Source: Synechococcus sp. BIOS-E4-1 (GTDB lineage Bacteria > Cyanobacteriota > Cyanobacteriia > PCC-6307 > Cyanobiaceae). Taken from it: DNA of 64,000 bases. Position 1 is the first letter of the stretch. Each line of letters begins with the position of its first letter. Positions 1-64,000 of the stretch are shown one piece after another. A program made the position numbers and the translations under genes. The DNA lies in NCBI RefSeq assembly GCF_014279995.1, contig NZ_CP047935.1, positions 1,881,494-1,945,493 of the forward strand. The letters run 5' to 3'. The notes beneath the pieces are model-generated. The model was given only the letters and a program-made list of their open reading frames with translations. It did no database searches and was not told the DNA's origin.

Positions 1-21
1 ACAACAGTCGTGAAAGAGAAA

Positions 22-747
22 TCAGCGGGATCGCGGCTGGCCGTCAGGTACGAACACATAGCCATAACCCCAGACTGTTTGCAGGTAGCGCGGGCGGGTT
101 GGATCCGGCTCCACCAATTTGCGCACTCTTGAAACCTGAACATCCATGCTGCGGCTGTCAGTATCGCAGCCGGGTCCACGGGCCAGCTCAATCAACCGCT
201 CGCGCGAGAGAGGGCGATGAGGGTGCTGAACAAAGGACGCCAACAGGCTGAACTCGCCACTGGTAATGACAACAGGCTTGCCTTCACGGGTGAGCGTGCG
301 GGCAGCCAGATCCAGCACGTTGTCTCCAAACACCACATCGCCACCCTCAGCCAGAGGTGTGCCTGCGGGCAGGGCACTGCGCCGCCTCAACACCGCTTCA
401 ATCCGAGCTGAAAGCTCACGCGGCAGAAAAGGTTTGGCCAGGTAATCGTCAGCCCCCTGCTCCAGACCAATGATCCGGTCAACGCCCTCTGCTCGGGCCG
501 TGAGCATCACCACCGGCAGGTCATCTCCGGCATCCCTGAGACGACGCAGTGCTGTCAGCCCATCATCCCCGGGCATCATCAGGTCGAGCACGATCAGATC
601 AGGTCGCTGAAATTCCAGCCGAGCCTCAAGCTGCTTCACATCGCTGAGGCTGCGGACGTCATACCCCTGATCCAGCAGATAGGTCCCAACCATCTGACGC
701 AAATCAGGGTCATCATCGACCACCCAGATCATCGAAGTGCGGGGCAT
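22..747 (-). CDS. OmpR/PhoB-family response regulator
   Basis: A 241-residue two-component response regulator that should bind DNA when phosphorylated by a partner histidine kinase. The receiver domain (about residues 6-120) shows the acidic pocket VVDDD, the phospho-acceptor Asp55 in VLDLMMPG and the conserved Lys105 in AKPF. A winged-helix output domain follows (about 140-235), ending in TVWGYGYVF, typical of OmpR/PhoB. I chose the ATG at 747 because the receiver fold starts directly after it; the frame stays open to 846, but that extension looks non-coding. No kinase gene lies alongside in the window. It is not RpaA-like in sequence as I remember RpaA. Subfamily confidence is high; the target genes are unknown. 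Confidence 0.9.
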   Translation of the reverse strand: MPRTSMIWVVDDDPDLRQMVGTYLLDQGYDVRSLSDVKQLEARLEFQRPDLIVLDLMMPGDDGLTALRRLRDAGDDLPVVMLTARAEGVDRIIGLEQGADDYLAKPFLPRELSARIEAVLRRRSALPAGTPLAEGGDVVFGDNVLDLAARTLTREGKPVVITSGEFSLLASFVQHPHRPLSRERLIELARGPGCDTDSRSMDVQVSRVRKLVEPDPTRPRYLQTVWGYGYVFVPDGQPRSR

Positions 748-890
748 GAGTTCTGTCGATGCTTCAAGTTGCACTGATCGTATGGATCCCTTTGCCTCCT
801 GTCGCGCTGAAACGAACCTTGTCACAGCTGATCGGATCACTGTCACGACTCAGACATGTCCATGTCGCCCAATCTCCATATGCTCAACGA

Positions 891-1355
891 ATGGCGAAGT
901 GCTTGTCACAACCGGTGTTGATGGCTTTCGTGCTGTTCGGGTTGCAAAGTCTTGGCCTGTTCTCCGCTGTTCTGGCAAGCCCACGGCATGTTCAGGTCTA
1001 TGGGAAACGCATGGAGGCACTGTTCATCCGAATGGATGTCAACGGTGACGGTCGGCTGGAAACGGGAGAAGTCCGGGGTCGGCCGTATTTCGAGAGACGA
1101 CTGCAACGGCCTGATTCACGGGGCTACTTGCTGCTGAAAGATCTCAGACCCCTGAGCCCTCATCCCAGTGGTCAGCGGCTGCAGAAACGCTTCCATCAGG
1201 CCGATCGCAATGGTGATGGTCGGATCGACCGGCATGAATGCCAATCACTACCTTGGTTGAGCAGAAATTTTGTGAGTTTCGATCTCGACGCCGATGGCGG
1301 ACTAACACTTGAGGAACTGTGGACGGTGCAGCGTTCGCTCGCTCCGCGCCCATGA
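891..1355 (+). CDS. secreted EF-hand calcium-binding protein
   Basis: A 154-residue protein with an N-terminal hydrophobic signal (MAFVLFGLQSLGLFSAVLA) and three EF-hand-like loops: DVNGDGRLETGE, DRNGDGRIDRHE and the more degenerate DLDADGGLTLEE. The first two have the canonical D-x-N-G-D-G-x-[LI] calcium ligands. Export to the periplasm or outside is inferred from the signal. The frame is open from 759, but the ATG at 891 gives a clean signal peptide and leaves room for the divergent regulator. The physiological role is unknown. An unusual 16-bp tandem repeat begins at its stop codon. Confidence 0.8.
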   Translation: MAKCLSQPVLMAFVLFGLQSLGLFSAVLASPRHVQVYGKRMEALFIRMDVNGDGRLETGEVRGRPYFERRLQRPDSRGYLLLKDLRPLSPHPSGQRLQKRFHQADRNGDGRIDRHECQSLPWLSRNFVSFDLDADGGLTLEELWTVQRSLAPRP

Positions 1356-1428
1356 TGTTGTTCGCGAATGATGTTTTTGGCGACTGATGTTTTTCATGAC
1401 TGATGTTTTTCGCGACTGATGCTTGCCG
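1349..1428. repeat. 16-bp imperfect tandem repeat, about five units
   Basis: Units close to CGACTGATGTTTTTCG follow one another at 1365-1380, 1381-1396, 1397-1412 and 1413-1428, with a degenerate first unit at 1349-1364 that overlaps the EF-hand stop codon. The array lies in the short space between two convergent genes. It is too regular to be chance; it has no spacers, so it is not CRISPR. Confidence 0.8.
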
Positions 1429-1438
1429 CCAAGGATGC

Positions 1439-1849
1439 TCAACGTCTGGGCCTGGATCGACGCTGAATCACTTGACTCGGCTTGGGCCGCTCAGAGCTGA
1501 ACAACCGTGTAAAGGATTTAACCAGGCGGAACACTCCAGACACCAGAGCCAAAAGGCCTGCGAGAAGAAGCATGGCAATCAGGATGACCGCGGCCAGACC
1601 AAGCAAGGCCTCCAGCAGCTGTCCCAGGCCTCGGATCAGATCAGCAATGGCTTCGCTGACCACCACCATGGCGTCGACCTTCTCAGGCAACCAGCTCAGA
1701 AATGCGAGCAACCCTGAACCAAGGGCCAGCAATAAAACACCCTCAAGCATCTGACGGCCGACTGAAACAGCCCTCGACCGGGGGCGCTTTCTGAACACTC
1801 TCCGAGTCTTTGGCACAGCACTAAGAGGTCTCAGATTTGGGGAATTCAT
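1439..1849 (-). CDS. hypothetical membrane protein, 136 aa
   Basis: Not recognised as a named family. The N-terminus is basic (KTRRVFRKRPRSR), followed by two strongly hydrophobic segments at about residues 34-55 and 83-107, then a basic C-terminus ending in RRSRPRR. This suggests a small inner- or thylakoid-membrane protein with two spans. It stands alone, convergent with the EF-hand gene. The frame, length and composition favour a real gene; function cannot be inferred. Confidence 0.65.
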   Translation of the reverse strand: MNSPNLRPLSAVPKTRRVFRKRPRSRAVSVGRQMLEGVLLLALGSGLLAFLSWLPEKVDAMVVVSEAIADLIRGLGQLLEALLGLAAVILIAMLLLAGLLALVSGVFRLVKSFTRLFSSERPKPSQVIQRRSRPRR

Positions 1850-2030
1850 GACGCCGTCTCCTGAGCGAGGCGGGTACTCAGTGACCGGCGCTCAAAGGCG
1901 ATCAAAAAGCAGAGAGACGCTGACGGCAAGAACTCAGCGATCCAAACAACAGAACTCTTGAGGTTGGACGGACTCACTGCTATGCGAAAGCTCAGGCATT
2001 CGGGTCATTCTGAGCTGCCTGGCTCAGAGG

Positions 2031-2672
2031 TCAACGCTCTTGATCAGGTTGTGCAGGATCGCTGATCGGAGTGTCTGTTGTGACCTCGGGGACCTGAGCA
2101 GGCTTTGGAGATTGCACTTCAGGCAATGGCAGCAGAATCCCCAAGGCGCCCAACACCACAACGGCGGCACCTCCAAGCAGCGGAGCTGTCAGCCTTTGCG
2201 TCAAAGGGATCCGCTCAACAAGATCGCGGCGATGAAGTGGTTCATGCTGAATCGATGGCCAGGCAAGACAGACACGACCATCGCTTCGCAAGGCATCAAG
2301 ACAACGAACGAGATCGGCCAGTTGAGCATCATCAAGATGGATGGACAGTGGCGGAATATCCGGCTGGCCGCTGGTGAGATCAAGACGATGCTGAGACCCA
2401 TCAGGGACCAGCCTCACTGGATCGTTCAGCGCTCCTAAAGACCGAACCACACCTGAAAGACGCAGACGCACATAGGGAATCACCACCTGCATCAACGCTT
2501 CCAGATGTTCGCGTTTTCCCTCCAGCTCTGAGGCACCGACAATTTTCAAGCGCCAAGTGGAAAGAATTCCGATGGCCTGATCTGCATGACCGGCTGAAAA
2601 GTCAGGCAAGCCTTCAACTTCTAGTCGTGCAGTGGTTTGGTCGTAGCGGTAGGACTGTTTGAGCATCACCAT
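2031..2672 (-). CDS. DUF4335 family protein
   Basis: A 213-residue cyanobacterial protein of the DUF4335 type, recognised from its N-terminus (KQSYRYDQTTARLEVEGLPD), the central IVGASELEGKREHLEALM block and the single C-terminal membrane segment (about 172-187) followed by a Pro/Thr-rich tail. Its ATG at 2672 directly follows the TGA of the DUF3038 gene (2675-2673), so the two are an operon and probably translationally coupled. These families commonly sit together in cyanobacteria, which suggests a shared but unknown role, perhaps at a membrane. Confidence 0.85.
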   Translation of the reverse strand: MVMLKQSYRYDQTTARLEVEGLPDFSAGHADQAIGILSTWRLKIVGASELEGKREHLEALMQVVIPYVRLRLSGVVRSLGALNDPVRLVPDGSQHRLDLTSGQPDIPPLSIHLDDAQLADLVRCLDALRSDGRVCLAWPSIQHEPLHRRDLVERIPLTQRLTAPLLGGAAVVVLGALGILLPLPEVQSPKPAQVPEVTTDTPISDPAQPDQER

Positions 2673-3230
2673 TCAGGGGGTCGGATCAAGAAGACTGGCG
2701 CGGAGACGATCCACCCCACCGGGGCCAGCAGCAAGTGCCAGGGTCAACACCAGCTGCCGCTGCAGCGGGCCTTCGGGCGCGCTGCCGAGGAAGCGCTGAA
2801 TGGCTCCACGCCGCAGATTCATGCGCTCTTCAATCAGGTCGCGCAGACGCTGATGGACCAGCTCCCAGCGCTGGCGAGTGAGCTCCCGAGGCTCTTTGCT
2901 GGAGAGCAACTGGTGAAGCATCGGATAGAGACGGTCGGCCATCACGCAGAGGATCCTGATCAAGGCCTCTGTTTCCACAGCACTGAGTTGACCACGTCGC
3001 GTGGAACGCCTGAGCGGGTTATGGCAGCGACGTTTCCAGAGCTCAACCCGATTGGGAAAGATTGTTTCAAAGCCAAGCTGACGGGTCGCCCAGAGCATGG
3101 CCTCCCCTCCGTTCAGGTCAAGAGATTCAACAGTGAGCAGAAGCAGATCTAGGCGCTCGAGAGCACGGCGGCCAAGAACCGCTTCAGGGATCGACGGATC
3201 TGGAGCCGCCTCAGCAGTGACATCGGTCAT
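2673..3230 (-). CDS. DUF3038 family protein
   Basis: A 185-residue, mostly helical soluble protein matching DUF3038, with the characteristic [20 protein letters not shown] stretch and a long Arg/Leu-rich helical C-terminus. It is the first gene of a two-gene operon with DUF4335. Its ATG at 3230 overlaps the earliest ATG available to apt on the other strand (3229), so the divergent promoters must lie inside coding sequence or one start is further in. Function unknown. Confidence 0.85.
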
Positions 3231-3240
3231 GGCTGCGATG

Positions 3241-3792
3241 ATGCCAGGGTTGAGGCCTTTGCGTCACCACCCTGTGGATCTTCGTCAGTTCATTCGCGAT
3301 GTGCCGGACTTCCCAAAACCAGGAATTCTGTTCCGCGACATCTCGCCAATGCTGCGCGATCCCCATGGATGGAGCGCAGTGATGCAGCAACTTGGCGACG
3401 TCTGCGACCAACTCCAACCAGACCTGATTGTGGGCATTGAGTCCAGGGGCTTCATCGTGGGCACTCCTCTGGCAACCCAAAAAGGGATTGGCTTTGTGCC
3501 AGTCAGAAAACCTGGAAAACTTCCAGGCGATGTGACGGGTGTCGATTACACCCTTGAATATGGCTCCGATCGTCTTGAAATCCAGACCGATGCTTTGGCG
3601 GATGAATCCCGTGTCCTGCTGGTGGACGATCTGCTTGCAACAGGTGGAACGGCAGCAGCCAGTGTTGAACTGATTCAAAAGGCTGGAGGAAAGCTCGTGG
3701 GCTGCGGGTTTGTCATTGAGCTGGCAGGTCTGGCCGGACGAAGTCGATTGCCGGAGGAGCTTCCTGTCACATCACTCATCCGTTACGACTGA
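3241..3792 (+). CDS. apt: adenine phosphoribosyltransferase
   Basis: Purine salvage enzyme that makes AMP and pyrophosphate from adenine and PRPP. The N-terminal block [20 protein letters not shown] is typical of Apt, and the PRPP-binding signature [16 protein letters not shown] is complete; about 183 residues matches the family. Three in-frame ATGs (3229, 3238, 3241) are possible. I list 3241 because the family N-terminus is short and because it frees some space from the divergent DUF3038 gene, but this choice is not secure. Single-gene unit by appearance. Confidence 0.9.
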
Positions 3793-3843
3793 TTCAGAGC
3801 AAGAGGCTGGACGGTCAACCACGCAGCTCATCACCAGGGACGT

Positions 3844-4059
3844 TTAATCCTGCTGCTGTTGCCAATCCAGAACCTCCTGATATTGCGTGAGGTTCAGCAA
3901 TCCAAAACTCCAGAGAACAACAGGAAGGGGAGCCTGCTCCAGATGGGCCTGACGAATGCCGAGATTGATGGCGTTCTCACTCAATCCCAGCCGCTGCTGC
4001 AGAAAGCCAATCAACGCGCGGGAAGCCACTGGCTGTGGATCACTGCTGATGACCATCAA
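3844..4059 (-). CDS. DUF2949 family small protein
   Basis: A 71-residue protein resembling the cyanobacterial DUF2949 family: a predicted helical domain with the conserved ALIGFLQQRLGLSENAINLG and LPVVLWSFGLLNLTQYQEVL stretches. It lies 16 bases downstream of the UbiH-like gene on the same strand and could be its operon partner. Function unknown. Confidence 0.75.
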   Translation of the reverse strand: MMVISSDPQPVASRALIGFLQQRLGLSENAINLGIRQAHLEQAPLPVVLWSFGLLNLTQYQEVLDWQQQQD

Positions 4060-4075
4060 CTGCAGAGCGAGATGC

Positions 4076-5296
4076 TCATTTTGGCAGCGGTTTCAGCAAG
4101 GCGCCCGGGCCATCGGTCATCGCGGACAGACTCAGGCGTCGAATCCAGCTGACGTGCTTCAACATGAAAAGCGCGAGGCGCCTGAAAGGCATCAGCAGCG
4201 GATTGTGATTGGAAAAGAAACGAATCAGCAGGTCCGTCGCGAGCAAAACACCAGCAAGATCGAAACGACGACAACGGGAATAGCGCCGAGCCAGTGATGG
4301 AAACGCCATCTCTCCGCATCGCATCGCCTCGGTCAGGTGTAAGAGGTCACTGACATCACGCCAGCAAAGATTCAAACCCTGTCCACCCACTGGATGGCAG
4401 CGATGACCTGCTTCTCCCACCAGAAGCAAGGAATCACGGTGGAGACGCGGCGCCAGACTCAACTCCAGTGGAAACGCTCCGGGATCATCGAGCAGCTGAA
4501 CGGCGTTGAGCCCATCAGGCAGGATTTCGTTCAGGGCCGACAACAGCTCTGCGCTAGAGGACGCAGCTCGGTCTCGACATCGCTGCAGCGGTGCACTCCA
4601 GACCACCTGATAACGGTCCTGTCCAAGCGGCAGAACGGCCATAGGGCCTTCAGGACGGAACAGTTCGTAAGCACAAAGTTGATCCGCTCCCGTCAAGCGG
4701 AGCTTTGCGGTCAGGCAACCCTGTTGGTAGGCATGGGACCAGAAGGGAACCTCAGCGCAACGACGCAGCGTGGAACGCGGGCCATCCGCAGCGACGATCC
4801 ACTGGCAAGGCCCAGCGGTGGTGAGAGCCTCTTCTGCTGGCTTGGCGTCATTCAATTGCAGCACAACCTGATCTGAGGCCTCAAGCCTTTCGAGCAGAAG
4901 ATGCATCAGGGGGCGATGGTCAAGAATCCAACCAATCGCCTCCGAGCTGCGATTGCCAGGTCGCAGATCGCGAACGTTGAACCAGGCTGTGCGATGGGCG
5001 GAGCAGTCATCAAGCCGCAGAGTGCGAAAGGGCTCCAGCTGATCCAGCAAGCCAGCCCAAAGGCCAAGACCTTGCAGAAGACGCCTGGACGAGTGCGTGA
5101 TGGCGTAAGCGCGGCTGCGATTCAACAGCAACTCAGCGCTCAAGCGATCGTGAAGAACAACAGAAAAGCCCTGTTGCGCTAAACCCAGCGCCAACAGGGC
5201 TCCAGTCGGACCAGCTCCAACGATGCGGAACTGGTGATGGACTGCTTTGACAGCGGAGTCTCTGATTTGAGGATCAGCCGTCAACACATCAAACAA
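4076..5296 (-). CDS. UbiH/Coq6-type FAD-dependent hydroxylase
   Basis: An aromatic-ring flavin monooxygenase of the UbiH family, about 400 residues. The Rossmann FAD motif IVGAGPTGALLALGLAQQG is near the N-terminus; the second FAD motif appears as VGEAGHRCHPVGGQGLNLC (GD replaced by GE), and DGPRSTLRR lies between. In cyanobacteria such enzymes are linked to quinone-ring hydroxylation, but the substrate here is inferred only. The start is uncertain: TTG at 5296 follows the hli stop directly, and a GTG at 5287 is equally possible. Downstream, DUF2949 follows at 16 bases. Confidence 0.8.
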   Translation of the reverse strand: MFDVLTADPQIRDSAVKAVHHQFRIVGAGPTGALLALGLAQQGFSVVLHDRLSAELLLNRSRAYAITHSSRRLLQGLGLWAGLLDQLEPFRTLRLDDCSAHRTAWFNVRDLRPGNRSSEAIGWILDHRPLMHLLLERLEASDQVVLQLNDAKPAEEALTTAGPCQWIVAADGPRSTLRRCAEVPFWSHAYQQGCLTAKLRLTGADQLCAYELFRPEGPMAVLPLGQDRYQVVWSAPLQRCRDRAASSSAELLSALNEILPDGLNAVQLLDDPGAFPLELSLAPRLHRDSLLLVGEAGHRCHPVGGQGLNLCWRDVSDLLHLTEAMRCGEMAFPSLARRYSRCRRFDLAGVLLATDLLIRFFSNHNPLLMPFRRLALFMLKHVSWIRRLSLSAMTDGPGALLKPLPK

Positions 5297-5548
5297 TCAG
5301 CCAATGCCGAGAAGACCACGGGTGAAAGCTTCGCCACCCAGAGCGAATTCCGTGGCGAGCAATGCAACGAAACCGAGCATGGCCATGCGGCCATTCAACA
5401 TTTCTGCGCGCTCGTGGAAGCCCCAGCCGCTCTCCGTATCCACCACTTGCATGCGGGGTTCTGTTGCGAAGGCGTTGAGACGACCACCATCTTCTGTGGT
5501 CACGGTGGCGCCGCGGATAGCGGGAGCGCTGGAAGGAACCTGGGACAT
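5297..5548 (-). CDS. hli: high-light-inducible protein (Hli/Scp)
   Basis: An 83-residue single-helix relative of the LHC superfamily, with the chlorophyll-binding motif ERAEMLNGRMAMLGFVALLA in the one membrane span near the C-terminus. Family members dissipate energy and carry pigments around photosystem assembly intermediates in thylakoids under stress. ATG at 5548 is preferred over an in-frame TTG at 5554. The stop is directly followed by the possible UbiH start, so the two may be cotranscribed. A short palindrome lies just upstream (5565-5577). Confidence 0.92.
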   Translation of the reverse strand: MSQVPSSAPAIRGATVTTEDGGRLNAFATEPRMQVVDTESGWGFHERAEMLNGRMAMLGFVALLATEFALGGEAFTRGLLGIG

Positions 5549-5564
5549 GATCAACCTGACTTCT

Positions 5565-5577
5565 TTACGCAGCGTAA
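5565..5577. promoter_or_regulatory. palindrome upstream of hli (possible operator)
   Basis: TTACGC-A-GCGTAA is a perfect inverted repeat centred at 5571, about 23 bases upstream of the hli start and close to the stop of the neighbouring minus-strand gene. A further TTTTACGC half lies at about 5592-5599. A regulatory role is inference from position only; it does not match the spacing of the HLR1 (RpaB) element that I remember. Confidence 0.3.
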
Positions 5578-5584
5578 CGCATTA

Positions 5585-6238
5585 TTAAGAACTTTTACGC
5601 AAACGCAATCTGCAGAGATCCTCAAATGCCGGTCTGAGCAGAAAGGGGTATTCCCCAACCCAGAGCTTGAGTTGCGGCAGCCACACATCAGTGAGGGCGC
5701 CAACACTGGAAAAATCCTTGCGGTCACTGAGAACAATGCAGCGAACCAGCACGCCGACACGAATCGCTGAATGGGTCTTGATCATGGGAAAACTGACTCG
5801 CCCCAGGTAGCCGTCTTCATCCGCAAGCTCAAGGATCAGCCAGGTTCTGCGGTTCTCAACCAGTTCCAGCCGACCGCTGGAATCAGCTTGCTCACGCTGA
5901 TTCTCCACACGTTCCCTGGTGTAGGCCTCAATCACCTCCCCCTCGAAAAGAGCGGCCGAAGGGTATCGGCGCAATGACGCATTCCTGCGCCCAGCCTCGA
6001 GGATCGGACCCCAAAGGATGTAGAGAAGCAACACCACACCGGCAACGAGCCAGAAGGAACCCCAGCGGTTGAAGGAAAGGCTCTGACTGATCAACAGTGT
6101 GATCACACCTCCGATCCCTGAGATCAGGAGCCGCTGGAGGATCTTGCGTGGATCTCCCAGGGCAAACCTGAACTGAGTGCCGGTCGCCACTGCCGGAATC
6201 AACGTCTGCAGCTCGCCGGGACGGAGTGGAATCAGCAT
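5585..6238 (-). CDS. conserved cyanobacterial membrane protein, 217 aa
   Basis: Two membrane spans at about residues 36-54 and 60-80, followed by a large soluble domain of roughly 130 residues. The short GPILEAGRRNASLRRYPSA block after the second span is a feature I associate with a conserved cyanobacterial family often loosely labelled as a phosphate ABC permease. It has no permease architecture, so that label is not supported. It lies 6 bases after dapB on the same strand and ends 36 bases upstream of the hli start. Function unknown. Confidence 0.7.
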   Translation of the reverse strand: MLIPLRPGELQTLIPAVATGTQFRFALGDPRKILQRLLISGIGGVITLLISQSLSFNRWGSFWLVAGVVLLLYILWGPILEAGRRNASLRRYPSAALFEGEVIEAYTRERVENQREQADSSGRLELVENRRTWLILELADEDGYLGRVSFPMIKTHSAIRVGVLVRCIVLSDRKDFSSVGALTDVWLPQLKLWVGEYPFLLRPAFEDLCRLRLRKSS

Positions 6239-6244
6239 GAAAAC

Positions 6245-7096
6245 TCAGATCAGCCTCTCCAGGCCGTAAACGAGGCCTGGGAGCTGTCTCACCTTGCGGA
6301 TGCACAACAGCACACCTGGCATGTAGGCGGCGCGATCAATTGTGTCGTGGCGAAGCGTGTAGGTCTCACCAGGCGCGCCGAACATCACCTCCTGGTGAGC
6401 CACCAGTCCCGGCAGGCGCAGGGAGTGCAGACGCAGACCGCTGGGGCGTTCCCCGCCGCGACTGCCCTCGAGCGACTCATGCTCATCAACCTCTGCAGCA
6501 TTGAATGTCTTGCCGAGCTCCTCCATCAGCTCTGCGGTTTTGATGCAGGTCCCACTGGGAGCATCGGCCTTGCGGTTGTGATGCAGCTCGGTGAGCTCGG
6601 CATGGTCATAGAAACGTGCCGCTGCAGCCGCGGCCTGCTGGAGCAGCACCATGCCCACCGAAAAGTTGGGAATCACCGCGCCGCCGACGGAAGCCTTCTC
6701 AGAAAAACTCTGCAGATCCTTGAGTTGCTCGGGAGAAAGGCCTGTGGTGCCGATCACAGGATGTACGCCATATGCGATGGCTGCTCGGGTGTTCGCGTAA
6801 ACAACGGATGGATGGGTGAAATCCACCATCACTGCCCCCTGGCCGGGACCGGCATCCCGAACCGCCTGACTGGTGGCGCACAGGCAGCCCTCCAGGTCTG
6901 CTGTCACAGCCACCTCCATGGCACCGAGACCCAGCAGTTCGCCGATATCTGCTCCTTCCTTGCCCGGTGTCGTATCGACTGCCCCCACCAGATGACAGTC
7001 CGTTGAGGACTGAACGGCGCGGATGACCTCGGCACCCATGCGCCCCAGCGCTCCGGTGACCAGAACAGGGATCGACTGATTCGCAACAGCGCTCAT
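6245..7096 (-). CDS. dapB: 4-hydroxy-tetrahydrodipicolinate reductase
   Basis: NAD(P)H-dependent reductase in the diaminopimelate/lysine pathway, supplying peptidoglycan and lysine. The nucleotide-binding motif [12 protein letters not shown] is at the N-terminus, and the catalytic/substrate block [14 protein letters not shown] is present; 283 residues is normal for cyanobacterial DapB. It is divergent from chlH with about 116 bases between starts, which should hold both promoters. A membrane-protein gene follows 6 bases downstream. Confidence 0.95.
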
Positions 7097-7212
7097 GCCA
7101 GGGGTGTCTCTCGTCTGAGCCTATGGACAGGTCGAATTGTAACACCGCAAGAAAACATGCGCGTAGAACTGCTCCTCGCCGTAAAGTTCGTTACACAGCT
7201 CAACGTGCGCCG

Positions 7213-10200
7213 ATGTTCACACAGGTCCGCTCCGCCAATCGCCGCGTGGCTCCTGTGGAGGGTCAGAACCACAAATCCGTGATGAAGGCGGTTTATGTGG
7301 TGCTTGAGCCTCAGTACCAAAGCGCACTCACCCAGGCAGCCACAGCCCTGAATGCCAGTGGTGGCGATCTGGGCATCGAGCTCAGCGGATACCTCATCGA
7401 GGAACTGCGCGACGACACCAACTACGAAGACTTCAAGCACGACGTCGCCGAAGCGGATGTCTTCGTCGCCTCGTTGATCTTCATCGAAGACCTGGCTCAG
7501 AAGGTCGTCGATGCCGTCACACCCCATCGCGACCGTCTGAAAGCCGCGGTTGTCTTCCCCTCCATGCCGGAGGTGATGCGTCTCAACAAACTCGGCAGCT
7601 TCTCAATGGCGCAGCTCGGGCAGAGCAAGAGCGCTATTGCCGGCTTCATGAAAAAGCGCAAGGAGGCGGGCGGCGCGGGCTTTCAGGACGCCATGCTCAA
7701 GCTCCTGAACACTCTGCCCACCGTTCTCAAGTATCTGCCTGTTGAGAAGGCGCAGGACGCGCGCAGCTTCATGCTCAGTTTCCAGTATTGGCTGGGGGGA
7801 ACACCAGACAATCTGCGCAACTTCCTGTTGATGCTGGCTGACAAATATGTCTTCCCTGCAGAGGAAGGCGATGAGCGTCCCGTCATGGACGTTGCCGCCC
7901 CCGAAGTCTTTCCCGACCTCGGCATCTGGCATCCACTGGCACCGTCGATGTTCGAGGACCTCAGGGAATACCTCAACTGGACCTCCAGTCGAACCGATCT
8001 CTCCGAGGCAGCTCTCAAAGGCCCGGTGATCGGTCTCGTGCTGCAGCGCAGCCACATTGTCACCGGAGATGATGCTCACTACGTGGCAACGATCCAGGAA
8101 TTGGAGTTCCGTGGTGCCCGGGTGATCCCCATTTTCTGCGGGGGCCTCGACTTCTCCAAGCCCGTCAATGCCTTCTTTTACGACCCGCTCAATCCAGAGC
8201 AACCGCTTGTTGACGGCATCGTTTCCCTCACCGGTTTTGCGCTGGTTGGCGGTCCTGCCCGCCAGGACCATCCAAAAGCAATTGAGTCACTGAAAAAACT
8301 CAATCGTCCCTATATGGTGGCTCTGCCGCTGGTGTTTCAGACGACCCAGGAATGGGAAGACAGCGACCTCGGCCTGCATCCGGTTCAGGTTGCACTGCAA
8401 ATTGCCATTCCAGAGCTGGACGGCGCGATCGAACCGATTGTCCTCTCAGGACGGGATGACGCCACCGGCAAAGCTCACACACTGCAAGATCGAGTTGACG
8501 CAATCGCTGAACGGGCGATCAGGTGGTCGTCTCTGCGCATCAAACCCCGCGTTGACAAAAAGCTAGCGATCACGGTGTTCAGCTTTCCACCCGACAAGGG
8601 AAACGTGGGCACTGCGGCCTATCTCGACGTCTTCGGCTCCATCCACCGCGTTATGGAGGAGATGAAAGCGAAGGGATACGACGTAAAGGATCTGCCTGCC
8701 ACCCCCCGGGCATTGCTTGAAGCGGTGATCAACGACGCCAATGCCATGCAGGGATCCCCGGAGCTTTCCATCGCCCACCGGATGAGCGTCGAAGAATATG
8801 AGCGTCTCACTACCTACTCGGAACGACTTGAGGAGAACTGGGGCAAACCTCCCGGCAACCTGAACAGCGATGGCCAGAACCTGCTGGTGTTCGGCAGGCA
8901 CTTCGGCAACATTTTTGTCGGCGTACAGCCCACCTTCGGCTACGAGGGTGACCCCATGCGTTTGCTTTATTCGCGAAGCGCTAGTCCTCATCATGGATTT
9001 GCCGCTTATTACACCTACCTGGAAAAAATCTGGCAGGCCGATGCAGTGCTGCATTTCGGCACCCACGGGTCACTGGAATTCATGCCCGGCAAACAGATGG
9101 GGATGAGCGAGACCTGCTACCCGGACTCCCTGATCGGCTCCCTGCCGAATCTCTACTACTACGCAGCCAACAACCCGTCGGAAGCCACCATCGCCAAGCG
9201 TCGTGGCTACGCATCGACGATCAGCTATCTCACTCCGCCCGCAGAGAATGCCGGGCTGTACAAGGGTCTCAAAGAACTTGGCGAGCTGGTCGGCTCCTAC
9301 CAACAACTTCGTGAGGGTGGTCGCGGCGTTCAGATCGTCAACACAATTGTCGAGACAGCTCGCCAATGCAACCTGGACAAGGATGTTGATCTTCCCGAAG
9401 AGGATGCCTCAACGCTTGATCTGGAAGGCCGCGATGCGCTTGTTGGCGCTGTCTATCGCCAACTCATGGAGATCGAGAGCCGCCTGCTTCCCTGCGGACT
9501 CCACACCATCGGCAAACCGCCAACAGCTGAAGAAGCCATCGCCACCCTGGTCAACATCGCCGCACTCGAACGCGATGAAGACGGACTTCGTTCCCTTCCA
9601 GGTTTATTGGCGGAATCCATTGGTCGAACAATCGAAGACGTTTACAAAGGAAATGACAACGGTGTACTCGCCGATGTCGAACTCAATCGCACCATCACCG
9701 AGACATCACGTGCAGCCACCTCGGCGATGGTCCGCTCCGTCACAGGCAGTGACGGGAGGGTCAACTTGCGCAACAACTGGTCCTGGTTCAACGATCTGCT
9801 TGCCCGCTTCGGCTTCAAGCGAACTTCCCCATGGCTGAAGGCATGTCGAAGCAAGGGATTCAACGAGGTTGACCCCACAGAGCTCGACAGGCTGTTCGGA
9901 TATCTGCGTTTCTGCCTCGAACAGGTCTGTGCCGACATGGAGATGGAAAGTCTCCTTAAAGCTCTTGATGGCGAGTACATCCTCCCCGGGCCTGGCGGTG
10001 ATCCGATCCGCAATCCCGGAGTGCTGCCCAGTGGCAAGAACATCCACGCCCTTGATCCTCAGGCGATACCAACCCGGGCGGCTGTAGCCGCCGCCAAAGG
10101 GGTCGTTGACAAGTTGATCGAGCGCCAACGCGAAGAGCAGGGAACCTGGCCCGAAACCATCGCCTGCGTTCTCTGGGGCACGGACAACATCAAGACCTAC

Positions 10201-11229
10201 GGCGAATCTCTCGCTCAGATTCTCTGGTTTGTGGGTGTGAAGCCAATGCCGGACTCAGTGGGCCGGGTCAACAAACTCGAGCTGATTCCTCTTGAAGAGC
10301 TGGGGCGTCCCCGTGTTGATGTGGTGGTGAACTGCTCTGGAGTGTTTCGCGATCTGTTCATTAATCAGATGGCACTCATTGATCAGGCCGTGAAGATGGC
10401 AGCTGAAGCTGATGAGCCGCTTGAGCAGAATTTTGTGCGCAAACATGCCCTTGAGCAGTCTGAAAAAGAGGGAAGCAGCCTGAGAGACGCTGCTTGTCGT
10501 GTGTTCTCCAATGCCAGTGGCAGCTACAGCTCCAATGTGAATCTGGCCGTGGAAAACAGCGCCTGGGAAGAGGAAGGCGAGCTGCAGGAGATGTATCTCT
10601 CCAGGAAAACCTTTGCCTTCAATGCTGACAATCCCGGTGAGATGAATCAGAAGCGTGATGTGTTCGAGAGTGTCATGAAGACGGCAGACGTCACGTTCCA
10701 GAATCTGGATTCCGCTGAGATCTCCCTGACCGATGTAAGTCACTATTTCGACTCCGATCCCACCAAACTGATCGCCGGTCTGCGCGACGACGGCAAATCA
10801 CCCACCAGCTATATCGCCGACACCACCACCGCCAATGCTCAGGTGCGTTCCCTGAACGAGACCATTCGTCTCGACTCACGCACCAAACTTCTCAATCCAA
10901 AGTGGTACGAGGGAATGCTCGACTCGGGTTATGAGGGGGTTCGAGAAGTTGCCAAGCGCCTCAATTTCACTCTTGGCTGGAGTGCGACCAGTGGCTCGGT
11001 TGACAACTTCGTCTACGAAGAAGCCAACGAAACATTCATCAATGATCCGGAAATGCGTCAACGTCTTCTGGATCTGAACCCCAACAGCTTCCGTCGGATT
11101 GTGGGCACGCTCCTCGAGGTGCATGGACGTGGTTACTGGGAGACTTCTGATGAAAACATCCAACAGCTGCAGGAGCTCTACCAGGAGGTGGAAGATCGGA
11201 TTGAAGGCGTCACGACTGCCGAAGTCTGA
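7213..11229 (+). CDS. chlH: magnesium chelatase subunit H
   Basis: The large porphyrin-binding subunit of Mg-chelatase, which inserts Mg into protoporphyrin IX with ChlI and ChlD at the first committed step of chlorophyll synthesis. 1338 residues matches ChlH (about 1330). Family hallmarks include the N-terminal [13 protein letters not shown] region and the CobN/ChlH core with [17 protein letters not shown]. The frame is open from 7123, but the ATG at 7213 gives the usual N-terminus. It is monocistronic by appearance; a stem-loop follows the stop. ChlI and ChlD are not in the window. Confidence 0.97.
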
Positions 11230-11231
11230 TC

Positions 11232-11261
11232 ATGGCCATTCAGCTCTGACGCTGAAGCCAT
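11232..11261 (+). terminator. stem-loop after chlH (weak terminator candidate)
   Basis: ATGGC (11232-11236) and TTCAGC (11239-11244) pair with GCTGAA (11251-11256) and GCCAT (11257-11261), with a two-base bulge and a six-base loop. It starts 3 bases after the chlH stop. No T-run follows, so it may protect the mRNA end rather than act as an intrinsic terminator. Confidence 0.4.
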
Positions 11262-11307
11262 GCAGCCTCTGGACTGAGACCAGCTTTTGAATGGCTGGAG
11301 ATACTGC

Positions 11308-11712
11308 TCAGTGAGAGCGCTCGCATCGATCAAGACAGAGCTGATCAAGTGATGCACGGTTGGTGATCTTCAATCGGTATCGAGCCCAGACTCCATAAAG
11401 GGTGTCAACCACTGGTCCGAGCACTGGCCAGCGGGTTGGCGCATACAGCCAGCCGAGACCAATCAGGCGATAAGCCTCGCGAAACACCGCGACATCAGTG
11501 AGCACCGTTCCATCGGCCTGAATGGCATGAATCCTTGCCATCGCCTGGCGATAACTGATGCCTGACCAGTCCTCAGGGGAGTAGTCCGGTGCATCAACAT
11601 CGATGAAACGGATGGACTGATCGCGATCCTTGCGACGCAGAAACGTCACCTCACGGACGCAAAGTGGACATCCCCCGTCGTAGAGCAGGGTGAGCTCAGG
11701 GCTCGTGCTCAT
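11308..11712 (-). CDS. DCC-family thiol-disulfide oxidoreductase-like protein (DUF393)
   Basis: A 134-residue thioredoxin-fold-like protein of the DCC family, named for the conserved D-x-x-C-x-x-C seen here as YDGGCPLCVREV (Cys15, Cys18). A conserved RLIGLGWLYAPTRWP block follows. A redox role is expected from the CxxC but the partner is unknown. It is convergent with chlH and may be the last gene of the minus-strand run with folP and tpiA, 37 bases downstream of folP's start side neighbour. Confidence 0.85.
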   Translation of the reverse strand: MSTSPELTLLYDGGCPLCVREVTFLRRKDRDQSIRFIDVDAPDYSPEDWSGISYRQAMARIHAIQADGTVLTDVAVFREAYRLIGLGWLYAPTRWPVLGPVVDTLYGVWARYRLKITNRASLDQLCLDRCERSH

Positions 11713-11749
11713 GAGTTCTTTTCAGAGGGATCTGTTCTAGCTAGATCAT

Positions 11750-12589
11750 TCACGAACCTTGCCGAGCAACCGCCGCGGCCATGGTCACCACCTGACTGAT
11801 CGGTCCTACGTCGTGCACTCGCACCACGTGAATCCCAGCCTCTACAGCCCTTGCGCAGACAGCAGCAGTACCCCAGATCCTTGCCTTGGCAAGGGGCTGG
11901 TCAAGAACAGCACCGATGAAACGCTTTCGAGACGGTCCAAGCAAAAGCGGAATGCCGTCCTGCTGAAGGGCTTCCAGATGACTGATCAGCAGAAGATTTT
12001 GTTCCGTGGTCTTGGCGAAACCAAGACCTGGATCCCAGATCAGCTGTTCCCGACTGAGGCCTGCCTGAAGAGCCCGATCAGTGCTGAGCCTGAGTTCCTG
12101 CAACACTCCGGCAACAACGCCCTGGTCGCCGTAATCGGTGCAGTTATCCATGGTCTGACTATCACCGCGACTGTGCATCAGCACATAGGGGCAACCAGCA
12201 TCAGCCACCAACGGCAGCATGGCAGGGTCGCGCCTACCTCCACTGACATCATTGATCCAATCGGCGCCTGCCTGCAACGCCGCTCTGGCCACGGATTCCA
12301 GGAAGGTGTCCACAGAAAGAATCACCTGGGGATGGGCTGCTCGAATGCTTTCCAGACAAGGGAGAAGTCGAGAAAGTTCTTCTTCCGCACCCACATCAAC
12401 AGCACCGGGCCTGGTGCTCTGCGCACCGAGATCAAGCACCTGCGCCCCATCCCGAATCTGACGTGACGCTTCGTTCAAGGCCAGATCCGCCCGGTTGAAC
12501 CGCCCACCATCACTGAAGGAGTCAGGGGTGATGTTGATCACCCCCATCACAGCCGGGCGATGGCCCCAGCAGGCGGGATGACGCATCAC
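11750..12589 (-). CDS. folP: dihydropteroate synthase
   Basis: Condenses 6-hydroxymethyl-dihydropterin diphosphate with p-aminobenzoate in folate synthesis. It has the DHPS signature MGVINITPDSFSDGG, a second conserved block LDLGAQSTRPG and the pterin-site residues around DVSGG; 279 residues is standard. It follows tpiA by only 3 bases on the same strand, so the two are cotranscribed, which is a common arrangement in this lineage as far as I recall. Confidence 0.95.
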   Translation of the reverse strand: MMRHPACWGHRPAVMGVINITPDSFSDGGRFNRADLALNEASRQIRDGAQVLDLGAQSTRPGAVDVGAEEELSRLLPCLESIRAAHPQVILSVDTFLESVARAALQAGADWINDVSGGRRDPAMLPLVADAGCPYVLMHSRGDSQTMDNCTDYGDQGVVAGVLQELRLSTDRALQAGLSREQLIWDPGLGFAKTTEQNLLLISHLEALQQDGIPLLLGPSRKRFIGAVLDQPLAKARIWGTAAVCARAVEAGIHVVRVHDVGPISQVVTMAAAVARQGS

Positions 12590-12592
12590 TGA

Positions 12593-13324
12593 TCAGCTGA
12601 GCTGGTAGTTGGCGATGCGAGCAAAGCTTTCGGCATCGAGCGATGCACCACCAACGAGCACACCGTCAATATCACTCATGCTCATGAGCTCATCGATGTT
12701 TCCGGGTTTGACGGATCCTCCGTACTGAATGATCAGATCAGGGGCACCCACCCAACTACGAATCAAGCCACAGATGCGATTCGCCTCCGACGACTCACAG
12801 GTCTTGCCGGTGCCGATGGCCCAGATGGGTTCATAGGCAACCACAAGACGATTGGGATCGAGTCCTTCGAGGCCCTGCTCCACCTGACGACGGATCACAC
12901 GCTCGGCCTCACCACGGCTGCGTTGTTCATCACTTTCTCCCACGCAGACGATTGGGATCAGGCCATGAGCCTGGGCTGAACGCGCCCGGTGGTTGATCTG
13001 CTCATCGCTCTCACTGAAATATTTACGCGGCTCGCTGTGCCCGACGATCGCGTACCGCACTCCATGCTCCTCCAGCATCGACGGAGCGATCTCACCCGTG
13101 AACGCGCCCTGCGACTCCCAGTGCACGTTCTGACTTGAAATCTCAAGCCTTGATCCTGAGGTGACCTCAGCCATGGTGCTGATTGCCGTGAACGGAGGCG
13201 CCACCACCAGCTCACGGTCATCAGGAGTGTCGGCGATCAATGGCAGAAACGTGGCCAACCAGTCCCGGGCCTGGGCGCACGTCATGTGCATCTTCCAGTT
13301 TCCAGCAATCACCGGTTTGCCCAC
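12593..13324 (-). CDS. tpiA: triosephosphate isomerase
   Basis: Interconverts dihydroxyacetone phosphate and glyceraldehyde 3-phosphate in glycolysis and the Calvin cycle. Catalytic residues are visible: Lys in AGNWKMH, His in [12 protein letters not shown] and Glu in [14 protein letters not shown], plus the phosphate loop YGGSVKPGN. The 243-residue length fits. The start is a GTG at 13324, supported by the canonical N-terminus [12 protein letters not shown]. It lies between the S4 gene upstream and folP downstream. Confidence 0.96.
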
Positions 13325-13384
13325 GCTTGCGTCCTCTGCGGCTCAGCAGCAGCCAACTTACGTTCCAACGCGAGCAAGATCGTC

Positions 13385-13567
13385 TCAGATCTTCGTGACC
13401 ACGGCCTGATCTGCGCCCACGATCACACGATCCCCGATCTTGAGCTGTCGACCACGCTGAGTGACAACGCAGTCATTCACACGTACTTCCCCTGCCTGGA
13501 TCAGCATCTTGGCCTCACCGCCAGTGCCGACCCATCCTTGCCATTTCAGGAACTGATCGAGTCGCAT
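13385..13567 (-). CDS. S4-domain RNA-binding protein (YbcJ-like), 60 aa
   Basis: A stand-alone S4 domain beginning MRLDQFLKWQGWVGTGGEAK with GEVRVNDCVVTQRGRQLKIGD downstream, the typical alpha-L RNA-binding fold of ribosome- or tRNA-associated proteins. The ATG at 13567 is chosen because the domain starts there; the frame is open to 13651 but that part is not domain-like and overlaps the divergent ABC gene. It is first in the run with tpiA and folP. The exact RNA target is unknown. Confidence 0.85.
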   Translation of the reverse strand: MRLDQFLKWQGWVGTGGEAKMLIQAGEVRVNDCVVTQRGRQLKIGDRVIVGADQAVVTKI

Positions 13568-13608
13568 CAGCGCATGGGAGCACAAAAGAGCATTGATAGT
13601 GTGACGCG

Positions 13609-15351
13609 ATGCTGAAAACCTCCGAGGCAGGATTCCGCAGGCTGCTGCCATTGCTGCGTCCGCATCTGCCCCAACTGAGCCTCGGGCTGGTCTGCATGCT
13701 CATTTATGTGAGCAGCTTTCTGTTGCTGCTCAATCTCGCGGGTTCCCTGTTCCCCGCACTGGGATCGAGAGATCTTGGCCGGGTGCTGGGGCTGATCGGG
13801 CAGGGCGTCTTGATTTTTGCGATCCAGAAACTGGCTCAGTTCGGGCAGGACTCCCTGCTGGCCGGACCTGCCCTTCAGGTGAGCAAAACCCTACGCAGCA
13901 ATCTGTTTAAGCGTCTGCAGACCGTTGAACTGGGCGCACTGGAAAAACTCTCGGCAGGCGATCTGACCTACCGACTGACCGAAGACGCCGATCGTGTCAG
14001 TGAAGTGCTGTACAAATCGATTCACGACACACTTCCGAGTGTGCTCCAACTACTGGCGGTGCTGGGCTACATGCTCTGGCTGGACTGGAAACTGACGGCT
14101 TCCATCCTGCTGCTCGCACCGTTGATCATCTGGTTGATCAGCCTGTTTGGCGCACGGGTGATGGCGGCCACCGAACGCAGTCAGAAAAAAGTGAGCGAAC
14201 TGGCCGGTTTGCTCGGCGAAGCGATCGAGGGCCTGCCGCTGGTGCGGGCGTTTGCTGCAGAGCCCTGGCTGCAAGGCCGGTTTGAAGACGAGATTGACCA
14301 GCATCGTCAGGCTCGGCACCGTACCTACAGCCTTGTTGCCCTGCAGCACCCGGTGGTGGGCATGATCGAAGTGGTGGGCCTGTTCTCCGTGCTGGGCCTG
14401 GCCGCCTGGAGGATTCAGAACGATGGGCTGAGCATTGCCGGCTTGAGCAGCTATCTCACCGGCCTTGTGGTGCTGATCGACCCCATCGCTCACGTCACCA
14501 ACAACTTCAATGAATTTCAGCAGGGTCAGGCTTCGCTGCGACGGCTACGGCAGATCGAACAGGAACCTCAGGAGACAGCAGATCCGGATCCGGCCTTGCC
14601 GATTGGTCGACCTGAAGGCCACCTGAACCTGCATCGCGTCCAATTCGCTTACGGCAACGGCGAACCGGTTCTTCGAGACATCAATCTGCGCATCGAAGCC
14701 GGTCAAGTCGTGGCACTGGTGGGCCCATCCGGTGCCGGCAAAAGCACCTTGTTCTCACTGCTTTTACGTTTTAACAGTGCCCAGTCAGGCGAGATCGAGC
14801 TGGATGGGAAGAACCTGGCACAAGTGAAAGCGCGAGAACTCAGGCAACAGGTCGCCCTCGTTCCCCAGCGCACAACCGTGTTCTCCGGCAGCATCGCTGA
14901 AGCGATTCGTTTTGGCAGGCCGGCGAGCCATGGCCAGCTGCTCGAGGCAGCCCGTCTGGCCAATGCCCACGACTTCATCATGGCCTTGCCGGATGGCTAT
15001 AAGACGAAGCTCGAGGAACGCGGCACCAATGTGTCAGGAGGTCAGCTGCAGCGGATTGCCATTGCCAGGGCCGTCCTGGGAAATCCTGCGGTGCTGCTGC
15101 TCGACGAAGCCACCAGTGCCCTCGATGCTGAGGCTGAGGCTGCTGTTCAGCTGGGGCTACGTCAGGCGATGCACGGTCGCACTGTGCTGGTGATCGCCCA
15201 CCGACTGGCCACGGTGCAGGAAGCCGACCAGATCGTGGTGCTTGACCATGGCCAGATCAGCGAACGAGGCAGCCATGATCAGTTGATGGCGAACAACGGT
15301 CGCTATCGAGATCTGTGTGAACGCCAAATGATTCGCGATGGGCGCAGCTAG
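13609..15351 (+). CDS. ABC exporter, MsbA/multidrug type (fused permease and ATPase)
   Basis: A 580-residue half-transporter with six membrane segments in the N-terminal 320 residues and a C-terminal ATPase: Walker A VGPSGAGKST, signature NVSGGQLQR, Walker B VLLLDEATSALD and the switch His in VIAHRL. It presumably works as a homodimer exporting a lipid or hydrophobic compound; the substrate cannot be told. It is divergent from the S4-tpiA-folP run with about 40 bases between starts, and is followed by the small DUF6447 gene. Confidence 0.92.
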   Translation: MLKTSEAGFRRLLPLLRPHLPQLSLGLVCMLIYVSSFLLLLNLAGSLFPALGSRDLGRVLGLIGQGVLIFAIQKLAQFGQDSLLAGPALQVSKTLRSNLFKRLQTVELGALEKLSAGDLTYRLTEDADRVSEVLYKSIHDTLPSVLQLLAVLGYMLWLDWKLTASILLLAPLIIWLISLFGARVMAATERSQKKVSELAGLLGEAIEGLPLVRAFAAEPWLQGRFEDEIDQHRQARHRTYSLVALQHPVVGMIEVVGLFSVLGLAAWRIQNDGLSIAGLSSYLTGLVVLIDPIAHVTNNFNEFQQGQASLRRLRQIEQEPQETADPDPALPIGRPEGHLNLHRVQFAYGNGEPVLRDINLRIEAGQVVALVGPSGAGKSTLFSLLLRFNSAQSGEIELDGKNLAQVKARELRQQVALVPQRTTVFSGSIAEAIRFGRPASHGQLLEAARLANAHDFIMALPDGYKTKLEERGTNVSGGQLQRIAIARAVLGNPAVLLLDEATSALDAEAEAAVQLGLRQAMHGRTVLVIAHRLATVQEADQIVVLDHGQISERGSHDQLMANNGRYRDLCERQMIRDGRS

Positions 15352-15386
15352 GTTTCGTTGGATTCAACCGTGATTCTGTCCGTCCG

Positions 15387-15617
15387 ATGACCGCAACGCC
15401 AGCAGAAAATCCAGTGCTCACCTTTGAAGGCAAGCGCTACAACCTCAATGAACTTCCTGAAGATCTGAAGGAGCTGGTGCGAGGCATGCAAGTCGCAGAT
15501 GCGCAATTGCGCATGCACGAAGACACCCTGAAAGTTCTTGCGGTTGGACGACAGTCCATGGCCATGCAGCTCAATGAGCGCCTGAAGGACGTCACCCCGA
15601 TGCCCGACCAAGGCTGA
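15387..15617 (+). CDS. DUF6447 family small protein
   Basis: A 76-residue acidic, probably helical protein that I place in the DUF6447 family on the LTFEGKRYNLNELPEDLKEL opening and the MQVADAQLRMHEDTLKVLAV stretch. It lies 35 bases after the ABC exporter and ends before a clear bidirectional terminator, so the two probably form one unit. Function unknown. Confidence 0.75.
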   Translation: MTATPAENPVLTFEGKRYNLNELPEDLKELVRGMQVADAQLRMHEDTLKVLAVGRQSMAMQLNERLKDVTPMPDQG

Positions 15618-15646
15618 ATCAGCAAAACAACAGCAAGAGTCTCCAC

Positions 15647-15679
15647 AAAAAAAGCCTCCACTCAATAGCGGAGGCTTTT
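15647..15679. terminator. bidirectional intrinsic terminator
   Basis: AAAAGCCTCC (ending 15659) pairs with GGAGGCTTTT (15670-15679) around a ten-base loop, giving A-runs and T-runs on both sides. It lies between the DUF6447 gene and the convergent symporter gene and can stop transcription from both directions. Confidence 0.85.
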
Positions 15680-15703
15680 GAACACTGAATGCAGCCAGTT
15701 CGA

Positions 15704-17077
15704 TCAACTAGATGATTCCGAAGTATCGGGGAAGCGATAACGACGGGTCAGCTCAAACACGGTGCCTGACAACAGCAACAGCGCTACCAGGTTGGGAATG
15801 GCCATGAGGCCATTGAGCGTATCAGCGACTCCCCACACCACACCGCGATCGCCCACCAGCGAACCAATCACAACCACGGCGACCCACACGCCCCTGAAGG
15901 GGAGAATCGCCTTCACACCGAAGAGATATTCAGTGCAGCGTTCGCCATAGAAACTCCAACCGAGAACGGTGGTGAATGCGAAGACAAGCAGGCCGAAGGT
16001 GACGATCCATCCCGAACCAGCCAGAGCTTCATTGAAGGCTGCAATTGACAGCTCAGACCCTGACAGTCCACCGCCGGCGATCCCGCTCACCAGAATCACA
16101 AGGGCAGTGAGCGTGCAAATGATCATTGTGTCGATGAAGGTGCCAAGCATTGCCACCGTGCCCTGACGAACGGGATCATCAGTACGGGCAGCTGCATGGG
16201 CAATTGGAGCACTGCCCAGACCAGCTTCATTGGAGAAAATCCCCCGTTTGAATCCCATCAGAATCACCTGCGTGAGCGTGCCTGTAGCAGCGGCCTGACC
16301 AGTGAATGCATTACTAAAAATGCTGGCGATGGCATCGCCGACACTGCCGATGTTGGCCAAGAGGATGATGAGACAGGCGAGCACATAGGCGATCGCCATG
16401 AACGGCACAATCGCGGAGGCGGCCTTCGAAATACGACGCACACCGCCAATGATCACGGCGAAGACCAGCGCCCCGAGCACCAGGGCCGTCACTTCCCTGG
16501 GCACACCCAGACCGAACAAAGCACTAGACACTTCAAAACACTGAACGCCGTTGCCGATGCCGAAGCCGGCCAGCATGCCGAACAGAGCAAACAGCCCACC
16601 AAGCCAGACCCAGCGAGGTCCAAGCCCCTTGCTGATGTAGTACATCGGCCCACCGACGTGATGACCCAGTTCATCCACCTCGCGGTAGTGAACCGCCAGG
16701 ACGGCTTCGGCGTATTTGGTTGCAATCCCAAAAAAGGCGATCAGCCACATCCAGAAAACTGCCCCAGGCCCACCGATGGCGATCGCTCCTGCCACTCCAG
16801 CGATGTTTCCAGTGCCGACGGTGGCTGCCAGCGATGTCATCAAAGCCTGGAAGGGGCTGATGTCGCCCTCGGCCTCTTGATCTGAAGGGGCCAGCATCAT
16901 GCGCACCCCATAGGGAAGCTGCAGGATCGGCATGAACCTCAGACCGAGCATCAGCACAATGCCCGTGATCGAAATCAGACCCACGGTCGGCCATCCCCAG
17001 GCGAAGGAACTGACCGGACCGTTGATCGCGGTGACGACGCTGTCGAAGTTGTCAGAAGCGCTTGCAGGAGCTGACAT
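15704..17077 (-). CDS. sodium:alanine symporter (AGCS family)
   Basis: A 457-residue sodium/amino-acid symporter with about eleven membrane segments. AGCS hallmarks include LAATVGTGNIAGVAGAIAIG, the GGPGAVFWMW block, and the FSNEAGLGSAPIAHAAA motif. It should import alanine, glycine or related compounds. Its ATG shares one base with the stop of the upstream DUF3386 gene (TGATG at 17079-17075), so they are translationally coupled. Confidence 0.93.
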   Translation of the reverse strand: MSAPASASDNFDSVVTAINGPVSSFAWGWPTVGLISITGIVLMLGLRFMPILQLPYGVRMMLAPSDQEAEGDISPFQALMTSLAATVGTGNIAGVAGAIAIGGPGAVFWMWLIAFFGIATKYAEAVLAVHYREVDELGHHVGGPMYYISKGLGPRWVWLGGLFALFGMLAGFGIGNGVQCFEVSSALFGLGVPREVTALVLGALVFAVIIGGVRRISKAASAIVPFMAIAYVLACLIILLANIGSVGDAIASIFSNAFTGQAAATGTLTQVILMGFKRGIFSNEAGLGSAPIAHAAARTDDPVRQGTVAMLGTFIDTMIICTLTALVILVSGIAGGGLSGSELSIAAFNEALAGSGWIVTFGLLVFAFTTVLGWSFYGERCTEYLFGVKAILPFRGVWVAVVVIGSLVGDRGVVWGVADTLNGLMAIPNLVALLLLSGTVFELTRRYRFPDTSESSS

Positions 17078-17745
17078 CAGAGCGCAGCCAGATCGTTGAA
17101 CTCGAACACCTGAAGCATGTCCTTGCCATCGGAATCCTTGGAGCTGATCGCTCGACGCTCAAGCACCCAGCTGCCCTGCTCGCCAAGAGGCACAAAGGTG
17201 TCTTCGAAGCTGCTGGAGGCTCCTCTGACTTCGCCGCTGGCAGGATCCGAGTACTGACTTGTGTAGCTGCGACTGAGATAACCCGATCCAGTGTCCGTTG
17301 TGCTTCCGGTGTGAATCGTGACCACAGTGCCGTGTATATGCCGGTGAACCATCGTCACCACATCACCTTTGATGCGATAACGGTCACCCTCACCTTTGCC
17401 TCCGATCAGAACCTCCAAGCCTTCATCGGTGCAGTCACCAGCGGTGAAGGTATTGGCACCGTGCACCTGCTCGAAAGACCTGCGAACACGATGAATGGCG
17501 ACTTCCCAGAGTTGAGAAGCAATCGCCTTCTCAACCTCAGCATCATCGATTCCCTCGACCTTGGCCTTCAGATCAGCTCCGATCTGGAAACGACCTTCAA
17601 CACGACGGTCACCCTGTTCCCAGATGCACCGACCCTTGTATCCGCCAAATCCCGGTTCCCAGGTGTAGCGGTTCTGATAAGCAGCTTGAAACGCATCCCG
17701 GCAGTCACTTCCGGGGGCAACGTTGGGAATGCTGGTGACGGTCAC
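17077..17745 (-). CDS. DUF3386 family protein
   Basis: A 222-residue soluble protein of a cyanobacterial family (DUF3386), recognised from the early AYQNRYTWEPGFGGYKG motif and the beta-rich body. It has no signal peptide. It precedes and overlaps the AGCS symporter by one base. The fold may resemble the lipocalin-like CpeT proteins, but the conserved residues of phycobilin lyases are not evident, so I do not call it one. Function unknown. Confidence 0.75.
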   Translation of the reverse strand: MTVTSIPNVAPGSDCRDAFQAAYQNRYTWEPGFGGYKGRCIWEQGDRRVEGRFQIGADLKAKVEGIDDAEVEKAIASQLWEVAIHRVRRSFEQVHGANTFTAGDCTDEGLEVLIGGKGEGDRYRIKGDVVTMVHRHIHGTVVTIHTGSTTDTGSGYLSRSYTSQYSDPASGEVRGASSSFEDTFVPLGEQGSWVLERRAISSKDSDGKDMLQVFEFNDLAAL

Positions 17746-17786
17746 GTGAAGACATTGATGCTTCGGCGACCTTACCGGGGCTGACC

Positions 17787-20700
17787 CTATCGATGAACAT
17801 CCTGAAGGGCATGGATATCAAACGTCTGCGATTGCAGCGCCTCAATCCCCTGCACAGCAGACCGTGCTCCGGCAAGCGTGGTAAGGGTCGGCACGGAGTA
17901 ATCGAGAGCAGCACGGCGCAGATAGCGATCGTCATGGGCTGCCTGACGACCGATCGGGGTGTTGATCACGAGCTGCACAGCACCGGAGCGGATCAGATCC
18001 TCGATGTTCGGGCGCCCTTCATGGACCTTCAGCACTGACTGCACTTCAAGACCGGCCTCCGTCAAGGTGGCCGCTGTTCCAGCAGTGGCGGTGAGCGCGA
18101 AGCCCAGATCAAGCAATCGCCTGGCCACAGGAACGAGAGCAGGCTTGTCCCTGTCATGGGTGGACAGAAAAACGTTGCCCTTGGTTGGCAGGGCCTCCCC
18201 AGCGGCCAGCTCTGCCTTGGCGTAGGCCATCCCGAATTGCGGAGCCCATCCCATCACCTCGCCAGTGGAGCGCATTTCCGGTCCCAGCAAGGAATCGGCA
18301 CCAGGGAAGCGCCGGAATGGGAGGACAGCCTCTTTCACCGCTTGAAGCGGCGGAGAGGGCTCCTGACTGAGACCGATATCCGCGAGGATCTCTCCCGCCA
18401 TAAGGCGAGTAGCAATTCTTGCCAGTGGCACACCGGTGGCCTTGGCGACGAAGGGAACCGTGCGTGATGCCCGCGGATTGGCTTCGATGATGAACACCTG
18501 CTCTTCCCCTGGAGAATTGCGCTGGACCGCGAACTGAAGATTGATCAGACCCTGAACCTGAAGGCGCAGGGCCAGGGCCTTGGTCCAGGCGCGAATGGTG
18601 GCAAGGGCCTCATCACCGAGGGAGACCGATGGCAGACAGCAGGCGGAATCCCCTGAATGAATCCCCGCGGGTTCGATGTGCTCCATCAGCCCACCGATCA
18701 CCACCACACCGTCCCGGTCGCAGAGCGCATCCACATCCACCTCAACGGCATTTTGAAGGTATTGGTCGATGAGCACCGGATGATCAGGTTCCACCTGCAC
18801 CGCTTCGGTCATATAGCGATTGAGCTCCAACTCGTCATGAACGACTTCCATTGCCCGACCACCCAACACGTAGGAGGGACGCACCACCACCGGATAGCCC
18901 ACGGCCTCTGCCACGGCGCGTGCCTCATGCTCGCTGCGGGCGAGGCCATTGCGTGGTTGGCGGATGTCAAGTTCACGCAGAATCGCTTCGAACTGCTCAC
19001 GGTCCTCAGCACGATCGATCGATTCCGGTGAGGTTCCCCAGATACGGGTGCCCGTGGCCTGACCTGCCGGCGAGTTCAACCAACTCAGCAGAGGCATCGC
19101 CAGCTTGAGCGGCGTTTGGCCACCGAACTGAACAATCACACCTTCGGGGCGTTCCGCCTCGATCACATTGAGAACATCCTCAAGGGTGAGTGGTTCGAAA
19201 TAGAGACGATCACTGCTGTCGTAGTCAGTGGAGACCGTTTCGGGATTGCTGTTGAGCATCACCGTGGCGAAGCCCCGATCCTGTGCGGAAAACGAAGCAT
19301 GACAACAGCAGTAATCGAATTCGATGCCTTGGCCAATGCGATTGGGGCCGCCGCCCAGGATCATCAGTTTGCGCCTGTTGTCCTCCGACACCTCCGTCGC
19401 CGGGGGCTGAACCGTCAATGTCCCCGTCACATCAAGGCGTGACAAGGGACGTTCATAGGTTGAGTAGTGGTAAGGCGTGGTCGAAGCGAATTCGGCCGCA
19501 CAGGTGTCCACGGTCTTGAACACAGGACGCACCCCAAGTTTCAGTCGCGCTTCACGTACGTCCAGCTGGTCCGAGCCTGTGAGCCAGGCGATCTGACGAT
19601 CGGAATAGCCGAGCTGCTTCAGCCTGAGAAAATCCGCAGCACTGATGTCAGACAGCTTTCTATCGTGCAGCAGTTCAGATTCCGTGTTGATCAGAACACG
19701 CAGCTTGGCCAGGAACCACGGGTCAATGCGGCTGAGTTCATTAATCTGCTCGTCGGTGCGTCCCATCACCATGGCGGCACGCACAGTGAGGATTCTTTCC
19801 GGCGAGGGTGTCCGCAGAGAACGGTCAATCTCAGCCGCTGTGAGATCAGGCTCAGCGCGATCACCACCCCAGCCGGCCAGGCCGGTCTCCAGGGATCGCA
19901 AAGCCTTCTGAAACGACTCCTCGAAACAGCGCCCGATGGCCATGGCCTCACCCACGGATTTCATTGCCGTGGTGAGCACCGCAGGCGAGCCCCTGAATTT
20001 TTCAAAGGCGAAACGGGGGACTTTGGTGACGACGTAATCAATCGTCGGTTCAAAGCAGGCGGGTGTCTTGCCGGTGATGTCATTGAGAATCTCATCGAGG
20101 GTGTAACCGACGGCGAGACGTGCAGCGATCTTGGCAATGGGGAATCCCGTGGCCTTGCTGGCCAGAGCCGACGATCGGCTGACACGGGGATTCATCTCGA
20201 TGACCACCACCTCGCCATCGGCAGGGTTGATCGCAAACTGGATATTGCTGCCGCCGGTGGCCACACCGATCTCGCGAATGATGGCGATGGACTGATCCCT
20301 CAGTCGCTGGTATTCACGATCCGTGAGGGTCTGGGCTGGAGCCACGGTGATCGAATCACCGGTGTGAACACCCATGGGATCGAGATTTTCGATGCTGCAG
20401 ACAATCACCACATTGTCGGCGAGATCGCGCATCACCTCCAGCTCGAATTCCTTCCAACCCAGGAGGGACTGTTCAATCAGAATCTGAGAGACGGGACTGG
20501 CATCAAGACCGGTTTTGCAGATCGAGGCAAATTCCTCAGGGTTGTAAGCAATACCACCCCCACTCCCGCCCAGGGTGAAGGCGGGGCGGATAATTCTTGG
20601 ATAAGTGGCTATGGCGGCGCCGACAGCCTCTGCCTCCTCCAGCGATGAGGCGATTCCCGAAGGACAGACTTTCACGCCGATACGCTCCATCGCCTGCTTG

Positions 20701-21095
20701 AACAGCAATCGATCCTCCGCTTTTTGGATCGCCTGCAGATCAGCACCGATCAGCACGACCCCGAATCGCTCCAGTGTTCCGCTTTCAGCAAGGGTCACCG
20801 CCAGATTGAGGGCGGTCTGGCCACCCATCGTGGGCAGAAGGGCATCGGGTCGTTCCTGTTCGATCACCCTTGCAACCACTTCTGGAGTGAGCGGTTCCAC
20901 GTAGGTGCGATCGGCCATATCCGGATCAGTCATGATCGAAGCCGGATTGGAATTCACCAGCACGACTTCATAGCCCTCGGCGCGAAGTGCTTTGCACGCC
21001 TGAGTTCCGGAGTAATCGAACTCACAAGCCTGGCCGATCACGATCGGCCCTGAACCCAGCAGAAGAATGCGACGAAGGTCATTCCGCCGGGGCAT
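17787..21095 (-). CDS. carB: carbamoyl-phosphate synthase large subunit
   Basis: Makes carbamoyl phosphate for arginine and pyrimidines, using ammonia from the CarA glutaminase. 1102 residues, with the duplicated ATP-grasp halves visible: first [20 protein letters not shown], second [19 protein letters not shown], then a C-terminal MGS-like allosteric domain ([18 protein letters not shown] onwards). The ATG at 21095 is preferred to the frame's extension to 21152. carA is not in the window. Long antisense open frames across it are codon shadows. Confidence 0.97.
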
Positions 21096-21218
21096 GGGCG
21101 TTCTCTCAGCGGCCAAACCTTTTGAGTCTCCCACGCAGCCCCATGTCCACATGCGTCTGTTCAGCGGCAGGTGCCCGACAGTCGCTAGCGTTAGGGGTCA
21201 GGAGAACGATCGACAATC

Positions 21219-21854
21219 ATGAGTGAGCTCCAGCGTCTGAAAGGGTTGCTTCCCCCGGAGATGCAGAGCTGGGTGTTCGTCGAGGCCGCCGCTGCCGTTG
21301 AGCCGGCTTTGATCACCCTTGAAGAGATCGGCAGGGATGAGGTGGAGATCCAGGTTGATCTCGATGCCTGGGACAATCTGGCCCTCGACCACCGCAATCT
21401 GCTGTTCTGGCACGAAGTGGGGCGGATTCAGAACGACACCATTCCACGCGATGGCTGGGAGATGGCAGCCCTTGCGATCGGTCTCGGCGGGGCCATCGGT
21501 GAACTCTGGGTCCAAGACGGGCTGTTGTTGTTCATGGCTTTGGGTCTGTCCGGATTCGCCGGCTATCGCCTCTACCTGAAGAACAATGCCGAAAAACGTC
21601 TTCGCGATGCGATCTCGGCTGATGAGCGGGCTATCGATCTGGCCTGTCGATTTGGCTACAGCGTTCCCAATGCCTACAAAAGTCTGGGCGGAGCGTTGAA
21701 GGACCTCGTCGAGAAAACCAGAAAGAAGAAAAAACGCAGCTTCTACGAAGACCGACTGGAAGCGTTGCGCAAGAGTGCTGGAAAAGCTCGCGCCGAAATG
21801 GCGCAACAACAAGGTTCACGTCAGTCCGTCACCAGCGAAAACGTCTATGGATAG
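21219..21854 (+). CDS. DUF3318 family protein
   Basis: A 211-residue cyanobacterial protein of the DUF3318 family, opening LQRLKGLLPPEMQSWVFVEA, with a conserved LFWHEVGRIQNDTIPRDGWE block, one or two hydrophobic segments at about 85-115, and a Lys-rich helical tail (TRKKKKR). The HEVGRIQ stretch is reminiscent of a peptidase helix but lacks HExxH. It overlaps rsfS by 8 bases and heads the run rsfS-CGLD27-asparaginase, divergent from carB. Function unknown. Confidence 0.85.
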   Translation: MSELQRLKGLLPPEMQSWVFVEAAAAVEPALITLEEIGRDEVEIQVDLDAWDNLALDHRNLLFWHEVGRIQNDTIPRDGWEMAALAIGLGGAIGELWVQDGLLLFMALGLSGFAGYRLYLKNNAEKRLRDAISADERAIDLACRFGYSVPNAYKSLGGALKDLVEKTRKKKKRSFYEDRLEALRKSAGKARAEMAQQQGSRQSVTSENVYG

Positions 21855-22212
21855 TGAACAGCTTGCGGAACTCGCCGCAGACGCGTGCGATGACCGTAAG
21901 GCGGTGGACATCCAGCTCATCCGGGTCGATGAGGTCTCGAGTCTTGCCGACTGGATGGTGATCGCCGGTGGGCAGAGCGACGTTCAGGTCAGGGCGATTG
22001 CACGATCCGTCGAGGATCGGATTGAAGATGAGGTGAAGAGACTTCCCCTGCGCAAAGAGGGAGTCAACGAGGGCCGCTGGGCCTTGCTGGATTACGGCGA
22101 ACTTATCGTGCACGTGCTCCAACCCGGGGAAAGGAGTTACTACGACCTTGAAGCATTTTGGAGTCACGGGGAACGCCGTCCCTACCTAACGTCCAGAACA
22201 TCAGACGATTAA
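21847..22212 (+). CDS. rsfS: ribosomal silencing factor
   Basis: RsfS/Iojap-type factor that binds ribosomal protein uL14 and blocks subunit joining in slow growth. It has the expected block order: AADACDDRKAVDIQLIRV, LADWMVIAGGQSDVQVRAIA, and WALLDYGELIVHVLQPGERS with YYDLEAFW. 121 residues with the ATG at 21847, which overlaps the DUF3318 stop by 8 bases; the frame stays open further upstream but only inside DUF3318. Confidence 0.93.
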   Translation: MDSEQLAELAADACDDRKAVDIQLIRVDEVSSLADWMVIAGGQSDVQVRAIARSVEDRIEDEVKRLPLRKEGVNEGRWALLDYGELIVHVLQPGERSYYDLEAFWSHGERRPYLTSRTSDD

Positions 22213-22225
22213 CAGGCGGCCCGGC

Positions 22226-22720
22226 ATGGCCTCGAGCATTTCTTGCCCTGTCCCCCCTGAGCAGAGACCTCAGGAGGAATTCGCTCAGTTCAGCCGATCC
22301 TGGTTTTTTGCATGGCCATGTACGGCCCAGATCTCACTCGATCGGGCTTTACTGATCAGTTGGCTGTTGATCTCACCGATCACCGTGCTGGTGGCCAGTG
22401 GTAGCTGGACCTTGCGCCACGATCCAGTGCGTTTGCTGCTCGCCGGAGGTGTTGCAGCCCTTGTGATGCCGATGCTGCTGCTGATCAGGCAATGGCTTGG
22501 CTGGACCTACGTGCACAAACGCCTGCTCTCGGAGAAGGTGGAATACGAGGAATCAGGTTGGTACGACGGTCAGGTCTGGGAAAAACCCGTGTCGTGGCGG
22601 GAGCGAGATCTGCTTCTTGCTCAGCATGAAGTCAGGCCCATCCTGGGCAGGCTTGGTCGAGCAATGGCCCTGGTCACAGGTCTGATGCTCGGTGGAGCAA
22701 GCATCTGTCAGGCTCTCTGA
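22226..22720 (+). CDS. CGLD27/Ycf36 family membrane protein (DUF1230)
   Basis: A 164-residue protein shared by cyanobacteria and plastids. The diagnostic motif SEKVEYEESGWYDGQVWEKP lies at about residues 101-120, after two membrane spans at about 41-60 and 68-88; a third hydrophobic stretch ends the protein. In plants and algae the family is tied to photosynthetic performance and possibly iron; here the role is inferred only. It sits 13 bases after rsfS and 4 bases before the asparaginase gene. Confidence 0.88.
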   Translation: MASSISCPVPPEQRPQEEFAQFSRSWFFAWPCTAQISLDRALLISWLLISPITVLVASGSWTLRHDPVRLLLAGGVAALVMPMLLLIRQWLGWTYVHKRLLSEKVEYEESGWYDGQVWEKPVSWRERDLLLAQHEVRPILGRLGRAMALVTGLMLGGASICQAL

Positions 22721-22724
22721 ACCT

Positions 22725-23711
22725 ATGGCACATCAGGGCATGTCGATCCCATCGGGTTACCGCGGCTCGGCGCGCTCCCTGAGTTCTCCAGCACTCGAAG
22801 TCCGGCTGCGACGAGGGTCGTCCATCGAGTCCACCCACCGGGTGCATGCAGTGGTCTGCGACAGCCGCGGCCGGGTGCTGATGAAAGCTGGGCAGCCGGA
22901 CTTCGAAACCTTTATCCGCTCGGCGCTCAAACCCTTTCAAGCCCTGCCACTGATCAGCAGCGGCGCATCGGAGACCTACAACTGCGGTGAGCGGGGAATC
23001 GCCATCAGCTGCGGATCCCATTCGGGCACCCCTGGGCATGCGCGTGAGGCCTTCCGGTTGCTGTGGAACGCAGAACTGGAAAGCGATCATCTGCAGTGCC
23101 CGATCCCCGTGGGCCGCTCCAGTCCCCTTGAGCACAACTGCTCGGGCAAGCATGCTGCTTTTCTGATTACCGCCCGAAAAATGGGATGGCCGATTGAGAC
23201 CTATCTCCAGGGAGATCATCCCCTGCAGCAGGAGATCACACGACGCGTGGCGGAACTGCTCGGTCTGCCCCCTGATGAACTGGTTGCTGAAAGAGATGAC
23301 TGCGGAGCTCCCACGTTGCGCCTTCAGCTCAACCAGATGGCTCTGTTGTTTGCCCACCTCGGATCCTCAGCCCATGCGGAACTGGAACAGATCAGCCGGG
23401 CAATGCTTGCGCACCCAGAACTGGTGGCTGGAGAGGGACGGTTCGATACGGAATTAATGCGACGCTCCCATCACCAGGTGATCAGCAAAGGGGGTGCAGA
23501 AGGCATTCAGTGCCTGAGCCGAACTGGCGAAGGTCTTGGCGTTGCCATCAAGGTTGAAGACGGTGCCAGACGTGCCAAGCAGGCTGTTGCCCTCCATCTA
23601 CTGCATCAGCTCGACTGGATGACGCCAAGCGGACTCAAGGAATTGGAGGAACAGCTGTTGATCCTCAATCCTGGCGTTCACCTTGAGGTGGAGGGTGAGC
23701 TGCGAACCTGA
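22725..23711 (+). CDS. asparaginase (type II-like, PF06089 family)
   Basis: A 328-residue member of the Rhizobium-type asparaginase family that hydrolyses L-asparagine. Conserved blocks include the early LRRGSSIESTHRVHAVV, IRSALKPFQALPL, ISCGSHSGTPGHAR and HNCSGKHAAFL. The CSGKH block carries residues conserved across the family. ATG at 22725, 4 bases after the CGLD27 stop, is preferred; 22740 is an alternative. There is no signal peptide, so it should act in the cytosol. Confidence 0.85.
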   Translation: MAHQGMSIPSGYRGSARSLSSPALEVRLRRGSSIESTHRVHAVVCDSRGRVLMKAGQPDFETFIRSALKPFQALPLISSGASETYNCGERGIAISCGSHSGTPGHAREAFRLLWNAELESDHLQCPIPVGRSSPLEHNCSGKHAAFLITARKMGWPIETYLQGDHPLQQEITRRVAELLGLPPDELVAERDDCGAPTLRLQLNQMALLFAHLGSSAHAELEQISRAMLAHPELVAGEGRFDTELMRRSHHQVISKGGAEGIQCLSRTGEGLGVAIKVEDGARRAKQAVALHLLHQLDWMTPSGLKELEEQLLILNPGVHLEVEGELRT

Positions 23712-23762
23712 CCACAATTGAGTGGTGTCTTCGATCACCAAGTTGTATAGTTATTGGGTCAC

Positions 23763-23839
<77 letters not shown>

Positions 23840-23849
23840 ACTTTTAAAG

Positions 23850-23872
23850 CCTCACTTTGTGGGGTTTTTTTA
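23850..23872 (+). terminator. intrinsic terminator after tRNA-fMet
   Basis: CCTCAC pairs with GTGGGG (one G:T wobble) across a short loop and is followed by a run of seven T. It lies 11 bases beyond the tRNA 3' end. Confidence 0.8.
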
Positions 23873-23877
23873 TTGCT

Positions 23878-24060
23878 TTAATCATTTGAGTACCTTCGGT
23901 GGGATGGATTGAGATGCATGACCCAAAAAGGAAAGCCAATCTGAATAGCTTGCCTTGGATGCCAGGCATTAGCTCCGATTAATTCGATAACGCAGGTCAG
24001 GAACAGGGGCATAATCTGCATCAGCAAAAGCAAGCACAGACTCAACTTTGCGTGAGACAT
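23878..24060 (-). CDS. possible small membrane protein, 60 aa
   Basis: An open frame of 60 residues with a strongly hydrophobic N-terminal half (KLSLCLLLLMQIMPLFLTCV) and a polar tail rich in His, Pro and Trp. It lies alone between the tRNA terminator and the GMC oxidoreductase gene. No family recognised and no clear ribosome site, so it may be spurious. Confidence 0.3.
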   Translation of the reverse strand: MSHAKLSLCLLLLMQIMPLFLTCVIELIGANAWHPRQAIQIGFPFWVMHLNPSHRRYSND

Positions 24061-24175
24061 CTGCACAGACAATGAAGTGAGCAGATGCGAATTGAGCCTC
24101 TTCAGCTGAATCAACAACACCCTGAATCAGCCCAGGAATCATCTCTATCTGATCCGACGAAGATCTTCAGTGGCA

Positions 24176-24216
24176 CCGATCAACCGATCAGCCCCGCCGA
24201 TCAGTCCCGCCGATCA
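24176..24216. repeat. CCGATCA repeats upstream of GMC gene
   Basis: Four copies of CCGATCA at 24176, 24184, 24197 and 24210; the last two sit in a 13-base direct repeat (CCCGCCGATCAGT, then CCCGCCGATCAAT). The block ends about 90 bases before the oxidoreductase start, so it could hold binding sites, but this is inference. Confidence 0.5.
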
Positions 24217-24305
24217 ATGGCGGTGATCAGCGGCAACGGCCAAGAACGCAAACTGCAGCCAAGCGCAAATGACTCACTTCGGAATCAGTTCAGTCGAACA
24301 GGGAG

Positions 24306-26024
24306 ATGCAGGACAGTGACCAGAGCTCTCGACCGCGTCGGGCACTATCGGTAGGTCATAGTGATGTCGTGCCCTTGAATCCCTTCGAAGCGGTTGTGAT
24401 CGGATCGGGCGCCACAGGAGGAGTGGCCGCGATGACACTCGCCGAAGCAGGACTCCGAGTTCTGGTTGTGGAAGCGGGTCCGGATCGATCGCCCTCGGAA
24501 GCCCTCGGGAACGAGCCTGGCAATAGCCTCAGACGGGCCGAAGGCCTGATCAGCGGTCGCCATCGGCGTCAGATTCAGCACCCTGGCTACTGGAAACAGA
24601 ACCCCTCCCTCTACGCGGACGAGCGTCAGTACCCGTACAGCACGCCAGACGATCAACCGTTTCTCTGGACCCAGGGTCGTCAGGTTGGCGGCCGCAGCCT
24701 CACATGGGGTGGTATCACCCTGCGGCTGTCGGACTATGAATTCAAAGCCGCTGATCGAGACGGATACGGCCAAAACTGGCCCATCACTCACGCCGAACTC
24801 GATCCGCACTACAGCGCACTTGAACAGCTGTTTGAAGTCCGTGGTGAGCGAGATGGACTCGACCATCTCCCTGACGGCCGGATGGCACCGGCTTTGCCAT
24901 TCATGCCTGAGGAGGAGCGGATGCGTGAACTCCTGAGCAGGGAGCGCGGCATTGCCTTGATCCATTCCCGCGGTTTTGAGGCCCCCAAGCGCACCCCATC
25001 AGCTGAGTGGCCTCGATCAAGCAGCAACGGCAGCAGTCTTCAGCGAGCACTGGCTACGGGGCGAGTTCAACTGATGTGCAATGCAATGGCGGAAAGCCTG
25101 GAGATGGATCCCGCCCAGCAACGTGCCCGTGCCGTTGTCGTTGTCAACCGCATCAATGGGGAACGGCAGCGACTGGAATGCAATCTGGTGGTGGCCTGCG
25201 CCTCCACGATTGCAACGCTCAGACTGCTGCTTCAGTCTGAGCAACAAACCAATTCAAAAGGCTTCAGGGATCCATCAGGTCTGCTGGGAAAGGGATTGAT
25301 GGATCATGTTTCCTGCTGTCGATTCTTTTCCGTTCCCAGCGAAACAGGACGTGGTGCGGCTCAGCAATCCGACCCATCCAGCACGCTTTCAGGAGCAGGA
25401 AGCTTCTTTCTGCCCTTCGGCAATGCCCCAGAGACCTGCGCCGGGCGACCTTTTCTGCGCGGCTATGGGATCTGGGGGGCCATCAACCGATTTGATCCGC
25501 CCCGGTGGCTCAAACGCAATCCGGACCGCCGACTTGGCTTTCTGATCGGCCACGGTGAGGTGCTCTCAGATGAAGGAAATCAGCTGAGCCTCTCGCAACG
25601 CTGCGATCCATTTGATGTGCCGATACCCCACATCAGCTGCCGCTGGGGAGCGAATGAACAGGCCATGGTGCAGCACATGAAGCGCACCATTCAGGACTGC
25701 ATCCAGGTCGCCGGAGGTCTGACGACATCACTCGCTGATCAGGTGCACCTTCCAGTGGTGAAGCCTTTTGTCGCGAAGGCTCTTGCGGCTCAGGAAGATG
25801 CTCCTCCTCCCGGCTATTACATCCACGAAGTCGGAGGAGCAGCCATGGGAACCAACGAAGAGCACAGCGTGGTTGATCGCTGGAACCGTCTCTGGCGCTG
25901 TCCCAATGTGCTGGTTGTGGATGGAGCCTGCTGGCCCAGTTCCGGATGGCAAAGCCCGACGCTCACCATGATGGCGATCACCCGCAGAGCATGCCTGGCA
26001 GCTGTTATGCCTGGGAACGGCTGA
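24306..26024 (+). CDS. GMC-family FAD-dependent oxidoreductase
   Basis: A 572-residue flavoprotein of the glucose-methanol-choline oxidoreductase group. The FAD-binding motif VIGSGATGGVAAMTLAEAG is followed by VVEAGPD; the substrate-proximal block GRQVGGRSLTWGG and the C-terminal half with HEVGGAAMGTN and LVVDGACWPSSGWQSPTLTM fit the family. The His/Asn active-site pair of alcohol oxidases is not obvious here, so the substrate is open. There is no export signal. It is convergent with, and overlaps by about 20 bases, the DUF2811 gene. Confidence 0.88.
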   Translation: MQDSDQSSRPRRALSVGHSDVVPLNPFEAVVIGSGATGGVAAMTLAEAGLRVLVVEAGPDRSPSEALGNEPGNSLRRAEGLISGRHRRQIQHPGYWKQNPSLYADERQYPYSTPDDQPFLWTQGRQVGGRSLTWGGITLRLSDYEFKAADRDGYGQNWPITHAELDPHYSALEQLFEVRGERDGLDHLPDGRMAPALPFMPEEERMRELLSRERGIALIHSRGFEAPKRTPSAEWPRSSSNGSSLQRALATGRVQLMCNAMAESLEMDPAQQRARAVVVVNRINGERQRLECNLVVACASTIATLRLLLQSEQQTNSKGFRDPSGLLGKGLMDHVSCCRFFSVPSETGRGAAQQSDPSSTLSGAGSFFLPFGNAPETCAGRPFLRGYGIWGAINRFDPPRWLKRNPDRRLGFLIGHGEVLSDEGNQLSLSQRCDPFDVPIPHISCRWGANEQAMVQHMKRTIQDCIQVAGGLTTSLADQVHLPVVKPFVAKALAAQEDAPPPGYYIHEVGGAAMGTNEEHSVVDRWNRLWRCPNVLVVDGACWPSSGWQSPTLTMMAITRRACLAAVMPGNG

Positions 26025-26367
26025 ACAGATCATCGAGGTAGCGCTCCGTGACGGCGCGCTCAGAACAACCGTTCTGAAAAAGAAACTGGGCCAGAGCTGA
26101 GCTCATCAGCCGGTACTGATCCCAGGCCGGATTGGATCCAATGAAGGCTTTCATGCCCTGGTACAGGACCTCAGGAATTTCAGCCTCAAGACTCACGCAG
26201 GCTGATTCACGCTCTGATGCAGTGGCCGGCTGCGACTCCATGCAGCGCTCCAAGTGATTGCAATCCATCCGCGCTTCTGAATCCCGTTTCCACCAACAGG
26301 AAGCCACACAAGCGCCCTGATCGTCAAAGCGAACAACGCGCTGCCACCAAACGCTGATCTCAAACAA
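26005..26367 (-). CDS. DUF2811 domain protein
   Basis: The C-terminal 60 residues match the cyanobacterial DUF2811 family (VSLEAEIPEVLYQGMKAFIG, then ALAQFLFQNGCSERAVTERY and LDDLF). About 45 extra N-terminal residues rich in Trp and Cys (VWWQRVVRFDDQG, CVASCWW) look protein-like rather than random, so I keep the TTG at 26367; ATGs at 26268 and 26241 are shorter options. Function unknown. Confidence 0.75.
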   Translation of the reverse strand: MFEISVWWQRVVRFDDQGACVASCWWKRDSEARMDCNHLERCMESQPATASERESACVSLEAEIPEVLYQGMKAFIGSNPAWDQYRLMSSALAQFLFQNGCSERAVTERYLDDLFSRSQA

Positions 26368-26515
26368 GACTCACTGCAGCGCAGTTGATCTGCTCGCAAG
26401 ACAGGCCGATCCCGCCACTCGAGCCTTCGCACAAGCCCCCCTGTCAAGCAACCAAAGACACCGGAACCCAAAACCACAGGCCTGCCCTCCAGGCGACCGC
26501 TTTGAGCAAATAGCA

Positions 26516-26564
26516 GTGGAAAAGTGTCCAAGAACTGTGGAAAACCCCGGTTTTTCTCCACAGC
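26516..26564. promoter_or_regulatory. DnaA-box-like sites in a palindrome
   Basis: TGTGGAAAA at 26537-26545 is the complement of TTTTCCACA, a DnaA box form known from cyanobacteria; AGTGGAAAA at 26516-26524 has one mismatch, and TTCTCCACA at about 26555-26563 is near it on the other strand. The stretch 26536-26564 (CTGTGG to CCACAG) is also an imperfect inverted repeat. It lies in the 289-base gap between DUF2811 and cbiX, which otherwise shows nothing. Confidence 0.35.
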
Positions 26565-26656
26565 GCCACGACGCATCAGTCACGCTTATACGACCGAGTC
26601 TCGCGAGACCCAAGCAAGACAGAGACGCCTGAGTGCGGCGTTCCCACTGATTCACT

Positions 26657-27835
26657 TCAGATTTGAGACTCAGTCGCCTCCTGCTTGGCTGCTAAGCGAC
26701 GCAACGTTGTCGGTCCGAGGGGGTGATCAGCGTGGGGGTAGGGATGGTGTCCATGCTCATGGCTGTGGTGCTCATGGCTGTGGTGCTCATGGCTGTGGTG
26801 CTCATGGCTGTGTTGCTCTTGGCTGTGGAGGTCATGCTCATGGCAGTGGTCATGATCGTGATGGTGCCCACTGCTCAGCGGAATCGGGATGCCGTCGGGT
26901 TGACAAACACCCGTGCATTCCCGTTCGCAGAGGGCGCAGGCTTCCGTGAGCCCCTCAACGTGGTGATGGTGACTTGACTGGTCAAGGCCCACTTCCTGCT
27001 CAAAGCCCAGAACCTGAGCCCTGTATTTGCAGAGAGAGCAGTTCATTGCAGCTTCTCCGCCCATCACTTCCTGAACCCGCTCCAGGAACGTGTCGAGAAC
27101 GAAGCTGTGATCACCCAGGTAGGACGCATTGACGAAGTCAATCTCGGGATGATCGTCCGCAACCCGTTCTGTGTGCTGACGGATGCGACTGACCAACACC
27201 CCGGAGAACAGAAAGTAAGGAAACACGATGATGCGCTTAAAACCAAGCTTCACCACATGACGGAGACCGGGTTCCACCAGAGGAAATGTGACGCCCGAAT
27301 AAACGGTTTCCCCCCAGCCGAAACCAAAACCCTCCACCAACATCCTGGTGACCTTGGCCACGTTGGAATTGGCGTCAGGGTCCGAAGAACCTCGACCAAC
27401 GACCACGAGCATGGTGTCGCAAAGATCAACCCTGGAGGTCTTGTTGAGAGCCTCCTGGATGCGTGCTCCTGCTGCGGCGATCATCAACCGGTCCACGCCC
27501 AGTTCACGGCCGTAGTCAATCTCCAGTCCGGTTTCAGCGCTGTAGGTGTTGAGAACGGACGGGATGTCGTTCTTGGCGTGTCCAGCGGCAAACAACATCG
27601 CCGGAACGGCAAGCACCTTCACCACTCCCTGCTCGCGCAGTTTGTCCAGACCATCTCTCAGGATGGGACGCGCGAATTCAAGGAACCCGTATTCCACCGG
27701 CAATCCCGTCAGGCGCTCTTTGAGTCCGTTGGCCAGACCCTCGAACTCGGCAACGGCCAGACGATTACGACTGCCATGACCACAGATCAGAACTCCATGT
27801 TTGGTTGCAGCAGGAGCAACGATCTGCTGGGTCAC
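26657..27835 (-). CDS. CbiX-type sirohydrochlorin chelatase, long form with His-rich tail
   Basis: A 392-residue class II chelatase that should insert Fe or Co into sirohydrochlorin. Two CbiX-like halves are visible: the first has the active [15 protein letters not shown], the second reads [14 protein letters not shown] with the catalytic His lost. A MNCSLC motif (264-269) matches the MxCxxC linked to an Fe-S centre in long CbiX proteins, and a second cluster (Cys300, 303, 307, 311) follows. The tail from about 324 to 371 is full of His, including SHEHH repeats encoded by a 15-bp tandem array, and probably binds or stores metal. Divergent from the FAD oxidase. Confidence 0.88.
26756..26830. 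repeat. 15-bp coding tandem repeat (SHEHH), five units
   Basis: Units of CTCATGGCTGTGGTG start at 26756, 26771 and 26786, with variant units at 26801 and 26816. On the minus strand they encode SHEHH repeats of the chelatase tail. The unit is a multiple of three, so copy-number changes keep the frame. Confidence 0.9.
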
Positions 27836-27885
27836 ACGTGAGGTGCATCTGTATCAAACCTATTCGCGGCCGTAAAACAAAGACC

Positions 27886-29127
27886 ATGAACTGTCTGGCA
27901 AGTGATGCAGAAACCCTCGGGTGCCTGGCCCCCAATCCGAAGCTGTTGAAGCAGCTGATGCGCCAGCCGCTCGGATCAACTCCTCTGCGGATTCGCTCGG
28001 GTGGCACCAGCAGTCGCTGCGCAAGCGATGGCTGCTGGACCCTTGATCTACGCAAACACCGCGAGATCCATTACCAAGAACACTCCCAGAACATCGAGAT
28101 CGGCACCGGTCTGACCATGGCCGAGCTTCTGCAGGCCTTACGTCCCCATGGGCGCAGCGTGCCCATCGGACTTTCCGGACTGACCGGGAGCGGTTTTATC
28201 CTCACGGGTGGAATGGGGCCTCTCAGCCGTTCCCAGGGGCTGGCAGTGGACTCCATCCAAGCGATGGAGGGCATCTGGGGAACAGGTGAACCCTTTTCCC
28301 TTTCCACCGATCAAAGCGCAGAGAATTCCCGCCAATGGCGCGCTCTGATGGGTGCCGCACCGTTCCTCGCCGTTGTCACACGCCTGCGCCTGCGGACACA
28401 ACCTCTACAACCGCTGCGACTACGGCGTGGATTGATCCATCCCTCGCTGCTTCCCGAACTGCTGCAGATGGCGGAACAGTGGCCTGAAACCTGCAGCCTG
28501 CAATGGAGCTGGGGGGAGAGGTTGGAGATCTACGCCGTTGACAGCAGCGACGACCAAACCACACCCGGCCCCCTGGCAGCACTGGCTCCCATCCTGGGAA
28601 CCGATCACCAGGCCGCTGTTCAGCACTGCACAAGCCAGCTGGAGCAGCCCAGGTTCGGCAGCCTTGCATCCGAGAACGCGTCATTTCAGCCGGTTCATAA
28701 CGAGGTGACCGGGCGTCTCGGTCCTGCTCTGGGACGAAAGGCCAGCCCCTTGATTGAGCGGCTGAGCGCGCGAATCCAGCAACGTCCGCATGATGAATGC
28801 CGAATCAGCGCTCAGCAGCTCGGAGGAGCAACGACGCGAGTCAACCGCGAGAGCACCTCCTTCATCCACCGGGATTCCATGTGGAAACCGTGGATCACAG
28901 CGGCCTGGAATCCTGGAGACCTGGCCGGACGGGAGCGAAGCCTGCAATGGATGGATCAGGTCAGTGATGACCTCCGCCAGGCCTGCCCGGGATTGCATCT
29001 CGCACAGTTGCATGACCATCTGCCTGGTCATCAACGGGAACTGGTGGACGCCTTCGGCGAGTGGTTGCCGGAACTGCGCCAACTCAAGAGCGAACTGGAT
29101 CCCGAAGGACGGCTGCCTCCGCTCTGA
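27886..29127 (+). CDS. FAD-binding oxidoreductase (PCMH/FAD_binding_4 type)
   Basis: A 413-residue flavoprotein of the vanillyl-alcohol-oxidase fold. N-terminal FAD-binding features are [15 protein letters not shown], then [20 protein letters not shown] and [20 protein letters not shown]. The C-terminus ends [10 protein letters not shown], like the substrate-domain end of berberine-bridge or glycolate oxidase relatives. The substrate is unknown. ATG at 27886 gives a normal N-terminus; the frame is open to 27805 but that overlaps the divergent chelatase. The SulP gene begins 30 bases downstream. Confidence 0.8.
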
Positions 29128-29157
29128 ACTACGGTCCCAGCACTCAACAGATGATTG

Positions 29158-30738
29158 ATGGCCTCAGGATCCGTGCCTCGGCAGTTGAATCTCGGCTTCG
29201 GCAACCCAAGCAAGGATCTGCTGTCCGGACTTGTGGTGGCCTTCGCCATGATTCCGGAGGCGATTGCGTTTTCCGGCATTGCCGGCGTGGATCCGCAGGT
29301 CGGCCTGTTCGGAGCGTTTCTGCTGTCGATCACGATCGCCTTCGTCGGTGGTCGCTCAGCGATGATCACCTCCGCCACAGGCTCCACAGCACTGCTGATG
29401 ACCGGTCTGGTCGCCACCGGTGAGGCACGCGGTGAGGGCCTGGGACTGACCTATCTCCTGGTTGCGGGAGTGGTCACAGGCATCCTGCAGATTCTCTGGG
29501 GTTGGCTGCGTCTGGCTTATCAGATGCGTTTCGTGCCACTTGGCGTGCTTAGTGGATTTGTGAACGCGCTGGCGCTGCTGATCTTCCAGGCACAGTTTCC
29601 CCAGCTGGGCATCAATCTGCACTTCGGCGAATCAGAGGTGGCGGGCCATGCCCATGACCTGCTGCCCCATGGCAGCCAGATTCCGATCGTCTGGGGACTG
29701 GTCCTGCTTGGTCTGGTGATCATCTATGGATTGCCACGCCTGACACGACTGGTGCCGTCACAGCTGGTGGCCATCATTGTGCTGACCGTGATCTCGATCG
29801 GTTTCAGCCTGGAGATCCCCACAGTCAGCAGCCTCGGTGACCTGCCCACCGGACTGCCGATTCCGAGCTGGCCTTTCGGTTCACCAGAGCAGATGAAGGT
29901 GCCCTTCAGTCTCGAGACCCTGGGCATCGTTCTGCCAACGGCCCTGGCGATCTCACTTGTGGGGCTGATGGAGACCTTCCTCACCCAGGACATCCTCGAT
30001 GACCGCACCGACAGCAACTCCAACAAGAACGTGGAAGCAAGAGGTCAGGGCATCGCCAACATCGTGTCCTCCCTGTTTGGCGGCATGGCCGGCTGCGCTC
30101 TTGTTGGTCAGTCGGTGATGAACATCGACAACGGTGGGCGAACCAGGCTCTCCACGCTCTTTTCAGGGGTCAGCCTGCTGGCGATGATTCTGCTGGGACG
30201 GCAGTGGCTCGAGCAGATCCCCATGGCAGCACTGGTGGCTGTGATGATCAGCATCGCTGTCAGCACAGCTGACATCGCCGGGCTGCGCCGTCTCCGATCC
30301 ATCCCGAAGAGCGACACGGCGGTGATGCTGATGACCTTCGCCGTCACCATGCTCACCACACCTCACAATCTGGCGCTTGGCGTGATCGCAGGAGTTGCTC
30401 TGGCGGGCATCCTGTTCAGTCGCAAGGTGGCCAAGGTGATCCGCGTTGATGCAGTGGACGTAAACGAAAACATGCGGCGTTATGTCGTGAGCGGACAGCT
30501 GTTTTTCGTGAGCAAGATCTACTTTCTGCAGGGATTTGACGTTCACGACCATCCCAGTCAGATCACGATTGATCTGTCAGCAGCGCATATCTGGGACCAG
30601 AGCGGCGTCAGCGCTCTCAATCAGGTCATTCGCAAGCTTCAGCAGGGTGGATCCAAGGTTGAAGTGGTGGGAATGAACCAGGAAAGTCTCAATCTTTTTG
30701 AACGAATTGGGTCTCAAACCGATGGGGGCCATGGCTGA
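29158..30738 (+). CDS. SulP-family anion transporter with STAS domain
   Basis: A 526-residue carrier with about 12-14 membrane spans and a C-terminal STAS domain ([10 protein letters not shown] to the end; [12 protein letters not shown] carries the usual conserved Ser). The SulP signature is near the start: [20 protein letters not shown]. In cyanobacteria SulP members include the sodium-dependent bicarbonate carrier BicA and sulfate carriers. This one is shorter than BicA as I remember it, so the substrate (bicarbonate, sulfate or other) is left open. ATG at 29158. Confidence 0.9.
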
Positions 30739-30785
30739 CAGGGGCAATTCTTAAAGCTGGTATCTGATCTGATCGATCAACAGGT

Positions 30786-31130
30786 TCACTGGGCGTTGTA
30801 AAGGAGGCCCAAGCAGGAGGTGAAGTCGTTGCGCATTCCTTTCAATCGCTGTTCGATCTGCTGGTCGCTGGAATGCTCCTGGAGATAGCGCTCTGTCACA
30901 TCGTTGCCGATGCTCATCACCAGGCACAGAGTCTGAAGATCGTCTGTGTCAACAGCACGCTGCTTGGCCCCCTCAAGCATCACGTTGAGCAGGGCCATTT
31001 TGTTGTTGTAAGCCTGTCGGTCGCCAAGCTGCCAGCTCAAAGCAGGAGAAGCAACCATGGACAGTACAAATCCCATGGCTAAGGAGGATCCCGCTCGGAA
31101 CCGAAACATCTTTCGGCGCTTGATCGACAT
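30786..31130 (-). CDS. hypothetical secreted protein, 114 aa
   Basis: Basic N-terminus (MSIKRRKMFRFR) followed by a hydrophobic segment ending MVASPALSW, a plausible Sec signal with cleavage after ALS. The mature part is helical, with two Cys (CLVMSIGNDVTERYL and TSCLGLLY) that could form a disulfide. No family recognised. It is convergent with the SulP gene and divergent from the amino-acid ABC operon. Confidence 0.65.
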   Translation of the reverse strand: MSIKRRKMFRFRAGSSLAMGFVLSMVASPALSWQLGDRQAYNNKMALLNVMLEGAKQRAVDTDDLQTLCLVMSIGNDVTERYLQEHSSDQQIEQRLKGMRNDFTSCLGLLYNAQ

Positions 31131-31223
31131 GCAAACAACAGTAGAGATTCCTGCCAAGGTCAGCAGACATCCGTTTCAAACCTCTCGAAGTTCTGACAAA
31201 ATTGCCCTCCAAGGACCATTTGT

Positions 31224-32276
31224 ATGACGAAGCGTCGCTCACTTGTCTCCCTTCTCTCGGCATGCCTGGCACTTTCAGCCTGCGCCAGCCTCGGAGATGG
31301 CGATGCATCCCGAGTGGATCTGATTCGCAACAGAGGGGAACTGCGTTGCGGCGTCAGTGGAAAGATTCCAGGTTTCAGCTTCCTGCAAAGGGATGGCAGC
31401 TACGCAGGCCTCGATGTGGATCTGTGCAAGGCCTTTGCGGCAGCAATCATCGGTGATCCCAGCAAGGTGCAATACCGACCGCTCACTGCACCGGAGCGAT
31501 TCACAGCGCTGAAAACCGGAGAGATCGATCTTCTTTCCCGTAACACAACGTTCAATCTCAGCAGAGATGCTTCAGGGGGGAATGGCGTGAGCTTTGCGCC
31601 AGTCGTTTTCCACGATGGGCAAGGGTTATTGGTACGGCGCAACAGCGGAATCCGCAGTCTTAAAGATCTCAAAGGTCAGTCGATCTGTGTCGGCTCGGGT
31701 ACCACGACCGAACAGAATCTGAATGATGCGTTCCAGTCGCTTGGGTTGCCTTACAAGCCAATCAAATATCAGGATCTCAACCAAGTGGTTGCTGGTTATC
31801 TCCAGGGACGTTGCCAGGCAATGACCTCAGACCGATCACAACTGGCATCGGCCCGATCAGGATTTGAACGGCCTGAGCAGCATGTGATTCTTGCCGATGT
31901 TCTCAGCAAAGAACCCCTGGCTCCCTTGTCGTCAGGTGGTGATCAAAAACTCTCAGACTCCATGCGCTGGGTGGTATATGGAGTGATCACTGCAGAGGAG
32001 ATGGGAATCACCCAGGCCAATGTGGACGACAAGCTGCAAGAGGCACAGGACAATCCTGATCTCACGAAGTTGAGGCGGTTTCTTGGAGTCGAAGGCGATC
32101 TAGGCAGCAAGCTGGGCTTCAGCAACGATTTCATGGTGAACGTGATCAGATCCACTGGAAACTACGGAGAGATCTACGACCGACATCTAGGGCCTGACAG
32201 CGCTGTTCCAATCCCACGCGGACTCAATCAGTTGCATCGCGATGGAGGAGTCATTACTGCACCTCCGTTTCAATGA
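31224..32276 (+). CDS. natF: polar amino-acid ABC transporter, substrate-binding lipoprotein
   Basis: A 350-residue periplasmic binding protein of the AapJ/NatF type. The N-terminus has a lipobox (LALSAC), so it should be lipid-anchored. The SBP_bac_3 body includes LRCGVSGKIPGFSFLQRDGS, GLDVDLCKAFAAAI and a late CQAMTSDRSQLASAR block typical of the general amino-acid systems. It overlaps the permease gene by 4 bases (ATGA at 32273) and heads the operon. The symbol follows the Anabaena/Synechocystis Nat naming and is tentative. Confidence 0.88.
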   Translation: MTKRRSLVSLLSACLALSACASLGDGDASRVDLIRNRGELRCGVSGKIPGFSFLQRDGSYAGLDVDLCKAFAAAIIGDPSKVQYRPLTAPERFTALKTGEIDLLSRNTTFNLSRDASGGNGVSFAPVVFHDGQGLLVRRNSGIRSLKDLKGQSICVGSGTTTEQNLNDAFQSLGLPYKPIKYQDLNQVVAGYLQGRCQAMTSDRSQLASARSGFERPEQHVILADVLSKEPLAPLSSGGDQKLSDSMRWVVYGVITAEEMGITQANVDDKLQEAQDNPDLTKLRRFLGVEGDLGSKLGFSNDFMVNVIRSTGNYGEIYDRHLGPDSAVPIPRGLNQLHRDGGVITAPPFQ

Positions 32277-33172
32277 AACGGAAAGGCTTCCCTTGGCTTG
32301 AGCTCGTCGTGGTGGTCGCGGTTCTCACTCTTGTGGGGATTCTGGTCAATAACCTGGCAGTGAATCTGATCCGCACAGGCCTGGGACTCAGCTTCGAATG
32401 GCTCTGGCAGCCCGCTGGATTCGCCCTCAGCGAACACACTCTTCCCTATCAACCAGGGGACAGCACGGCCTGGGCTTTGCTGGTGAGCTGGCTGAACAGC
32501 CTCCGGGTGATCGCTTGCAGCATCGTGCTGGCCACGGTGCTGGGTGTTGTGGCCGGAGCAGCGAGACGAAGTCTCAATCCCCTGCTCCGTCAGCTGGCGG
32601 GCCTGTACGTGGGCTTGATCCGCCAGATCCCCTTGCTGCTGCAGCTTCTCTTCTGGTATTTCGTGGCTTTTCTCGGCCTGCCGTCCGAACCGATGGCTCC
32701 CATCGGTGCGCTCATCAGCCTCTCGAATCAGGGAGTCGCGATTCTTGGGCTGAACCTGAGCGTGGAGTTCTCCGCGGTTCTGGTCGGCCTGAGCGTCTTC
32801 ACCGGTGCGGCGATCGCGGAGGTCGTTCGCGGTGGACTCGACTCCGTCCCTAGGGGTCAGTGGGAAGCATTCAGGAGCTTGGGTATCGGCGAAACCCTTG
32901 GACTGAGGAGAGTTGTCTTGCCACAGGCTTTACCAGCAATTCTTCCGGCTCTGAGCAGTCAGTATTTAAATCTGGCCAAAAACAGCACCCTGGCAATCGC
33001 TGTTGGCTTTGCAGATCTCTACGCCGTAAGTGATACAGCGATCACCCAGACCGGAAGAGCCATCGAGGGATTCCTCATCCTTTTGCTGAGCTTTCTCGCA
33101 CTCAATCTTCTCATCAATGGTGGCATGCAGTTGCTGAATCGAATCGTGGTTCGTCCTGCACAACGGACCTAA
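32273..33172 (+). CDS. natG: polar amino-acid ABC transporter, permease 1
   Basis: A 299-residue membrane permease (AapQ/NatG type) with about five spans in the BPD_transp_1 fold. The ATPase-docking EAA loop is clear: GQWEAFRSLGIGETLGLRRV, preceded by EVVRGGLDSVPR. The large periplasmic segment after the first span is typical of this subunit. It overlaps the binding-protein gene by 4 bases. Downstream, an unrelated DUF308 gene separates it from the second permease. Confidence 0.9.
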   Translation: MKRKGFPWLELVVVVAVLTLVGILVNNLAVNLIRTGLGLSFEWLWQPAGFALSEHTLPYQPGDSTAWALLVSWLNSLRVIACSIVLATVLGVVAGAARRSLNPLLRQLAGLYVGLIRQIPLLLQLLFWYFVAFLGLPSEPMAPIGALISLSNQGVAILGLNLSVEFSAVLVGLSVFTGAAIAEVVRGGLDSVPRGQWEAFRSLGIGETLGLRRVVLPQALPAILPALSSQYLNLAKNSTLAIAVGFADLYAVSDTAITQTGRAIEGFLILLLSFLALNLLINGGMQLLNRIVVRPAQRT

Positions 33173-33196
33173 GATCGATCTGTTACTGCTGAGCCA

Positions 33197-33697
33197 ATGA
33201 ATTCCCGTCGCATCGCTGCGGTGCTGCTCGTGATCGCCGCAATCGCTGCGATCCTGCTGCCCTTTGCTTCCGCCACTCTTCTCACAATTGGAATTGGTGG
33301 GATCGCATTTGCAGCAGGAATCGGTCAGTTTCTGCGTCTTGGCGATGAGAGCAACAGTCAGGGGAAACTGTTCCGCGTTCTCTCAGGACTGCTGTATATC
33401 GGTGGCGCAATCTTCATTCTGATTGATCCCATCGACAGTGAAGTCAGCCTCACCCTCTTTGCAGGCATCCTGCTGCTGGTGGAAGGTGTGATGGAGCTTG
33501 CCTCCGGAGCCAGTGCATCAGGTCCAGCCGGCGGCCTGAGCATTGTTGATGGCATACTCACTTCCTTGATTGGAGTTCTGCTGGTGGTGGAGTGGCCGTT
33601 CGACAGCCTCTGGGCCCTCGGAACTCTGTTCGGAGTCGCCTTGTTCACGTCAGCCATCAAACTGTTCAGCGCACCAGCGGAGCAGCCCGGGAGTTGA
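33197..33697 (+). CDS. HdeD/DUF308 family membrane protein inside the ABC operon
   Basis: A 166-residue protein with about six short membrane spans and no sizeable soluble part, matching the HdeD-like DUF308 family (paired hydrophobic repeats such as SGLLYIGGAIFILIDPIDSE and GILTSLIGVLLVVEWPFDS). It begins 24 bases after natG and its stop overlaps the natH start (TGATG at 33695-33699), so it is translated with the operon. Its role in amino-acid uptake, if any, is unknown; it is not a normal component of these transporters. Confidence 0.85.
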   Translation: MNSRRIAAVLLVIAAIAAILLPFASATLLTIGIGGIAFAAGIGQFLRLGDESNSQGKLFRVLSGLLYIGGAIFILIDPIDSEVSLTLFAGILLLVEGVMELASGASASGPAGGLSIVDGILTSLIGVLLVVEWPFDSLWALGTLFGVALFTSAIKLFSAPAEQPGS

Positions 33698-34737
33698 TGA
33701 CCGGGTCACGGACTGCGTATCGGAAACGACTTCTCCAGGCCAGACATCATCCACTGCAGACACTGCTCAGTGTTGTGATCCTGGCCCTGATCATTTGGAT
33801 CGTCTGGTCAACCGCTGCCTGGCTGGTTGTGGGAGCAGACTGGTCCGTTGTCACGGAGAATCTTCCGCTCTTCGCCCTAGGTTCCTACCCGGAGAACGAG
33901 CGCTGGAGACCGTTTCTCTGGCTGGGACTGCTTTGCCTGATGACGGCGAACACCCTGCTGCAGCCTCTCCTGCCTGCACGTTGGCGAGTCAGCGGTTTAG
34001 CTCTTTCGTGGTGCTGGCTCGCCATGCTGCCCTTAGGCCTGCTGCTGCTTGCCGGCGGACCAGGCTTGCAGACCGTGAGCTCGAGGGACTGGGGGGGACT
34101 GACCCTGACGGTGCTGCTCACCGGCTTCAGCGGTTTGCTGGCCCTACCGCTTGGAATCTTGCTGGCCCTTGGACGCAGAAGCAAGCTGACACTGCCACGC
34201 CATCTCTGTCGCCTCTACATCGATGGCATGCGAGCAGTGCCGTTGATTGCCGTGCTCTTTTTCGGACAGCTGCTTCTTCCTCTGTTTCTGCCGGTCGAGA
34301 TCGAAATCAATCGCGTACTCAGAGCCATCGTGGCTTTCGCGCTGTTCGCGGCCGCCTATGTCGCTGAAGATGTGCGCGGAGGCTTACAGGCCATTCCGGG
34401 CACGCAGCTCGAGGCAGCAGCAGCACTGGGGCTGGGTCCATGGCAGATCCAACAGCTGGTGGTCCTTCCTCAGGCACTGCGCGTGGCCGTGCCTGCACTC
34501 ACCAATCAAGCCATTGGCCTGCTTCAGAACACAAGCTTGATGGCCATTCTTGGCTTGGTGGAACTGCTTGGAATCAGCCGCAGCCTGCTGGCCAATCCTG
34601 CCTATATCGGTCGACACCTCGAGGCCTACATCTGGCTAGCAGGTCTGTACTGGTTGGTATGCACCGCCATGGCCCTCATGGCTCGTCAGCTTGAACGTCA
34701 GGGCCCCTCTGCCTCCACTTCAGCCATTTCTTCATGA
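33697..34737 (+). CDS. natH: polar amino-acid ABC transporter, permease 2
   Basis: A 346-residue permease (AapM/NatH type) with extra N-terminal spans before the BPD_transp_1 core. The EAA loop is present: EDVRGGLQAIPGTQLEAAAA followed by LGLGPWQIQQLVVLPQA. ATG at 33697 overlaps the DUF308 stop by one base, and its end overlaps the ATPase gene by 4 bases. The frame is open to 33592 but that lies within DUF308. Confidence 0.9.
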   Translation: MTGSRTAYRKRLLQARHHPLQTLLSVVILALIIWIVWSTAAWLVVGADWSVVTENLPLFALGSYPENERWRPFLWLGLLCLMTANTLLQPLLPARWRVSGLALSWCWLAMLPLGLLLLAGGPGLQTVSSRDWGGLTLTVLLTGFSGLLALPLGILLALGRRSKLTLPRHLCRLYIDGMRAVPLIAVLFFGQLLLPLFLPVEIEINRVLRAIVAFALFAAAYVAEDVRGGLQAIPGTQLEAAAALGLGPWQIQQLVVLPQALRVAVPALTNQAIGLLQNTSLMAILGLVELLGISRSLLANPAYIGRHLEAYIWLAGLYWLVCTAMALMARQLERQGPSASTSAISS

Positions 34738-35477
34738 CTGTCTCCGTCAGAGCCGAATCAATCAGCAAGACCTTCAACGGTTCACAGAAAGCGCTCGATC
34801 AAGTCAACCTCAGCGTCAACCATGGTGAAGTGCTGGTCGTGATGGGGCCTTCCGGTTCCGGCAAGAGCACCCTGATTCGCACATTCAACGGGCTTGAAGC
34901 AATTGATGCCGGGAAGCTGGAGATCGTCGGCATTCCTCTGGATATGGAGCAAGATGAACAACAGATCCGGCGGATCCGTCGTCGTGTCGGGATGGTGTTC
35001 CAGCAATTCAACCTGTTCCCGCACCTCTCGATCCTCGACAACATCACGCTGGCGCCGATCCGAGTGAGGAGAATCAGCAAAGCTGATGCAGAAGCAAGGG
35101 CACACGGACTTCTGGCGCAGATGGGCATCGCCGATCAGGCCAGGAAATATCCCTCTGAACTGAGCGGGGGTCAGCAACAACGGGTGGCCATCGCCAGGGC
35201 ACTGGCCATGGATCCAGAGCTGATGCTGTTTGACGAGCCCACCAGCGCTCTCGATCCAGAACGGGTCAAGGAGGTGCTGGATGCCATGCGAAGACTCGCT
35301 GCCGATGGCATGACGATGATCGTTGTGACCCATGAGCTCGGGTTCGCGCGTGAAGTCGCAGACCGGGTCTTGTTCATGGATGCAGGGCGGGTCGTGGAAC
35401 TGACCGACTCCTCCACATTTTTCACCCAGGCGAAGGAGGAGCGCAGCAGGCGTTTCCTCAATCAAATGTCGCATTGA
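34734..35477 (+). CDS. polar amino-acid ABC transporter, ATP-binding subunit
   Basis: A 247-residue ATPase of the GlnQ/AapP group that powers the NatFGH-type transporter. Walker A MGPSGSGKST, Q-loop VFQQFNLFPHLS, signature LSGGQQQRVAIARAL, Walker B LMLFDEPTSALD and switch VVTHELGFAREVADR are all present. It ends the operon. The following 265 bases (35478-35742) hold no gene I can support. Confidence 0.93.
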   Translation: MTVSVRAESISKTFNGSQKALDQVNLSVNHGEVLVVMGPSGSGKSTLIRTFNGLEAIDAGKLEIVGIPLDMEQDEQQIRRIRRRVGMVFQQFNLFPHLSILDNITLAPIRVRRISKADAEARAHGLLAQMGIADQARKYPSELSGGQQQRVAIARALAMDPELMLFDEPTSALDPERVKEVLDAMRRLAADGMTMIVVTHELGFAREVADRVLFMDAGRVVELTDSSTFFTQAKEERSRRFLNQMSH

Positions 35478-35742
35478 TCACGATCCCAAGAGCAGAAACC
35501 TGTTTTTTGCCGGGGACCTGGCCATGGTGAGAACCTATTGAGGACGCGATCGGATGAGCGATCCATGCAGGCAACCCCGCCGTGACGCAGTGGGATCCGC
35601 TGTTTCAACCTGGTGGAGGGACCGCGTTTCAATGTTGATCCTCGACAACAGAAAGAGAGACGCCGCCAGCCTTTATCTGGAGTTCTGCTTGCCCGGCAGC
35701 CGAGCGGTCGAACTGTCGGCTCACCCACACCCTTAACGCGCT

Positions 35743-36249
35743 ATGGACCAACGCGAGAGGGTTCAGCAGCTTTGCGAGGACCACGCCGAAGATCTCCGCA
35801 GTCATGCAATCAACGTTGCGGAACATCGTCAGTGGGATCTGACCCTGCCCGTAGCGGTGATCGATGCCCGTTCCGACAGAAGACGATTCCATGTCACAGC
35901 GGTTGGGACGATCGGCAATGTTGTCCGGGTCTCCACGACCATCGACCATCCACTGATGCAACAGCTGTTCAAGCTGATCCAGACCAGGAGTGATGACTCC
36001 GCATTGGACCTGATGCTCAGTGATGCCGACTACGGAGAAGAGTTTGCAGCCATGTTCGAGATGTATCGCGAAGAGCGAAGCGGTGGAGCACCTCTCTGGA
36101 GCGCATCAGATGCAGCATCATTTGTGGTCAAATCCAAGCAGGCATTCGACGACCGAGAGCTTGCGATCGTGGCTCTTCTGCCAAGCGATCCACATGACGT
36201 CGTTACGTTTGGCATCCCGCTTCGCTACTACGGGATTGAGACAAGCTGA
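35743..36249 (+). CDS. hypothetical protein, 168 aa
   Basis: An acidic soluble protein with no signal or membrane span. The sequence looks genuinely coding (VQQLCEDHAEDLRSHAINVA, ISTT-like beta blocks, FGIPLRYYGIETS at the end) but I do not recognise a family. Its last 22 bases overlap the convergent small gene at 36228-36455. Confidence 0.65.
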   Translation: MDQRERVQQLCEDHAEDLRSHAINVAEHRQWDLTLPVAVIDARSDRRRFHVTAVGTIGNVVRVSTTIDHPLMQQLFKLIQTRSDDSALDLMLSDADYGEEFAAMFEMYREERSGGAPLWSASDAASFVVKSKQAFDDRELAIVALLPSDPHDVVTFGIPLRYYGIETS

Positions 36250-36455
36250 TCGACACGGTCATGGAGTCGCAGCAGCGCATCCTCTGCCGCCGAGAGCTCC
36301 CGTTCGGTCAACAACCAACGCTCGTTTCCGAACGGCAGACTGGCCACCTGATCAGACAGTTCCAGCTGCAGCTGCTCGCATCGATCAGCCAGAGTCGCGC
36401 TGAGCTGAAGAAAATGCCGCTGAATCAAGCAGGAGGGTGCAGCGATGGTCAACAT
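36228..36455 (-). CDS. small helical protein, 75 aa
   Basis: A short soluble protein, mostly helical, with LIQRHFLQLSATLADRCEQL and a Glu/Arg/Leu-rich C-terminal helix (TERELSAAEDALLRLHDRV). I start it at the ATG at 36455, which has an AGGGG ribosome site just upstream; the frame is open to 36821 but the rest is low-quality and opposes the AEC carrier gene. No family recognised. Confidence 0.55.
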   Translation of the reverse strand: MLTIAAPSCLIQRHFLQLSATLADRCEQLQLELSDQVASLPFGNERWLLTERELSAAEDALLRLHDRVDQLVSIP

Positions 36456-36531
36456 GGTCCCCTTGCATGGACGGATGAAAGTCTGGCACAAGAGCTTGAA
36501 TTCAGAGCCTTGATCTGTTGATGCCTCACCA

Positions 36532-37455
36532 GTGCTGAAACTCCTCTGGGAGATGGCTCCCTGCCTCATCGGGGGAGCAGTCATCGGACGATGGCGACCG
36601 CAGTGGATCGCACCCCTCGCGCTTCCACTGGTGCGTTTCGGCGTTCCTGTGAGCCTGATGGGGCTGCTGCTGCATGGCGGCCTCAATGGTTCGTTATTTG
36701 GGATGGCGCTGCTTTCCGTTACAGCCATCGCCCTGATGATGATGATCCTGCACTGGCTGAGTACCGGCATCCCCGCTCTGGGCCGAGCTGATCTGCAGCT
36801 GGGCAGCTGCATTGGCAACACCGCTTACTTCGGGATTCCAGCCACCCTGGCCCTGCTGCCACCGGAAGCGCTGCCGGTGAGCATCGGCTACGACCTTGGC
36901 GCAACCCTGTTGGTCTGGAGTCTGGGACCTCTTTGGCTGAACCGACAAAGCAAAACACCAAGGACCGGTGAGCGCTGGCGGGATTTGCTTGGACATCTCA
37001 GTGCAAGCCCAGCCACAAGAGGGCTGCTCGGGGCACTGATCGTGAAGGCAACCCCGTGGCATGAACTGATCCGTGATGCTCTCTGGCTGCCTTCACGCGC
37101 GGTCATCGTGCTGGCTCTGGTTGTGGTGGGAATGCGACTTGGGGATATTGCTGCACAAAAGTGGAAGGGACCAGAAATCGATCTGAGTGCACCACTGATC
37201 TGCAAACTTGTCGTGTTTCCTTCGCTGATGCTGCTGATCAGCCTGACCTTTCCGCTGCCTGGCTATGCCCGCCAGGCGTTGGTTCTGCAGGCGGCCGCCC
37301 CAACCGCGATCTCCGTTCTGCTCATCGCCGAATCCGAACAACTGAACGGCGCCAGACCGGCACAACTGATTCTGATCAGCACACTGGCAGCTCTGCTCAG
37401 TGTCCCGGTCTGGAGTCTGCTGATCAGTCCACTGAGCGGAACACCCGGAACGTGA
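36532..37455 (+). CDS. AEC-family (auxin efflux carrier-like) transporter
   Basis: A 307-residue carrier with about ten membrane spans in two five-span halves. The central GSCIGNTAYFGIPATLALLP and the late LQAAAPTAISVLLIAESE blocks fit the bacterial AEC/malate-permease-like family. It starts with GTG at 36532. The substrate is unknown. It is convergent with the AlkB gene, overlapping its end by 32 bases. Confidence 0.85.
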   Translation: MLKLLWEMAPCLIGGAVIGRWRPQWIAPLALPLVRFGVPVSLMGLLLHGGLNGSLFGMALLSVTAIALMMMILHWLSTGIPALGRADLQLGSCIGNTAYFGIPATLALLPPEALPVSIGYDLGATLLVWSLGPLWLNRQSKTPRTGERWRDLLGHLSASPATRGLLGALIVKATPWHELIRDALWLPSRAVIVLALVVVGMRLGDIAAQKWKGPEIDLSAPLICKLVVFPSLMLLISLTFPLPGYARQALVLQAAAPTAISVLLIAESEQLNGARPAQLILISTLAALLSVPVWSLLISPLSGTPGT

Positions 37456-38011
37456 GGTTGAGCCTTGGTTGTTTTACCCGCTTTCTCACCGGCAAGCCAT
37501 GCATCCAAAGCCTTTGACAATCAGGATCCATCAGCAGAAGGTCGCCATCAGCGAGAGTGAGATCGCAGCGCGTTCCAGTGAATCGATGGCGGAACTGCAG
37601 ATCTCTGCTTGATCCGAACGACAGCGATGCGATCGGGAAAGAGGCATCAATCTCCGGTTCGTCATCGGCGTGCCAACCCATGCGGTCCTGGCCATCGCGA
37701 TAGAGATTGAAAAGACAGCCGTTGAAGGGCGCTGAGCTCCTGGATGAGACAAGGTCCAGCAGTGGCAGGAACCAGTCCGGCCAGCCCTCACCTCGATGCA
37801 GCGCACCGCTGTAGCGATAGGACACTTGGCGATCAGCCAGAAAGGCCGTCAGCCTTGGCACCAGGTGCCATCGCCCATAGACACGAACCTGCGGCTGGTC
37901 CCAGCTGATCTGCTCCACACAGCGATCCATCCAGATCTGGCTGACGTCAGGAGGCAGCCAGCCTGGTTGGTGGGCCCAGTTCATGACTTCAACGGCCTCG
38001 TCTGCGGCCAT
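37424..38011 (-). CDS. AlkB-like 2-oxoglutarate/Fe(II) dioxygenase
   Basis: A DNA- or RNA-alkylation repair dioxygenase. The jelly-roll core shows the iron ligands His and Asp in MGWHADDEPEID and the later His in LWMHGLPV, with the 2-oxoglutarate-binding Arg pair in PRLNLTFR. FNGCLFNLYRDGQDRMGWHA is typical of AlkB homologues. I place the start at ATG 38011 (195 residues). The frame stays open to 38140, but those codons overlap the divergent gene at 38124. Start uncertain. Confidence 0.88.
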   Translation of the reverse strand: MAADEAVEVMNWAHQPGWLPPDVSQIWMDRCVEQISWDQPQVRVYGRWHLVPRLTAFLADRQVSYRYSGALHRGEGWPDWFLPLLDLVSSRSSAPFNGCLFNLYRDGQDRMGWHADDEPEIDASFPIASLSFGSSRDLQFRHRFTGTRCDLTLADGDLLLMDPDCQRLWMHGLPVRKRVKQPRLNLTFRVFRSVD

Positions 38012-38123
38012 CCCCAGCACACCATCACGGTGGAGCACTCTGGCGCCCGCGCCGGCCTGATGGAGCGTGAAGACGGATAACAGCGGGAGCGAAGTTGCCG
38101 ACCACAGCCCATAGATTGCAGCC

Positions 38124-38426
38124 ATGGGAGCACGGATCACGCTGGAAACGTTCCTGAAGCGAGCAAAACAGCGCTTCGGTGATCAGTTCGACTACTCCGG
38201 CATCCAATGGCGGAGCTTTAAGAGCCCTGTGAAAATCCGCTGTTGCAAGCATCCTGTTCAGGAAATCACCATCACGCCTGAACGGCACCTACAGACCACT
38301 GGCGGTTGCAAATACTGTCTGCGAGAGCGACGTGTTGAAGCGCTCGAGCGTGAACTCAACAGAACATCCGCCCAGCCAGTCGCTGAGGTGGTTCGCTCCA
38401 CGGCCAAGGTGATGGCATCCGAGTGA
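38124..38426 (+). CDS. DUF723-like zinc-finger protein, 100 aa
   Basis: A 100-residue protein with the pattern seen in DUF723-type modules: FLKRAKQRFGDQFDYSGIQW, then VKIRCCKHPVQEITITPERH and GGCKYCLRER. Two pairs of Cys (with His) could hold one zinc. Such modules occur in homing-endonuclease-like and phage proteins as DNA-binding repeats; here it stands alone. It is divergent from alkB. The role is unknown. Confidence 0.65.
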   Translation: MGARITLETFLKRAKQRFGDQFDYSGIQWRSFKSPVKIRCCKHPVQEITITPERHLQTTGGCKYCLRERRVEALERELNRTSAQPVAEVVRSTAKVMASE

Positions 38427-38435
38427 AAGAGGGCT

Positions 38436-38570
38436 TCAGCCGTTCAGCTTTTCAAACCAGAAGCCTGCAAGCTGCCAACTCGACAGCAGGAAGATGCCCA
38501 GAAACAACCAGTTGAGCCAGGCAGGGCGCTCCTTCTTTTCAAACATACGGGCTGAGGTGGGAGATGTCAT
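38436..38570 (-). CDS. small single-span membrane protein, 44 aa
   Basis: A complete short frame encoding a polar N-terminus with MFEKKERPAWLNW, one membrane span (LFLGIFLLSSWQLAGFWF) and a short EKLNG tail. The positive-in layout and Trp-flanked span are typical of small cyanobacterial membrane subunits, but I cannot name it. It is convergent with the DUF723-like gene, 9 bases away. Confidence 0.55.
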   Translation of the reverse strand: MTSPTSARMFEKKERPAWLNWLFLGIFLLSSWQLAGFWFEKLNG

Positions 38571-38624
38571 TGTCACCCAGAAGCGCAGCCAATCAATCGA
38601 AGTTGAGTGAACTGGAGTGATTGA

Positions 38625-38813
38625 TCAAGCGTTATCAATCTGCAGCGCCCTTTTGAGATCGTGCATGCCCTCGAGCTGCTGATGAACGGCCTTCAGCTGT
38701 CTCTGAATGTGATCGCTTTGGGGAAGACCACTGAGTGAAGCGAGTGCGAGCTCCAGGTGATGCTTGGCATCAATCAGCAGACGACAGTCAAGACTTCCAG
38801 GTTCATAGCTCAT
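38625..38813 (-). CDS. small helical protein, 62 aa
   Basis: From ATG 38813 the frame encodes an acidic, leucine-rich helical protein with heptad-like spacing (LLIDAKHHLELALASL, IQRQLKAVHQQLEGMHDLKR), which suggests a coiled coil. The frame is open to 38873, but the ATG at 38813 is the more natural start. No family recognised. On the same strand as the 44-residue gene, 54 bases apart. Confidence 0.5.
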   Translation of the reverse strand: MSYEPGSLDCRLLIDAKHHLELALASLSGLPQSDHIQRQLKAVHQQLEGMHDLKRALQIDNA

Positions 38814-38989
38814 TCGCAAAAAGCACCTGAGACCATTCAGCGACAGGAAGCAGTGATCAGCTGTGTGAATCACAACACTCTGATGTGTTGATCATGGTTC
38901 CAGCCCCTGATCAAACGCTTCAGGCCGAACCAGAGGACGAACAAATCATCGGGGACCTAGGTCCTGCGGGGCCGGCGACGACTTCAGCA

Positions 38990-39664
38990 TCAACCGGAGA
39001 CAGCTTCAACGTCAACGACATTCACCGGCTCCATGAATTGATCCGTGAGGTAGCGAAGCGTGCGGTTACGGATCACCTCAACCTCCATGGCATTCCAGGC
39101 GCCGCCAATCAGGCAACCCACAAGGGGAATTGTCTTGGTGATCAAGGCTCTATGAGTCACCCTTCGCCCGAACACTCTTGTGATCACAGCATTGATCAAC
39201 CGCAGACCGCGTTGATTGATCAATCTGACCACCACATCACGCGTTGCGGTCTTTGCAGCCTTGAGACCGAACTCCACAGCCAACTGACTGATCAGGCTCG
39301 AGCCGAGCACGGGAACAAGCAGCTCGTAGCGAGCTGTGTCGCTATCGAGGAAGCCTGGAATCAACAGTTCGGCGGCACAGGCCGCAGCGAACAGCTGGGC
39401 GCGGGTGGTGACGGAAAGATCAGCAAGTGCACCCGCCACACTCAGCAGTGGATTAGCCGCCAGCCCCATGGCAGCTCCCGCCGTGACAACGCGCAGACGC
39501 ACGTCACTGAATGCTTGCTCCGCAAGCTCGTAGCTTGTGGCATCCGGAAAGCGTCGCCGCAGCAGCATCACCTCCTGACGGACTTTGCAGACGTCAAAAC
39601 TCATCACCCAATCGAGATAGTCGGCGACCGAACTGAGCGGCAACGCAGTCTCCCGATTGAGCAA
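38990..39664 (-). CDS. EcsC-like protein
   Basis: A 224-residue protein that resembles the EcsC family in its alanine- and glycine-rich helices and the C-terminal block TKTIPLVGCLIGGAWNAMEV followed by IRNRTLRYL. EcsC-like proteins are peripheral membrane proteins of unclear role. TTG at 39664 is listed because the extra 20 residues look coding (ADYLDWV); ATG at 39604 is the alternative. A 317-codon open frame on the opposite strand is its shadow. Confidence 0.65.
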   Translation of the reverse strand: MLNRETALPLSSVADYLDWVMSFDVCKVRQEVMLLRRRFPDATSYELAEQAFSDVRLRVVTAGAAMGLAANPLLSVAGALADLSVTTRAQLFAAACAAELLIPGFLDSDTARYELLVPVLGSSLISQLAVEFGLKAAKTATRDVVVRLINQRGLRLINAVITRVFGRRVTHRALITKTIPLVGCLIGGAWNAMEVEVIRNRTLRYLTDQFMEPVNVVDVEAVSG

Positions 39665-39838
39665 TTCAATTTATCGGCAATGATCGCTGAGATCATGCTC
39701 AAGGCCCTCAAACCAGATGCAGTGGCATTAAACGACGATGATCGTGGTCTGAAATCTGTTCGGGATCCTGATCCAAGGCAGCCTGAAAAGACGAACGCCC
39801 ATATCCCGTCAACAGACGGAAACGTCACCATTGACCGA

Positions 39839-40462
39839 ATGAATTCCGGCTTCGGCGATGAACGCCTGATCTTTCCTGCGACGCAGCGCAACCGGATCCC
39901 GATCGGGGATGTGCTGGCGAAAGAGCTTCCAGCCAGTGGATTGATTCTTGAAATTGCCAGCGGATCGGGTGAACACGGTGTCACCTTCCAGAAACGCTTT
40001 CCATCGCTCATCTGGCAATGCAGCGATCCTGATCCTGAGCATTGCCGCAGCATCGATTCCTGGATCCGCCATGAGCAGCTGAAACTGAAGATGCCACCAG
40101 CCCTGCAACTGGATATCAGAGACACGGCTCTGACGCAACAACTGGGAGAACCCTTGCAGGCAATCGTGGCGATCAACCTGCTCCACATTTCCGCCTGGGA
40201 CTGCACCACCGCTCTGCTGAGGCAATCAGCGGCGCTGCTGCCAAATGGTGGAACGCTTTGCGTTTACGGCCCGTTCTGTGTCGATGGTCAGCACGTCAGT
40301 GAGAGCAATCGAAGCTTTGATGACTCCCTGCGCCAGAGAAATCCTGCCTGGGGAGTACGAGACCAGACGGCGGTGCTGAAACAAGCCTGCGAAGAGGGCT
40401 TGACGCTTCAGAACATCACCTTGATGCCCGCCAACAATCGCATGATCACCTGGGTCCGCTGA
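39839..40462 (+). CDS. DUF938 SAM-dependent methyltransferase-like protein
   Basis: A 207-residue protein of the DUF938 family. The family start DERLIFPATQRNRIPIGDVL is followed by the SAM-binding-like motif LILEIASGSGEHGVTFQKRF and an acidic residue after the second strand. IVAINLLHISAW is the usual post-IV block. A methyltransferase activity is inferred from the fold; substrate unknown. The frame is open far upstream (to 38885), but only the part from ATG 39839 is family-like. Confidence 0.85.
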   Translation: MNSGFGDERLIFPATQRNRIPIGDVLAKELPASGLILEIASGSGEHGVTFQKRFPSLIWQCSDPDPEHCRSIDSWIRHEQLKLKMPPALQLDIRDTALTQQLGEPLQAIVAINLLHISAWDCTTALLRQSAALLPNGGTLCVYGPFCVDGQHVSESNRSFDDSLRQRNPAWGVRDQTAVLKQACEEGLTLQNITLMPANNRMITWVR

Positions 40463-40541
40463 GACCATGAGAGCCTGCGCCGAAACCCAGCAACAACCGC
40501 AAGCAATCATCACAGCTCCAACGCCGCGCCAAAAGCTTAAT

Positions 40542-40587
40542 AGCTGCTTCAAGGCAACTGCACAGCTACTGCAGAGTTGCTTCAGGG
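40542..40587. promoter_or_regulatory. direct repeats upstream of the RHH gene (candidate operator)
   Basis: AGCTGCTTCAAGG at 40542-40554 recurs as AGTTGCTTCAGGG at 40575-40587, 33 bases later, or close to three helical turns. GCTTAATAGCT and CTTAAAGCTATGG flank them. The position just before a ribbon-helix-helix gene suggests an autoregulatory site, by inference. Confidence 0.4.
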
Positions 40588-40613
40588 CTACTTAAAGCTA
40601 TGGTGAAGCTGAC

Positions 40614-40865
40614 GTGAAGACCCAGCCGATGGCGCCCCCACGGGAAAACCAGGTGAAGCTCACGGTTTCCGTTCCACCGAGCCTGCACGTGCTGCTGCGC
40701 AGCTGGGCTCAGTGCGAGGGACGTGAGCTCACCAGCGTGGTCCTGCAGTGTGTCGAGCTGTCAGTACGACAACTGAAAAGCAACGGTTCGATCCCTGCCG
40801 GTGCAGTCCGGAACTACGAAGTGGCCTGCGAGGAACGTCTGGCCGCCGGCAGCGCAACGCCATGA
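40614..40865 (+). CDS. ribbon-helix-helix (CopG-like) protein
   Basis: An 83-residue protein whose NQVKLTVSVPPSLHVLLRSW strand-helix opening and following helix (GRELTSVVLQCVELSVRQL) match the RHH DNA-binding fold, which works as a dimer. The GTG at 40614 and the ATG at 40629 are both possible starts. It overlaps the next gene by 4 bases (ATGA at 40862). Autoregulation is likely, by analogy with CopG-type regulators. I see no DNA-cleaving or RNase partner motif next door. Confidence 0.75.
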   Translation: MKTQPMAPPRENQVKLTVSVPPSLHVLLRSWAQCEGRELTSVVLQCVELSVRQLKSNGSIPAGAVRNYEVACEERLAAGSATP

Positions 40866-41278
40866 ACATCGCTCAGATCGAGGAGGCCCTGCTCGCCCCC
40901 TGCATGGACGCCGTGATTGCCGTCACGGAGCGCTATCAATTCCTGGAAATCCACCGCGGCGCACGCGTTTTCACTGCGTATAGGGAGATCGACCATGTGA
41001 TGTACCTGGGGTTTCATAACGATCTGAGCGACCAGGCGCTCAAACAGCTCAGAGAGCGAGGCTTCCAATTGCTGGAGGCAAGGGAAGGCACCCGTCGAGA
41101 GCACCGGTTGCTTCTCCTGACACTGAAGGAGATCGGCTATTCCCACAGTTACGGAGAGGGCTATTACGAGGCATCGAGATCTCTGGCTCGCCATTTGCGC
41201 AACCTCGGGTGGCCGCTGGGAGCCCTCGTACAGCTGCTCAGCAGACCACACATCAACAGGGAAGATCCCACCAGCTGA
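40862..41278 (+). CDS. hypothetical protein coupled to RHH gene, 138 aa
   Basis: A soluble, mixed alpha/beta protein with no membrane span or signal. Distinct features are the FLEIHRGARVFTAYREIDHV strand pair and a His/Tyr-rich YSHSYGEGYYEASRSLARHL segment. I do not recognise a family. It starts within the stop of the RHH gene, so the pair is translated together, which suggests a functional link such as regulator-effector, or partner and binding protein. Confidence 0.65.
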   Translation: MNIAQIEEALLAPCMDAVIAVTERYQFLEIHRGARVFTAYREIDHVMYLGFHNDLSDQALKQLRERGFQLLEAREGTRREHRLLLLTLKEIGYSHSYGEGYYEASRSLARHLRNLGWPLGALVQLLSRPHINREDPTS

Positions 41279-41280
41279 CG

Positions 41281-41523
41281 CTAAAAATCCATCCAGTCGC
41301 CCGGTCCATACCAACCGAAAGGCATGTCCCCCCAGTCGTCATCCATCCCATCCTGGTTCGCGGGAATCGGTCCTGAACTGGGCTGAGATCCGTCGATACA
41401 GCCCTCCGGGGTTGTGAAACCACTGGAGAAAGCCTCACAGTTCACGAGACCTTGCTGAGCCCTCGCCACCGAGGCCACACAACACAACAACAACGAGGCT
41501 GCAGCACAAGCAAGCAGGCGCAT
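41281..41523 (-). CDS. secreted small acidic protein, 80 aa
   Basis: A clear Sec signal peptide (MRLLACAAASLLLCCVASVARAQ, shown in part by LLACAAASLLLCCVASVARA) is followed by a 57-residue mature chain that has one Cys pair and a tail rich in Asp, Gly, Trp and Met (NQDGMDDDWGDMPFGWYGPG). The aromatic-acidic tail is unusual. No family recognised. Convergent with the gene ending at 41278, 2 bases away. Confidence 0.6.
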   Translation of the reverse strand: MRLLACAAASLLLCCVASVARAQQGLVNCEAFSSGFTTPEGCIDGSQPSSGPIPANQDGMDDDWGDMPFGWYGPGDWMDF

Positions 41524-41557
41524 GATCAATCCGCTGATACCTCGATTCTGATGCGGG

Positions 41558-42226
41558 TCAGCAAGGGATGACCTGCTGCAAAGGCTGAAGCCCAGCCCAT
41601 TGCTGCAGCGCACTCCAGGAGCGCAGACGTTGCTCAATCCAGGCATGACCCAATGCATTGAGATGAATGCCATCGGGCTCCAGCCACTGCAGCCAGTCGG
41701 GCTCCGCCTGCATGGCCTGGTGAAGGCCTAGGTAAGGAACATCCACCTCCAGACAGGCTTCCTCGATCTGCGCTTCATGCACAGCGATGTCGCCATTGCT
41801 GTACCAGAGACAGTCGGCGAATGGCATGGCCTGTTCATCGACGGGCGTGAGCCCCAGAACAAACACCGATCCATGGGGCTGAATGGCCCGCAGCAGCTGC
41901 TCAAATCCAAAGCGAAAAGCCTGCGCATCGAGGGGTTGCCTGCCATCCATACGACCGACCCGAGCCGTGTCATTCAGCCCCACCGACAGCAACAGGGCCT
42001 CGGGCTTCTTCCGACGTAATTCCCCTCGGCAAGACCACTCGCGTTCCCACCGGGCTGACACCGCCTCAAGACCATCACCGCGAATCCCGAGCCCATAGAT
42101 CAGCGGTGCATCCGGAAGTTCCATCCAATGGCAGCGAAGCCGTTCACACCATCCGCCTCGCTCCCGGTCGCCCCAGCCCACCACTCCGCTGTCTCCGATC
42201 ACGATCAGTTGACGGGGAGCCCGCAT
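41558..42226 (-). CDS. SGNH/GDSL-type hydrolase
   Basis: A 222-residue hydrolase with the SGNH block order: IVIGDSGVVGWG (catalytic Ser), a Gly block, LLSVGLNDTARVG (Asn), and the C-terminal DGIHLNALGHAW (Asp and His of the triad). It is probably an esterase or acyl-hydrolase acting in the cytosol, as no signal is present. It lies 28 bases downstream of phnE on the same strand and may be cotranscribed with phnDCE, but a phosphonate role is only a guess. ATG at 42226. Confidence 0.82.
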   Translation of the reverse strand: MRAPRQLIVIGDSGVVGWGDRERGGWCERLRCHWMELPDAPLIYGLGIRGDGLEAVSARWEREWSCRGELRRKKPEALLLSVGLNDTARVGRMDGRQPLDAQAFRFGFEQLLRAIQPHGSVFVLGLTPVDEQAMPFADCLWYSNGDIAVHEAQIEEACLEVDVPYLGLHQAMQAEPDWLQWLEPDGIHLNALGHAWIEQRLRSWSALQQWAGLQPLQQVIPC

Positions 42227-42254
42227 CAATCCACTGCTGTTCGGCTTAACAGGG

Positions 42255-43784
42255 TCAGCTTTGCAGCCAGTGCTGCCGTGACCGATCACTCAGCCATTCA
42301 CCGATCAGGGTCAGCGCCGCATAGGTGGTGATCAACAACAACACCGCCGCCCAGTGAAAGGAGCTGAGCGACTCCAGCAGCTGCCAGCCGAGACCGCTTC
42401 CACCGATCAGACCAACCACCACCGTTTCACGCAGGATCACATCACTGCGATAGGCGCCATAGGCGAGATGGGAGGGACTCCTGGGGCTGAGCAAGCCGTA
42501 CAGCCAGCCCACCTGCGGGGACGCTCCGCTGCTGGCCAGAGCAACTTGAACGGAGTCGTCCTGCTGCTCCAGACCTTCCTGGAGCAAACGCCCCATGACG
42601 CCGCTGTTGTGCAGCCCCAGAGCCAGCGCACCAATGGCCAGGGTTGGCTGGTTGCTCAGCAAGAGCAGAAGTACCGCCAGAGGTGGGGGGATCACCCGAA
42701 CGACAACCCAGAAACCACTCACGCAGCGTTGCCAGAGCCGCGCGGGGGTGAACAGCAACAGCAACGGCGGCAAACCGATGGCGATGCCCGCCGCCAGCAG
42801 GGTCAGGATCAAGGTTTCCCACAACATCGACAACCAGGGAAGCTCCTGAGCCGCCTGCTGAAGGCTGCTGAAATCAGGCCATTGCACAGGAAGCCAGCTC
42901 AAGGAGCCGGAGTCGGGAAACAGGCAAGCGAGCCAGACAGCACCAACACCCGCTGACAACAGCACTGCCAGAGAAAACCAAAGCACCCGGCGCTGTCCGA
43001 ATTGAGCCTCTTCGCTCCAGCTCCTCCAGCAGCGAAGTCCCTGCTCCAAGACAATGGTGACGGCGGTCAACAACCACAGTCCTGTCCAGAGTTCATGAAA
43101 CTGCAGCGACTTCAGACTCAGTTCCAGATGCATCCCAAGACCGCCAAGTCCAAAGACCCCAAGCAACGTGGCACTGCGAAGTGCACACTCCAGTCGATAG
43201 CCCCCGTAACTCACCAGCACCGAGCCCATGGCGGGTGACAACGCCGTCACACAGGCCGCTATGGGTGAAGACCCGGTCTGGAGCATGGCCTGTAGGCGGG
43301 ACGGATCAAGGCTCTGCAGCTGATCGCGCCACACCCGGGCGATCAGGCATGTATACGGAATCGAGATCGCCAGTACCGCGACCCAGGGATGTAGCCCAAG
43401 CACCTGCAGCAGCAGCAGTCCCCAGATCAGTTCATGAACGGAGCGGGGCAAGGCCATCAGGCGCCGGAGCAGGGTCGCCGGCCAGTCAGGAAGACACCAG
43501 GTGAGCCAGAGACGTTCGCAACTCAGACACCCCAGCAAGACACCGAGCACCAGACTGCAGCTCCATCCGGTCAGCGCCGTGGCGACCGTCACCTGCAAGC
43601 CGACCAGCAACGCCTTCAACAAGGCAGGGTCCAGAGAAGGGCTGACCGCACCGACCACGAACGAGCCCAGAATCTCGGCTCCGCCACCGTGGGCTCCGTT
43701 CAACACCACGAGCAGCACCGGCAGCAGAGCAAGAGCCGGCAACAGAACCAGAGCTGGTGCAGTGGGCCGCATCGGAGCGATCAC
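42255..43784 (-). CDS. phnE: phosphonate/phosphite ABC transporter, double-length permease
   Basis: A 509-residue membrane protein made of two PhnE-like permease halves. The first carries RSVHELIWGLLLLQVLGL and an EAA-like loop; the second has the late VVGLIGGSGLGWQLLESLSS block and RSDVILRETVVVG. Classical PhnE is about 260 residues, so this is a fused dimer, about twelve spans. GTG at 43784 overlaps the phnC stop; ATG at 43772 is an alternative. It should carry a phosphonate or phosphite delivered by PhnD, with PhnC as the motor. Confidence 0.88.
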   Translation of the reverse strand: MIAPMRPTAPALVLLPALALLPVLLVVLNGAHGGGAEILGSFVVGAVSPSLDPALLKALLVGLQVTVATALTGWSCSLVLGVLLGCLSCERLWLTWCLPDWPATLLRRLMALPRSVHELIWGLLLLQVLGLHPWVAVLAISIPYTCLIARVWRDQLQSLDPSRLQAMLQTGSSPIAACVTALSPAMGSVLVSYGGYRLECALRSATLLGVFGLGGLGMHLELSLKSLQFHELWTGLWLLTAVTIVLEQGLRCWRSWSEEAQFGQRRVLWFSLAVLLSAGVGAVWLACLFPDSGSLSWLPVQWPDFSSLQQAAQELPWLSMLWETLILTLLAAGIAIGLPPLLLLFTPARLWQRCVSGFWVVVRVIPPPLAVLLLLLSNQPTLAIGALALGLHNSGVMGRLLQEGLEQQDDSVQVALASSGASPQVGWLYGLLSPRSPSHLAYGAYRSDVILRETVVVGLIGGSGLGWQLLESLSSFHWAAVLLLITTYAALTLIGEWLSDRSRQHWLQS

Positions 43785-44539
43785 GGCGCATACAGATCGC
43801 GGAGATCAGCTGCTGAGACGGCCTTTGCAGGCGCATCGATCACAAGCCGTCCTGCGCGCAGACCGAGTACGCGATCAAAGCGATCGATCAGCTCCGGGCG
43901 ATGCAAGGACACCACCACTGCCTGCGCACCACTGCGCAGAGTGCCATCCAGCGCAGAGGTCAGAAGCCGCTCCAACACTTCAGAGGCAATGGCGGGATCA
44001 AGACTGGCGAGGGGTTCATCCGCCAGCATCAGATCAGGCTGTTGTCGAAACAGTCGGGCCAGGGCCACGCGCTGCCGTTGTCCGCCTGAAAGCTGGCCCA
44101 CAGAACGATCAAGCCCAGCGTCAGCCAGCAGGGATTCCTCCAGACCTGCCTGGCGCAGGCAGGATCGGCTGGCCTCCGCATCAACGCGAAACAACAGGTT
44201 GGCCAGGGCCCAAGGCAGGCGGCGGCGGCCAAGTGCACCGGCATTGACGTTCTGACCAATGCTGAGCTCTTCGATCAGACGCAGGTCCTGCCAGAGGGTG
44301 CCGATCCGTGCGCGTTGTCGCCGGCTGAGCGACGCGAGCGACGCTCCCTGAAACAGAACGCGGCCTGCAGCGGGGAGCAGGCTGCCGTTGAAAACCCCGA
44401 TCAATGAACTCTTGCCGGCCCCGCTGCGGCCGAGCAGGGCAATTCGCTCACCGTTCTGGAGCTTGAGAGTGACAGCGTTCAGCCGATCCCCATGGGGACC
44501 GGCAAGACGCACCTCATCGAGCTCCAGGAGCGCTGTCAC
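43781..44539 (-). CDS. phnC: phosphonate/phosphite ABC transporter, ATP-binding subunit
   Basis: A 252-residue ATPase with Walker A LLGRSGAGKSSLIG, signature LSGGQRQRVALARLF, Walker B LMLADEPLASLDP and switch His in VVSLHRPELIDRF. Position between phnD and phnE, with 4-base overlaps on both sides, shows a tightly coupled operon. Such systems are used by marine picocyanobacteria to take up reduced phosphorus compounds when phosphate is low. Confidence 0.92.
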   Translation of the reverse strand: MTALLELDEVRLAGPHGDRLNAVTLKLQNGERIALLGRSGAGKSSLIGVFNGSLLPAAGRVLFQGASLASLSRRQRARIGTLWQDLRLIEELSIGQNVNAGALGRRRLPWALANLLFRVDAEASRSCLRQAGLEESLLADAGLDRSVGQLSGGQRQRVALARLFRQQPDLMLADEPLASLDPAIASEVLERLLTSALDGTLRSGAQAVVVSLHRPELIDRFDRVLGLRAGRLVIDAPAKAVSAADLRDLYAP

Positions 44540-45435
44540 CTGATCTTGCCCAGCTCCCGGCCAACCTTTTCAATCGGCTTGTACTGACTCGCCTCCGCTG
44601 GAATGAACCGCTTGGCAGCAAAGAGCTCAAGGATGGTCACCTGGCGTGGCGTGGTGGGCTGGAGACCCAGGATCGCCTTCTGAAGACGCGTGGTGAAGCC
44701 CTTTCCGAACCGCAGATCCAGCTTCGGCCGAACGACCCAGTGGTAGTCAACGTATTCAGGAGTTCGCCAGATCACACTCACCTTCTCGGTGTTCACGCGC
44801 CCGTCTTTCACCGCCGACGTCCAGACCTGCTCATTGAGGGCACCCGCTTCGTAGGCACCGCTTTGCACCACTGCGATGGTGGCGTCATGACTGCCGCTGA
44901 ATCCGGCCCGAGCGCCACTGAACTGATTTGGGGTAACTTCGGCCTTGGCAAGAAAATGCTGTGGCATCAAACGGCCGGAGGTTGAACTCTCTGAACCGAA
45001 AGAGAACCGCTTGCCTCGCAGACTGGTCAGACCGTTGATCGAGCTGATTGGTTGCAGACCAGAGCTTGTGTTGGCGATGAAGACACTGCGGAAGCGTGCA
45101 TCAATGTCGCGCTGAGCAAGAACCTGAGCCCCGGGCGTCTGCAGGCGCGCCTGCACACCGGTCAGGCCACCAAACCAGACAAGATCCAGTCCACCGGTGC
45201 GAAAAGCGCTCACAGCCGCTGGGTAATTGCTGACCGGTACGTAGCGCACCTTGACCTTGAGGCGATCACTCAATTCGTCTGCCAACTGGCCATAAAGACG
45301 ATTGAGTCGCTCAGGATTCTGATCAGGAATGGCACCCACCTTGAGTGTGGGCTGGGCCACAACAGGTAAGACCGTTACCCCTTGGCAGAGCAATACGGCC
45401 AGCAAGGCAACGGCCCGGGGTTCTCGGAAAGGCAT
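44536..45435 (-). CDS. phnD: phosphonate/phosphite ABC transporter, substrate-binding protein
   Basis: A 299-residue periplasmic protein with an N-terminal signal (VALLAVLLCQGVTVLPVVAQ) and the PhnD family core: LKVGAIPDQNPERLNRLYGQ, LDLVWFGGLTGVQARLQ, and RFSFGSESSTSGRLMPQHFL, which forms the oxyanion pocket in related proteins. It is first in phnDCE. Whether it binds phosphite, methylphosphonate or another compound cannot be told by eye. No phn lyase or ptxD gene lies nearby. Confidence 0.92.
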   Translation of the reverse strand: MPFREPRAVALLAVLLCQGVTVLPVVAQPTLKVGAIPDQNPERLNRLYGQLADELSDRLKVKVRYVPVSNYPAAVSAFRTGGLDLVWFGGLTGVQARLQTPGAQVLAQRDIDARFRSVFIANTSSGLQPISSINGLTSLRGKRFSFGSESSTSGRLMPQHFLAKAEVTPNQFSGARAGFSGSHDATIAVVQSGAYEAGALNEQVWTSAVKDGRVNTEKVSVIWRTPEYVDYHWVVRPKLDLRFGKGFTTRLQKAILGLQPTTPRQVTILELFAAKRFIPAEASQYKPIEKVGRELGKIR

Positions 45436-45477
45436 GTCTCTAGAGACGCAATTGGATGATCTGACCGGTTTGCGACC

Positions 45478-46656
45478 TCAGCTGGCGGGAAGCAAGCGGG
45501 CGAGGCGTGAGAGGCCATCTGCGATCGTCTCACGCGAGACAGCACAGGAGAGACGAACGCAGCGGTCATCGCCAAAGGCTCCGCCAGGAACGATGGCCAG
45601 GCCCTCCTTTTCCAGTGCTCTCTGGCAGAAGCTCACCGAATCACCGCAGCCGTCCGGAAGCTGAGGAAAGGCATAGAAGGCCCCTTTGGGAGGAACGAGT
45701 GTGATACCAGGCAAGGCCTGGAGCCCATCAACAAGAATGGTCCTGCGCTTGTTGTAGCTCTGAGCCATCTCTCTCACGCAGTCTCTGGGACCCTCGATGG
45801 CCGCGATGGCGCCCCTCTGAGCAAAGCTGCAAACATTGCTGGTGCTCTGGCTCTGAAGAGCGGATGCAGCCTTAATCACTGAGGCGGGGCCACTGAGATA
45901 GCCAAGACGCCATCCGGTCATCGCCCAGCCCTTGGCGAAGCCATTCACCATGAAACATCGTTCTCTGAGATCAGGTGCCAGAGCAGCGAAACTGTGATGC
46001 TCGATGCCGTCATCGAGAAGGTATTCGTAGATTTCATCTGTCATGACCAGCAGACGCGGATGACGCCGCACCAGCTCGGCCAGTTGCTGCAACTCATCAA
46101 GACTGAGAACCTGGCCGGTTGGGTTACCCGGTGAGTTGATCACCAGCAAGCGGGTGGCCGGGGTGATCGCGGCCTCGAGAGCCTCCATGTCCAGGCGGAA
46201 ACCGTTCAGCGCCGATGACGGAACTGAGATGGGCTTGGCACCGGCCAAGCGGGCCATCTCTGGATAGCTGAGCCAGTAGGGCGCAGGAATCAACACCTCA
46301 TCACCAGGATTGAGCAAAACCTGGAACAGGTTGAAGATGGCCTGTTTCCCACCGTTGGTCACCAGCACCTCATCTGCCGATGTGGGAAGAGCGTTTTCGT
46401 TGGTGATCTTGGTGGCGATCGCCTCTCTCAGAGCAGGGTCTCCAGCAGCTGGCCCATACCGCGTCACTCCATCACGAAGCGCCTGGATTGAGGCCTCAAC
46501 GATGAATGAGGGTGTGCCGAAATCGGGTTCCCCGGCACTGAGACTGCAGATATCGCGCCCTTGCTGTTGCAATGCCTTGGCCCTTGCACTGATCGCCAGG
46601 GTGAGCGAAGGCTGGAGGGCTTCAGCCCGGCTTGAAAGGGATAGCGGGCGTGACAT
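45478..46656 (-). CDS. aspC: aspartate aminotransferase (class I/II)
   Basis: A 392-residue PLP enzyme that interconverts aspartate/2-oxoglutarate and oxaloacetate/glutamate. SLSAGEPDFGTPSFIVEAS, NSPGNPTGQVLS (PLP-contact Asn), and the Schiff-base Lys in NGFAKGWAMTGWRLGY are present, as is the C-terminal Arg in RLSCAVS. It resembles the Ib subgroup common in cyanobacteria. It lies 42 bases upstream of phnD on the same strand, with no visible terminator between. Confidence 0.92.
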   Translation of the reverse strand: MSRPLSLSSRAEALQPSLTLAISARAKALQQQGRDICSLSAGEPDFGTPSFIVEASIQALRDGVTRYGPAAGDPALREAIATKITNENALPTSADEVLVTNGGKQAIFNLFQVLLNPGDEVLIPAPYWLSYPEMARLAGAKPISVPSSALNGFRLDMEALEAAITPATRLLVINSPGNPTGQVLSLDELQQLAELVRRHPRLLVMTDEIYEYLLDDGIEHHSFAALAPDLRERCFMVNGFAKGWAMTGWRLGYLSGPASVIKAASALQSQSTSNVCSFAQRGAIAAIEGPRDCVREMAQSYNKRRTILVDGLQALPGITLVPPKGAFYAFPQLPDGCGDSVSFCQRALEKEGLAIVPGGAFGDDRCVRLSCAVSRETIADGLSRLARLLPAS

Positions 46657-46788
46657 CGGAGCGGCACCCCTCCAGTGGATGCGCAGGTAGAAGCTTGATC
46701 ATCCTGCCTGATGTGGTGTCAAAAACAACAGTGAAGACGTGCAGTCAAAGACAACAAAGAAACGATTCACGCAGCCAGCCTCCAGACC

Positions 46789-47217
46789 ATGGATCATGGC
46801 GGGATGGATGGTGACGACATTGCTCTGAGCTGGGTGCTGGCCTCGCGCAGGCCTGAGCAGCTGGCGAAGTTCTATGCGGATCTTCTGGGCAGCATCCCCG
46901 AACCGGGGGTGGCCGCCCATCACTGGATTGTTCCTTTGCAGGCGCAGGGAAGTCTCCAGATCTACACACCATCAGGCAAGCGTCCATGGCCTGAGTCAGG
47001 CTCGGCGCTGGCGCCATGTCTGCAACGGCGGGCAAAGGCTGACCCCCTGCTGGAGCTTCAGTCCTGGCTTCACCATGTGATTCAACTCGGAGGCAAGAGC
47101 ACGGAAGAGCCGAGATTGGAAAGCTTCGGCGCGGAATGCTGGCTGGAGGATCCAGAGGGCCAGAGGTTCCTGCTGCTAGTGCTCGGATCTGAATCTGCTG
47201 AAACGACGATTGGATGA
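46789..47217 (+). CDS. VOC/glyoxalase-like superfamily protein
   Basis: A 142-residue protein with the VOC fold pattern: LAFSW-like start (IALSWVLASRRPEQLAKFYA), LLGSIPEP, then a second half ending ECWLEDPEGQRFLLL, the usual DPxG-N/R-x-f block. Metal ligands are not certain, so activity is open. ATG at 46789 or 46804. Its stop overlaps the next gene's ATG by 4 bases (ATGA at 47214). Confidence 0.75.
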   Translation: MDHGGMDGDDIALSWVLASRRPEQLAKFYADLLGSIPEPGVAAHHWIVPLQAQGSLQIYTPSGKRPWPESGSALAPCLQRRAKADPLLELQSWLHHVIQLGGKSTEEPRLESFGAECWLEDPEGQRFLLLVLGSESAETTIG

Positions 47218-47768
47218 CAGAACCACAGCGGAAGCGGCTGAAGTGTCCTGAGCAGAAGCCTCGGGTTGTTGTTGGTCGTGGCAATCCGAATGCGCGCCTG
47301 ATGCTGATCGGCGAAGCACCCGGAGCTGAAGAGGATGCCCGTGGTTTGCCGTTCGTGGGTCGCTCAGGACAGCTGCTCAGTGAACTGATGAAGGAAGCAG
47401 GCCTGGATGAACAGCGCCAGCTCTACATCTGCAATGTGATCAAGTGCAGGCCACCCAATAACCGCAAGCCCACATCCAAGGAGATCGAGATTTCCAGACC
47501 ATGGCTGAAGCAACAGATCGATCTGATTGATCCGGCACTTGTGTTGCTTTCAGGAGCCACAGCCCTGCAGGCGGTGCTTGGTATCCGTAGCGGCATCAGC
47601 AAGCTGAGGGGCCAGTGGCAGAACCATGAGGGTCGCGACTTCATGCCCGTGTTTCATCCCTCTTACCTGTTGCGCTTCCGCTCTCGCGAGGCTGGAACAC
47701 CCCAGGATCTGACACTGCAGGACCTGCGAGAGGCCCGACACAGACTGCATCTGCTGTCGGAGAGCTGA
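47214..47768 (+). CDS. uracil-DNA glycosylase, family 4-like, altered Fe-S cysteines
   Basis: A 184-residue base-excision enzyme. Catalytic motifs are intact: LIGEAPGAEEDARGLPFVGR (motif 1) and VFHPSYLLRF (motif 2). Family 4 enzymes normally hold a [4Fe-4S] cluster with a CxxC near the N-terminus and C-X15-C after the third strand. Here the N-terminus has only Cys11 and no CxxC; Cys78 is present but the partner position (94) is Ser in IEISRPWL. So it is a divergent, probably cluster-free enzyme, or a paralogue of the usual one. It overlaps the VOC gene by 4 bases. An in-frame stop at 47199 rules out a longer N-terminus. Confidence 0.85.
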   Translation: MTEPQRKRLKCPEQKPRVVVGRGNPNARLMLIGEAPGAEEDARGLPFVGRSGQLLSELMKEAGLDEQRQLYICNVIKCRPPNNRKPTSKEIEISRPWLKQQIDLIDPALVLLSGATALQAVLGIRSGISKLRGQWQNHEGRDFMPVFHPSYLLRFRSREAGTPQDLTLQDLREARHRLHLLSES

Positions 47769-47887
47769 GCCGTCCAGCCGAACCGAAATCGATGGTCCGT
47801 TCAACGTCATAGGCGGCGCGACTGGGACAAACGCAAGTCATTGCGCCGACGTCTATGCCAAGGTTTGGCTCAGAACCCGTCCGATCC

Positions 47888-49123
47888 ATGACCGGCACCT
47901 TGACCAGTGCTCCTGAAAGCAGCAGTGAAGTTGCCATCAATCCCCGTTACGACACGGTGATTCGCCGGCGAAGCACGCGAACGGTCATGGTCGGCGAAGT
48001 CCCCATCGGCAGTGAGCATCCGGTTGCGGTTCAGTCGATGATCAATGAGGACACCCTCGACATCGAAGGATCCGTGGCAGGCATCCTTCGACTGGTAGAA
48101 GTCGGCTGCGAGATCGTGCGAGTGACCACGCCCACGCTGGCTCACGCCAAGGCCATGGGCCAGATTCGCGCGGCTTTGCGCGCCCAGGGATGCAATGTTC
48201 CACTTGTGGCAGATGTTCACCACAACGGCATTCGAATTGCTCTGGAAGTGGTCAAGCACGTGGACAAGGTGCGAATCAATCCTGGTCTGTTCGTGTTCGA
48301 CAAACCGGACCCCAACCGGCAGGACTTCAGTCAGGAAGAATTCGATGCCATCGGAGAGCGCATCAAGGACAAATTCTCACCATTAGTTGAGGCACTGAAG
48401 AAGGAGAACAAGGCCCTGCGCATCGGGGTGAATCACGGCTCCCTGGCGGAGCGCATGTTGTTCACCTACGGCGATACCCCCGAGGGAATGGTGGCGTCGG
48501 CCATGGAATTTGTGCGGATCTGCGACGACCTTGATTTCCACAACATCGTGATTTCGATGAAGGCGTCCAGAGCCCCAGTGATGCTTGCTGCCTATCGAAT
48601 GATGGCCGACACGCTCGACAACGCAGGCTTCAATTTCCCCTTGCACCTTGGAGTCACCGAAGCCGGTGATGGGGATTACGGCCGCATCAAGAGCACCGCA
48701 GGAATCGCAACTCTGCTGTCCGAGGGGCTTGGAGACACGATCCGAGTTTCGCTGACTGAATCTCCTGAGAAGGAAATCCCCGTCTGCTACTCGATTCTTC
48801 AGGCCATTGGCTTACGCAAGACCATGGTCGAATACGTGGCCTGCCCAAGCTGCGGTCGCACTTTGTTTAATCTTGAGGAGGTGCTGAATCAGGTGAGAAA
48901 CGCAACCTCTCACCTCTCGGGACTGGACATCGCCGTGATGGGATGCATTGTGAACGGTCCAGGTGAGATGGCAGACGCTGACTACGGTTATGTCGGTAAA
49001 GGGCCTGGCACCATCGCGCTTTACCGAGGACGTGAAGAGATCCGCAAAGTACCGGAAGCCGATGGTGTTCAAGCCTTAATTCAGCTGATCAAAGACGACG
49101 GACGCTGGGTAGATCCTGCCTGA
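47888..49123 (+). CDS. ispG: 4-hydroxy-3-methylbut-2-enyl-diphosphate synthase
   Basis: Penultimate enzyme of the MEP isoprenoid pathway, converting MEcPP to HMBPP with an Fe-S cluster and ferredoxin in cyanobacteria. 411 residues. [20 protein letters not shown] opens the domain; cluster Cys are seen in [16 protein letters not shown] and [15 protein letters not shown] at 47888 is preferred over the frame's extension to 47855. It is followed 37 bases later by the ctp gene. Confidence 0.96.
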
Positions 49124-49160
49124 ACTCGTTAATCTAAAGAGACGGGCCTGAAGGACATCA

Positions 49161-50513
49161 ATGACCATTAAAAGTCCTCGATCGCCTTTTTCACAGCACA
49201 GAGGTCTGCTGCTGATTCTTGGGGCAGGTGGTTTGACCACAGCCATTGCTGTTGCGGCACCCGGTCTTGGGCTCCCCAGCACCAATTCCTCTTCGATCAC
49301 CAACAGCCCCAAGGAGGTCATCGACCAGGTCTGGCAGATCGTTTACAGAGATTTTCTGGACTCTTCAGGAAAGTATTCCCCTGAAACGTGGACCAGCTTG
49401 AGAAGAGATCTGCTGGCTAAAAGCTATGCAGGCACGGATGAGTCCTATGAAGCGATCCGAGGCATGCTCGCCAGCCTCGACGATCCCTACACACGCTTCC
49501 TGGACCCAAAAGAGTTCAAGGAGATGCAGATCGACACCTCCGGAGAGCTCACGGGGGTTGGCATCCAGATCACCCTGGACAAAGACACCAAAGAGATCCT
49601 GGTGGTGTCTCCGATTGAAGGAACCCCTGCCTCCAGAGCCGGAGTGCAGCCCAAGGATGTGATCGTCTCGATCGACGGCCAGTCCACGAAAGGAATGACC
49701 ACGGAGGATGCTGTCAAGTTGATCCGAGGCCAGGAAGGCAGCCAGGTGACCCTCGGACTGCGACGGAAGGGGGAAGTGGTGACGGTGCCTCTCAAGAGAG
49801 CACGTATCGAAATTCATGCGGTCGAAAGTCGGCTGAACACAGCAGGCGATGGCAAGAAGGTCGGCTACATCCGGCTCAAACAATTCAATGCCAATGCCGC
49901 CCGGGAGATGCGAGCCGCTATCCGGGAGCTCGAAAAAGAGGGCGCTCAGGGCTACGTGCTCGATCTGCGCAGTAATCCTGGTGGGCTGCTGGAAGCCAGC
50001 ATCGACATCGCAAGGCAATGGCTGGATGAAGGCACCATCGTCAGCACCAAGACCAGAGACGGCATTCAGGACGTCCGACGCGCCACCGGCAGTGCACTGA
50101 CCAACAGTCCGGTTGTGGTGCTGGTGAATGAAGGTTCAGCCAGTGCCAGCGAGATTCTCTCCGGCGCCCTCCAAGACAACAATCGAGCTGTTCTGGTTGG
50201 TCAGAAGACTTTTGGCAAGGGTTTGGTGCAGTCCGTCCGCGGTCTCTCGGATGGATCCGGTTTGACGGTCACCATCGCCAAGTACCTCACACCCAAAGGC
50301 ACCGATATCCACAAGAACGGCATCCGCCCGGATGTTGACGTGAAACTGAGCGATCAGGAGATCGAATCGCTGACCGTCGAGCAGCTTGGCACCGGCAAAG
50401 ACAGTCAGTACCGAGCTGCTGAAACCACCCTGATCAAAGCGCTGCGCTCACCGCAACGTGGTCAGGCCTATCAACCGGGATCCGCAAACCTGCGTTCCGC
50501 CCTTCAGCGGTAG
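49161..50513 (+). CDS. carboxyl-terminal processing peptidase (S41)
   Basis: A 450-residue periplasmic or lumenal serine protease of the CtpA group, which includes the enzyme that matures the PSII D1 protein. It has an N-terminal hydrophobic signal or anchor, a PDZ domain (about 120-205: GELTGVGIQITLDKDTKEIL, PKDVIVSIDGQ) and the Ser/Lys catalytic dyad in VNEGSASASEIL and GQKTFGKGLVQ. Which of the several cyanobacterial Ctp paralogues this is cannot be settled by eye. Its last 10 bases overlap the convergent repeat-protein gene. Confidence 0.92.
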   Translation: MTIKSPRSPFSQHRGLLLILGAGGLTTAIAVAAPGLGLPSTNSSSITNSPKEVIDQVWQIVYRDFLDSSGKYSPETWTSLRRDLLAKSYAGTDESYEAIRGMLASLDDPYTRFLDPKEFKEMQIDTSGELTGVGIQITLDKDTKEILVVSPIEGTPASRAGVQPKDVIVSIDGQSTKGMTTEDAVKLIRGQEGSQVTLGLRRKGEVVTVPLKRARIEIHAVESRLNTAGDGKKVGYIRLKQFNANAAREMRAAIRELEKEGAQGYVLDLRSNPGGLLEASIDIARQWLDEGTIVSTKTRDGIQDVRRATGSALTNSPVVVLVNEGSASASEILSGALQDNNRAVLVGQKTFGKGLVQSVRGLSDGSGLTVTIAKYLTPKGTDIHKNGIRPDVDVKLSDQEIESLTVEQLGTGKDSQYRAAETTLIKALRSPQRGQAYQPGSANLRSALQR

Positions 50514-51058
50514 GGAAACAATCCGAATCCTTCACGTTCACTCCGGCTTCCAGTGCGAACTGGGTTCCGACTGACCGGGGCTGTTGCCATTGGGGGCATG
50601 GATACAGGGCTTTGCTTAATCCTGCGCACCATGCTTCTGCAGCCTCCGGCTGCATTGATGGCACCATCCACAGCAGCCAGCTGAATGCGTTGTCCCCACT
50701 GCGGTTCCCATCCCCAGACCTGCCCCTGGCGGTCAAGAAGATCAACAGCCTGCCCACGGCTCAACTGTCTCTCTCGCAACAGGCATGTGGCTGTAGCCAA
50801 TGAGGCGAGCTGAAGCGATGAGGTGCGCCCTGCCATGGGTGCCGTGGGGTAACGGGGCATTGGCCTTGAAACGGGCATGACGGGACGTCCCCCGCCGACA
50901 GGAAACCCTCCGATGGGAAGCCCCCCCCTCGGAACACCTCCTATCGGAACACCTCCCATGGGAAGAGCGCCCAAGGGAACACCGCCCATCGGCATGGAGC
51001 CATTGCCACCGAACTGACCGAGCGCAGCCAGCGCCAGTTGCATCAGTATTGAATTCAT
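50504..51058 (-). CDS. Gly/Pro-repeat protein, 184 aa
   Basis: The N-terminus MNSILMQLALAALGQFGG may be a weak signal or amphipathic helix. Residues about 22-56 are pentapeptide repeats of x-G-G-x-P type (SMPMGGVPLGALPMGGVP and on), then GRPVMPVSRPMPRYPTAP and a helical C-terminal half (SLQLASLATATCLLRERQLS) that looks structured. No family recognised. It overlaps the ctp gene tail and precedes the HExxH protein gene (45 bases), so it may be linked to it. Confidence 0.65.
   Translation of the reverse strand: MNSILMQLALAALGQFGGNGSMPMGGVPLGALPMGGVPIGGVPRGGLPIGGFPVGGGRPVMPVSRPMPRYPTAPMAGRTSSLQLASLATATCLLRERQLSRGQAVDLLDRQGQVWGWEPQWGQRIQLAAVDGAINAAGGCRSMVRRIKQSPVSMPPMATAPVSRNPVRTGSRSEREGFGLFPYR
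50901..50990. repeat. 15-bp coding tandem repeat (xGGxP), six units
   Basis: Units starting 50901, 50916, 50931, 50946, 50961 and 50976 all begin GGAA and share the form GGAACACCTCCCATC. On the minus strand each encodes five residues such as MGGVP. Divergence between units points to an older array than the one in the chelatase gene. Confidence 0.85.
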
Positions 51059-51103
51059 GATTGATCTCCATACATGTGAGTAAAAAGGCGTGATCGTCGT
51101 CGT

Positions 51104-51598
51104 TCAGACACGGACCTGACTTCCGCAGTAGCGATCGAACAGCTGCAGAACATCGCGGGGAGGGAGCTTGGCGGTGTACCTGGCTTCAAGTTCAGCCAAC
51201 TGCTGCTGACGGGGATAAACACGGATTGAACGCACTTCCGCCGGATGGCTGCGGGCAAGCGCTGAATACATGGCTCGATGGTGCTGCCGATCGGAAATGG
51301 GGCCTCCCGCGCAGCGCTGCATGCGATGGGTCGCCTCATGGGCAAGGGTGTCCCAAACCTGGGCTGGGGACCCGTGCGAGCGACAGACCACAAGGGTGTC
51401 GCTGCTTGGGTGATACAAGCCCTGGAGCCCTCGTTGAGAGCAATCTTTCTGAACCACGCGCACACCAGCCCGGGTGAGCTTGTTGCGCAGAACATCAATG
51501 GCTTCCCAGGACACAGCCTGCGCCGGAATGGCAGCAAGCAAGGGCAGGCAGACCACTGGCAGCCAACAACACCAACATCGAAGCAAAGGTCGATTCAA
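51104..51598 (-). CDS. secreted HExxH protein (putative metallopeptidase)
   Basis: A 164-residue exported protein. It has a signal peptide (CWLPVVCLPLLAAIPAQAV) and a zinc-peptidase-like helix DTLAHEATHRMQRCAGG, where HEATH fits HExxH. Four Cys outside the signal may form disulfides. There is no obvious third zinc ligand; DRYCGS near the end is a feature of unknown meaning. The family is not recognised, so protease activity is a hypothesis. It is on the same strand as the repeat protein and upstream of it. Confidence 0.7.
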   Translation of the reverse strand: MNRPLLRCWCCWLPVVCLPLLAAIPAQAVSWEAIDVLRNKLTRAGVRVVQKDCSQRGLQGLYHPSSDTLVVCRSHGSPAQVWDTLAHEATHRMQRCAGGPISDRQHHRAMYSALARSHPAEVRSIRVYPRQQQLAELEARYTAKLPPRDVLQLFDRYCGSQVRV

Positions 51599-51644
51599 AG
51601 GCCCTGAACAGCGTGGGACTGTTCCAAGCTCTTATGCGGATACC

Positions 51645-51672
51645 AAAAAACCATCACCCAAATGGGTGATGG
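51645..51672 (-). terminator. intrinsic terminator
   Basis: CCATCACCCA pairs with TGGGTGATGG across a two-base loop (51651-51672); on the minus strand it is followed by six T (51650-51645). It ends transcription of the small gene at 51718-51894. Confidence 0.85.
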
Positions 51673-51717
51673 TTATGAGTGGATGTGACTGGCGTAGAAA
51701 GAAAGGGACTGATCGGT

Positions 51718-51894
51718 TTAGGCAACAGGCTGCATCAAGCCGCCACCAGGGCTTGAATCGTCATCGTCATTATTTTGCGAGTCGTCCTGCCAAAGGGCAT
51801 AAACGCCGAGAGCAGCAGCTCCGACAAGGCTCGAAAACAGACCCATAGAACCCACTGTGCTGATCGGATCGATGAATTCGCCCACGTGGTCCAT
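51718..51894 (-). CDS. small membrane-anchored acidic protein, 58 aa
   Basis: A complete short frame: MDHVGEFIDPISTVGSMGLF start, a hydrophobic stretch (SLVGAAALGVYALW) long enough for one span, then an Asn/Asp-rich run (QDDSQNNDDDD) and a Gly/Pro/Met tail. It has its own terminator 45 bases downstream. No family recognised. A longer open frame on the same strand in another phase (51735-51983) is its shadow. Confidence 0.6.
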   Translation of the reverse strand: MDHVGEFIDPISTVGSMGLFSSLVGAAALGVYALWQDDSQNNDDDDSSPGGGLMQPVA

Positions 51895-51979
51895 TTATCT
51901 CTGTGCAGTGTAACGAAGAATTGCGCATTGTGTAGGAACTTTCTCATCTTGGCCCGGCCAGCAAGATCGGCGCCGAGGG

Positions 51980-54900
51980 TCAAACGCTGAGAACGGCCTC
52001 GTTACGTGCGGTTTGCTGCTTTTCATGCTCGTCGGCGGTGAGTCCATCGGCACCAGGAATCTGAGCTGCCATCTGCTCAAGCCAGCTCTTGATTTCCTCA
52101 AGCTGCTTCTCCATCGGCAACACGCCGAGGCCTCTGGCCATCACCTTGGCAGTCGCACCAGACCCGGCCTGATAGACAAGCCGCCCATGCAGATGCTGCG
52201 GCAACCCCTGGCGTAGCAGTCGGAAAGCAGGCTCTTCCATCGGTGTTTCCAAGGCAATGTTCGGCTTCTCTGGACGGATGCGTGAAAAACCACAACGCTT
52301 GGCCAGAAGCTTCAGATCCATCAGCTGCAGCAGGGACTGAACCGGTCCGGGCAAAGCGCCGTAGCGATCGGCCCAAATCGCTGCAAGCTCAACCAGAGAC
52401 TCGCTTGTGACACACTCTGCTGCCGATCGATAGGCCGCCATCTTCTCGTCGGCATCGGTGATCCAGTCAGCGGGAATGAACGCAGTGACCTGCAGATCCA
52501 CCTGGGTGTCGTCAACCGCAGGGATGTCCTGGCCCTGGATCTCGGCCAGGGATTCCTGAAGCATCTCCATGTAGAGATCGAAACCGATGGCTTCCATCTG
52601 CCCGCTCTGCTGGACGCCCAACAGATTTCCAACCCCGCGGATCTCCATATCCCGCATCGCCAGCTGATAACCACTGCCCAGCTGAGCAAATTCCTGAATA
52701 GCCCTCAGTCGCTGCCGTGCCGCCTCACTGAGAGAAGCGTTGCCTGGATAAAACAGCCAGGCATGGGCCTGAATGCCACTGCGACCAACACGTCCCCTCA
52801 ACTGATAGAGCTGCGCCAGACCGAATCGATGCGCATCCTCGATCAGGATTGTGTTGACTCTGGGGATGTCGAGCCCGCTTTCCACGATCGTGGTGCAAAG
52901 CATCACATCAGCTTCTCCGCCGTTGAAAGCCACCATGGCGCTCTCCAGCTCGCCCTCGGCCATCTGTCCGTGCGCCACGAGCAGGCGCAGGCCTGGAAGC
53001 ATCTGACGCAGCTGACCAGCCACCTCTTCAATACCCTCAACTCTCGGGACCACGTAAAACACCTGCCCACCGCGATCGAGCTCCTGACGGATGGCACTGC
53101 GAACCGCCTCTTCATCAAGAGAGGCCAGATGGGTCTTGATCGGTCGGCGCAACGGCGGAGGCGTGGTGATCAGACTCATCTCCCGCACTCCCGACAGACT
53201 CATGTAGAGCGTGCGTGGAATCGGCGTCGCTGAAAGAGTGAGCACGTCAACGTCCTTGCGCAACGCTTTGATCTTTTCCTTCTGGTTGACACCGAAGCGC
53301 TGTTCCTCATCCACCACCAGCAAGCCGAGCTTGTCGAACACCGTGCTCTTGCTGAGCAGCTGATGGGTTCCCACAACCGCGTCGATGGTTCCATTCTTGA
53401 GACCTTCAAGAATCGATTTGCGCTCGCTGGTGGTCCGGAAACGATTGAGCAGGGCCACCTTGATCGGATAAGGGGCAAAACGCTCCGAGAGTGTGCGCCA
53501 GTGCTGCTGCGCAAGCACTGTTGTGGGAGCCAACATCGCCACCTGCTTCCCCGCCGTGATCGCCTTGAAAATGGCTCGAATCGCCACCTCGGTTTTACCG
53601 AAACCCACATCACCGCAAACCAGACGATCCATCGGTTGAGATTTCTCCATATCCCGCTTCACATCAGCTGTGGCCTTGAGCTGATCCGGGGTCGGTTCGT
53701 AGGGGAATGACTCCTCCAGCTCGTTCTGCCAGGGGCCATCAACAGGAAACGCGAACCCAGGCGCCTGATGTCGCTCGGCATAGAGCTTCACCAGGTCGAG
53801 CGCCACCTTGCGCAAGGCCTTTCCAGCACGCTCCTTGGCCTTGACCCAAGCCGATCCCCCCATTTTGCTGAGCTGGGGTGGAGCATCACTGTTGGCGCGA
53901 TAACGACCGAGGCTGCCCAGCTGGTCTGCCGCCACCCGCAGGATGCCGTCGGCGTACTGCACCACCAGGTAGTCACGCACCTCGCCACTGATCGCCAGCT
54001 TCTCCAGCTTCTGGAAACGACCGATACCGTGATTGCGATGCACCACGAAATCCCCGGGCTGCATCTTGTTGGGATCCACCGTGCGGCTGGCCGCCTTGCG
54101 GCGGCGGCGCACATAACCAGTGCTGGTCAGCGTCTGCTGTCCGAAAAACTCGCGGTCCGTGATGAGCACGACACGCCAGGCAGGCAACTGCAAACCCTCG
54201 AGATCCGCGGTACCACGCGTTTTCAAAGCAACAGGTGTTCCCTGTTCGATCAGACGCTCAATCGCTGGAGCGTCGGCGGCATTGGGAACGAAGCGACTGA
54301 TGCAGTCGTGCTCTTCCAGCAGCGCAACAGCTCGGCTCGGCTGGGCCGACAGCAACCAGACCGCCTGTTTCTCCTTGACGTAGCTCTTGATCAGTTCACC
54401 AAGCTTTCCGAACTGGTTGGGATAAGCCGGCACAGGCCGGCTGTTGAGATCAAAGGCGTTGGCATGGTCATCGCTTTCCTGCAGCTCGGCCAGATCAAAC
54501 CCGGTGAAAGCTTCGGCCAGACCCATCGCCTCCTCAATGTCGCGATGCAGGGGCGGCAACGATAGTGCCAGCTCGTCGTAATGCTCCCTGGCATGGTCGA
54601 GCCACTGGTCTCCATGGGAGCGGCCATGGCGTCGCTCATCGATCGCCACGCAGCTATCGGCCGGGAGGTAGTCGAGCAGTGAGGCGGGCTGCTTCCAGGC
54701 CAGACCAAGCAGACGGCGCATTCCCTCGGGCGTACCTCCCTCCAGTAATTCAGAAAAACAGTCCTCACTGAGAAGCTGATCAAGGCCATCGGGCATGGCA
54801 TCGCGCAGCTGTTCAGCGATCAAGGGACTGAATCCTGTCGGCGTCAGCCTCAGGCTCTCGATCGGATCGAGGGAACGCTGGCTGGCGGGATCGAATTCAC

Positions 54901-55522
54901 GCAGCTTGTCGAGCTCATCGCCAAAGAACTCCAGACGCACCGGCAGCTCACTGCTGACAGGAAACACATCAACGATGTCGCCACGGCGGCTCCAGGTGCC
55001 TTCCTGATCGATGGTTGAAACCCGCTCATAACCAAGCTGGGCCAGGCTGGTGGCTAACGCCTCCAGATCAATGCTGTCGCCCTTGCGCAGGGTTTGACAT
55101 CGATCAGACAAGGCCTGCGGCGGTGGCAGATGCGGCTGAAGACAGCGCTCTGTGGCCACAATCGCCAGATCACGGTTCTGCTGATCCAGCTGCAATTCAC
55201 TGAGCACCTGCAACTGCCCCCAGGTGATTTCACTGGTGGGATCAAACGGTTCATAGGGCGAACCTTCACTGGTGGGATAGAGCTGGGCACTGCGCCAGCC
55301 CATCAGCTCCAGCAGAGCCGTCCAGCGCCCCGCCTCCTCGAGAGTCGGCACGACCACAAGCAGAGGCCTGTCCTGGTGCCGCGCCAGGGCACTGGCCACA
55401 AGAGCCCTGGCTCCTCGACCGCCTCCGCGGAGCAGGAGCCGGTCGGAGCGATCGATGCGTTCACCGAGCTCACAGGTCAGCGCTGAACATTGCAGCAGGC
55501 GCACCAGGGAGCTGAGGGGCAT
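51980..55522 (-). CDS. mfd: transcription-repair coupling factor
   Basis: An 1180-residue DNA translocase that removes stalled RNA polymerase and recruits UvrA to lesions. In order: UvrB-like N-terminal module, CarD-type RNA polymerase-interacting domain (PGDFVVHRNHGIGRFQKLEK), and the RecG-like motor with Walker A GDVGFGKTEVA, DEEQRFGV, LSATPIPRTLYMS and the LYQLRGRVGRSG motif, then the C-terminal TRCF domain. ATG at 55522 is preferred over the frame's extension to 55570. Monocistronic by appearance. Confidence 0.96.
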   Translation of the reverse strand: MPLSSLVRLLQCSALTCELGERIDRSDRLLLRGGGRGARALVASALARHQDRPLLVVVPTLEEAGRWTALLELMGWRSAQLYPTSEGSPYEPFDPTSEITWGQLQVLSELQLDQQNRDLAIVATERCLQPHLPPPQALSDRCQTLRKGDSIDLEALATSLAQLGYERVSTIDQEGTWSRRGDIVDVFPVSSELPVRLEFFGDELDKLREFDPASQRSLDPIESLRLTPTGFSPLIAEQLRDAMPDGLDQLLSEDCFSELLEGGTPEGMRRLLGLAWKQPASLLDYLPADSCVAIDERRHGRSHGDQWLDHAREHYDELALSLPPLHRDIEEAMGLAEAFTGFDLAELQESDDHANAFDLNSRPVPAYPNQFGKLGELIKSYVKEKQAVWLLSAQPSRAVALLEEHDCISRFVPNAADAPAIERLIEQGTPVALKTRGTADLEGLQLPAWRVVLITDREFFGQQTLTSTGYVRRRRKAASRTVDPNKMQPGDFVVHRNHGIGRFQKLEKLAISGEVRDYLVVQYADGILRVAADQLGSLGRYRANSDAPPQLSKMGGSAWVKAKERAGKALRKVALDLVKLYAERHQAPGFAFPVDGPWQNELEESFPYEPTPDQLKATADVKRDMEKSQPMDRLVCGDVGFGKTEVAIRAIFKAITAGKQVAMLAPTTVLAQQHWRTLSERFAPYPIKVALLNRFRTTSERKSILEGLKNGTIDAVVGTHQLLSKSTVFDKLGLLVVDEEQRFGVNQKEKIKALRKDVDVLTLSATPIPRTLYMSLSGVREMSLITTPPPLRRPIKTHLASLDEEAVRSAIRQELDRGGQVFYVVPRVEGIEEVAGQLRQMLPGLRLLVAHGQMAEGELESAMVAFNGGEADVMLCTTIVESGLDIPRVNTILIEDAHRFGLAQLYQLRGRVGRSGIQAHAWLFYPGNASLSEAARQRLRAIQEFAQLGSGYQLAMRDMEIRGVGNLLGVQQSGQMEAIGFDLYMEMLQESLAEIQGQDIPAVDDTQVDLQVTAFIPADWITDADEKMAAYRSAAECVTSESLVELAAIWADRYGALPGPVQSLLQLMDLKLLAKRCGFSRIRPEKPNIALETPMEEPAFRLLRQGLPQHLHGRLVYQAGSGATAKVMARGLGVLPMEKQLEEIKSWLEQMAAQIPGADGLTADEHEKQQTARNEAVLSV

Positions 55523-55732
55523 GGCGAGACCACTGACGGCAGCGCATGATTCTGTCAAGAGCACCGGCATGACTGCAATGTGCTACGGGTTTGCTTTGTC
55601 TTTGTCTGGATGCTTTGCCTGGTTTTAGGGGCTCTCGTGGATGGGTATTTGGTCCTTTCGTGGGATGTGAATCACCTGCCTCTGATGCGATGAATAGGGG
55701 ACCCACCTGCAACGGTTGACTAGGTGCAACTG

Positions 55733-55879
55733 ATGAAACGCCTTGCACTCATCGCTGCCGTTGCTCTCATAACAGCAGGAATGACACCAACGGCTCTTGT
55801 CGTTGCAGAACTGCTTGAAGATTTCTCAATTAAATGCAGAAATTGCGTCATCCCTCTACAGAGCGATGACGCCTCCTAA
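55733..55879 (+). CDS. putative secreted 48-residue CxxC peptide
   Basis: A complete short frame from ATG 55733 to TAA 55879. A Sec-like signal (LALIAAVALITAGMTPTALV) leaves a mature chain of about 24 residues with KCRNCVIPLQSDDAS at the end. The CxxC might be redox-active or bind metal. It lies at the upstream edge of the AT-richer islet. No family recognised and its expression is unproven. Confidence 0.4.
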   Translation: MKRLALIAAVALITAGMTPTALVVAELLEDFSIKCRNCVIPLQSDDAS

Positions 55880-55967
55880 TTAACAATGCGATCTTGGATG
55901 ATTTATTGCGCTGGCAGGAGCTCGGTGAGTTGGCCACAAAGATCACTTGCTGCGGGCATGCATTGTT

Positions 55968-56246
55968 TTAAACACACGCTACCAATTGACTCTCGGTATG
56001 CAGTGGATGACATGGGACGCCTCCTTTTGTGTCAGTCACTTTTCCACCTGCAATAGCTTCTAATTCTTGATCAGATAATTCCAACATTTGATTTTTATGG
56101 GCGTTGCACAAATCTTTTCCGTCAATTTTAAAACCAGCTTTTTCAGCAATTTCAGTAGCTTCCTCAAGTGTCGTTGCCGACATGATTGCATCACGCAACT
56201 CAGAATTTGAATCAAGAGCGACTAACAGGTCATCGATAGCAGGCAT
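55968..56246 (-). CDS. Nif11-type RiPP precursor peptide (prochlorosin-like)
   Basis: A 92-residue peptide with a Nif11-like leader (IDDLLVALDSNSELRDAIMS, then EIAEKAGFKIDGKDLCNA) and LSDQELEAIAGG, the double-Gly cleavage site typical of Nif11/nitrile hydratase leader families. The core, residues 69-92 (KVTDTKGGVP, CHPLHTESQL, VACV), holds Thr71, Thr73, Cys79, Thr84, Ser86 and Cys91, so Thr/Ser lie upstream of each Cys as in two-ring lanthipeptides. No synthetase, protease or transporter is in the window; prochlorosin precursors are known to lie away from their ProcM enzyme. The ATG at 56246 is 8 bases from a divergent start. It sits in an AT-richer patch. Confidence 0.85.
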   Translation of the reverse strand: MPAIDDLLVALDSNSELRDAIMSATTLEEATEIAEKAGFKIDGKDLCNAHKNQMLELSDQELEAIAGGKVTDTKGGVPCHPLHTESQLVACV

Positions 56247-56254
56247 GAGGAGTA

Positions 56255-56479
56255 TTGAACGTTTTTTCGACTCTATACAGAAAGGTATTCCAATGCAAAC
56301 CTGCTGATACAGATGCAGCTAATCAGGCTTCGGGTCACTACGCAGGCTCGCGACCACAAGAAGTTTTCAGCACTCAGTTGGCGACACTGAACAGCCTGGT
56401 CGCCAAAAACGAAATAGCGTTGCAGCAACGACAAGCCGATCCTGCAATCGCCACAAGGAAAAACGATGACAGGCAGTGA
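56255..56479 (+). CDS. hypothetical small protein, 74 aa
   Basis: A TTG-started frame with LYRKVFQCKPADTDAANQAS, then HYAGSRPQEVFSTQLATLNS and a Lys/Gln/Ala-rich end (KNEIALQQRQADPAIATRKN). The sequence looks coding and may be a conserved picocyanobacterial small protein, but I cannot name it. It is divergent from the Nif11 gene with only 8 bases between starts. A GAGGAG lies unusually close to the TTG. The 195 bases after it show nothing. Confidence 0.5.
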   Translation: MNVFSTLYRKVFQCKPADTDAANQASGHYAGSRPQEVFSTQLATLNSLVAKNEIALQQRQADPAIATRKNDDRQ

Positions 56480-56674
56480 AGAGAGGGACGAGACAATAAC
56501 AAGTATGTGGGCACTATCTATGCCAATACCTGTGTATATGTACTTAGATACAGCTGTACAATTTACTGATCAGCAGTGATGTGAATAGATCTACCTGGCC
56601 TTTGCCTTTCAATAGCTGACAATTGTCGCAATCCATTGATCGCCACTGCGTGAATTCCGACGCGCTCTTCGGCC

Positions 56675-56914
56675 ATGCCTCGATTCCGCTGCCCTGATTG
56701 CTGTTGTGGTCCAGCGGTCGTGCTGCGCCCACCCAAAGGAGCCCTGCCAGTGTGCTCCCGTTGCGGCACCGTGATGGAACGGCAGCCACTGGTCAAGCCC
56801 ATTCCTCTGGCTGTTTTTCTGGCCGTGAGCTCAGCCCTTTTGGGACTCTCCATACCAGCGCTTCTGGGACCGCCACCTCCACCAAGACCTCCGACATCGG
56901 AGAACCTCGCTTAG
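56675..56914 (+). CDS. zinc-ribbon protein with one membrane span, 79 aa
   Basis: Two Cys pairs form a zinc-ribbon: RFRCPDCCCGPAVVL and LPVCSRCGTVMERQ. A hydrophobic segment follows (LAVFLAVSSALLGLSIPALL) and then a run of Pro (GPPPPPRPP). This layout suggests a small membrane-anchored zinc protein with the ribbon facing the cytosol. Function unknown. It precedes the YqhA-like gene by 42 bases. Confidence 0.7.
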   Translation: MPRFRCPDCCCGPAVVLRPPKGALPVCSRCGTVMERQPLVKPIPLAVFLAVSSALLGLSIPALLGPPPPPRPPTSENLA

Positions 56915-56956
56915 GTCATCCCTTCTGATCTGAACGCATCAAGATCAATCGCCACC

Positions 56957-57493
56957 ATGAACAAGCAGAGCATGAACCGATCGAGACGACTGGAACGCAG
57001 GTTTGAAGGGCTGATCTGGAAGTTCCGGCTGGTCACGCTGATTCCCGTGCTGATGAGTCTGCTTGGGAGCATCAGCTGTTTTGTCATCGGGACCTACGCA
57101 GAGATCAGCGTTCTACAAAAAGTCTTTCGAGGTGACTTCACCCATGACAACAGCACGCTGCTGATCGGAAAGGTGGTGGGAGGCATCGACTACTACCTGA
57201 TCGGCATTGCCCTGCTGATCTTCGGCTACGGCATCTACGAGCTGGTGATCTCCGACATCGACCCGAGACAGAACGATGCATCGACTTCAAGACGCAACCT
57301 GCTCAACATCCAAGATCTCGATGGGCTGAAACAGAAGCTCACCAAGGTGATCATCGTTGCCCTGATCGTGACGGCGTTCAAGGTGATGGTGAGCTTTGAG
57401 GTGACCACAATCACCGAACTGATTCAGTACTGCGCAGGTGTGCTGATGTTGGCGTTCAGTTCCTATCTGATCGGGCGCACCGGCAAACACTGA
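56957..57493 (+). CDS. YqhA/UPF0114 family membrane protein
   Basis: A 178-residue protein with three or four membrane spans (LVTLIPVLMSLLGSISCFVI; DYYLIGIALLIFGYGIYELV; KVIIVALIVTAFKVMVSFEV; and a last one). The ISDIDP loop and ISVLQKV block are typical of the UPF0114 family, which is of unknown function. It is followed about 100 bases later by the sigma-factor gene. Confidence 0.85.
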   Translation: MNKQSMNRSRRLERRFEGLIWKFRLVTLIPVLMSLLGSISCFVIGTYAEISVLQKVFRGDFTHDNSTLLIGKVVGGIDYYLIGIALLIFGYGIYELVISDIDPRQNDASTSRRNLLNIQDLDGLKQKLTKVIIVALIVTAFKVMVSFEVTTITELIQYCAGVLMLAFSSYLIGRTGKH

Positions 57494-57592
57494 TGCAATG
57501 CCCATGCATCCCCCCTGAGGACGAATCCTTTCATCCACAGGAGTGAGGTGAGCCAACCAGGACTCAGCAGACCTTGAAAGGGTTCCTGCTTG

Positions 57593-58387
57593 ATGTCGAC
57601 CATGACCACCAGCACACAACCGGCGGCAATTCAAAGACGGCTTGAACGTCAACGACGCCATGAACGCCGCCGCCAAATCCCTGCTCACATCCTGCAGCGG
57701 AATGACGCTGTGCTGATGCACCTGGGACTGGCACATCTCGGTGCCAACCGACTGCTGAACAACGGAACTGGCGAACGCGACGATCTGGTGCAGGAAGGTC
57801 GCTATGGGCTGATTCGCGCTCTTGAACATTTTGATGCTGGTCGCGGCCACCGCATCAGCAGCTACGCGATGCCGAGGATCACAGGCCAGATCAGGCATTA
57901 CCGCAGAGACAGACTGCAGACCTTGCGAATCCCCTGGCGACTGGGTGATCTGCATGCCCGTGGGATGAAAGTGCAGGAGCAACGACTGCATGTGGGGCTG
58001 CCACAGCTGAACAATGAGGACCTCGCACAACAACTCGGAGTCACAACAGATCGCTGGCGAGAGGCCTGCATGGCACACCGGGATCGTCGGGTCCAGTCAC
58101 TGCATTGCCAGTGCAGCAACAGCAATGGATCTTCTGAACAGGAGGCTCGAATTGAGTGTCTTCAAGATCACGGACGCCAGCAGGCTGATCCACAGCACGA
58201 ATGGCTGATCCAAATGCTCAACTGCATGGAGCCGAACCATTGCCGTTGGCTCAGTGCTTTCTGGATCGACAGACTGTCCCTCTCGGAGATTGCACGCCGC
58301 GAATGCATTGACCGGCAAATCTTGCGTACAACACTGCACGGAATACTCAAAACCCTGCGTGCCGAAGCGCGTAGGACTTTCAGCTAG
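57593..58387 (+). CDS. alternative RNA polymerase sigma-70-family factor
   Basis: A 264-residue sigma factor. The region-2 core is seen as DDLVQEGRYGLIRALEHFDA (2.1-2.2) and RGHRISSYAMPRITGQIRHY (2.3-2.4); a region-3-like LPQLNNEDLAQQLGVTTDRW follows and a C-terminal helix-turn-helix (LSLSEIARRECIDRQILRTT) is region 4. The IRHYRRDRLQ stretch in place of a standard 2.4 suggests a group 3-like (stress or SigF-like) factor. N-terminus is Gln/Arg-rich. ATG at 57593; TTG at 57590 is in frame. Its end overlaps the convergent DUF92 gene by 8 bases. Confidence 0.85.
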   Translation: MSTMTTSTQPAAIQRRLERQRRHERRRQIPAHILQRNDAVLMHLGLAHLGANRLLNNGTGERDDLVQEGRYGLIRALEHFDAGRGHRISSYAMPRITGQIRHYRRDRLQTLRIPWRLGDLHARGMKVQEQRLHVGLPQLNNEDLAQQLGVTTDRWREACMAHRDRRVQSLHCQCSNSNGSSEQEARIECLQDHGRQQADPQHEWLIQMLNCMEPNHCRWLSAFWIDRLSLSEIARRECIDRQILRTTLHGILKTLRAEARRTFS

Positions 58388-59147
58388 ACAAACCCAGAAG
58401 CCACGCAGCAACCATGGCGAGACCTGCCGCCCAGGCGGTCTGCAGGCCATTGACCAGCTCATTGGTCAGCCAGGGCCAACGGTCCTGGCCCAGAGCTCCA
58501 AGCAGACTTTCGAGCAGTGTGGCGATGAAACCAACCGCCAGCACAACGGCAAAAGCAGTGCCTGACTGAATCAAACCGAGCACAGCCATCACGATCGTCA
58601 TCAGCAGGCTGCCAACAGCACTGGCCAGGGTGCCTTCCACACTCACAGCGCCTTCCGTACCGGCAGGCACGGGCCTGAGAGTGGTGATCAACAGAGTGGT
58701 TCGCCCCCAGCGCTTGCCGATTTCACTTCCGAAGGTGTCGGCCAGCTTTGCTGCGAAACTCGCGGCAAAGCCGATCAGCAACAACGTCGGCGAGCCGATT
58801 CGAGCAGCGACCAGTAAGGCCAGCACCAGACCGGTGAAGGCCGATCCCCAGACATTTTCCGGACCGCGACGACCGCCGCGCCCCTCGGCAAGACCCAGCT
58901 CCTCTTTCCTGGCAAAACCCAGCTTGGTCACCAGGGAGCCCAGCACCAGGTAAGCCACAACCGCCAGCCAACCGCGCCAGGCCAGCGAGCCCCAAAGCAC
59001 CGTGCCGAGGATGCCTGCATGACACCAACCGGCCCGAGTGAGCAACGGAAAGCGCTGCGCCAGACTGATCAAGATTGCATTGAGCAACAGCGCAGTGAGC
59101 CACAGCGCAGCGGTTTGAGACGGAAGCTCAAAAGGCATGGAAAACAT
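58380..59147 (-). CDS. DUF92 family protein (phytyl-phosphate kinase-like)
   Basis: A membrane protein of the TIGR00297/DUF92 family with about six spans. LTRAGWCHAGILGTVLWGSL and GLAEGRGGRRGPENVWGSAF are diagnostic, as is ADTFGSEIGKRWGR. Plant and cyanobacterial members (VTE6-type) phosphorylate phytyl phosphate for tocopherol and chlorophyll recycling; this function is inferred by homology. Start uncertain: ATGs at 59147 and 59138 are most natural, with GTG at 59198 an upstream option. It is divergent from the Ala/Pro-rich gene. Confidence 0.85.
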   Translation of the reverse strand: MFSMPFELPSQTAALWLTALLLNAILISLAQRFPLLTRAGWCHAGILGTVLWGSLAWRGWLAVVAYLVLGSLVTKLGFARKEELGLAEGRGGRRGPENVWGSAFTGLVLALLVAARIGSPTLLLIGFAASFAAKLADTFGSEIGKRWGRTTLLITTLRPVPAGTEGAVSVEGTLASAVGSLLMTIVMAVLGLIQSGTAFAVVLAVGFIATLLESLLGALGQDRWPWLTNELVNGLQTAWAAGLAMVAAWLLGLSS

Positions 59148-59231
59148 CAGGCTGTGTTGCACTGCCCTAAGCATCAACGTTGAAGGGAGCTCCGGCACGG
59201 ATAATCACCTTGACGATTTCCCCGCTGAGGC

Positions 59232-59684
59232 ATGGTGCTGAACAGAAAGGGTTTCTTCCTTGAGCTGGGAGACCATCAGGCGAAAGCACCAGAAACCAAG
59301 GCTGAAGCCAAGCAGGACAAGGCTGAAAGCGCTCCTGAGTCATCACAGCCCGCAGCGGCTCCAGCTCCAGCTCCAGCTCCAGTCAAAGAGGTCGCTCCTG
59401 CTCAAATCGAAGAGGTCGCTCCTGCTCCTGTTGCCGTTGCTGCTGAAAGCAAAACCGACACCAGAGCAGAGAGCGTCGAGGCCAAGGAGAAGCCATCCCT
59501 GACCACTGCTGATGCCATTGCAGCTGAACTGGCTGCAGCAGACTCCGCAAGACCAGAGGTTGAACTCGTCACTTTCGCCCCAGATGCACTTCAACCGGGC
59601 AATTCCATTCGTCCGGGCAAGCGTCGTCCCGGCAACAACCTGGCTGGATTCCGCAGCATGGCGACCGACCTGTTCAAAGGCTGA
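59232..59684 (+). CDS. Ala/Pro-rich low-complexity protein, 150 aa
   Basis: Begins MVLNRKGFFLELGDHQ and then has an acidic Lys/Glu/Ala region, a Pro-Ala spacer (PAAAPAPAPAPVKEVAPAQ), and a better-conserved-looking end (SIRPGKRRPGNNLAGFRSMA). No signal or span. Such a layout fits a linker- or scaffold-like protein. The DNA carries short internal repeats (GCTCCA; GAGGTCGCTCCTGCT). Function unknown. Confidence 0.65.
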   Translation: MVLNRKGFFLELGDHQAKAPETKAEAKQDKAESAPESSQPAAAPAPAPAPVKEVAPAQIEEVAPAPVAVAAESKTDTRAESVEAKEKPSLTTADAIAAELAAADSARPEVELVTFAPDALQPGNSIRPGKRRPGNNLAGFRSMATDLFKG

Positions 59685-59815
59685 ACTCGTACAAACGCTG
59701 CACTGGCCTGCCCATCACTGTCAGGCACAATCCTGATCTGATCGATTGATGCGTGATGCCGTTGCTGCCTCGAGTCAACGAGCAAAGTCAAGCCGCAGTT
59801 TCTGCCCCGACCAAC

Positions 59816-60037
59816 ATGAACCGCCCACCGTCACCTCTTCGGTTCTTGAGGAGCCGTCTCGGTCAGCTGATCAGACAGTGGGGCTCAGGACAAGCCCAGA
59901 GTTCAGGACAATTTCAGCCTGGTCTGAACCGTTCAGTTCAGGGACCAACCTCCGCCCAGATCGCCCTAATGCAGCGCATGGGCGTGAAAGGGCGACCGTT
60001 CATGGATGCGTGTAAACGGCGGAGCCTCAGCACCTGA
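59816..60037 (+). CDS. hypothetical basic protein, 73 aa
   Basis: From ATG 59816 the frame encodes an Arg/Gln-rich protein (RFLRSRLGQLIRQWGSGQ) with a C-terminal block TSAQIALMQRMGVKGRPFMD that looks conserved in style. ATG at 59756 is an alternative. Its end overlaps the convergent rsmE gene by 11 bases. No family recognised. Confidence 0.5.
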   Translation: MNRPPSPLRFLRSRLGQLIRQWGSGQAQSSGQFQPGLNRSVQGPTSAQIALMQRMGVKGRPFMDACKRRSLST

Positions 60038-60776
60038 ATGTTCGCCAGTTGCTCAGGCTGCTCACCCCAGCCACAGCAGCTGTGGAGCTGCGCAGGATGG
60101 TGTCACCCAAGGACACGCAGATCCAGCCGGCCGCTCGCGCTGCTGCAAGCTCCTGATCACTCCATCCCCCCTCGGGTCCGATCGACAGCCAGATGGATCG
60201 ATCAACTGAAGTCTGAGATGCAAGTAGTGCAGACAGTGGAGGGCTCTCCATCTCGCGAGTGACCGCAATCAGGCGCAGGTCGTGCTGGCTCGGTGTTGGC
60301 CACCACGCTGCTGCGGAACACCGTGCGGACAGCTCAGGAGCCCAGAGCCGCTCGCACTGTTCAACGGCTTCCTGCAGGATCGAGCTCCAGCGCTCCGGAC
60401 GATGCTCAGCCTGAGGAACGGAGCGTTGGCAATCAAGCGGCTGCAGTCGATCCACACCCAGCTCACAAGCCATCCGCATCACGTCATCCATGCCTCGACG
60501 GATCAGAGCAATGGCCAGACCCAGTTTCGGCAGTGGAGAGATCACGCTCTGACTGGGCGCCTCGATCTCAGTACATAACTCGAGTTGTTGTCCGTCGCGA
60601 AGACGGGCCATCCAGAGATGACCACGACCATCAATGACGTCCACCTCAGCACCCTGCTTCAGACGCAGAACCTTGCGCAGGTAGCGCGATTCATGCTCCT
60701 CCAGCACAAAACAACGATGCTCACCGGCACACTGCAACCTGCGGGAGTCGATCAGCAGGCGTCGTCGTTCCGCCAC
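60027..60776 (-). CDS. rsmE: 16S rRNA (uracil1498-N3)-methyltransferase
   Basis: A SPOUT-class methyltransferase that modifies U1498 in the ribosomal decoding region. It has an N-terminal PUA-like part (YLRKVLRLKQGAEVDVIDGR) and the C-terminal knot: LSIGPEGGWSDQELAAARAA and SLGDTILRSSTAAVAG. About 249 residues. The start is uncertain: GTG at 60776 gives a normal N-terminus; TTG at 60788 would overlap the DUF3531 stop. It follows DUF3531 on the same strand. Confidence 0.92.
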   Translation of the reverse strand: MAERRRLLIDSRRLQCAGEHRCFVLEEHESRYLRKVLRLKQGAEVDVIDGRGHLWMARLRDGQQLELCTEIEAPSQSVISPLPKLGLAIALIRRGMDDVMRMACELGVDRLQPLDCQRSVPQAEHRPERWSSILQEAVEQCERLWAPELSARCSAAAWWPTPSQHDLRLIAVTREMESPPLSALLASQTSVDRSIWLSIGPEGGWSDQELAAARAAGWICVSLGDTILRSSTAAVAGVSSLSNWRTFRC

Positions 60777-60784
60777 AACAACGA

Positions 60785-61234
60785 TCAACCCATGCCGGGA
60801 AAAACACTGTCGGGATGGTCCTCCACCGGCCAGTCGTCATTCACTCCACCGATCAGCAGTTCCTCGAGCTGCACCACATCAGAATCAAGCTGACGCAGGG
60901 CATTGATCAGAACATCAAGGGCAATCCCATCACTGGTGCCCAGATCAATCCAGCAACGGGCCCAGTCCTGCTGATACTCCATCTGACCCATGTTGTGCAT
61001 CAGGGCCGGCATCACACCCGTGGCTTCCTCGGCTTCGTAGCTCATCCAGCTGAGCTCATCGCCTTCTTCGTGCACCTGCAGGTTCTCGGCATTGAAACCT
61101 CCGAGCCGTCCCAGGACATACCAACTGTCAAAGATGCCATCCACATAATTCCTTTCTCCCTGACTGGGGATTTCGCTGAATCGCAACCAGACCCAGCAAT
61201 TGAAAGGATCAACCTCTCGGAAGCGAACGCGCAT
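60785..61234 (-). CDS. DUF3531 family protein
   Basis: A 149-residue acidic soluble protein of the DUF3531 family, which occurs in cyanobacteria and plastids. Diagnostic stretches are REVDPFNCWVWLRFSEIPSQ, YVDGIFDSWYVLGRLGGFNA and WARCWIDLGTSDGIALDVLI. It leads rsmE by only a few bases, so they are probably an operon. Function unknown. Confidence 0.87.
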   Translation of the reverse strand: MRVRFREVDPFNCWVWLRFSEIPSQGERNYVDGIFDSWYVLGRLGGFNAENLQVHEEGDELSWMSYEAEEATGVMPALMHNMGQMEYQQDWARCWIDLGTSDGIALDVLINALRQLDSDVVQLEELLIGGVNDDWPVEDHPDSVFPGMG

Positions 61235-61326
61235 GACCCACCGCTGACCCCGTCATCATCGCCGCCGAAGCGACCATCGACCATGCTGAAGAGCCAAGGC
61301 AGCCCGCAGCGGGGCATTCGAGCGGA

Positions 61327-61959
61327 ATGCTGGAACTCACGGATATCAACTACAGACCTGCAACGGCAGAGCAGTTGGTCTTGAACAGCATCCAGCTGAA
61401 GGCCGATCCAGGGCGACCTCTTCTGATTTCCGGCGACAGCGGCAGTGGAAAGACCAGCCTTCTGGAGGTGATCAGCGGGATGGCAGGTGCTGACACCGGC
61501 AGCATCAGCTGGAAAGGACAGCCGCTGAATCAGCGTCAACGACGCTGGCTTTGCGGAGTGGTGTTTCAGTTTCCGGAACGACACTTTCTGGGCCTGAGCG
61601 TTAATCAGGAACTGAAGCTGGGCCACCGGCGGCTGAACAGTGAGGAGATGATTTCCGCACTTCGCAAGGTCGGACTCAGCGGAGTGGATGGACGTCAGGC
61701 TCCGGAGCGACTCAGCGGCGGACAGCAGCGGCGACTGGCCCTGGCTGTGCAGCTGCTGCGCAAGCCTGATGTGCTGCTGCTCGATGAGCCCACCGCCGGA
61801 CTCGACTGGTCAGTGCGTACCGAAGTGCTCGAACTGCTTGACCGTTTGAGCCACGACCGTTTGTTGATCGTGGTGACTCACGAGCCGGAACTGTTCCAGG
61901 ACTGGAGCTGCGAGCATCTGCGCCTGCGCGATGGTCGACTGCATGCTCTGTCACCATGA
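61327..61959 (+). CDS. orphan ECF-like ABC ATPase
   Basis: A 210-residue ATPase with Walker A ISGDSGSGKTSLLEV, Q-loop VVFQFPERHFLGLSV (the F-Q-x-P-E form of ECF/cobalt-type ATPases), signature LSGGQQRRLALAVQLL, Walker B VLLLDEPTAGLDW and switch His in VVTHEPELF. No EcfT or S-component gene is nearby; plastid and cyanobacterial proteins of this type are also found alone. The substrate is unknown. It precedes hslO by about 20 bases. Confidence 0.85.
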   Translation: MLELTDINYRPATAEQLVLNSIQLKADPGRPLLISGDSGSGKTSLLEVISGMAGADTGSISWKGQPLNQRQRRWLCGVVFQFPERHFLGLSVNQELKLGHRRLNSEEMISALRKVGLSGVDGRQAPERLSGGQQRRLALAVQLLRKPDVLLLDEPTAGLDWSVRTEVLELLDRLSHDRLLIVVTHEPELFQDWSCEHLRLRDGRLHALSP

Positions 61960-61980
61960 CGCCTGGATTGTTGAAGAGCC

Positions 61981-62922
61981 ATGGCTGATCGGCTGGTCCG
62001 CGCCACCGCAGCAGGCGGGGGAATCAGGCTTGTGGCGGTAACCACCGGCGAAACCTCTCGTGTCGCCCAATCACGGCATGGGCTCTCCTACCTCACCACC
62101 GTGATGCTCGGCAGAGCCATGGGGGCGGGTCTGCTGTTAGCCAGTTCCATGAAGGTGCGTCACGGTCGCGTCAACCTGAGACTGGGCTCAGACGGACCTC
62201 TCAAAGGTCTGACAGTGGATGCCGGCCGTGACGGCAGCGTGCGGGGCTTTGTCGGCAACCCCTCGCTTGAACTCGACCCGATAAGCGATACCGAAGGACG
62301 AGCGAGTTTCGACTTCAGTTCGGCGGCGGGAACGGGTTACCTGCATGTGGTGCGCGACGACGGCAAAGGCGAACCCTTCAGCAGCACAGTGGAACTGGTA
62401 AGCGGAGGCATCGGAGACGATGTTGCCTCTTATCTGCTCCACTCCGAACAGACACCCTCAGCGGTATTCGTGGGCGAAACGATCAAAAGTGAAGGCTTGC
62501 AAAGCAGCGGAGGGCTTCTGGTTCAGGTGCTGCCCAAGGCAGCAGAAGAACCAACTCTGGTGGCTCTGCTCGAAGAAAGGTGCCGCGAGATCGAACATTT
62601 CAGCCAGAAGCTGCACAGCTGCGGCGACCATCCGGAACAGTTGCTTCGGGATGTGTTCCCGGATCTGGATCCTCAGCCCATCCCAAGCAGCGAACCCATG
62701 CAGGCAGTGCAGTTCCTTTGTCCTTGCAGCCGTAAACGCAGCCTGGGCGCACTCACATTGCTAGGCAGCAAGGAATTGCATTCCATGCTGAAGGAAGACA
62801 AGGGAGCAGAGCTCACCTGTCATTTCTGCAGTGAGGTTTATCGATTCAATGAATCAGAGCTGCAAAGCCTGATTGAGGACATGACCCAATCAGGCGAGGA
62901 GAAGAGCACCGGCAAGCAATAA
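61981..62922 (+). CDS. hslO: Hsp33 redox-regulated chaperone
   Basis: A 313-residue chaperone that is activated by oxidation and prevents aggregation under oxidative stress. The N-terminal domain has [20 protein letters not shown]; the C-terminal zinc centre is complete, CPCSRKRS and later CHFCSEVY (C-x-C then C-x-x-C), the redox switch of Hsp33. It follows the ABC ATPase closely. Its last 33 bases overlap the convergent CPP1-like gene. Confidence 0.95.
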
Positions 62923-63579
62923 AAGCAAGGTGGGCAGTGCCTGCCATTGCTCCACACCAAGTGGCAGACCGGTCTGAGCTGTGACAGCACTGAGCAATGC
63001 CCCCAGCGCCAGGCCCACAATCAGGAGCAAAAGGGTCCAGCCAAGAGAGCCCAAGGGCCGCCTGCCTCGTTTGACCTGACTGATGAACACAGCAATCGTG
63101 GACAAGGCCAGAAGCAGATCAACGGTTTGCGGAGCCAGCAGCAGCAGCAACAAGGCCAAAGCTCCCGCAATGGAGCGCACGAGCAGACCCTGTCCCTGCA
63201 CCAATTGAAAATCGGGCATAAAGCCGGCGCCACTGAGGGATGGCGCCGGCAATGACATTCCGCGCAGACGAGTCAACAAAGCGGCGGGACCATTGCCACT
63301 GCTGGGCACTCCGGCGGAAACCTGCTGGCGCTCGATCTGTGAAGCAGAGGCGGCTGCTGAACTCAGACGACCAGACTGACGGTCACGAAGACGTGCCATC
63401 AACACAGCGTCGTAGGCAGCCTCAACACGGGCGCGCGCGACTGCATCATCGCCGCAGGATGCAACAACCCGATCTCTGGCTTTCTGGACGTCGTCAAATC
63501 CAGCGCCAGGATTGACGCCGAGCAAGGAGTAGGGATCTTTCGGATCCGAATCCGAGCTTGGATCCAGCCCTGCAGCCAT
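62890..63579 (-). CDS. CPP1-like protein (J-like domain, membrane)
   Basis: A 229-residue protein with an N-terminal J-like segment ([40 protein letters not shown]) lacking the HPD of true J-proteins, and three or four C-terminal spans. This matches the CPP1 family, which in plants stabilises the chlorophyll-synthesis enzyme POR. In cyanobacteria the role is inferred. Convergent with hslO, overlapping it by 33 bases. Confidence 0.87.
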
Positions 63580-63654
63580 TGATATACGGAAATCTATTTA
63601 GAGATTATCGAGAGACCTGCTCAAGCGAGCACAAAGCCTGCATTTGGAAGCGAC

Positions 63655-63942
63655 TCAGAACAAGGGCGGACCGTGACGGAATCCGTGTTGACGCTCAAAA
63701 CGGTGTCGAAAACTGGGCACATCGGCGTTGAGCAGGACCTGACGGTGCTTGATCAAAGGCATCTGGGGAGGCAGGTGATATCCCTCGAGAACCTCAACGT
63801 GATCCTGATGATCGCGAAAACAGACGTAATCGGTACCACCGTCGTCACAGGGACGGTGCAGCCAGAGGGTGTCCACAGCAGACCGATTCAGAGGCAATAT
63901 TCTGGCGATGGAATTGCTTCTCCGTGACTGAAAAACGGTCAT
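63655..63942 (-). CDS. hypothetical protein, 95 aa
   Basis: A His- and Arg-rich soluble protein; DTLWLHRPCDDGGTDYVCFR and HVEVLEGYHLPPQMPLIKHR look coding. Its ATG (63942-63940) shares two bases with the ATG of the divergent gene at 63941, so either the starts truly overlap or one is internal. No family recognised. Confidence 0.5.
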   Translation of the reverse strand: MTVFQSRRSNSIARILPLNRSAVDTLWLHRPCDDGGTDYVCFRDHQDHVEVLEGYHLPPQMPLIKHRQVLLNADVPSFRHRFERQHGFRHGPPLF

Positions 63943-64000
63943 GAGTGAATCTCAACCTTTCACCAAGGATTGGGACTGCAGCCAGGAACGATTCGAATCA
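63941..64000 (+). CDS. partial CDS at window edge (first 20 codons)
   Basis: From the ATG at 63941 the frame is open to the window end, reading MSESQPFTKDWDCSQERFES, and presumably continues outside. Too short to identify. The ATG overlaps the start codon of the divergent gene. Confidence 0.4.
   Translation, partial: MSESQPFTKDWDCSQERFES

Follow-up and report, generated by a model that had tools for sequence, protein, structure and literature searches.

Prochlorosins serve as the textbook case of a single enzyme that processes many cores. Precursors of the prochlorosin type have a leader with the N-terminus -MS/TEEQL-, a CCG motif marks the ProcM-like enzymes, and ProcM-type enzymes accept many substrates, as described in PMC10783134. 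The same source suggests that lanthipeptide genes in this group are mobile, based on recombination-related genes found nearby and a cited association with transposases, and it describes a YcaO cluster with NHLP-like precursors in Synechococcus BIOS-E4-1 and UW179A (PMC10783134). In the nostolysamide system, a Nif11 leader is cleaved at Gly-Gly and Lys1 of the core is acylated by a tandem GNAT (NpuN); the related GNAT clusters contain Nif11 or NHLP precursors, and a LanM is not always encoded (PMC13060382, preprint). The phaeornamide cluster is composed of an NHLP precursor, a LanM, an Fe/2OG hydroxylase, a GNAT, a PCAT and an arginase (PMC9505594).

Here, we consider a precursor gene found in a 64,000-nucleotide stretch of DNA (referred to as the window) from the marine Synechococcus sp. 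BIOS-E4-1 (clade CRD1), i.e., C1:1881494-1945493 of a 3.31-Mb single-contig genome, which is the largest among the 31 searched of the genus and for which assembly gaps in repeat genes have been reported (PMC7522525). One repeat-protein ORF contains a run of unread residues, which may be such a gap. The initial annotation described the gene as an orphan Nif11-type precursor with a two-Cys core. Upon re-reading, its coordinates, strand, length, leader end LSDQELEAIAGG, 24-residue core KVTDTKGGVPCHPLHTESQLVACV and Thr, Ser and Cys positions were all correct (Table 1).

Table 1. Features of the precursor gene and of its surroundings (window positions)
Feature	Position	Strand	Remarks
Precursor ORF, Nif11-type leader and core	55968-56246	minus	92 aa
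Leader, residues 1-68, MPAIDDLL...LSDQELEAIAGG	56043-56246	minus	from sequence; five helices predicted (AlphaFold)
Core, residues 69-92, KVTDTKGGVPCHPLHTESQLVACV	55971-56042	minus	Lys1 followed by residues that differ between paralogues; Cys11 and Cys23 (core numbering)
Insert, 1,070 bp, between the mfd-like and UPF0114 genes	55552-56621		ATT on both sides
Left 69 bp of the insert	55552-55620		shared (76-77%) with the longer inserts that G016 and G025 carry here
48-aa ORF, signal-like N-terminus (by eye)	55733-55879	plus	relatives in G019 and G009 interrupted by stops
mfd-like gene, left neighbour	51980-55570	minus	first listed codons (55552-55570) inside the insert
UPF0114 (PF03350), right neighbour	56957-57493	plus	anchor for finding the homologous site

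The claim of a Nif11-type leader ending in Gly-Gly is supported by two profiles, TIGR03798 leader_Nif11 (NCBIfam; 47.8 bits, cut-off 32.3) and PF07862 Nif11 (Pfam; 28.0 bits, cut-off 23.8), both matched above cut-off, i.e., the leader does match the Nif11 profiles against which the annotation proposed to check it. TIGR03793, the NHLP leader profile, does not appear among the profile matches of the window protein at E values up to 1. The Gly-Gly pair is found at residues 67-68, and the leader end, DQELEAIAGG, agrees with the motif D/EELExxxGG except for a Q replacing the first E. In an AlphaFold model obtained with a 14-row alignment (mean pLDDT 62.5), the leader is composed of five helices; residues 1-53 are of moderate confidence, while residues 54-92 have pLDDT <50. 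The dN/dS of the window leader is 0.13 and 0.11 relative to its two nearest paralogues, and the values range from 0.06 to 0.38 over the listed leader pairs with a finite value; purifying selection acts on the leaders, at a dN/dS of about 0.1. The profile matches and the leader dN/dS show that the open reading frame is more than a chance ORF.

The gene is an orphan in its neighbourhood, which is ordinary for prochlorosin-type genes (PMC10783134). All LANC matches (two in the genome) and C39 matches (three in the genome) lie outside the window, in agreement with the earlier statement that it holds no lanthipeptide synthetase or C39 transporter. The genome-wide search that the annotation had proposed as a check identified two LanM-type proteins (C1:496472-499792 and C1:2202991-2206374), both with the CCG motif (LCCG), and two PCATs with the catalytic-Cys motif ECGAASL, recognized by eye (C1:961662-963905 and C1:2208530-2210722); lack of a synthetase anywhere in the genome can therefore not be held against the annotation. 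A PCAT adjoins the LanM at C1:2202991-2206374, together with HlyD- and TolC-like genes (the latter two named by eye), and a second PCAT set, without LanM, is found at C1:957808-965335. A third C39-like protein (C1:186869-188974) is without the catalytic Cys, and the genome encodes two YcaO proteins. Next to the LanM at C1:496472-499792, in the region C1:499789-500676, are a Nif11 precursor of unusual type (500407) and, at 499838, an ORF that is more weakly Nif11-like.

The repertoire of Nif11-type sequences in this genome is large. The Nif11 profile gave at least 150 matches (all 150 of the candidates scored, out of 281 found). With our own leader HMM, 239 Nif11-type ORFs were found in ~0.54 Mb of selected stretches and the window; 227 of these remained at E<=1e-8 after removal of duplicates, and 198 had complete leaders when 29 incomplete ones were dropped. 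The stretches were picked for Nif11 matches, and the genome contains at least 198 complete leaders.

A search of the genome with the window protein alone returned the query and 13 others down to an E value of 7.7e-13, after which the next value was 7.3e-8 (scores were obtained for 150 of the 186 candidates). An HMM built from these 14 leaders gives 106-120 bits for its own members, as expected by construction, and at most 48 bits for the other Nif11 ORFs compared. Judged from their sequences, the 14 leaders belong to a subfamily distinct from the prochlorosin/synechococsin leaders that this genome also encodes, and the subfamily is lineage-restricted. Core position 1 is Lys in 13 of the 14 members and in 9 of the 184 other complete leaders (Fisher p 9e-14, uncorrected for kinship), and a Lys is found among the first three core residues in 14/14 and 14/184, respectively. 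Variability starts at core position 2. Both Lys codons are used at position 1 (AAA in six cases and AAG in seven), which indicates that the residue is kept rather than the DNA. The constant feature of the subfamily is Lys1, not a pattern of Cys, Ser and Thr.

With the leader alignment, the subfamily was found at E<=1e-17 in two of 400 sampled genomes of the family, i.e., the window genome (at least 14 members) and G028 (at least two, one with a core that begins with Lys and the other with Gln-Lys). At 1e-15 it was found in one of 386 sampled genomes of the phylum, the window's own, where G028 is outside that sample. Both searches scored at most 15 candidates per genome and used an alignment in which one of the 14 query rows had a mistyped N-terminus. 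A single-protein scan of genome contigs for the precursor elsewhere yielded 137 pattern-matching stretches, none of which was confirmed, and the leader alignment yielded 293 stretches in viral contigs, again with none confirmed; tblastn against phages and plasmids gave no relative of the precursor. A description of the Lys1 leader group was not found in the searched literature, which excludes most subscription journals. The strings AIDDL, EDLL, ELEAIAGG and IAGGK are all absent from the main text of PMC10783134, the supplementary tables of which may list such precursors.

The surroundings of other members of the subfamily were also noted. The paralogues near C1:1347749 and 1730943 are located between a ProcA-type array and what is apparently the same set of small genes, and a tyrosine-integrase-like ORF (by eye) is found near the member around C1:1347749. 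The Nif11 arrays around C1:948974 and 1269447 adjoin phage-like genes (terminase-like and nuclease-like, by eye). Paralogue 1020544, which is among the two nearest to the window gene, is immediately followed downstream by a 2,411-aa ORF (L072:9446-16681) that matches no family above cut-off.

The annotation interpreted the core as that of a two-ring class II lanthipeptide. According to this interpretation, a ProcM-like LanM would dehydrate Thr and Ser, rings would be formed to core Cys11 and Cys23, and a PCAT would cut after Gly-Gly. The CCG-type LanMs of the genome, one of them beside a PCAT, and the promiscuity of ProcM-type enzymes (PMC10783134) are consistent with such a route. Both genomes that harbor the subfamily also have a LanM, but LanM is found in 12 of the 31 genomes of the genus, so this co-occurrence (2/2) says little. 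A simple two-ring pattern, defined as an own upstream Ser/Thr for each Cys and non-overlapping rings (overlapping or reversed rings are outside this definition), is present in the window core, and it is also present in 30.7% of 20,000 shuffles of the same core. Of the 52 two-Cys cores of the ProcA-like kind, 14 pass where 9.3 are expected, so that even there the pattern has little value as a guide. By this measure, the two-ring pattern in the window core does not stand out from chance.

The Cys content bears on the same question. Cys makes up 3.5% of the residues (14/401) in the 14 subfamily cores and 11.9% (418/3,502) in 172 high-scoring ProcA-like cores, a comparison that leaves out 12 other complete, low-scoring leaders; in 104 large ORFs the value is 1.2%. 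Two or more Cys are found in 133 of the 172 ProcA-like cores, as compared to 4 of the 14 subfamily cores, where six have one Cys and four have none. The subfamily cores are hypervariable, poor in Cys and rich in Pro, Gly, Asn and Thr. The excess over the large ORFs favors a lanthipeptide, as does a sister core in which the motif CxIDCG is kept between the two genomes (THRHTACVIDCG in paralogue 1264848 and THAHTRCEIDCG in G028; 0/2,000 shuffles were as good), i.e., at least that Cys pair is kept. The string QLVAC, common to the window core and that of paralogue 948992, is shared in 1.2% of shuffles for this pair and in 8% for any pair among the 14, and it is for the latter reason not counted as evidence. 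With the ring pattern seen in 31% of shuffles, a leader outside the ProcA/SyncA type and ten of the 14 cores holding fewer than two Cys, we consider the two-ring product possible but unlikely. The placement of Thr, Ser and Cys that was originally noted is real and the general class is right; a two-ring lanthipeptide is one among several options.

The explanation that we favor, tentatively and at slightly less than an even chance, is a PCAT-exported precursor that is matured in trans, with Lys1 as the constant handle and rings as optional. The Nif11 leader would be recognized in trans by a C39-peptidase exporter, either the PCAT at C1:961662-963905 or that at C1:2208530-2210722, and cleavage after Gly68 would release a 24-residue peptide with an N-terminal Lys. 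Lys1 would be seen by a maturation step, for which modification of the side chain as in nostolysamides/selidamides is the likeliest candidate, and thioether rings would be an optional extra for those cores that bear Cys. Export, cleavage and any modification are steps that we infer. We propose that the constant Lys1 and the optional Cys would agree better with the nostolysamide scheme than with a dedicated two-ring scheme. Against maturation at Lys1, common descent or the C39 peptidase, and not a modifying enzyme, may be what preserves the residue, and the Cys pair of the sister core that is conserved between genomes speaks for a role of Cys.

A further point against maturation at Lys1 is that no GNAT was identified in the gene neighbourhoods considered, with none seen beside the window gene. 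A candidate RiPP locus is found at C1:806887-814520, where two subfamily precursors (C1:811586 and 814245) flank a 310-aa protein (C1:812108-813040), the one unassigned neighbour of subfamily members that was considered. The locus, referred to below as the 811-kb locus, also contains oxygenases of the Asp/Asn-hydroxylase type and the TIGR02466 type, a TPP enzyme and an amine oxidase, as well as a third 2OG candidate that scores below cut-off; LanM is not among the neighbours of its precursors. In its model, the 310-aa protein has a succession of strands and helices that looks GNAT-like, but comparison with Pfam, NCBIfam, PDB sequences and plasmids gave no match for the protein, and a GNAT is absent among the 50 matches listed in a fold search with this model, where a pLDDT of 36.7 means that the fold search carries no meaning; no assignment as a GNAT is made on this basis. 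The TIGR02466-type oxygenase has some relative in 20 of the 31 genomes (~28-33% identity outside the window genome), but no match in G028 at 1e-5, even though G028 has two members of the subfamily. As far as this oxygenase shows, G028 does not share the 811-kb locus, the sole candidate biosynthetic locus, which would then be no common pathway of the subfamily but at most a partner of its two neighbouring precursors; this also weakens the favored explanation.

The peptide may instead be secreted unmodified as a bacteriocin- or signal-like peptide with a Gly-Gly leader, where LanM and other maturases would be inactive on the window precursor. The Cys-poor, Pro/Gly/Asn/Thr-rich cores would fit this possibility, as would the PCAT without a neighbouring LanM at C1:961662, the set of which starts at a distance of ~9 kb from both paralogue 948992 and a Nif11 array. 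Paralogue 1269531 is above the cut-off of the TIGR01847 bacteriocin-signal profile (16.7 vs 15.7 bits) and paralogue 1264848 is just under that of a cerein-type leader (21.4 vs 21.5 bits), while the window protein reaches neither. Long Nif11 leaders typically belong to modified RiPPs, which counts against an unmodified product, and the constancy of Lys1 would be unexplained unless the peptidase requires this residue. We regard secretion of the unmodified peptide as rather improbable.

The precursor gene is found in an insert at a precisely defined site. The UPF0114 gene is present in 25 of the 31 genomes of the genus, the window genome included, and the site was compared in 18 of the 24 others. 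An exact empty site, GCATGATT^GTCGCAAT, is found in 10 of these 18 genomes (G028, G013, G008, G017, G030, G023, G010, G012, G002 and G022), which implies that one precursor gene was gained or lost as a unit. In G016 and G025 longer inserts with different cargo occupy the same site. Among the six remaining loci, those of G004, G020 and G007 are near-empty in appearance, a few hundred bases at the site do not align in G024 and G006, and in G005 the right side only is aligned. Several more distant relatives are empty, so the simpler reading would be an empty ancestor and gain of the window gene as an insert, where loss is the alternative; we infer this direction from the distribution of empty sites. 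In terms of the favored explanation, the gene would have come to this place within a strain-specific insert of 1.07 kb, at a site where the cargo differs between strains.

The cargo of the longer inserts includes an RTX-like ORF (223 aa) at the same site in both G016 (C15:20500-27000) and G025 (C1:1082500-1088500). The G016 ORF scores 17.7 bits with TIGR03661 (cut-off 17.6), and that of G025 is 92% alike over that part. The site in G025 also harbors an ORF with a Gly-Gly leader (SIQELAVATGG; sub-threshold CCRG-2 match, 13.1 vs 24 bits), an observation that would favor a secreted unmodified peptide. Pieces of the window insert outside the precursor resemble DNA in stretches of G021, G025 and G016 that also contain Nif11-like sequences, and the insert looks as if it had been cut from Nif11-rich DNA.

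Compared with its own genome, the insert matched, besides itself, the leader of paralogue 1020544 only (14 of 28 candidates scored). The known leader match at 1283745 was missed by this search, so further copies of the insert may exist. No second copy of the insert ends was found among the 14 candidates scored. The sequences TGTCA/TGACA near the ends and the flanking ATT are suggestive of a transposon, but no transposase was seen among the ORFs of the insert, and these features are not counted as proof of one. A second empty site was sought via the nth-like neighbour of paralogue 1020544. Of 587 loci, the 80 best (59-80% identity; Cyanobium-type, Synechococcus and Prochlorococcus contigs among them) included none that was judged close. 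The left neighbour, which looks mfd-like from its sequence, probably has an internal true start because the first codons of the listed ORF are inside the insert. The 48-aa ORF is probably no functional gene, given the stops in its G019 and G009 relatives.

Alternatively, the inserted copy may be a relic, now functionless. No sigma-70-like site was found in 55552-56700 (0, where 1.6 are expected by chance), and the rest of the insert is debris-like, with the relatives of its small ORF interrupted. The open frame of the precursor is, however, intact, and its leader has the low dN/dS given above (0.11-0.13 to the nearest paralogues), even if that may mostly reflect selection before the insertion. 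We consider a relic highly improbable.

Three points are new, i.e., that the Lys1 leaders form a separate subfamily, that this subfamily was found in no more than two of the searched genomes, and that the insertion is exact and strain-specific. A separate leader group that has a constant residue of its own and is poor in Cys, residing in the same cell as the prochlorosin-type precursors, suggests a second set of peptides that is sorted by its leader to another fate. In a more far-reaching version, which we think decidedly improbable as a whole, this prochlorosin super-producer would hold a second peptide library, where one trans-acting maturase modifies Lys1 (e.g., by acylation) in 14 or more hypervariable cores with Nif11 leaders, rings being unneeded, and where single members pass from strain to strain as small inserts at an exchange site with varying exported-peptide and RTX-like cargo.

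With the prochlorosins and synechococsins (ProcA, SyncA; ProcM, SyncM), the window gene has in common a Nif11 leader ending in E-L-E-x-x-x-G-G, a hypervariable core, precursor genes dispersed at a great distance from the synthetase, and a CCG LanM and PCAT in the genome (as far as described in PMC10783134). It differs from these in its MPAIDDLL N-terminus, its separate leader group, the Cys-poor cores and the kept Lys1. A set of TOMM/NHLP precursors beside YcaO is found at C1:1542900-1551153 (precursors by eye), but their leader is of the NHLP type while that of the window gene is Nif11. The 2OG oxygenases beside the two subfamily precursors of the 811-kb locus recall the phaeornamide cluster (as described in PMC9505594), from which this locus differs in having no neighbouring LanM and another type of precursor leader. 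The nostolysamides and selidamides (NpuA, NpuM, NpuN) are here compared by description, not by sequence: NpuA has four Cys and is clustered with its own LanM and GNAT, in contrast to the window gene without an adjoining GNAT, while both are cyanobacterial and have a Nif11 leader, Gly-Gly and a core Lys1, i.e., the position that is acylated in the nostolysamides (PMC13060382).
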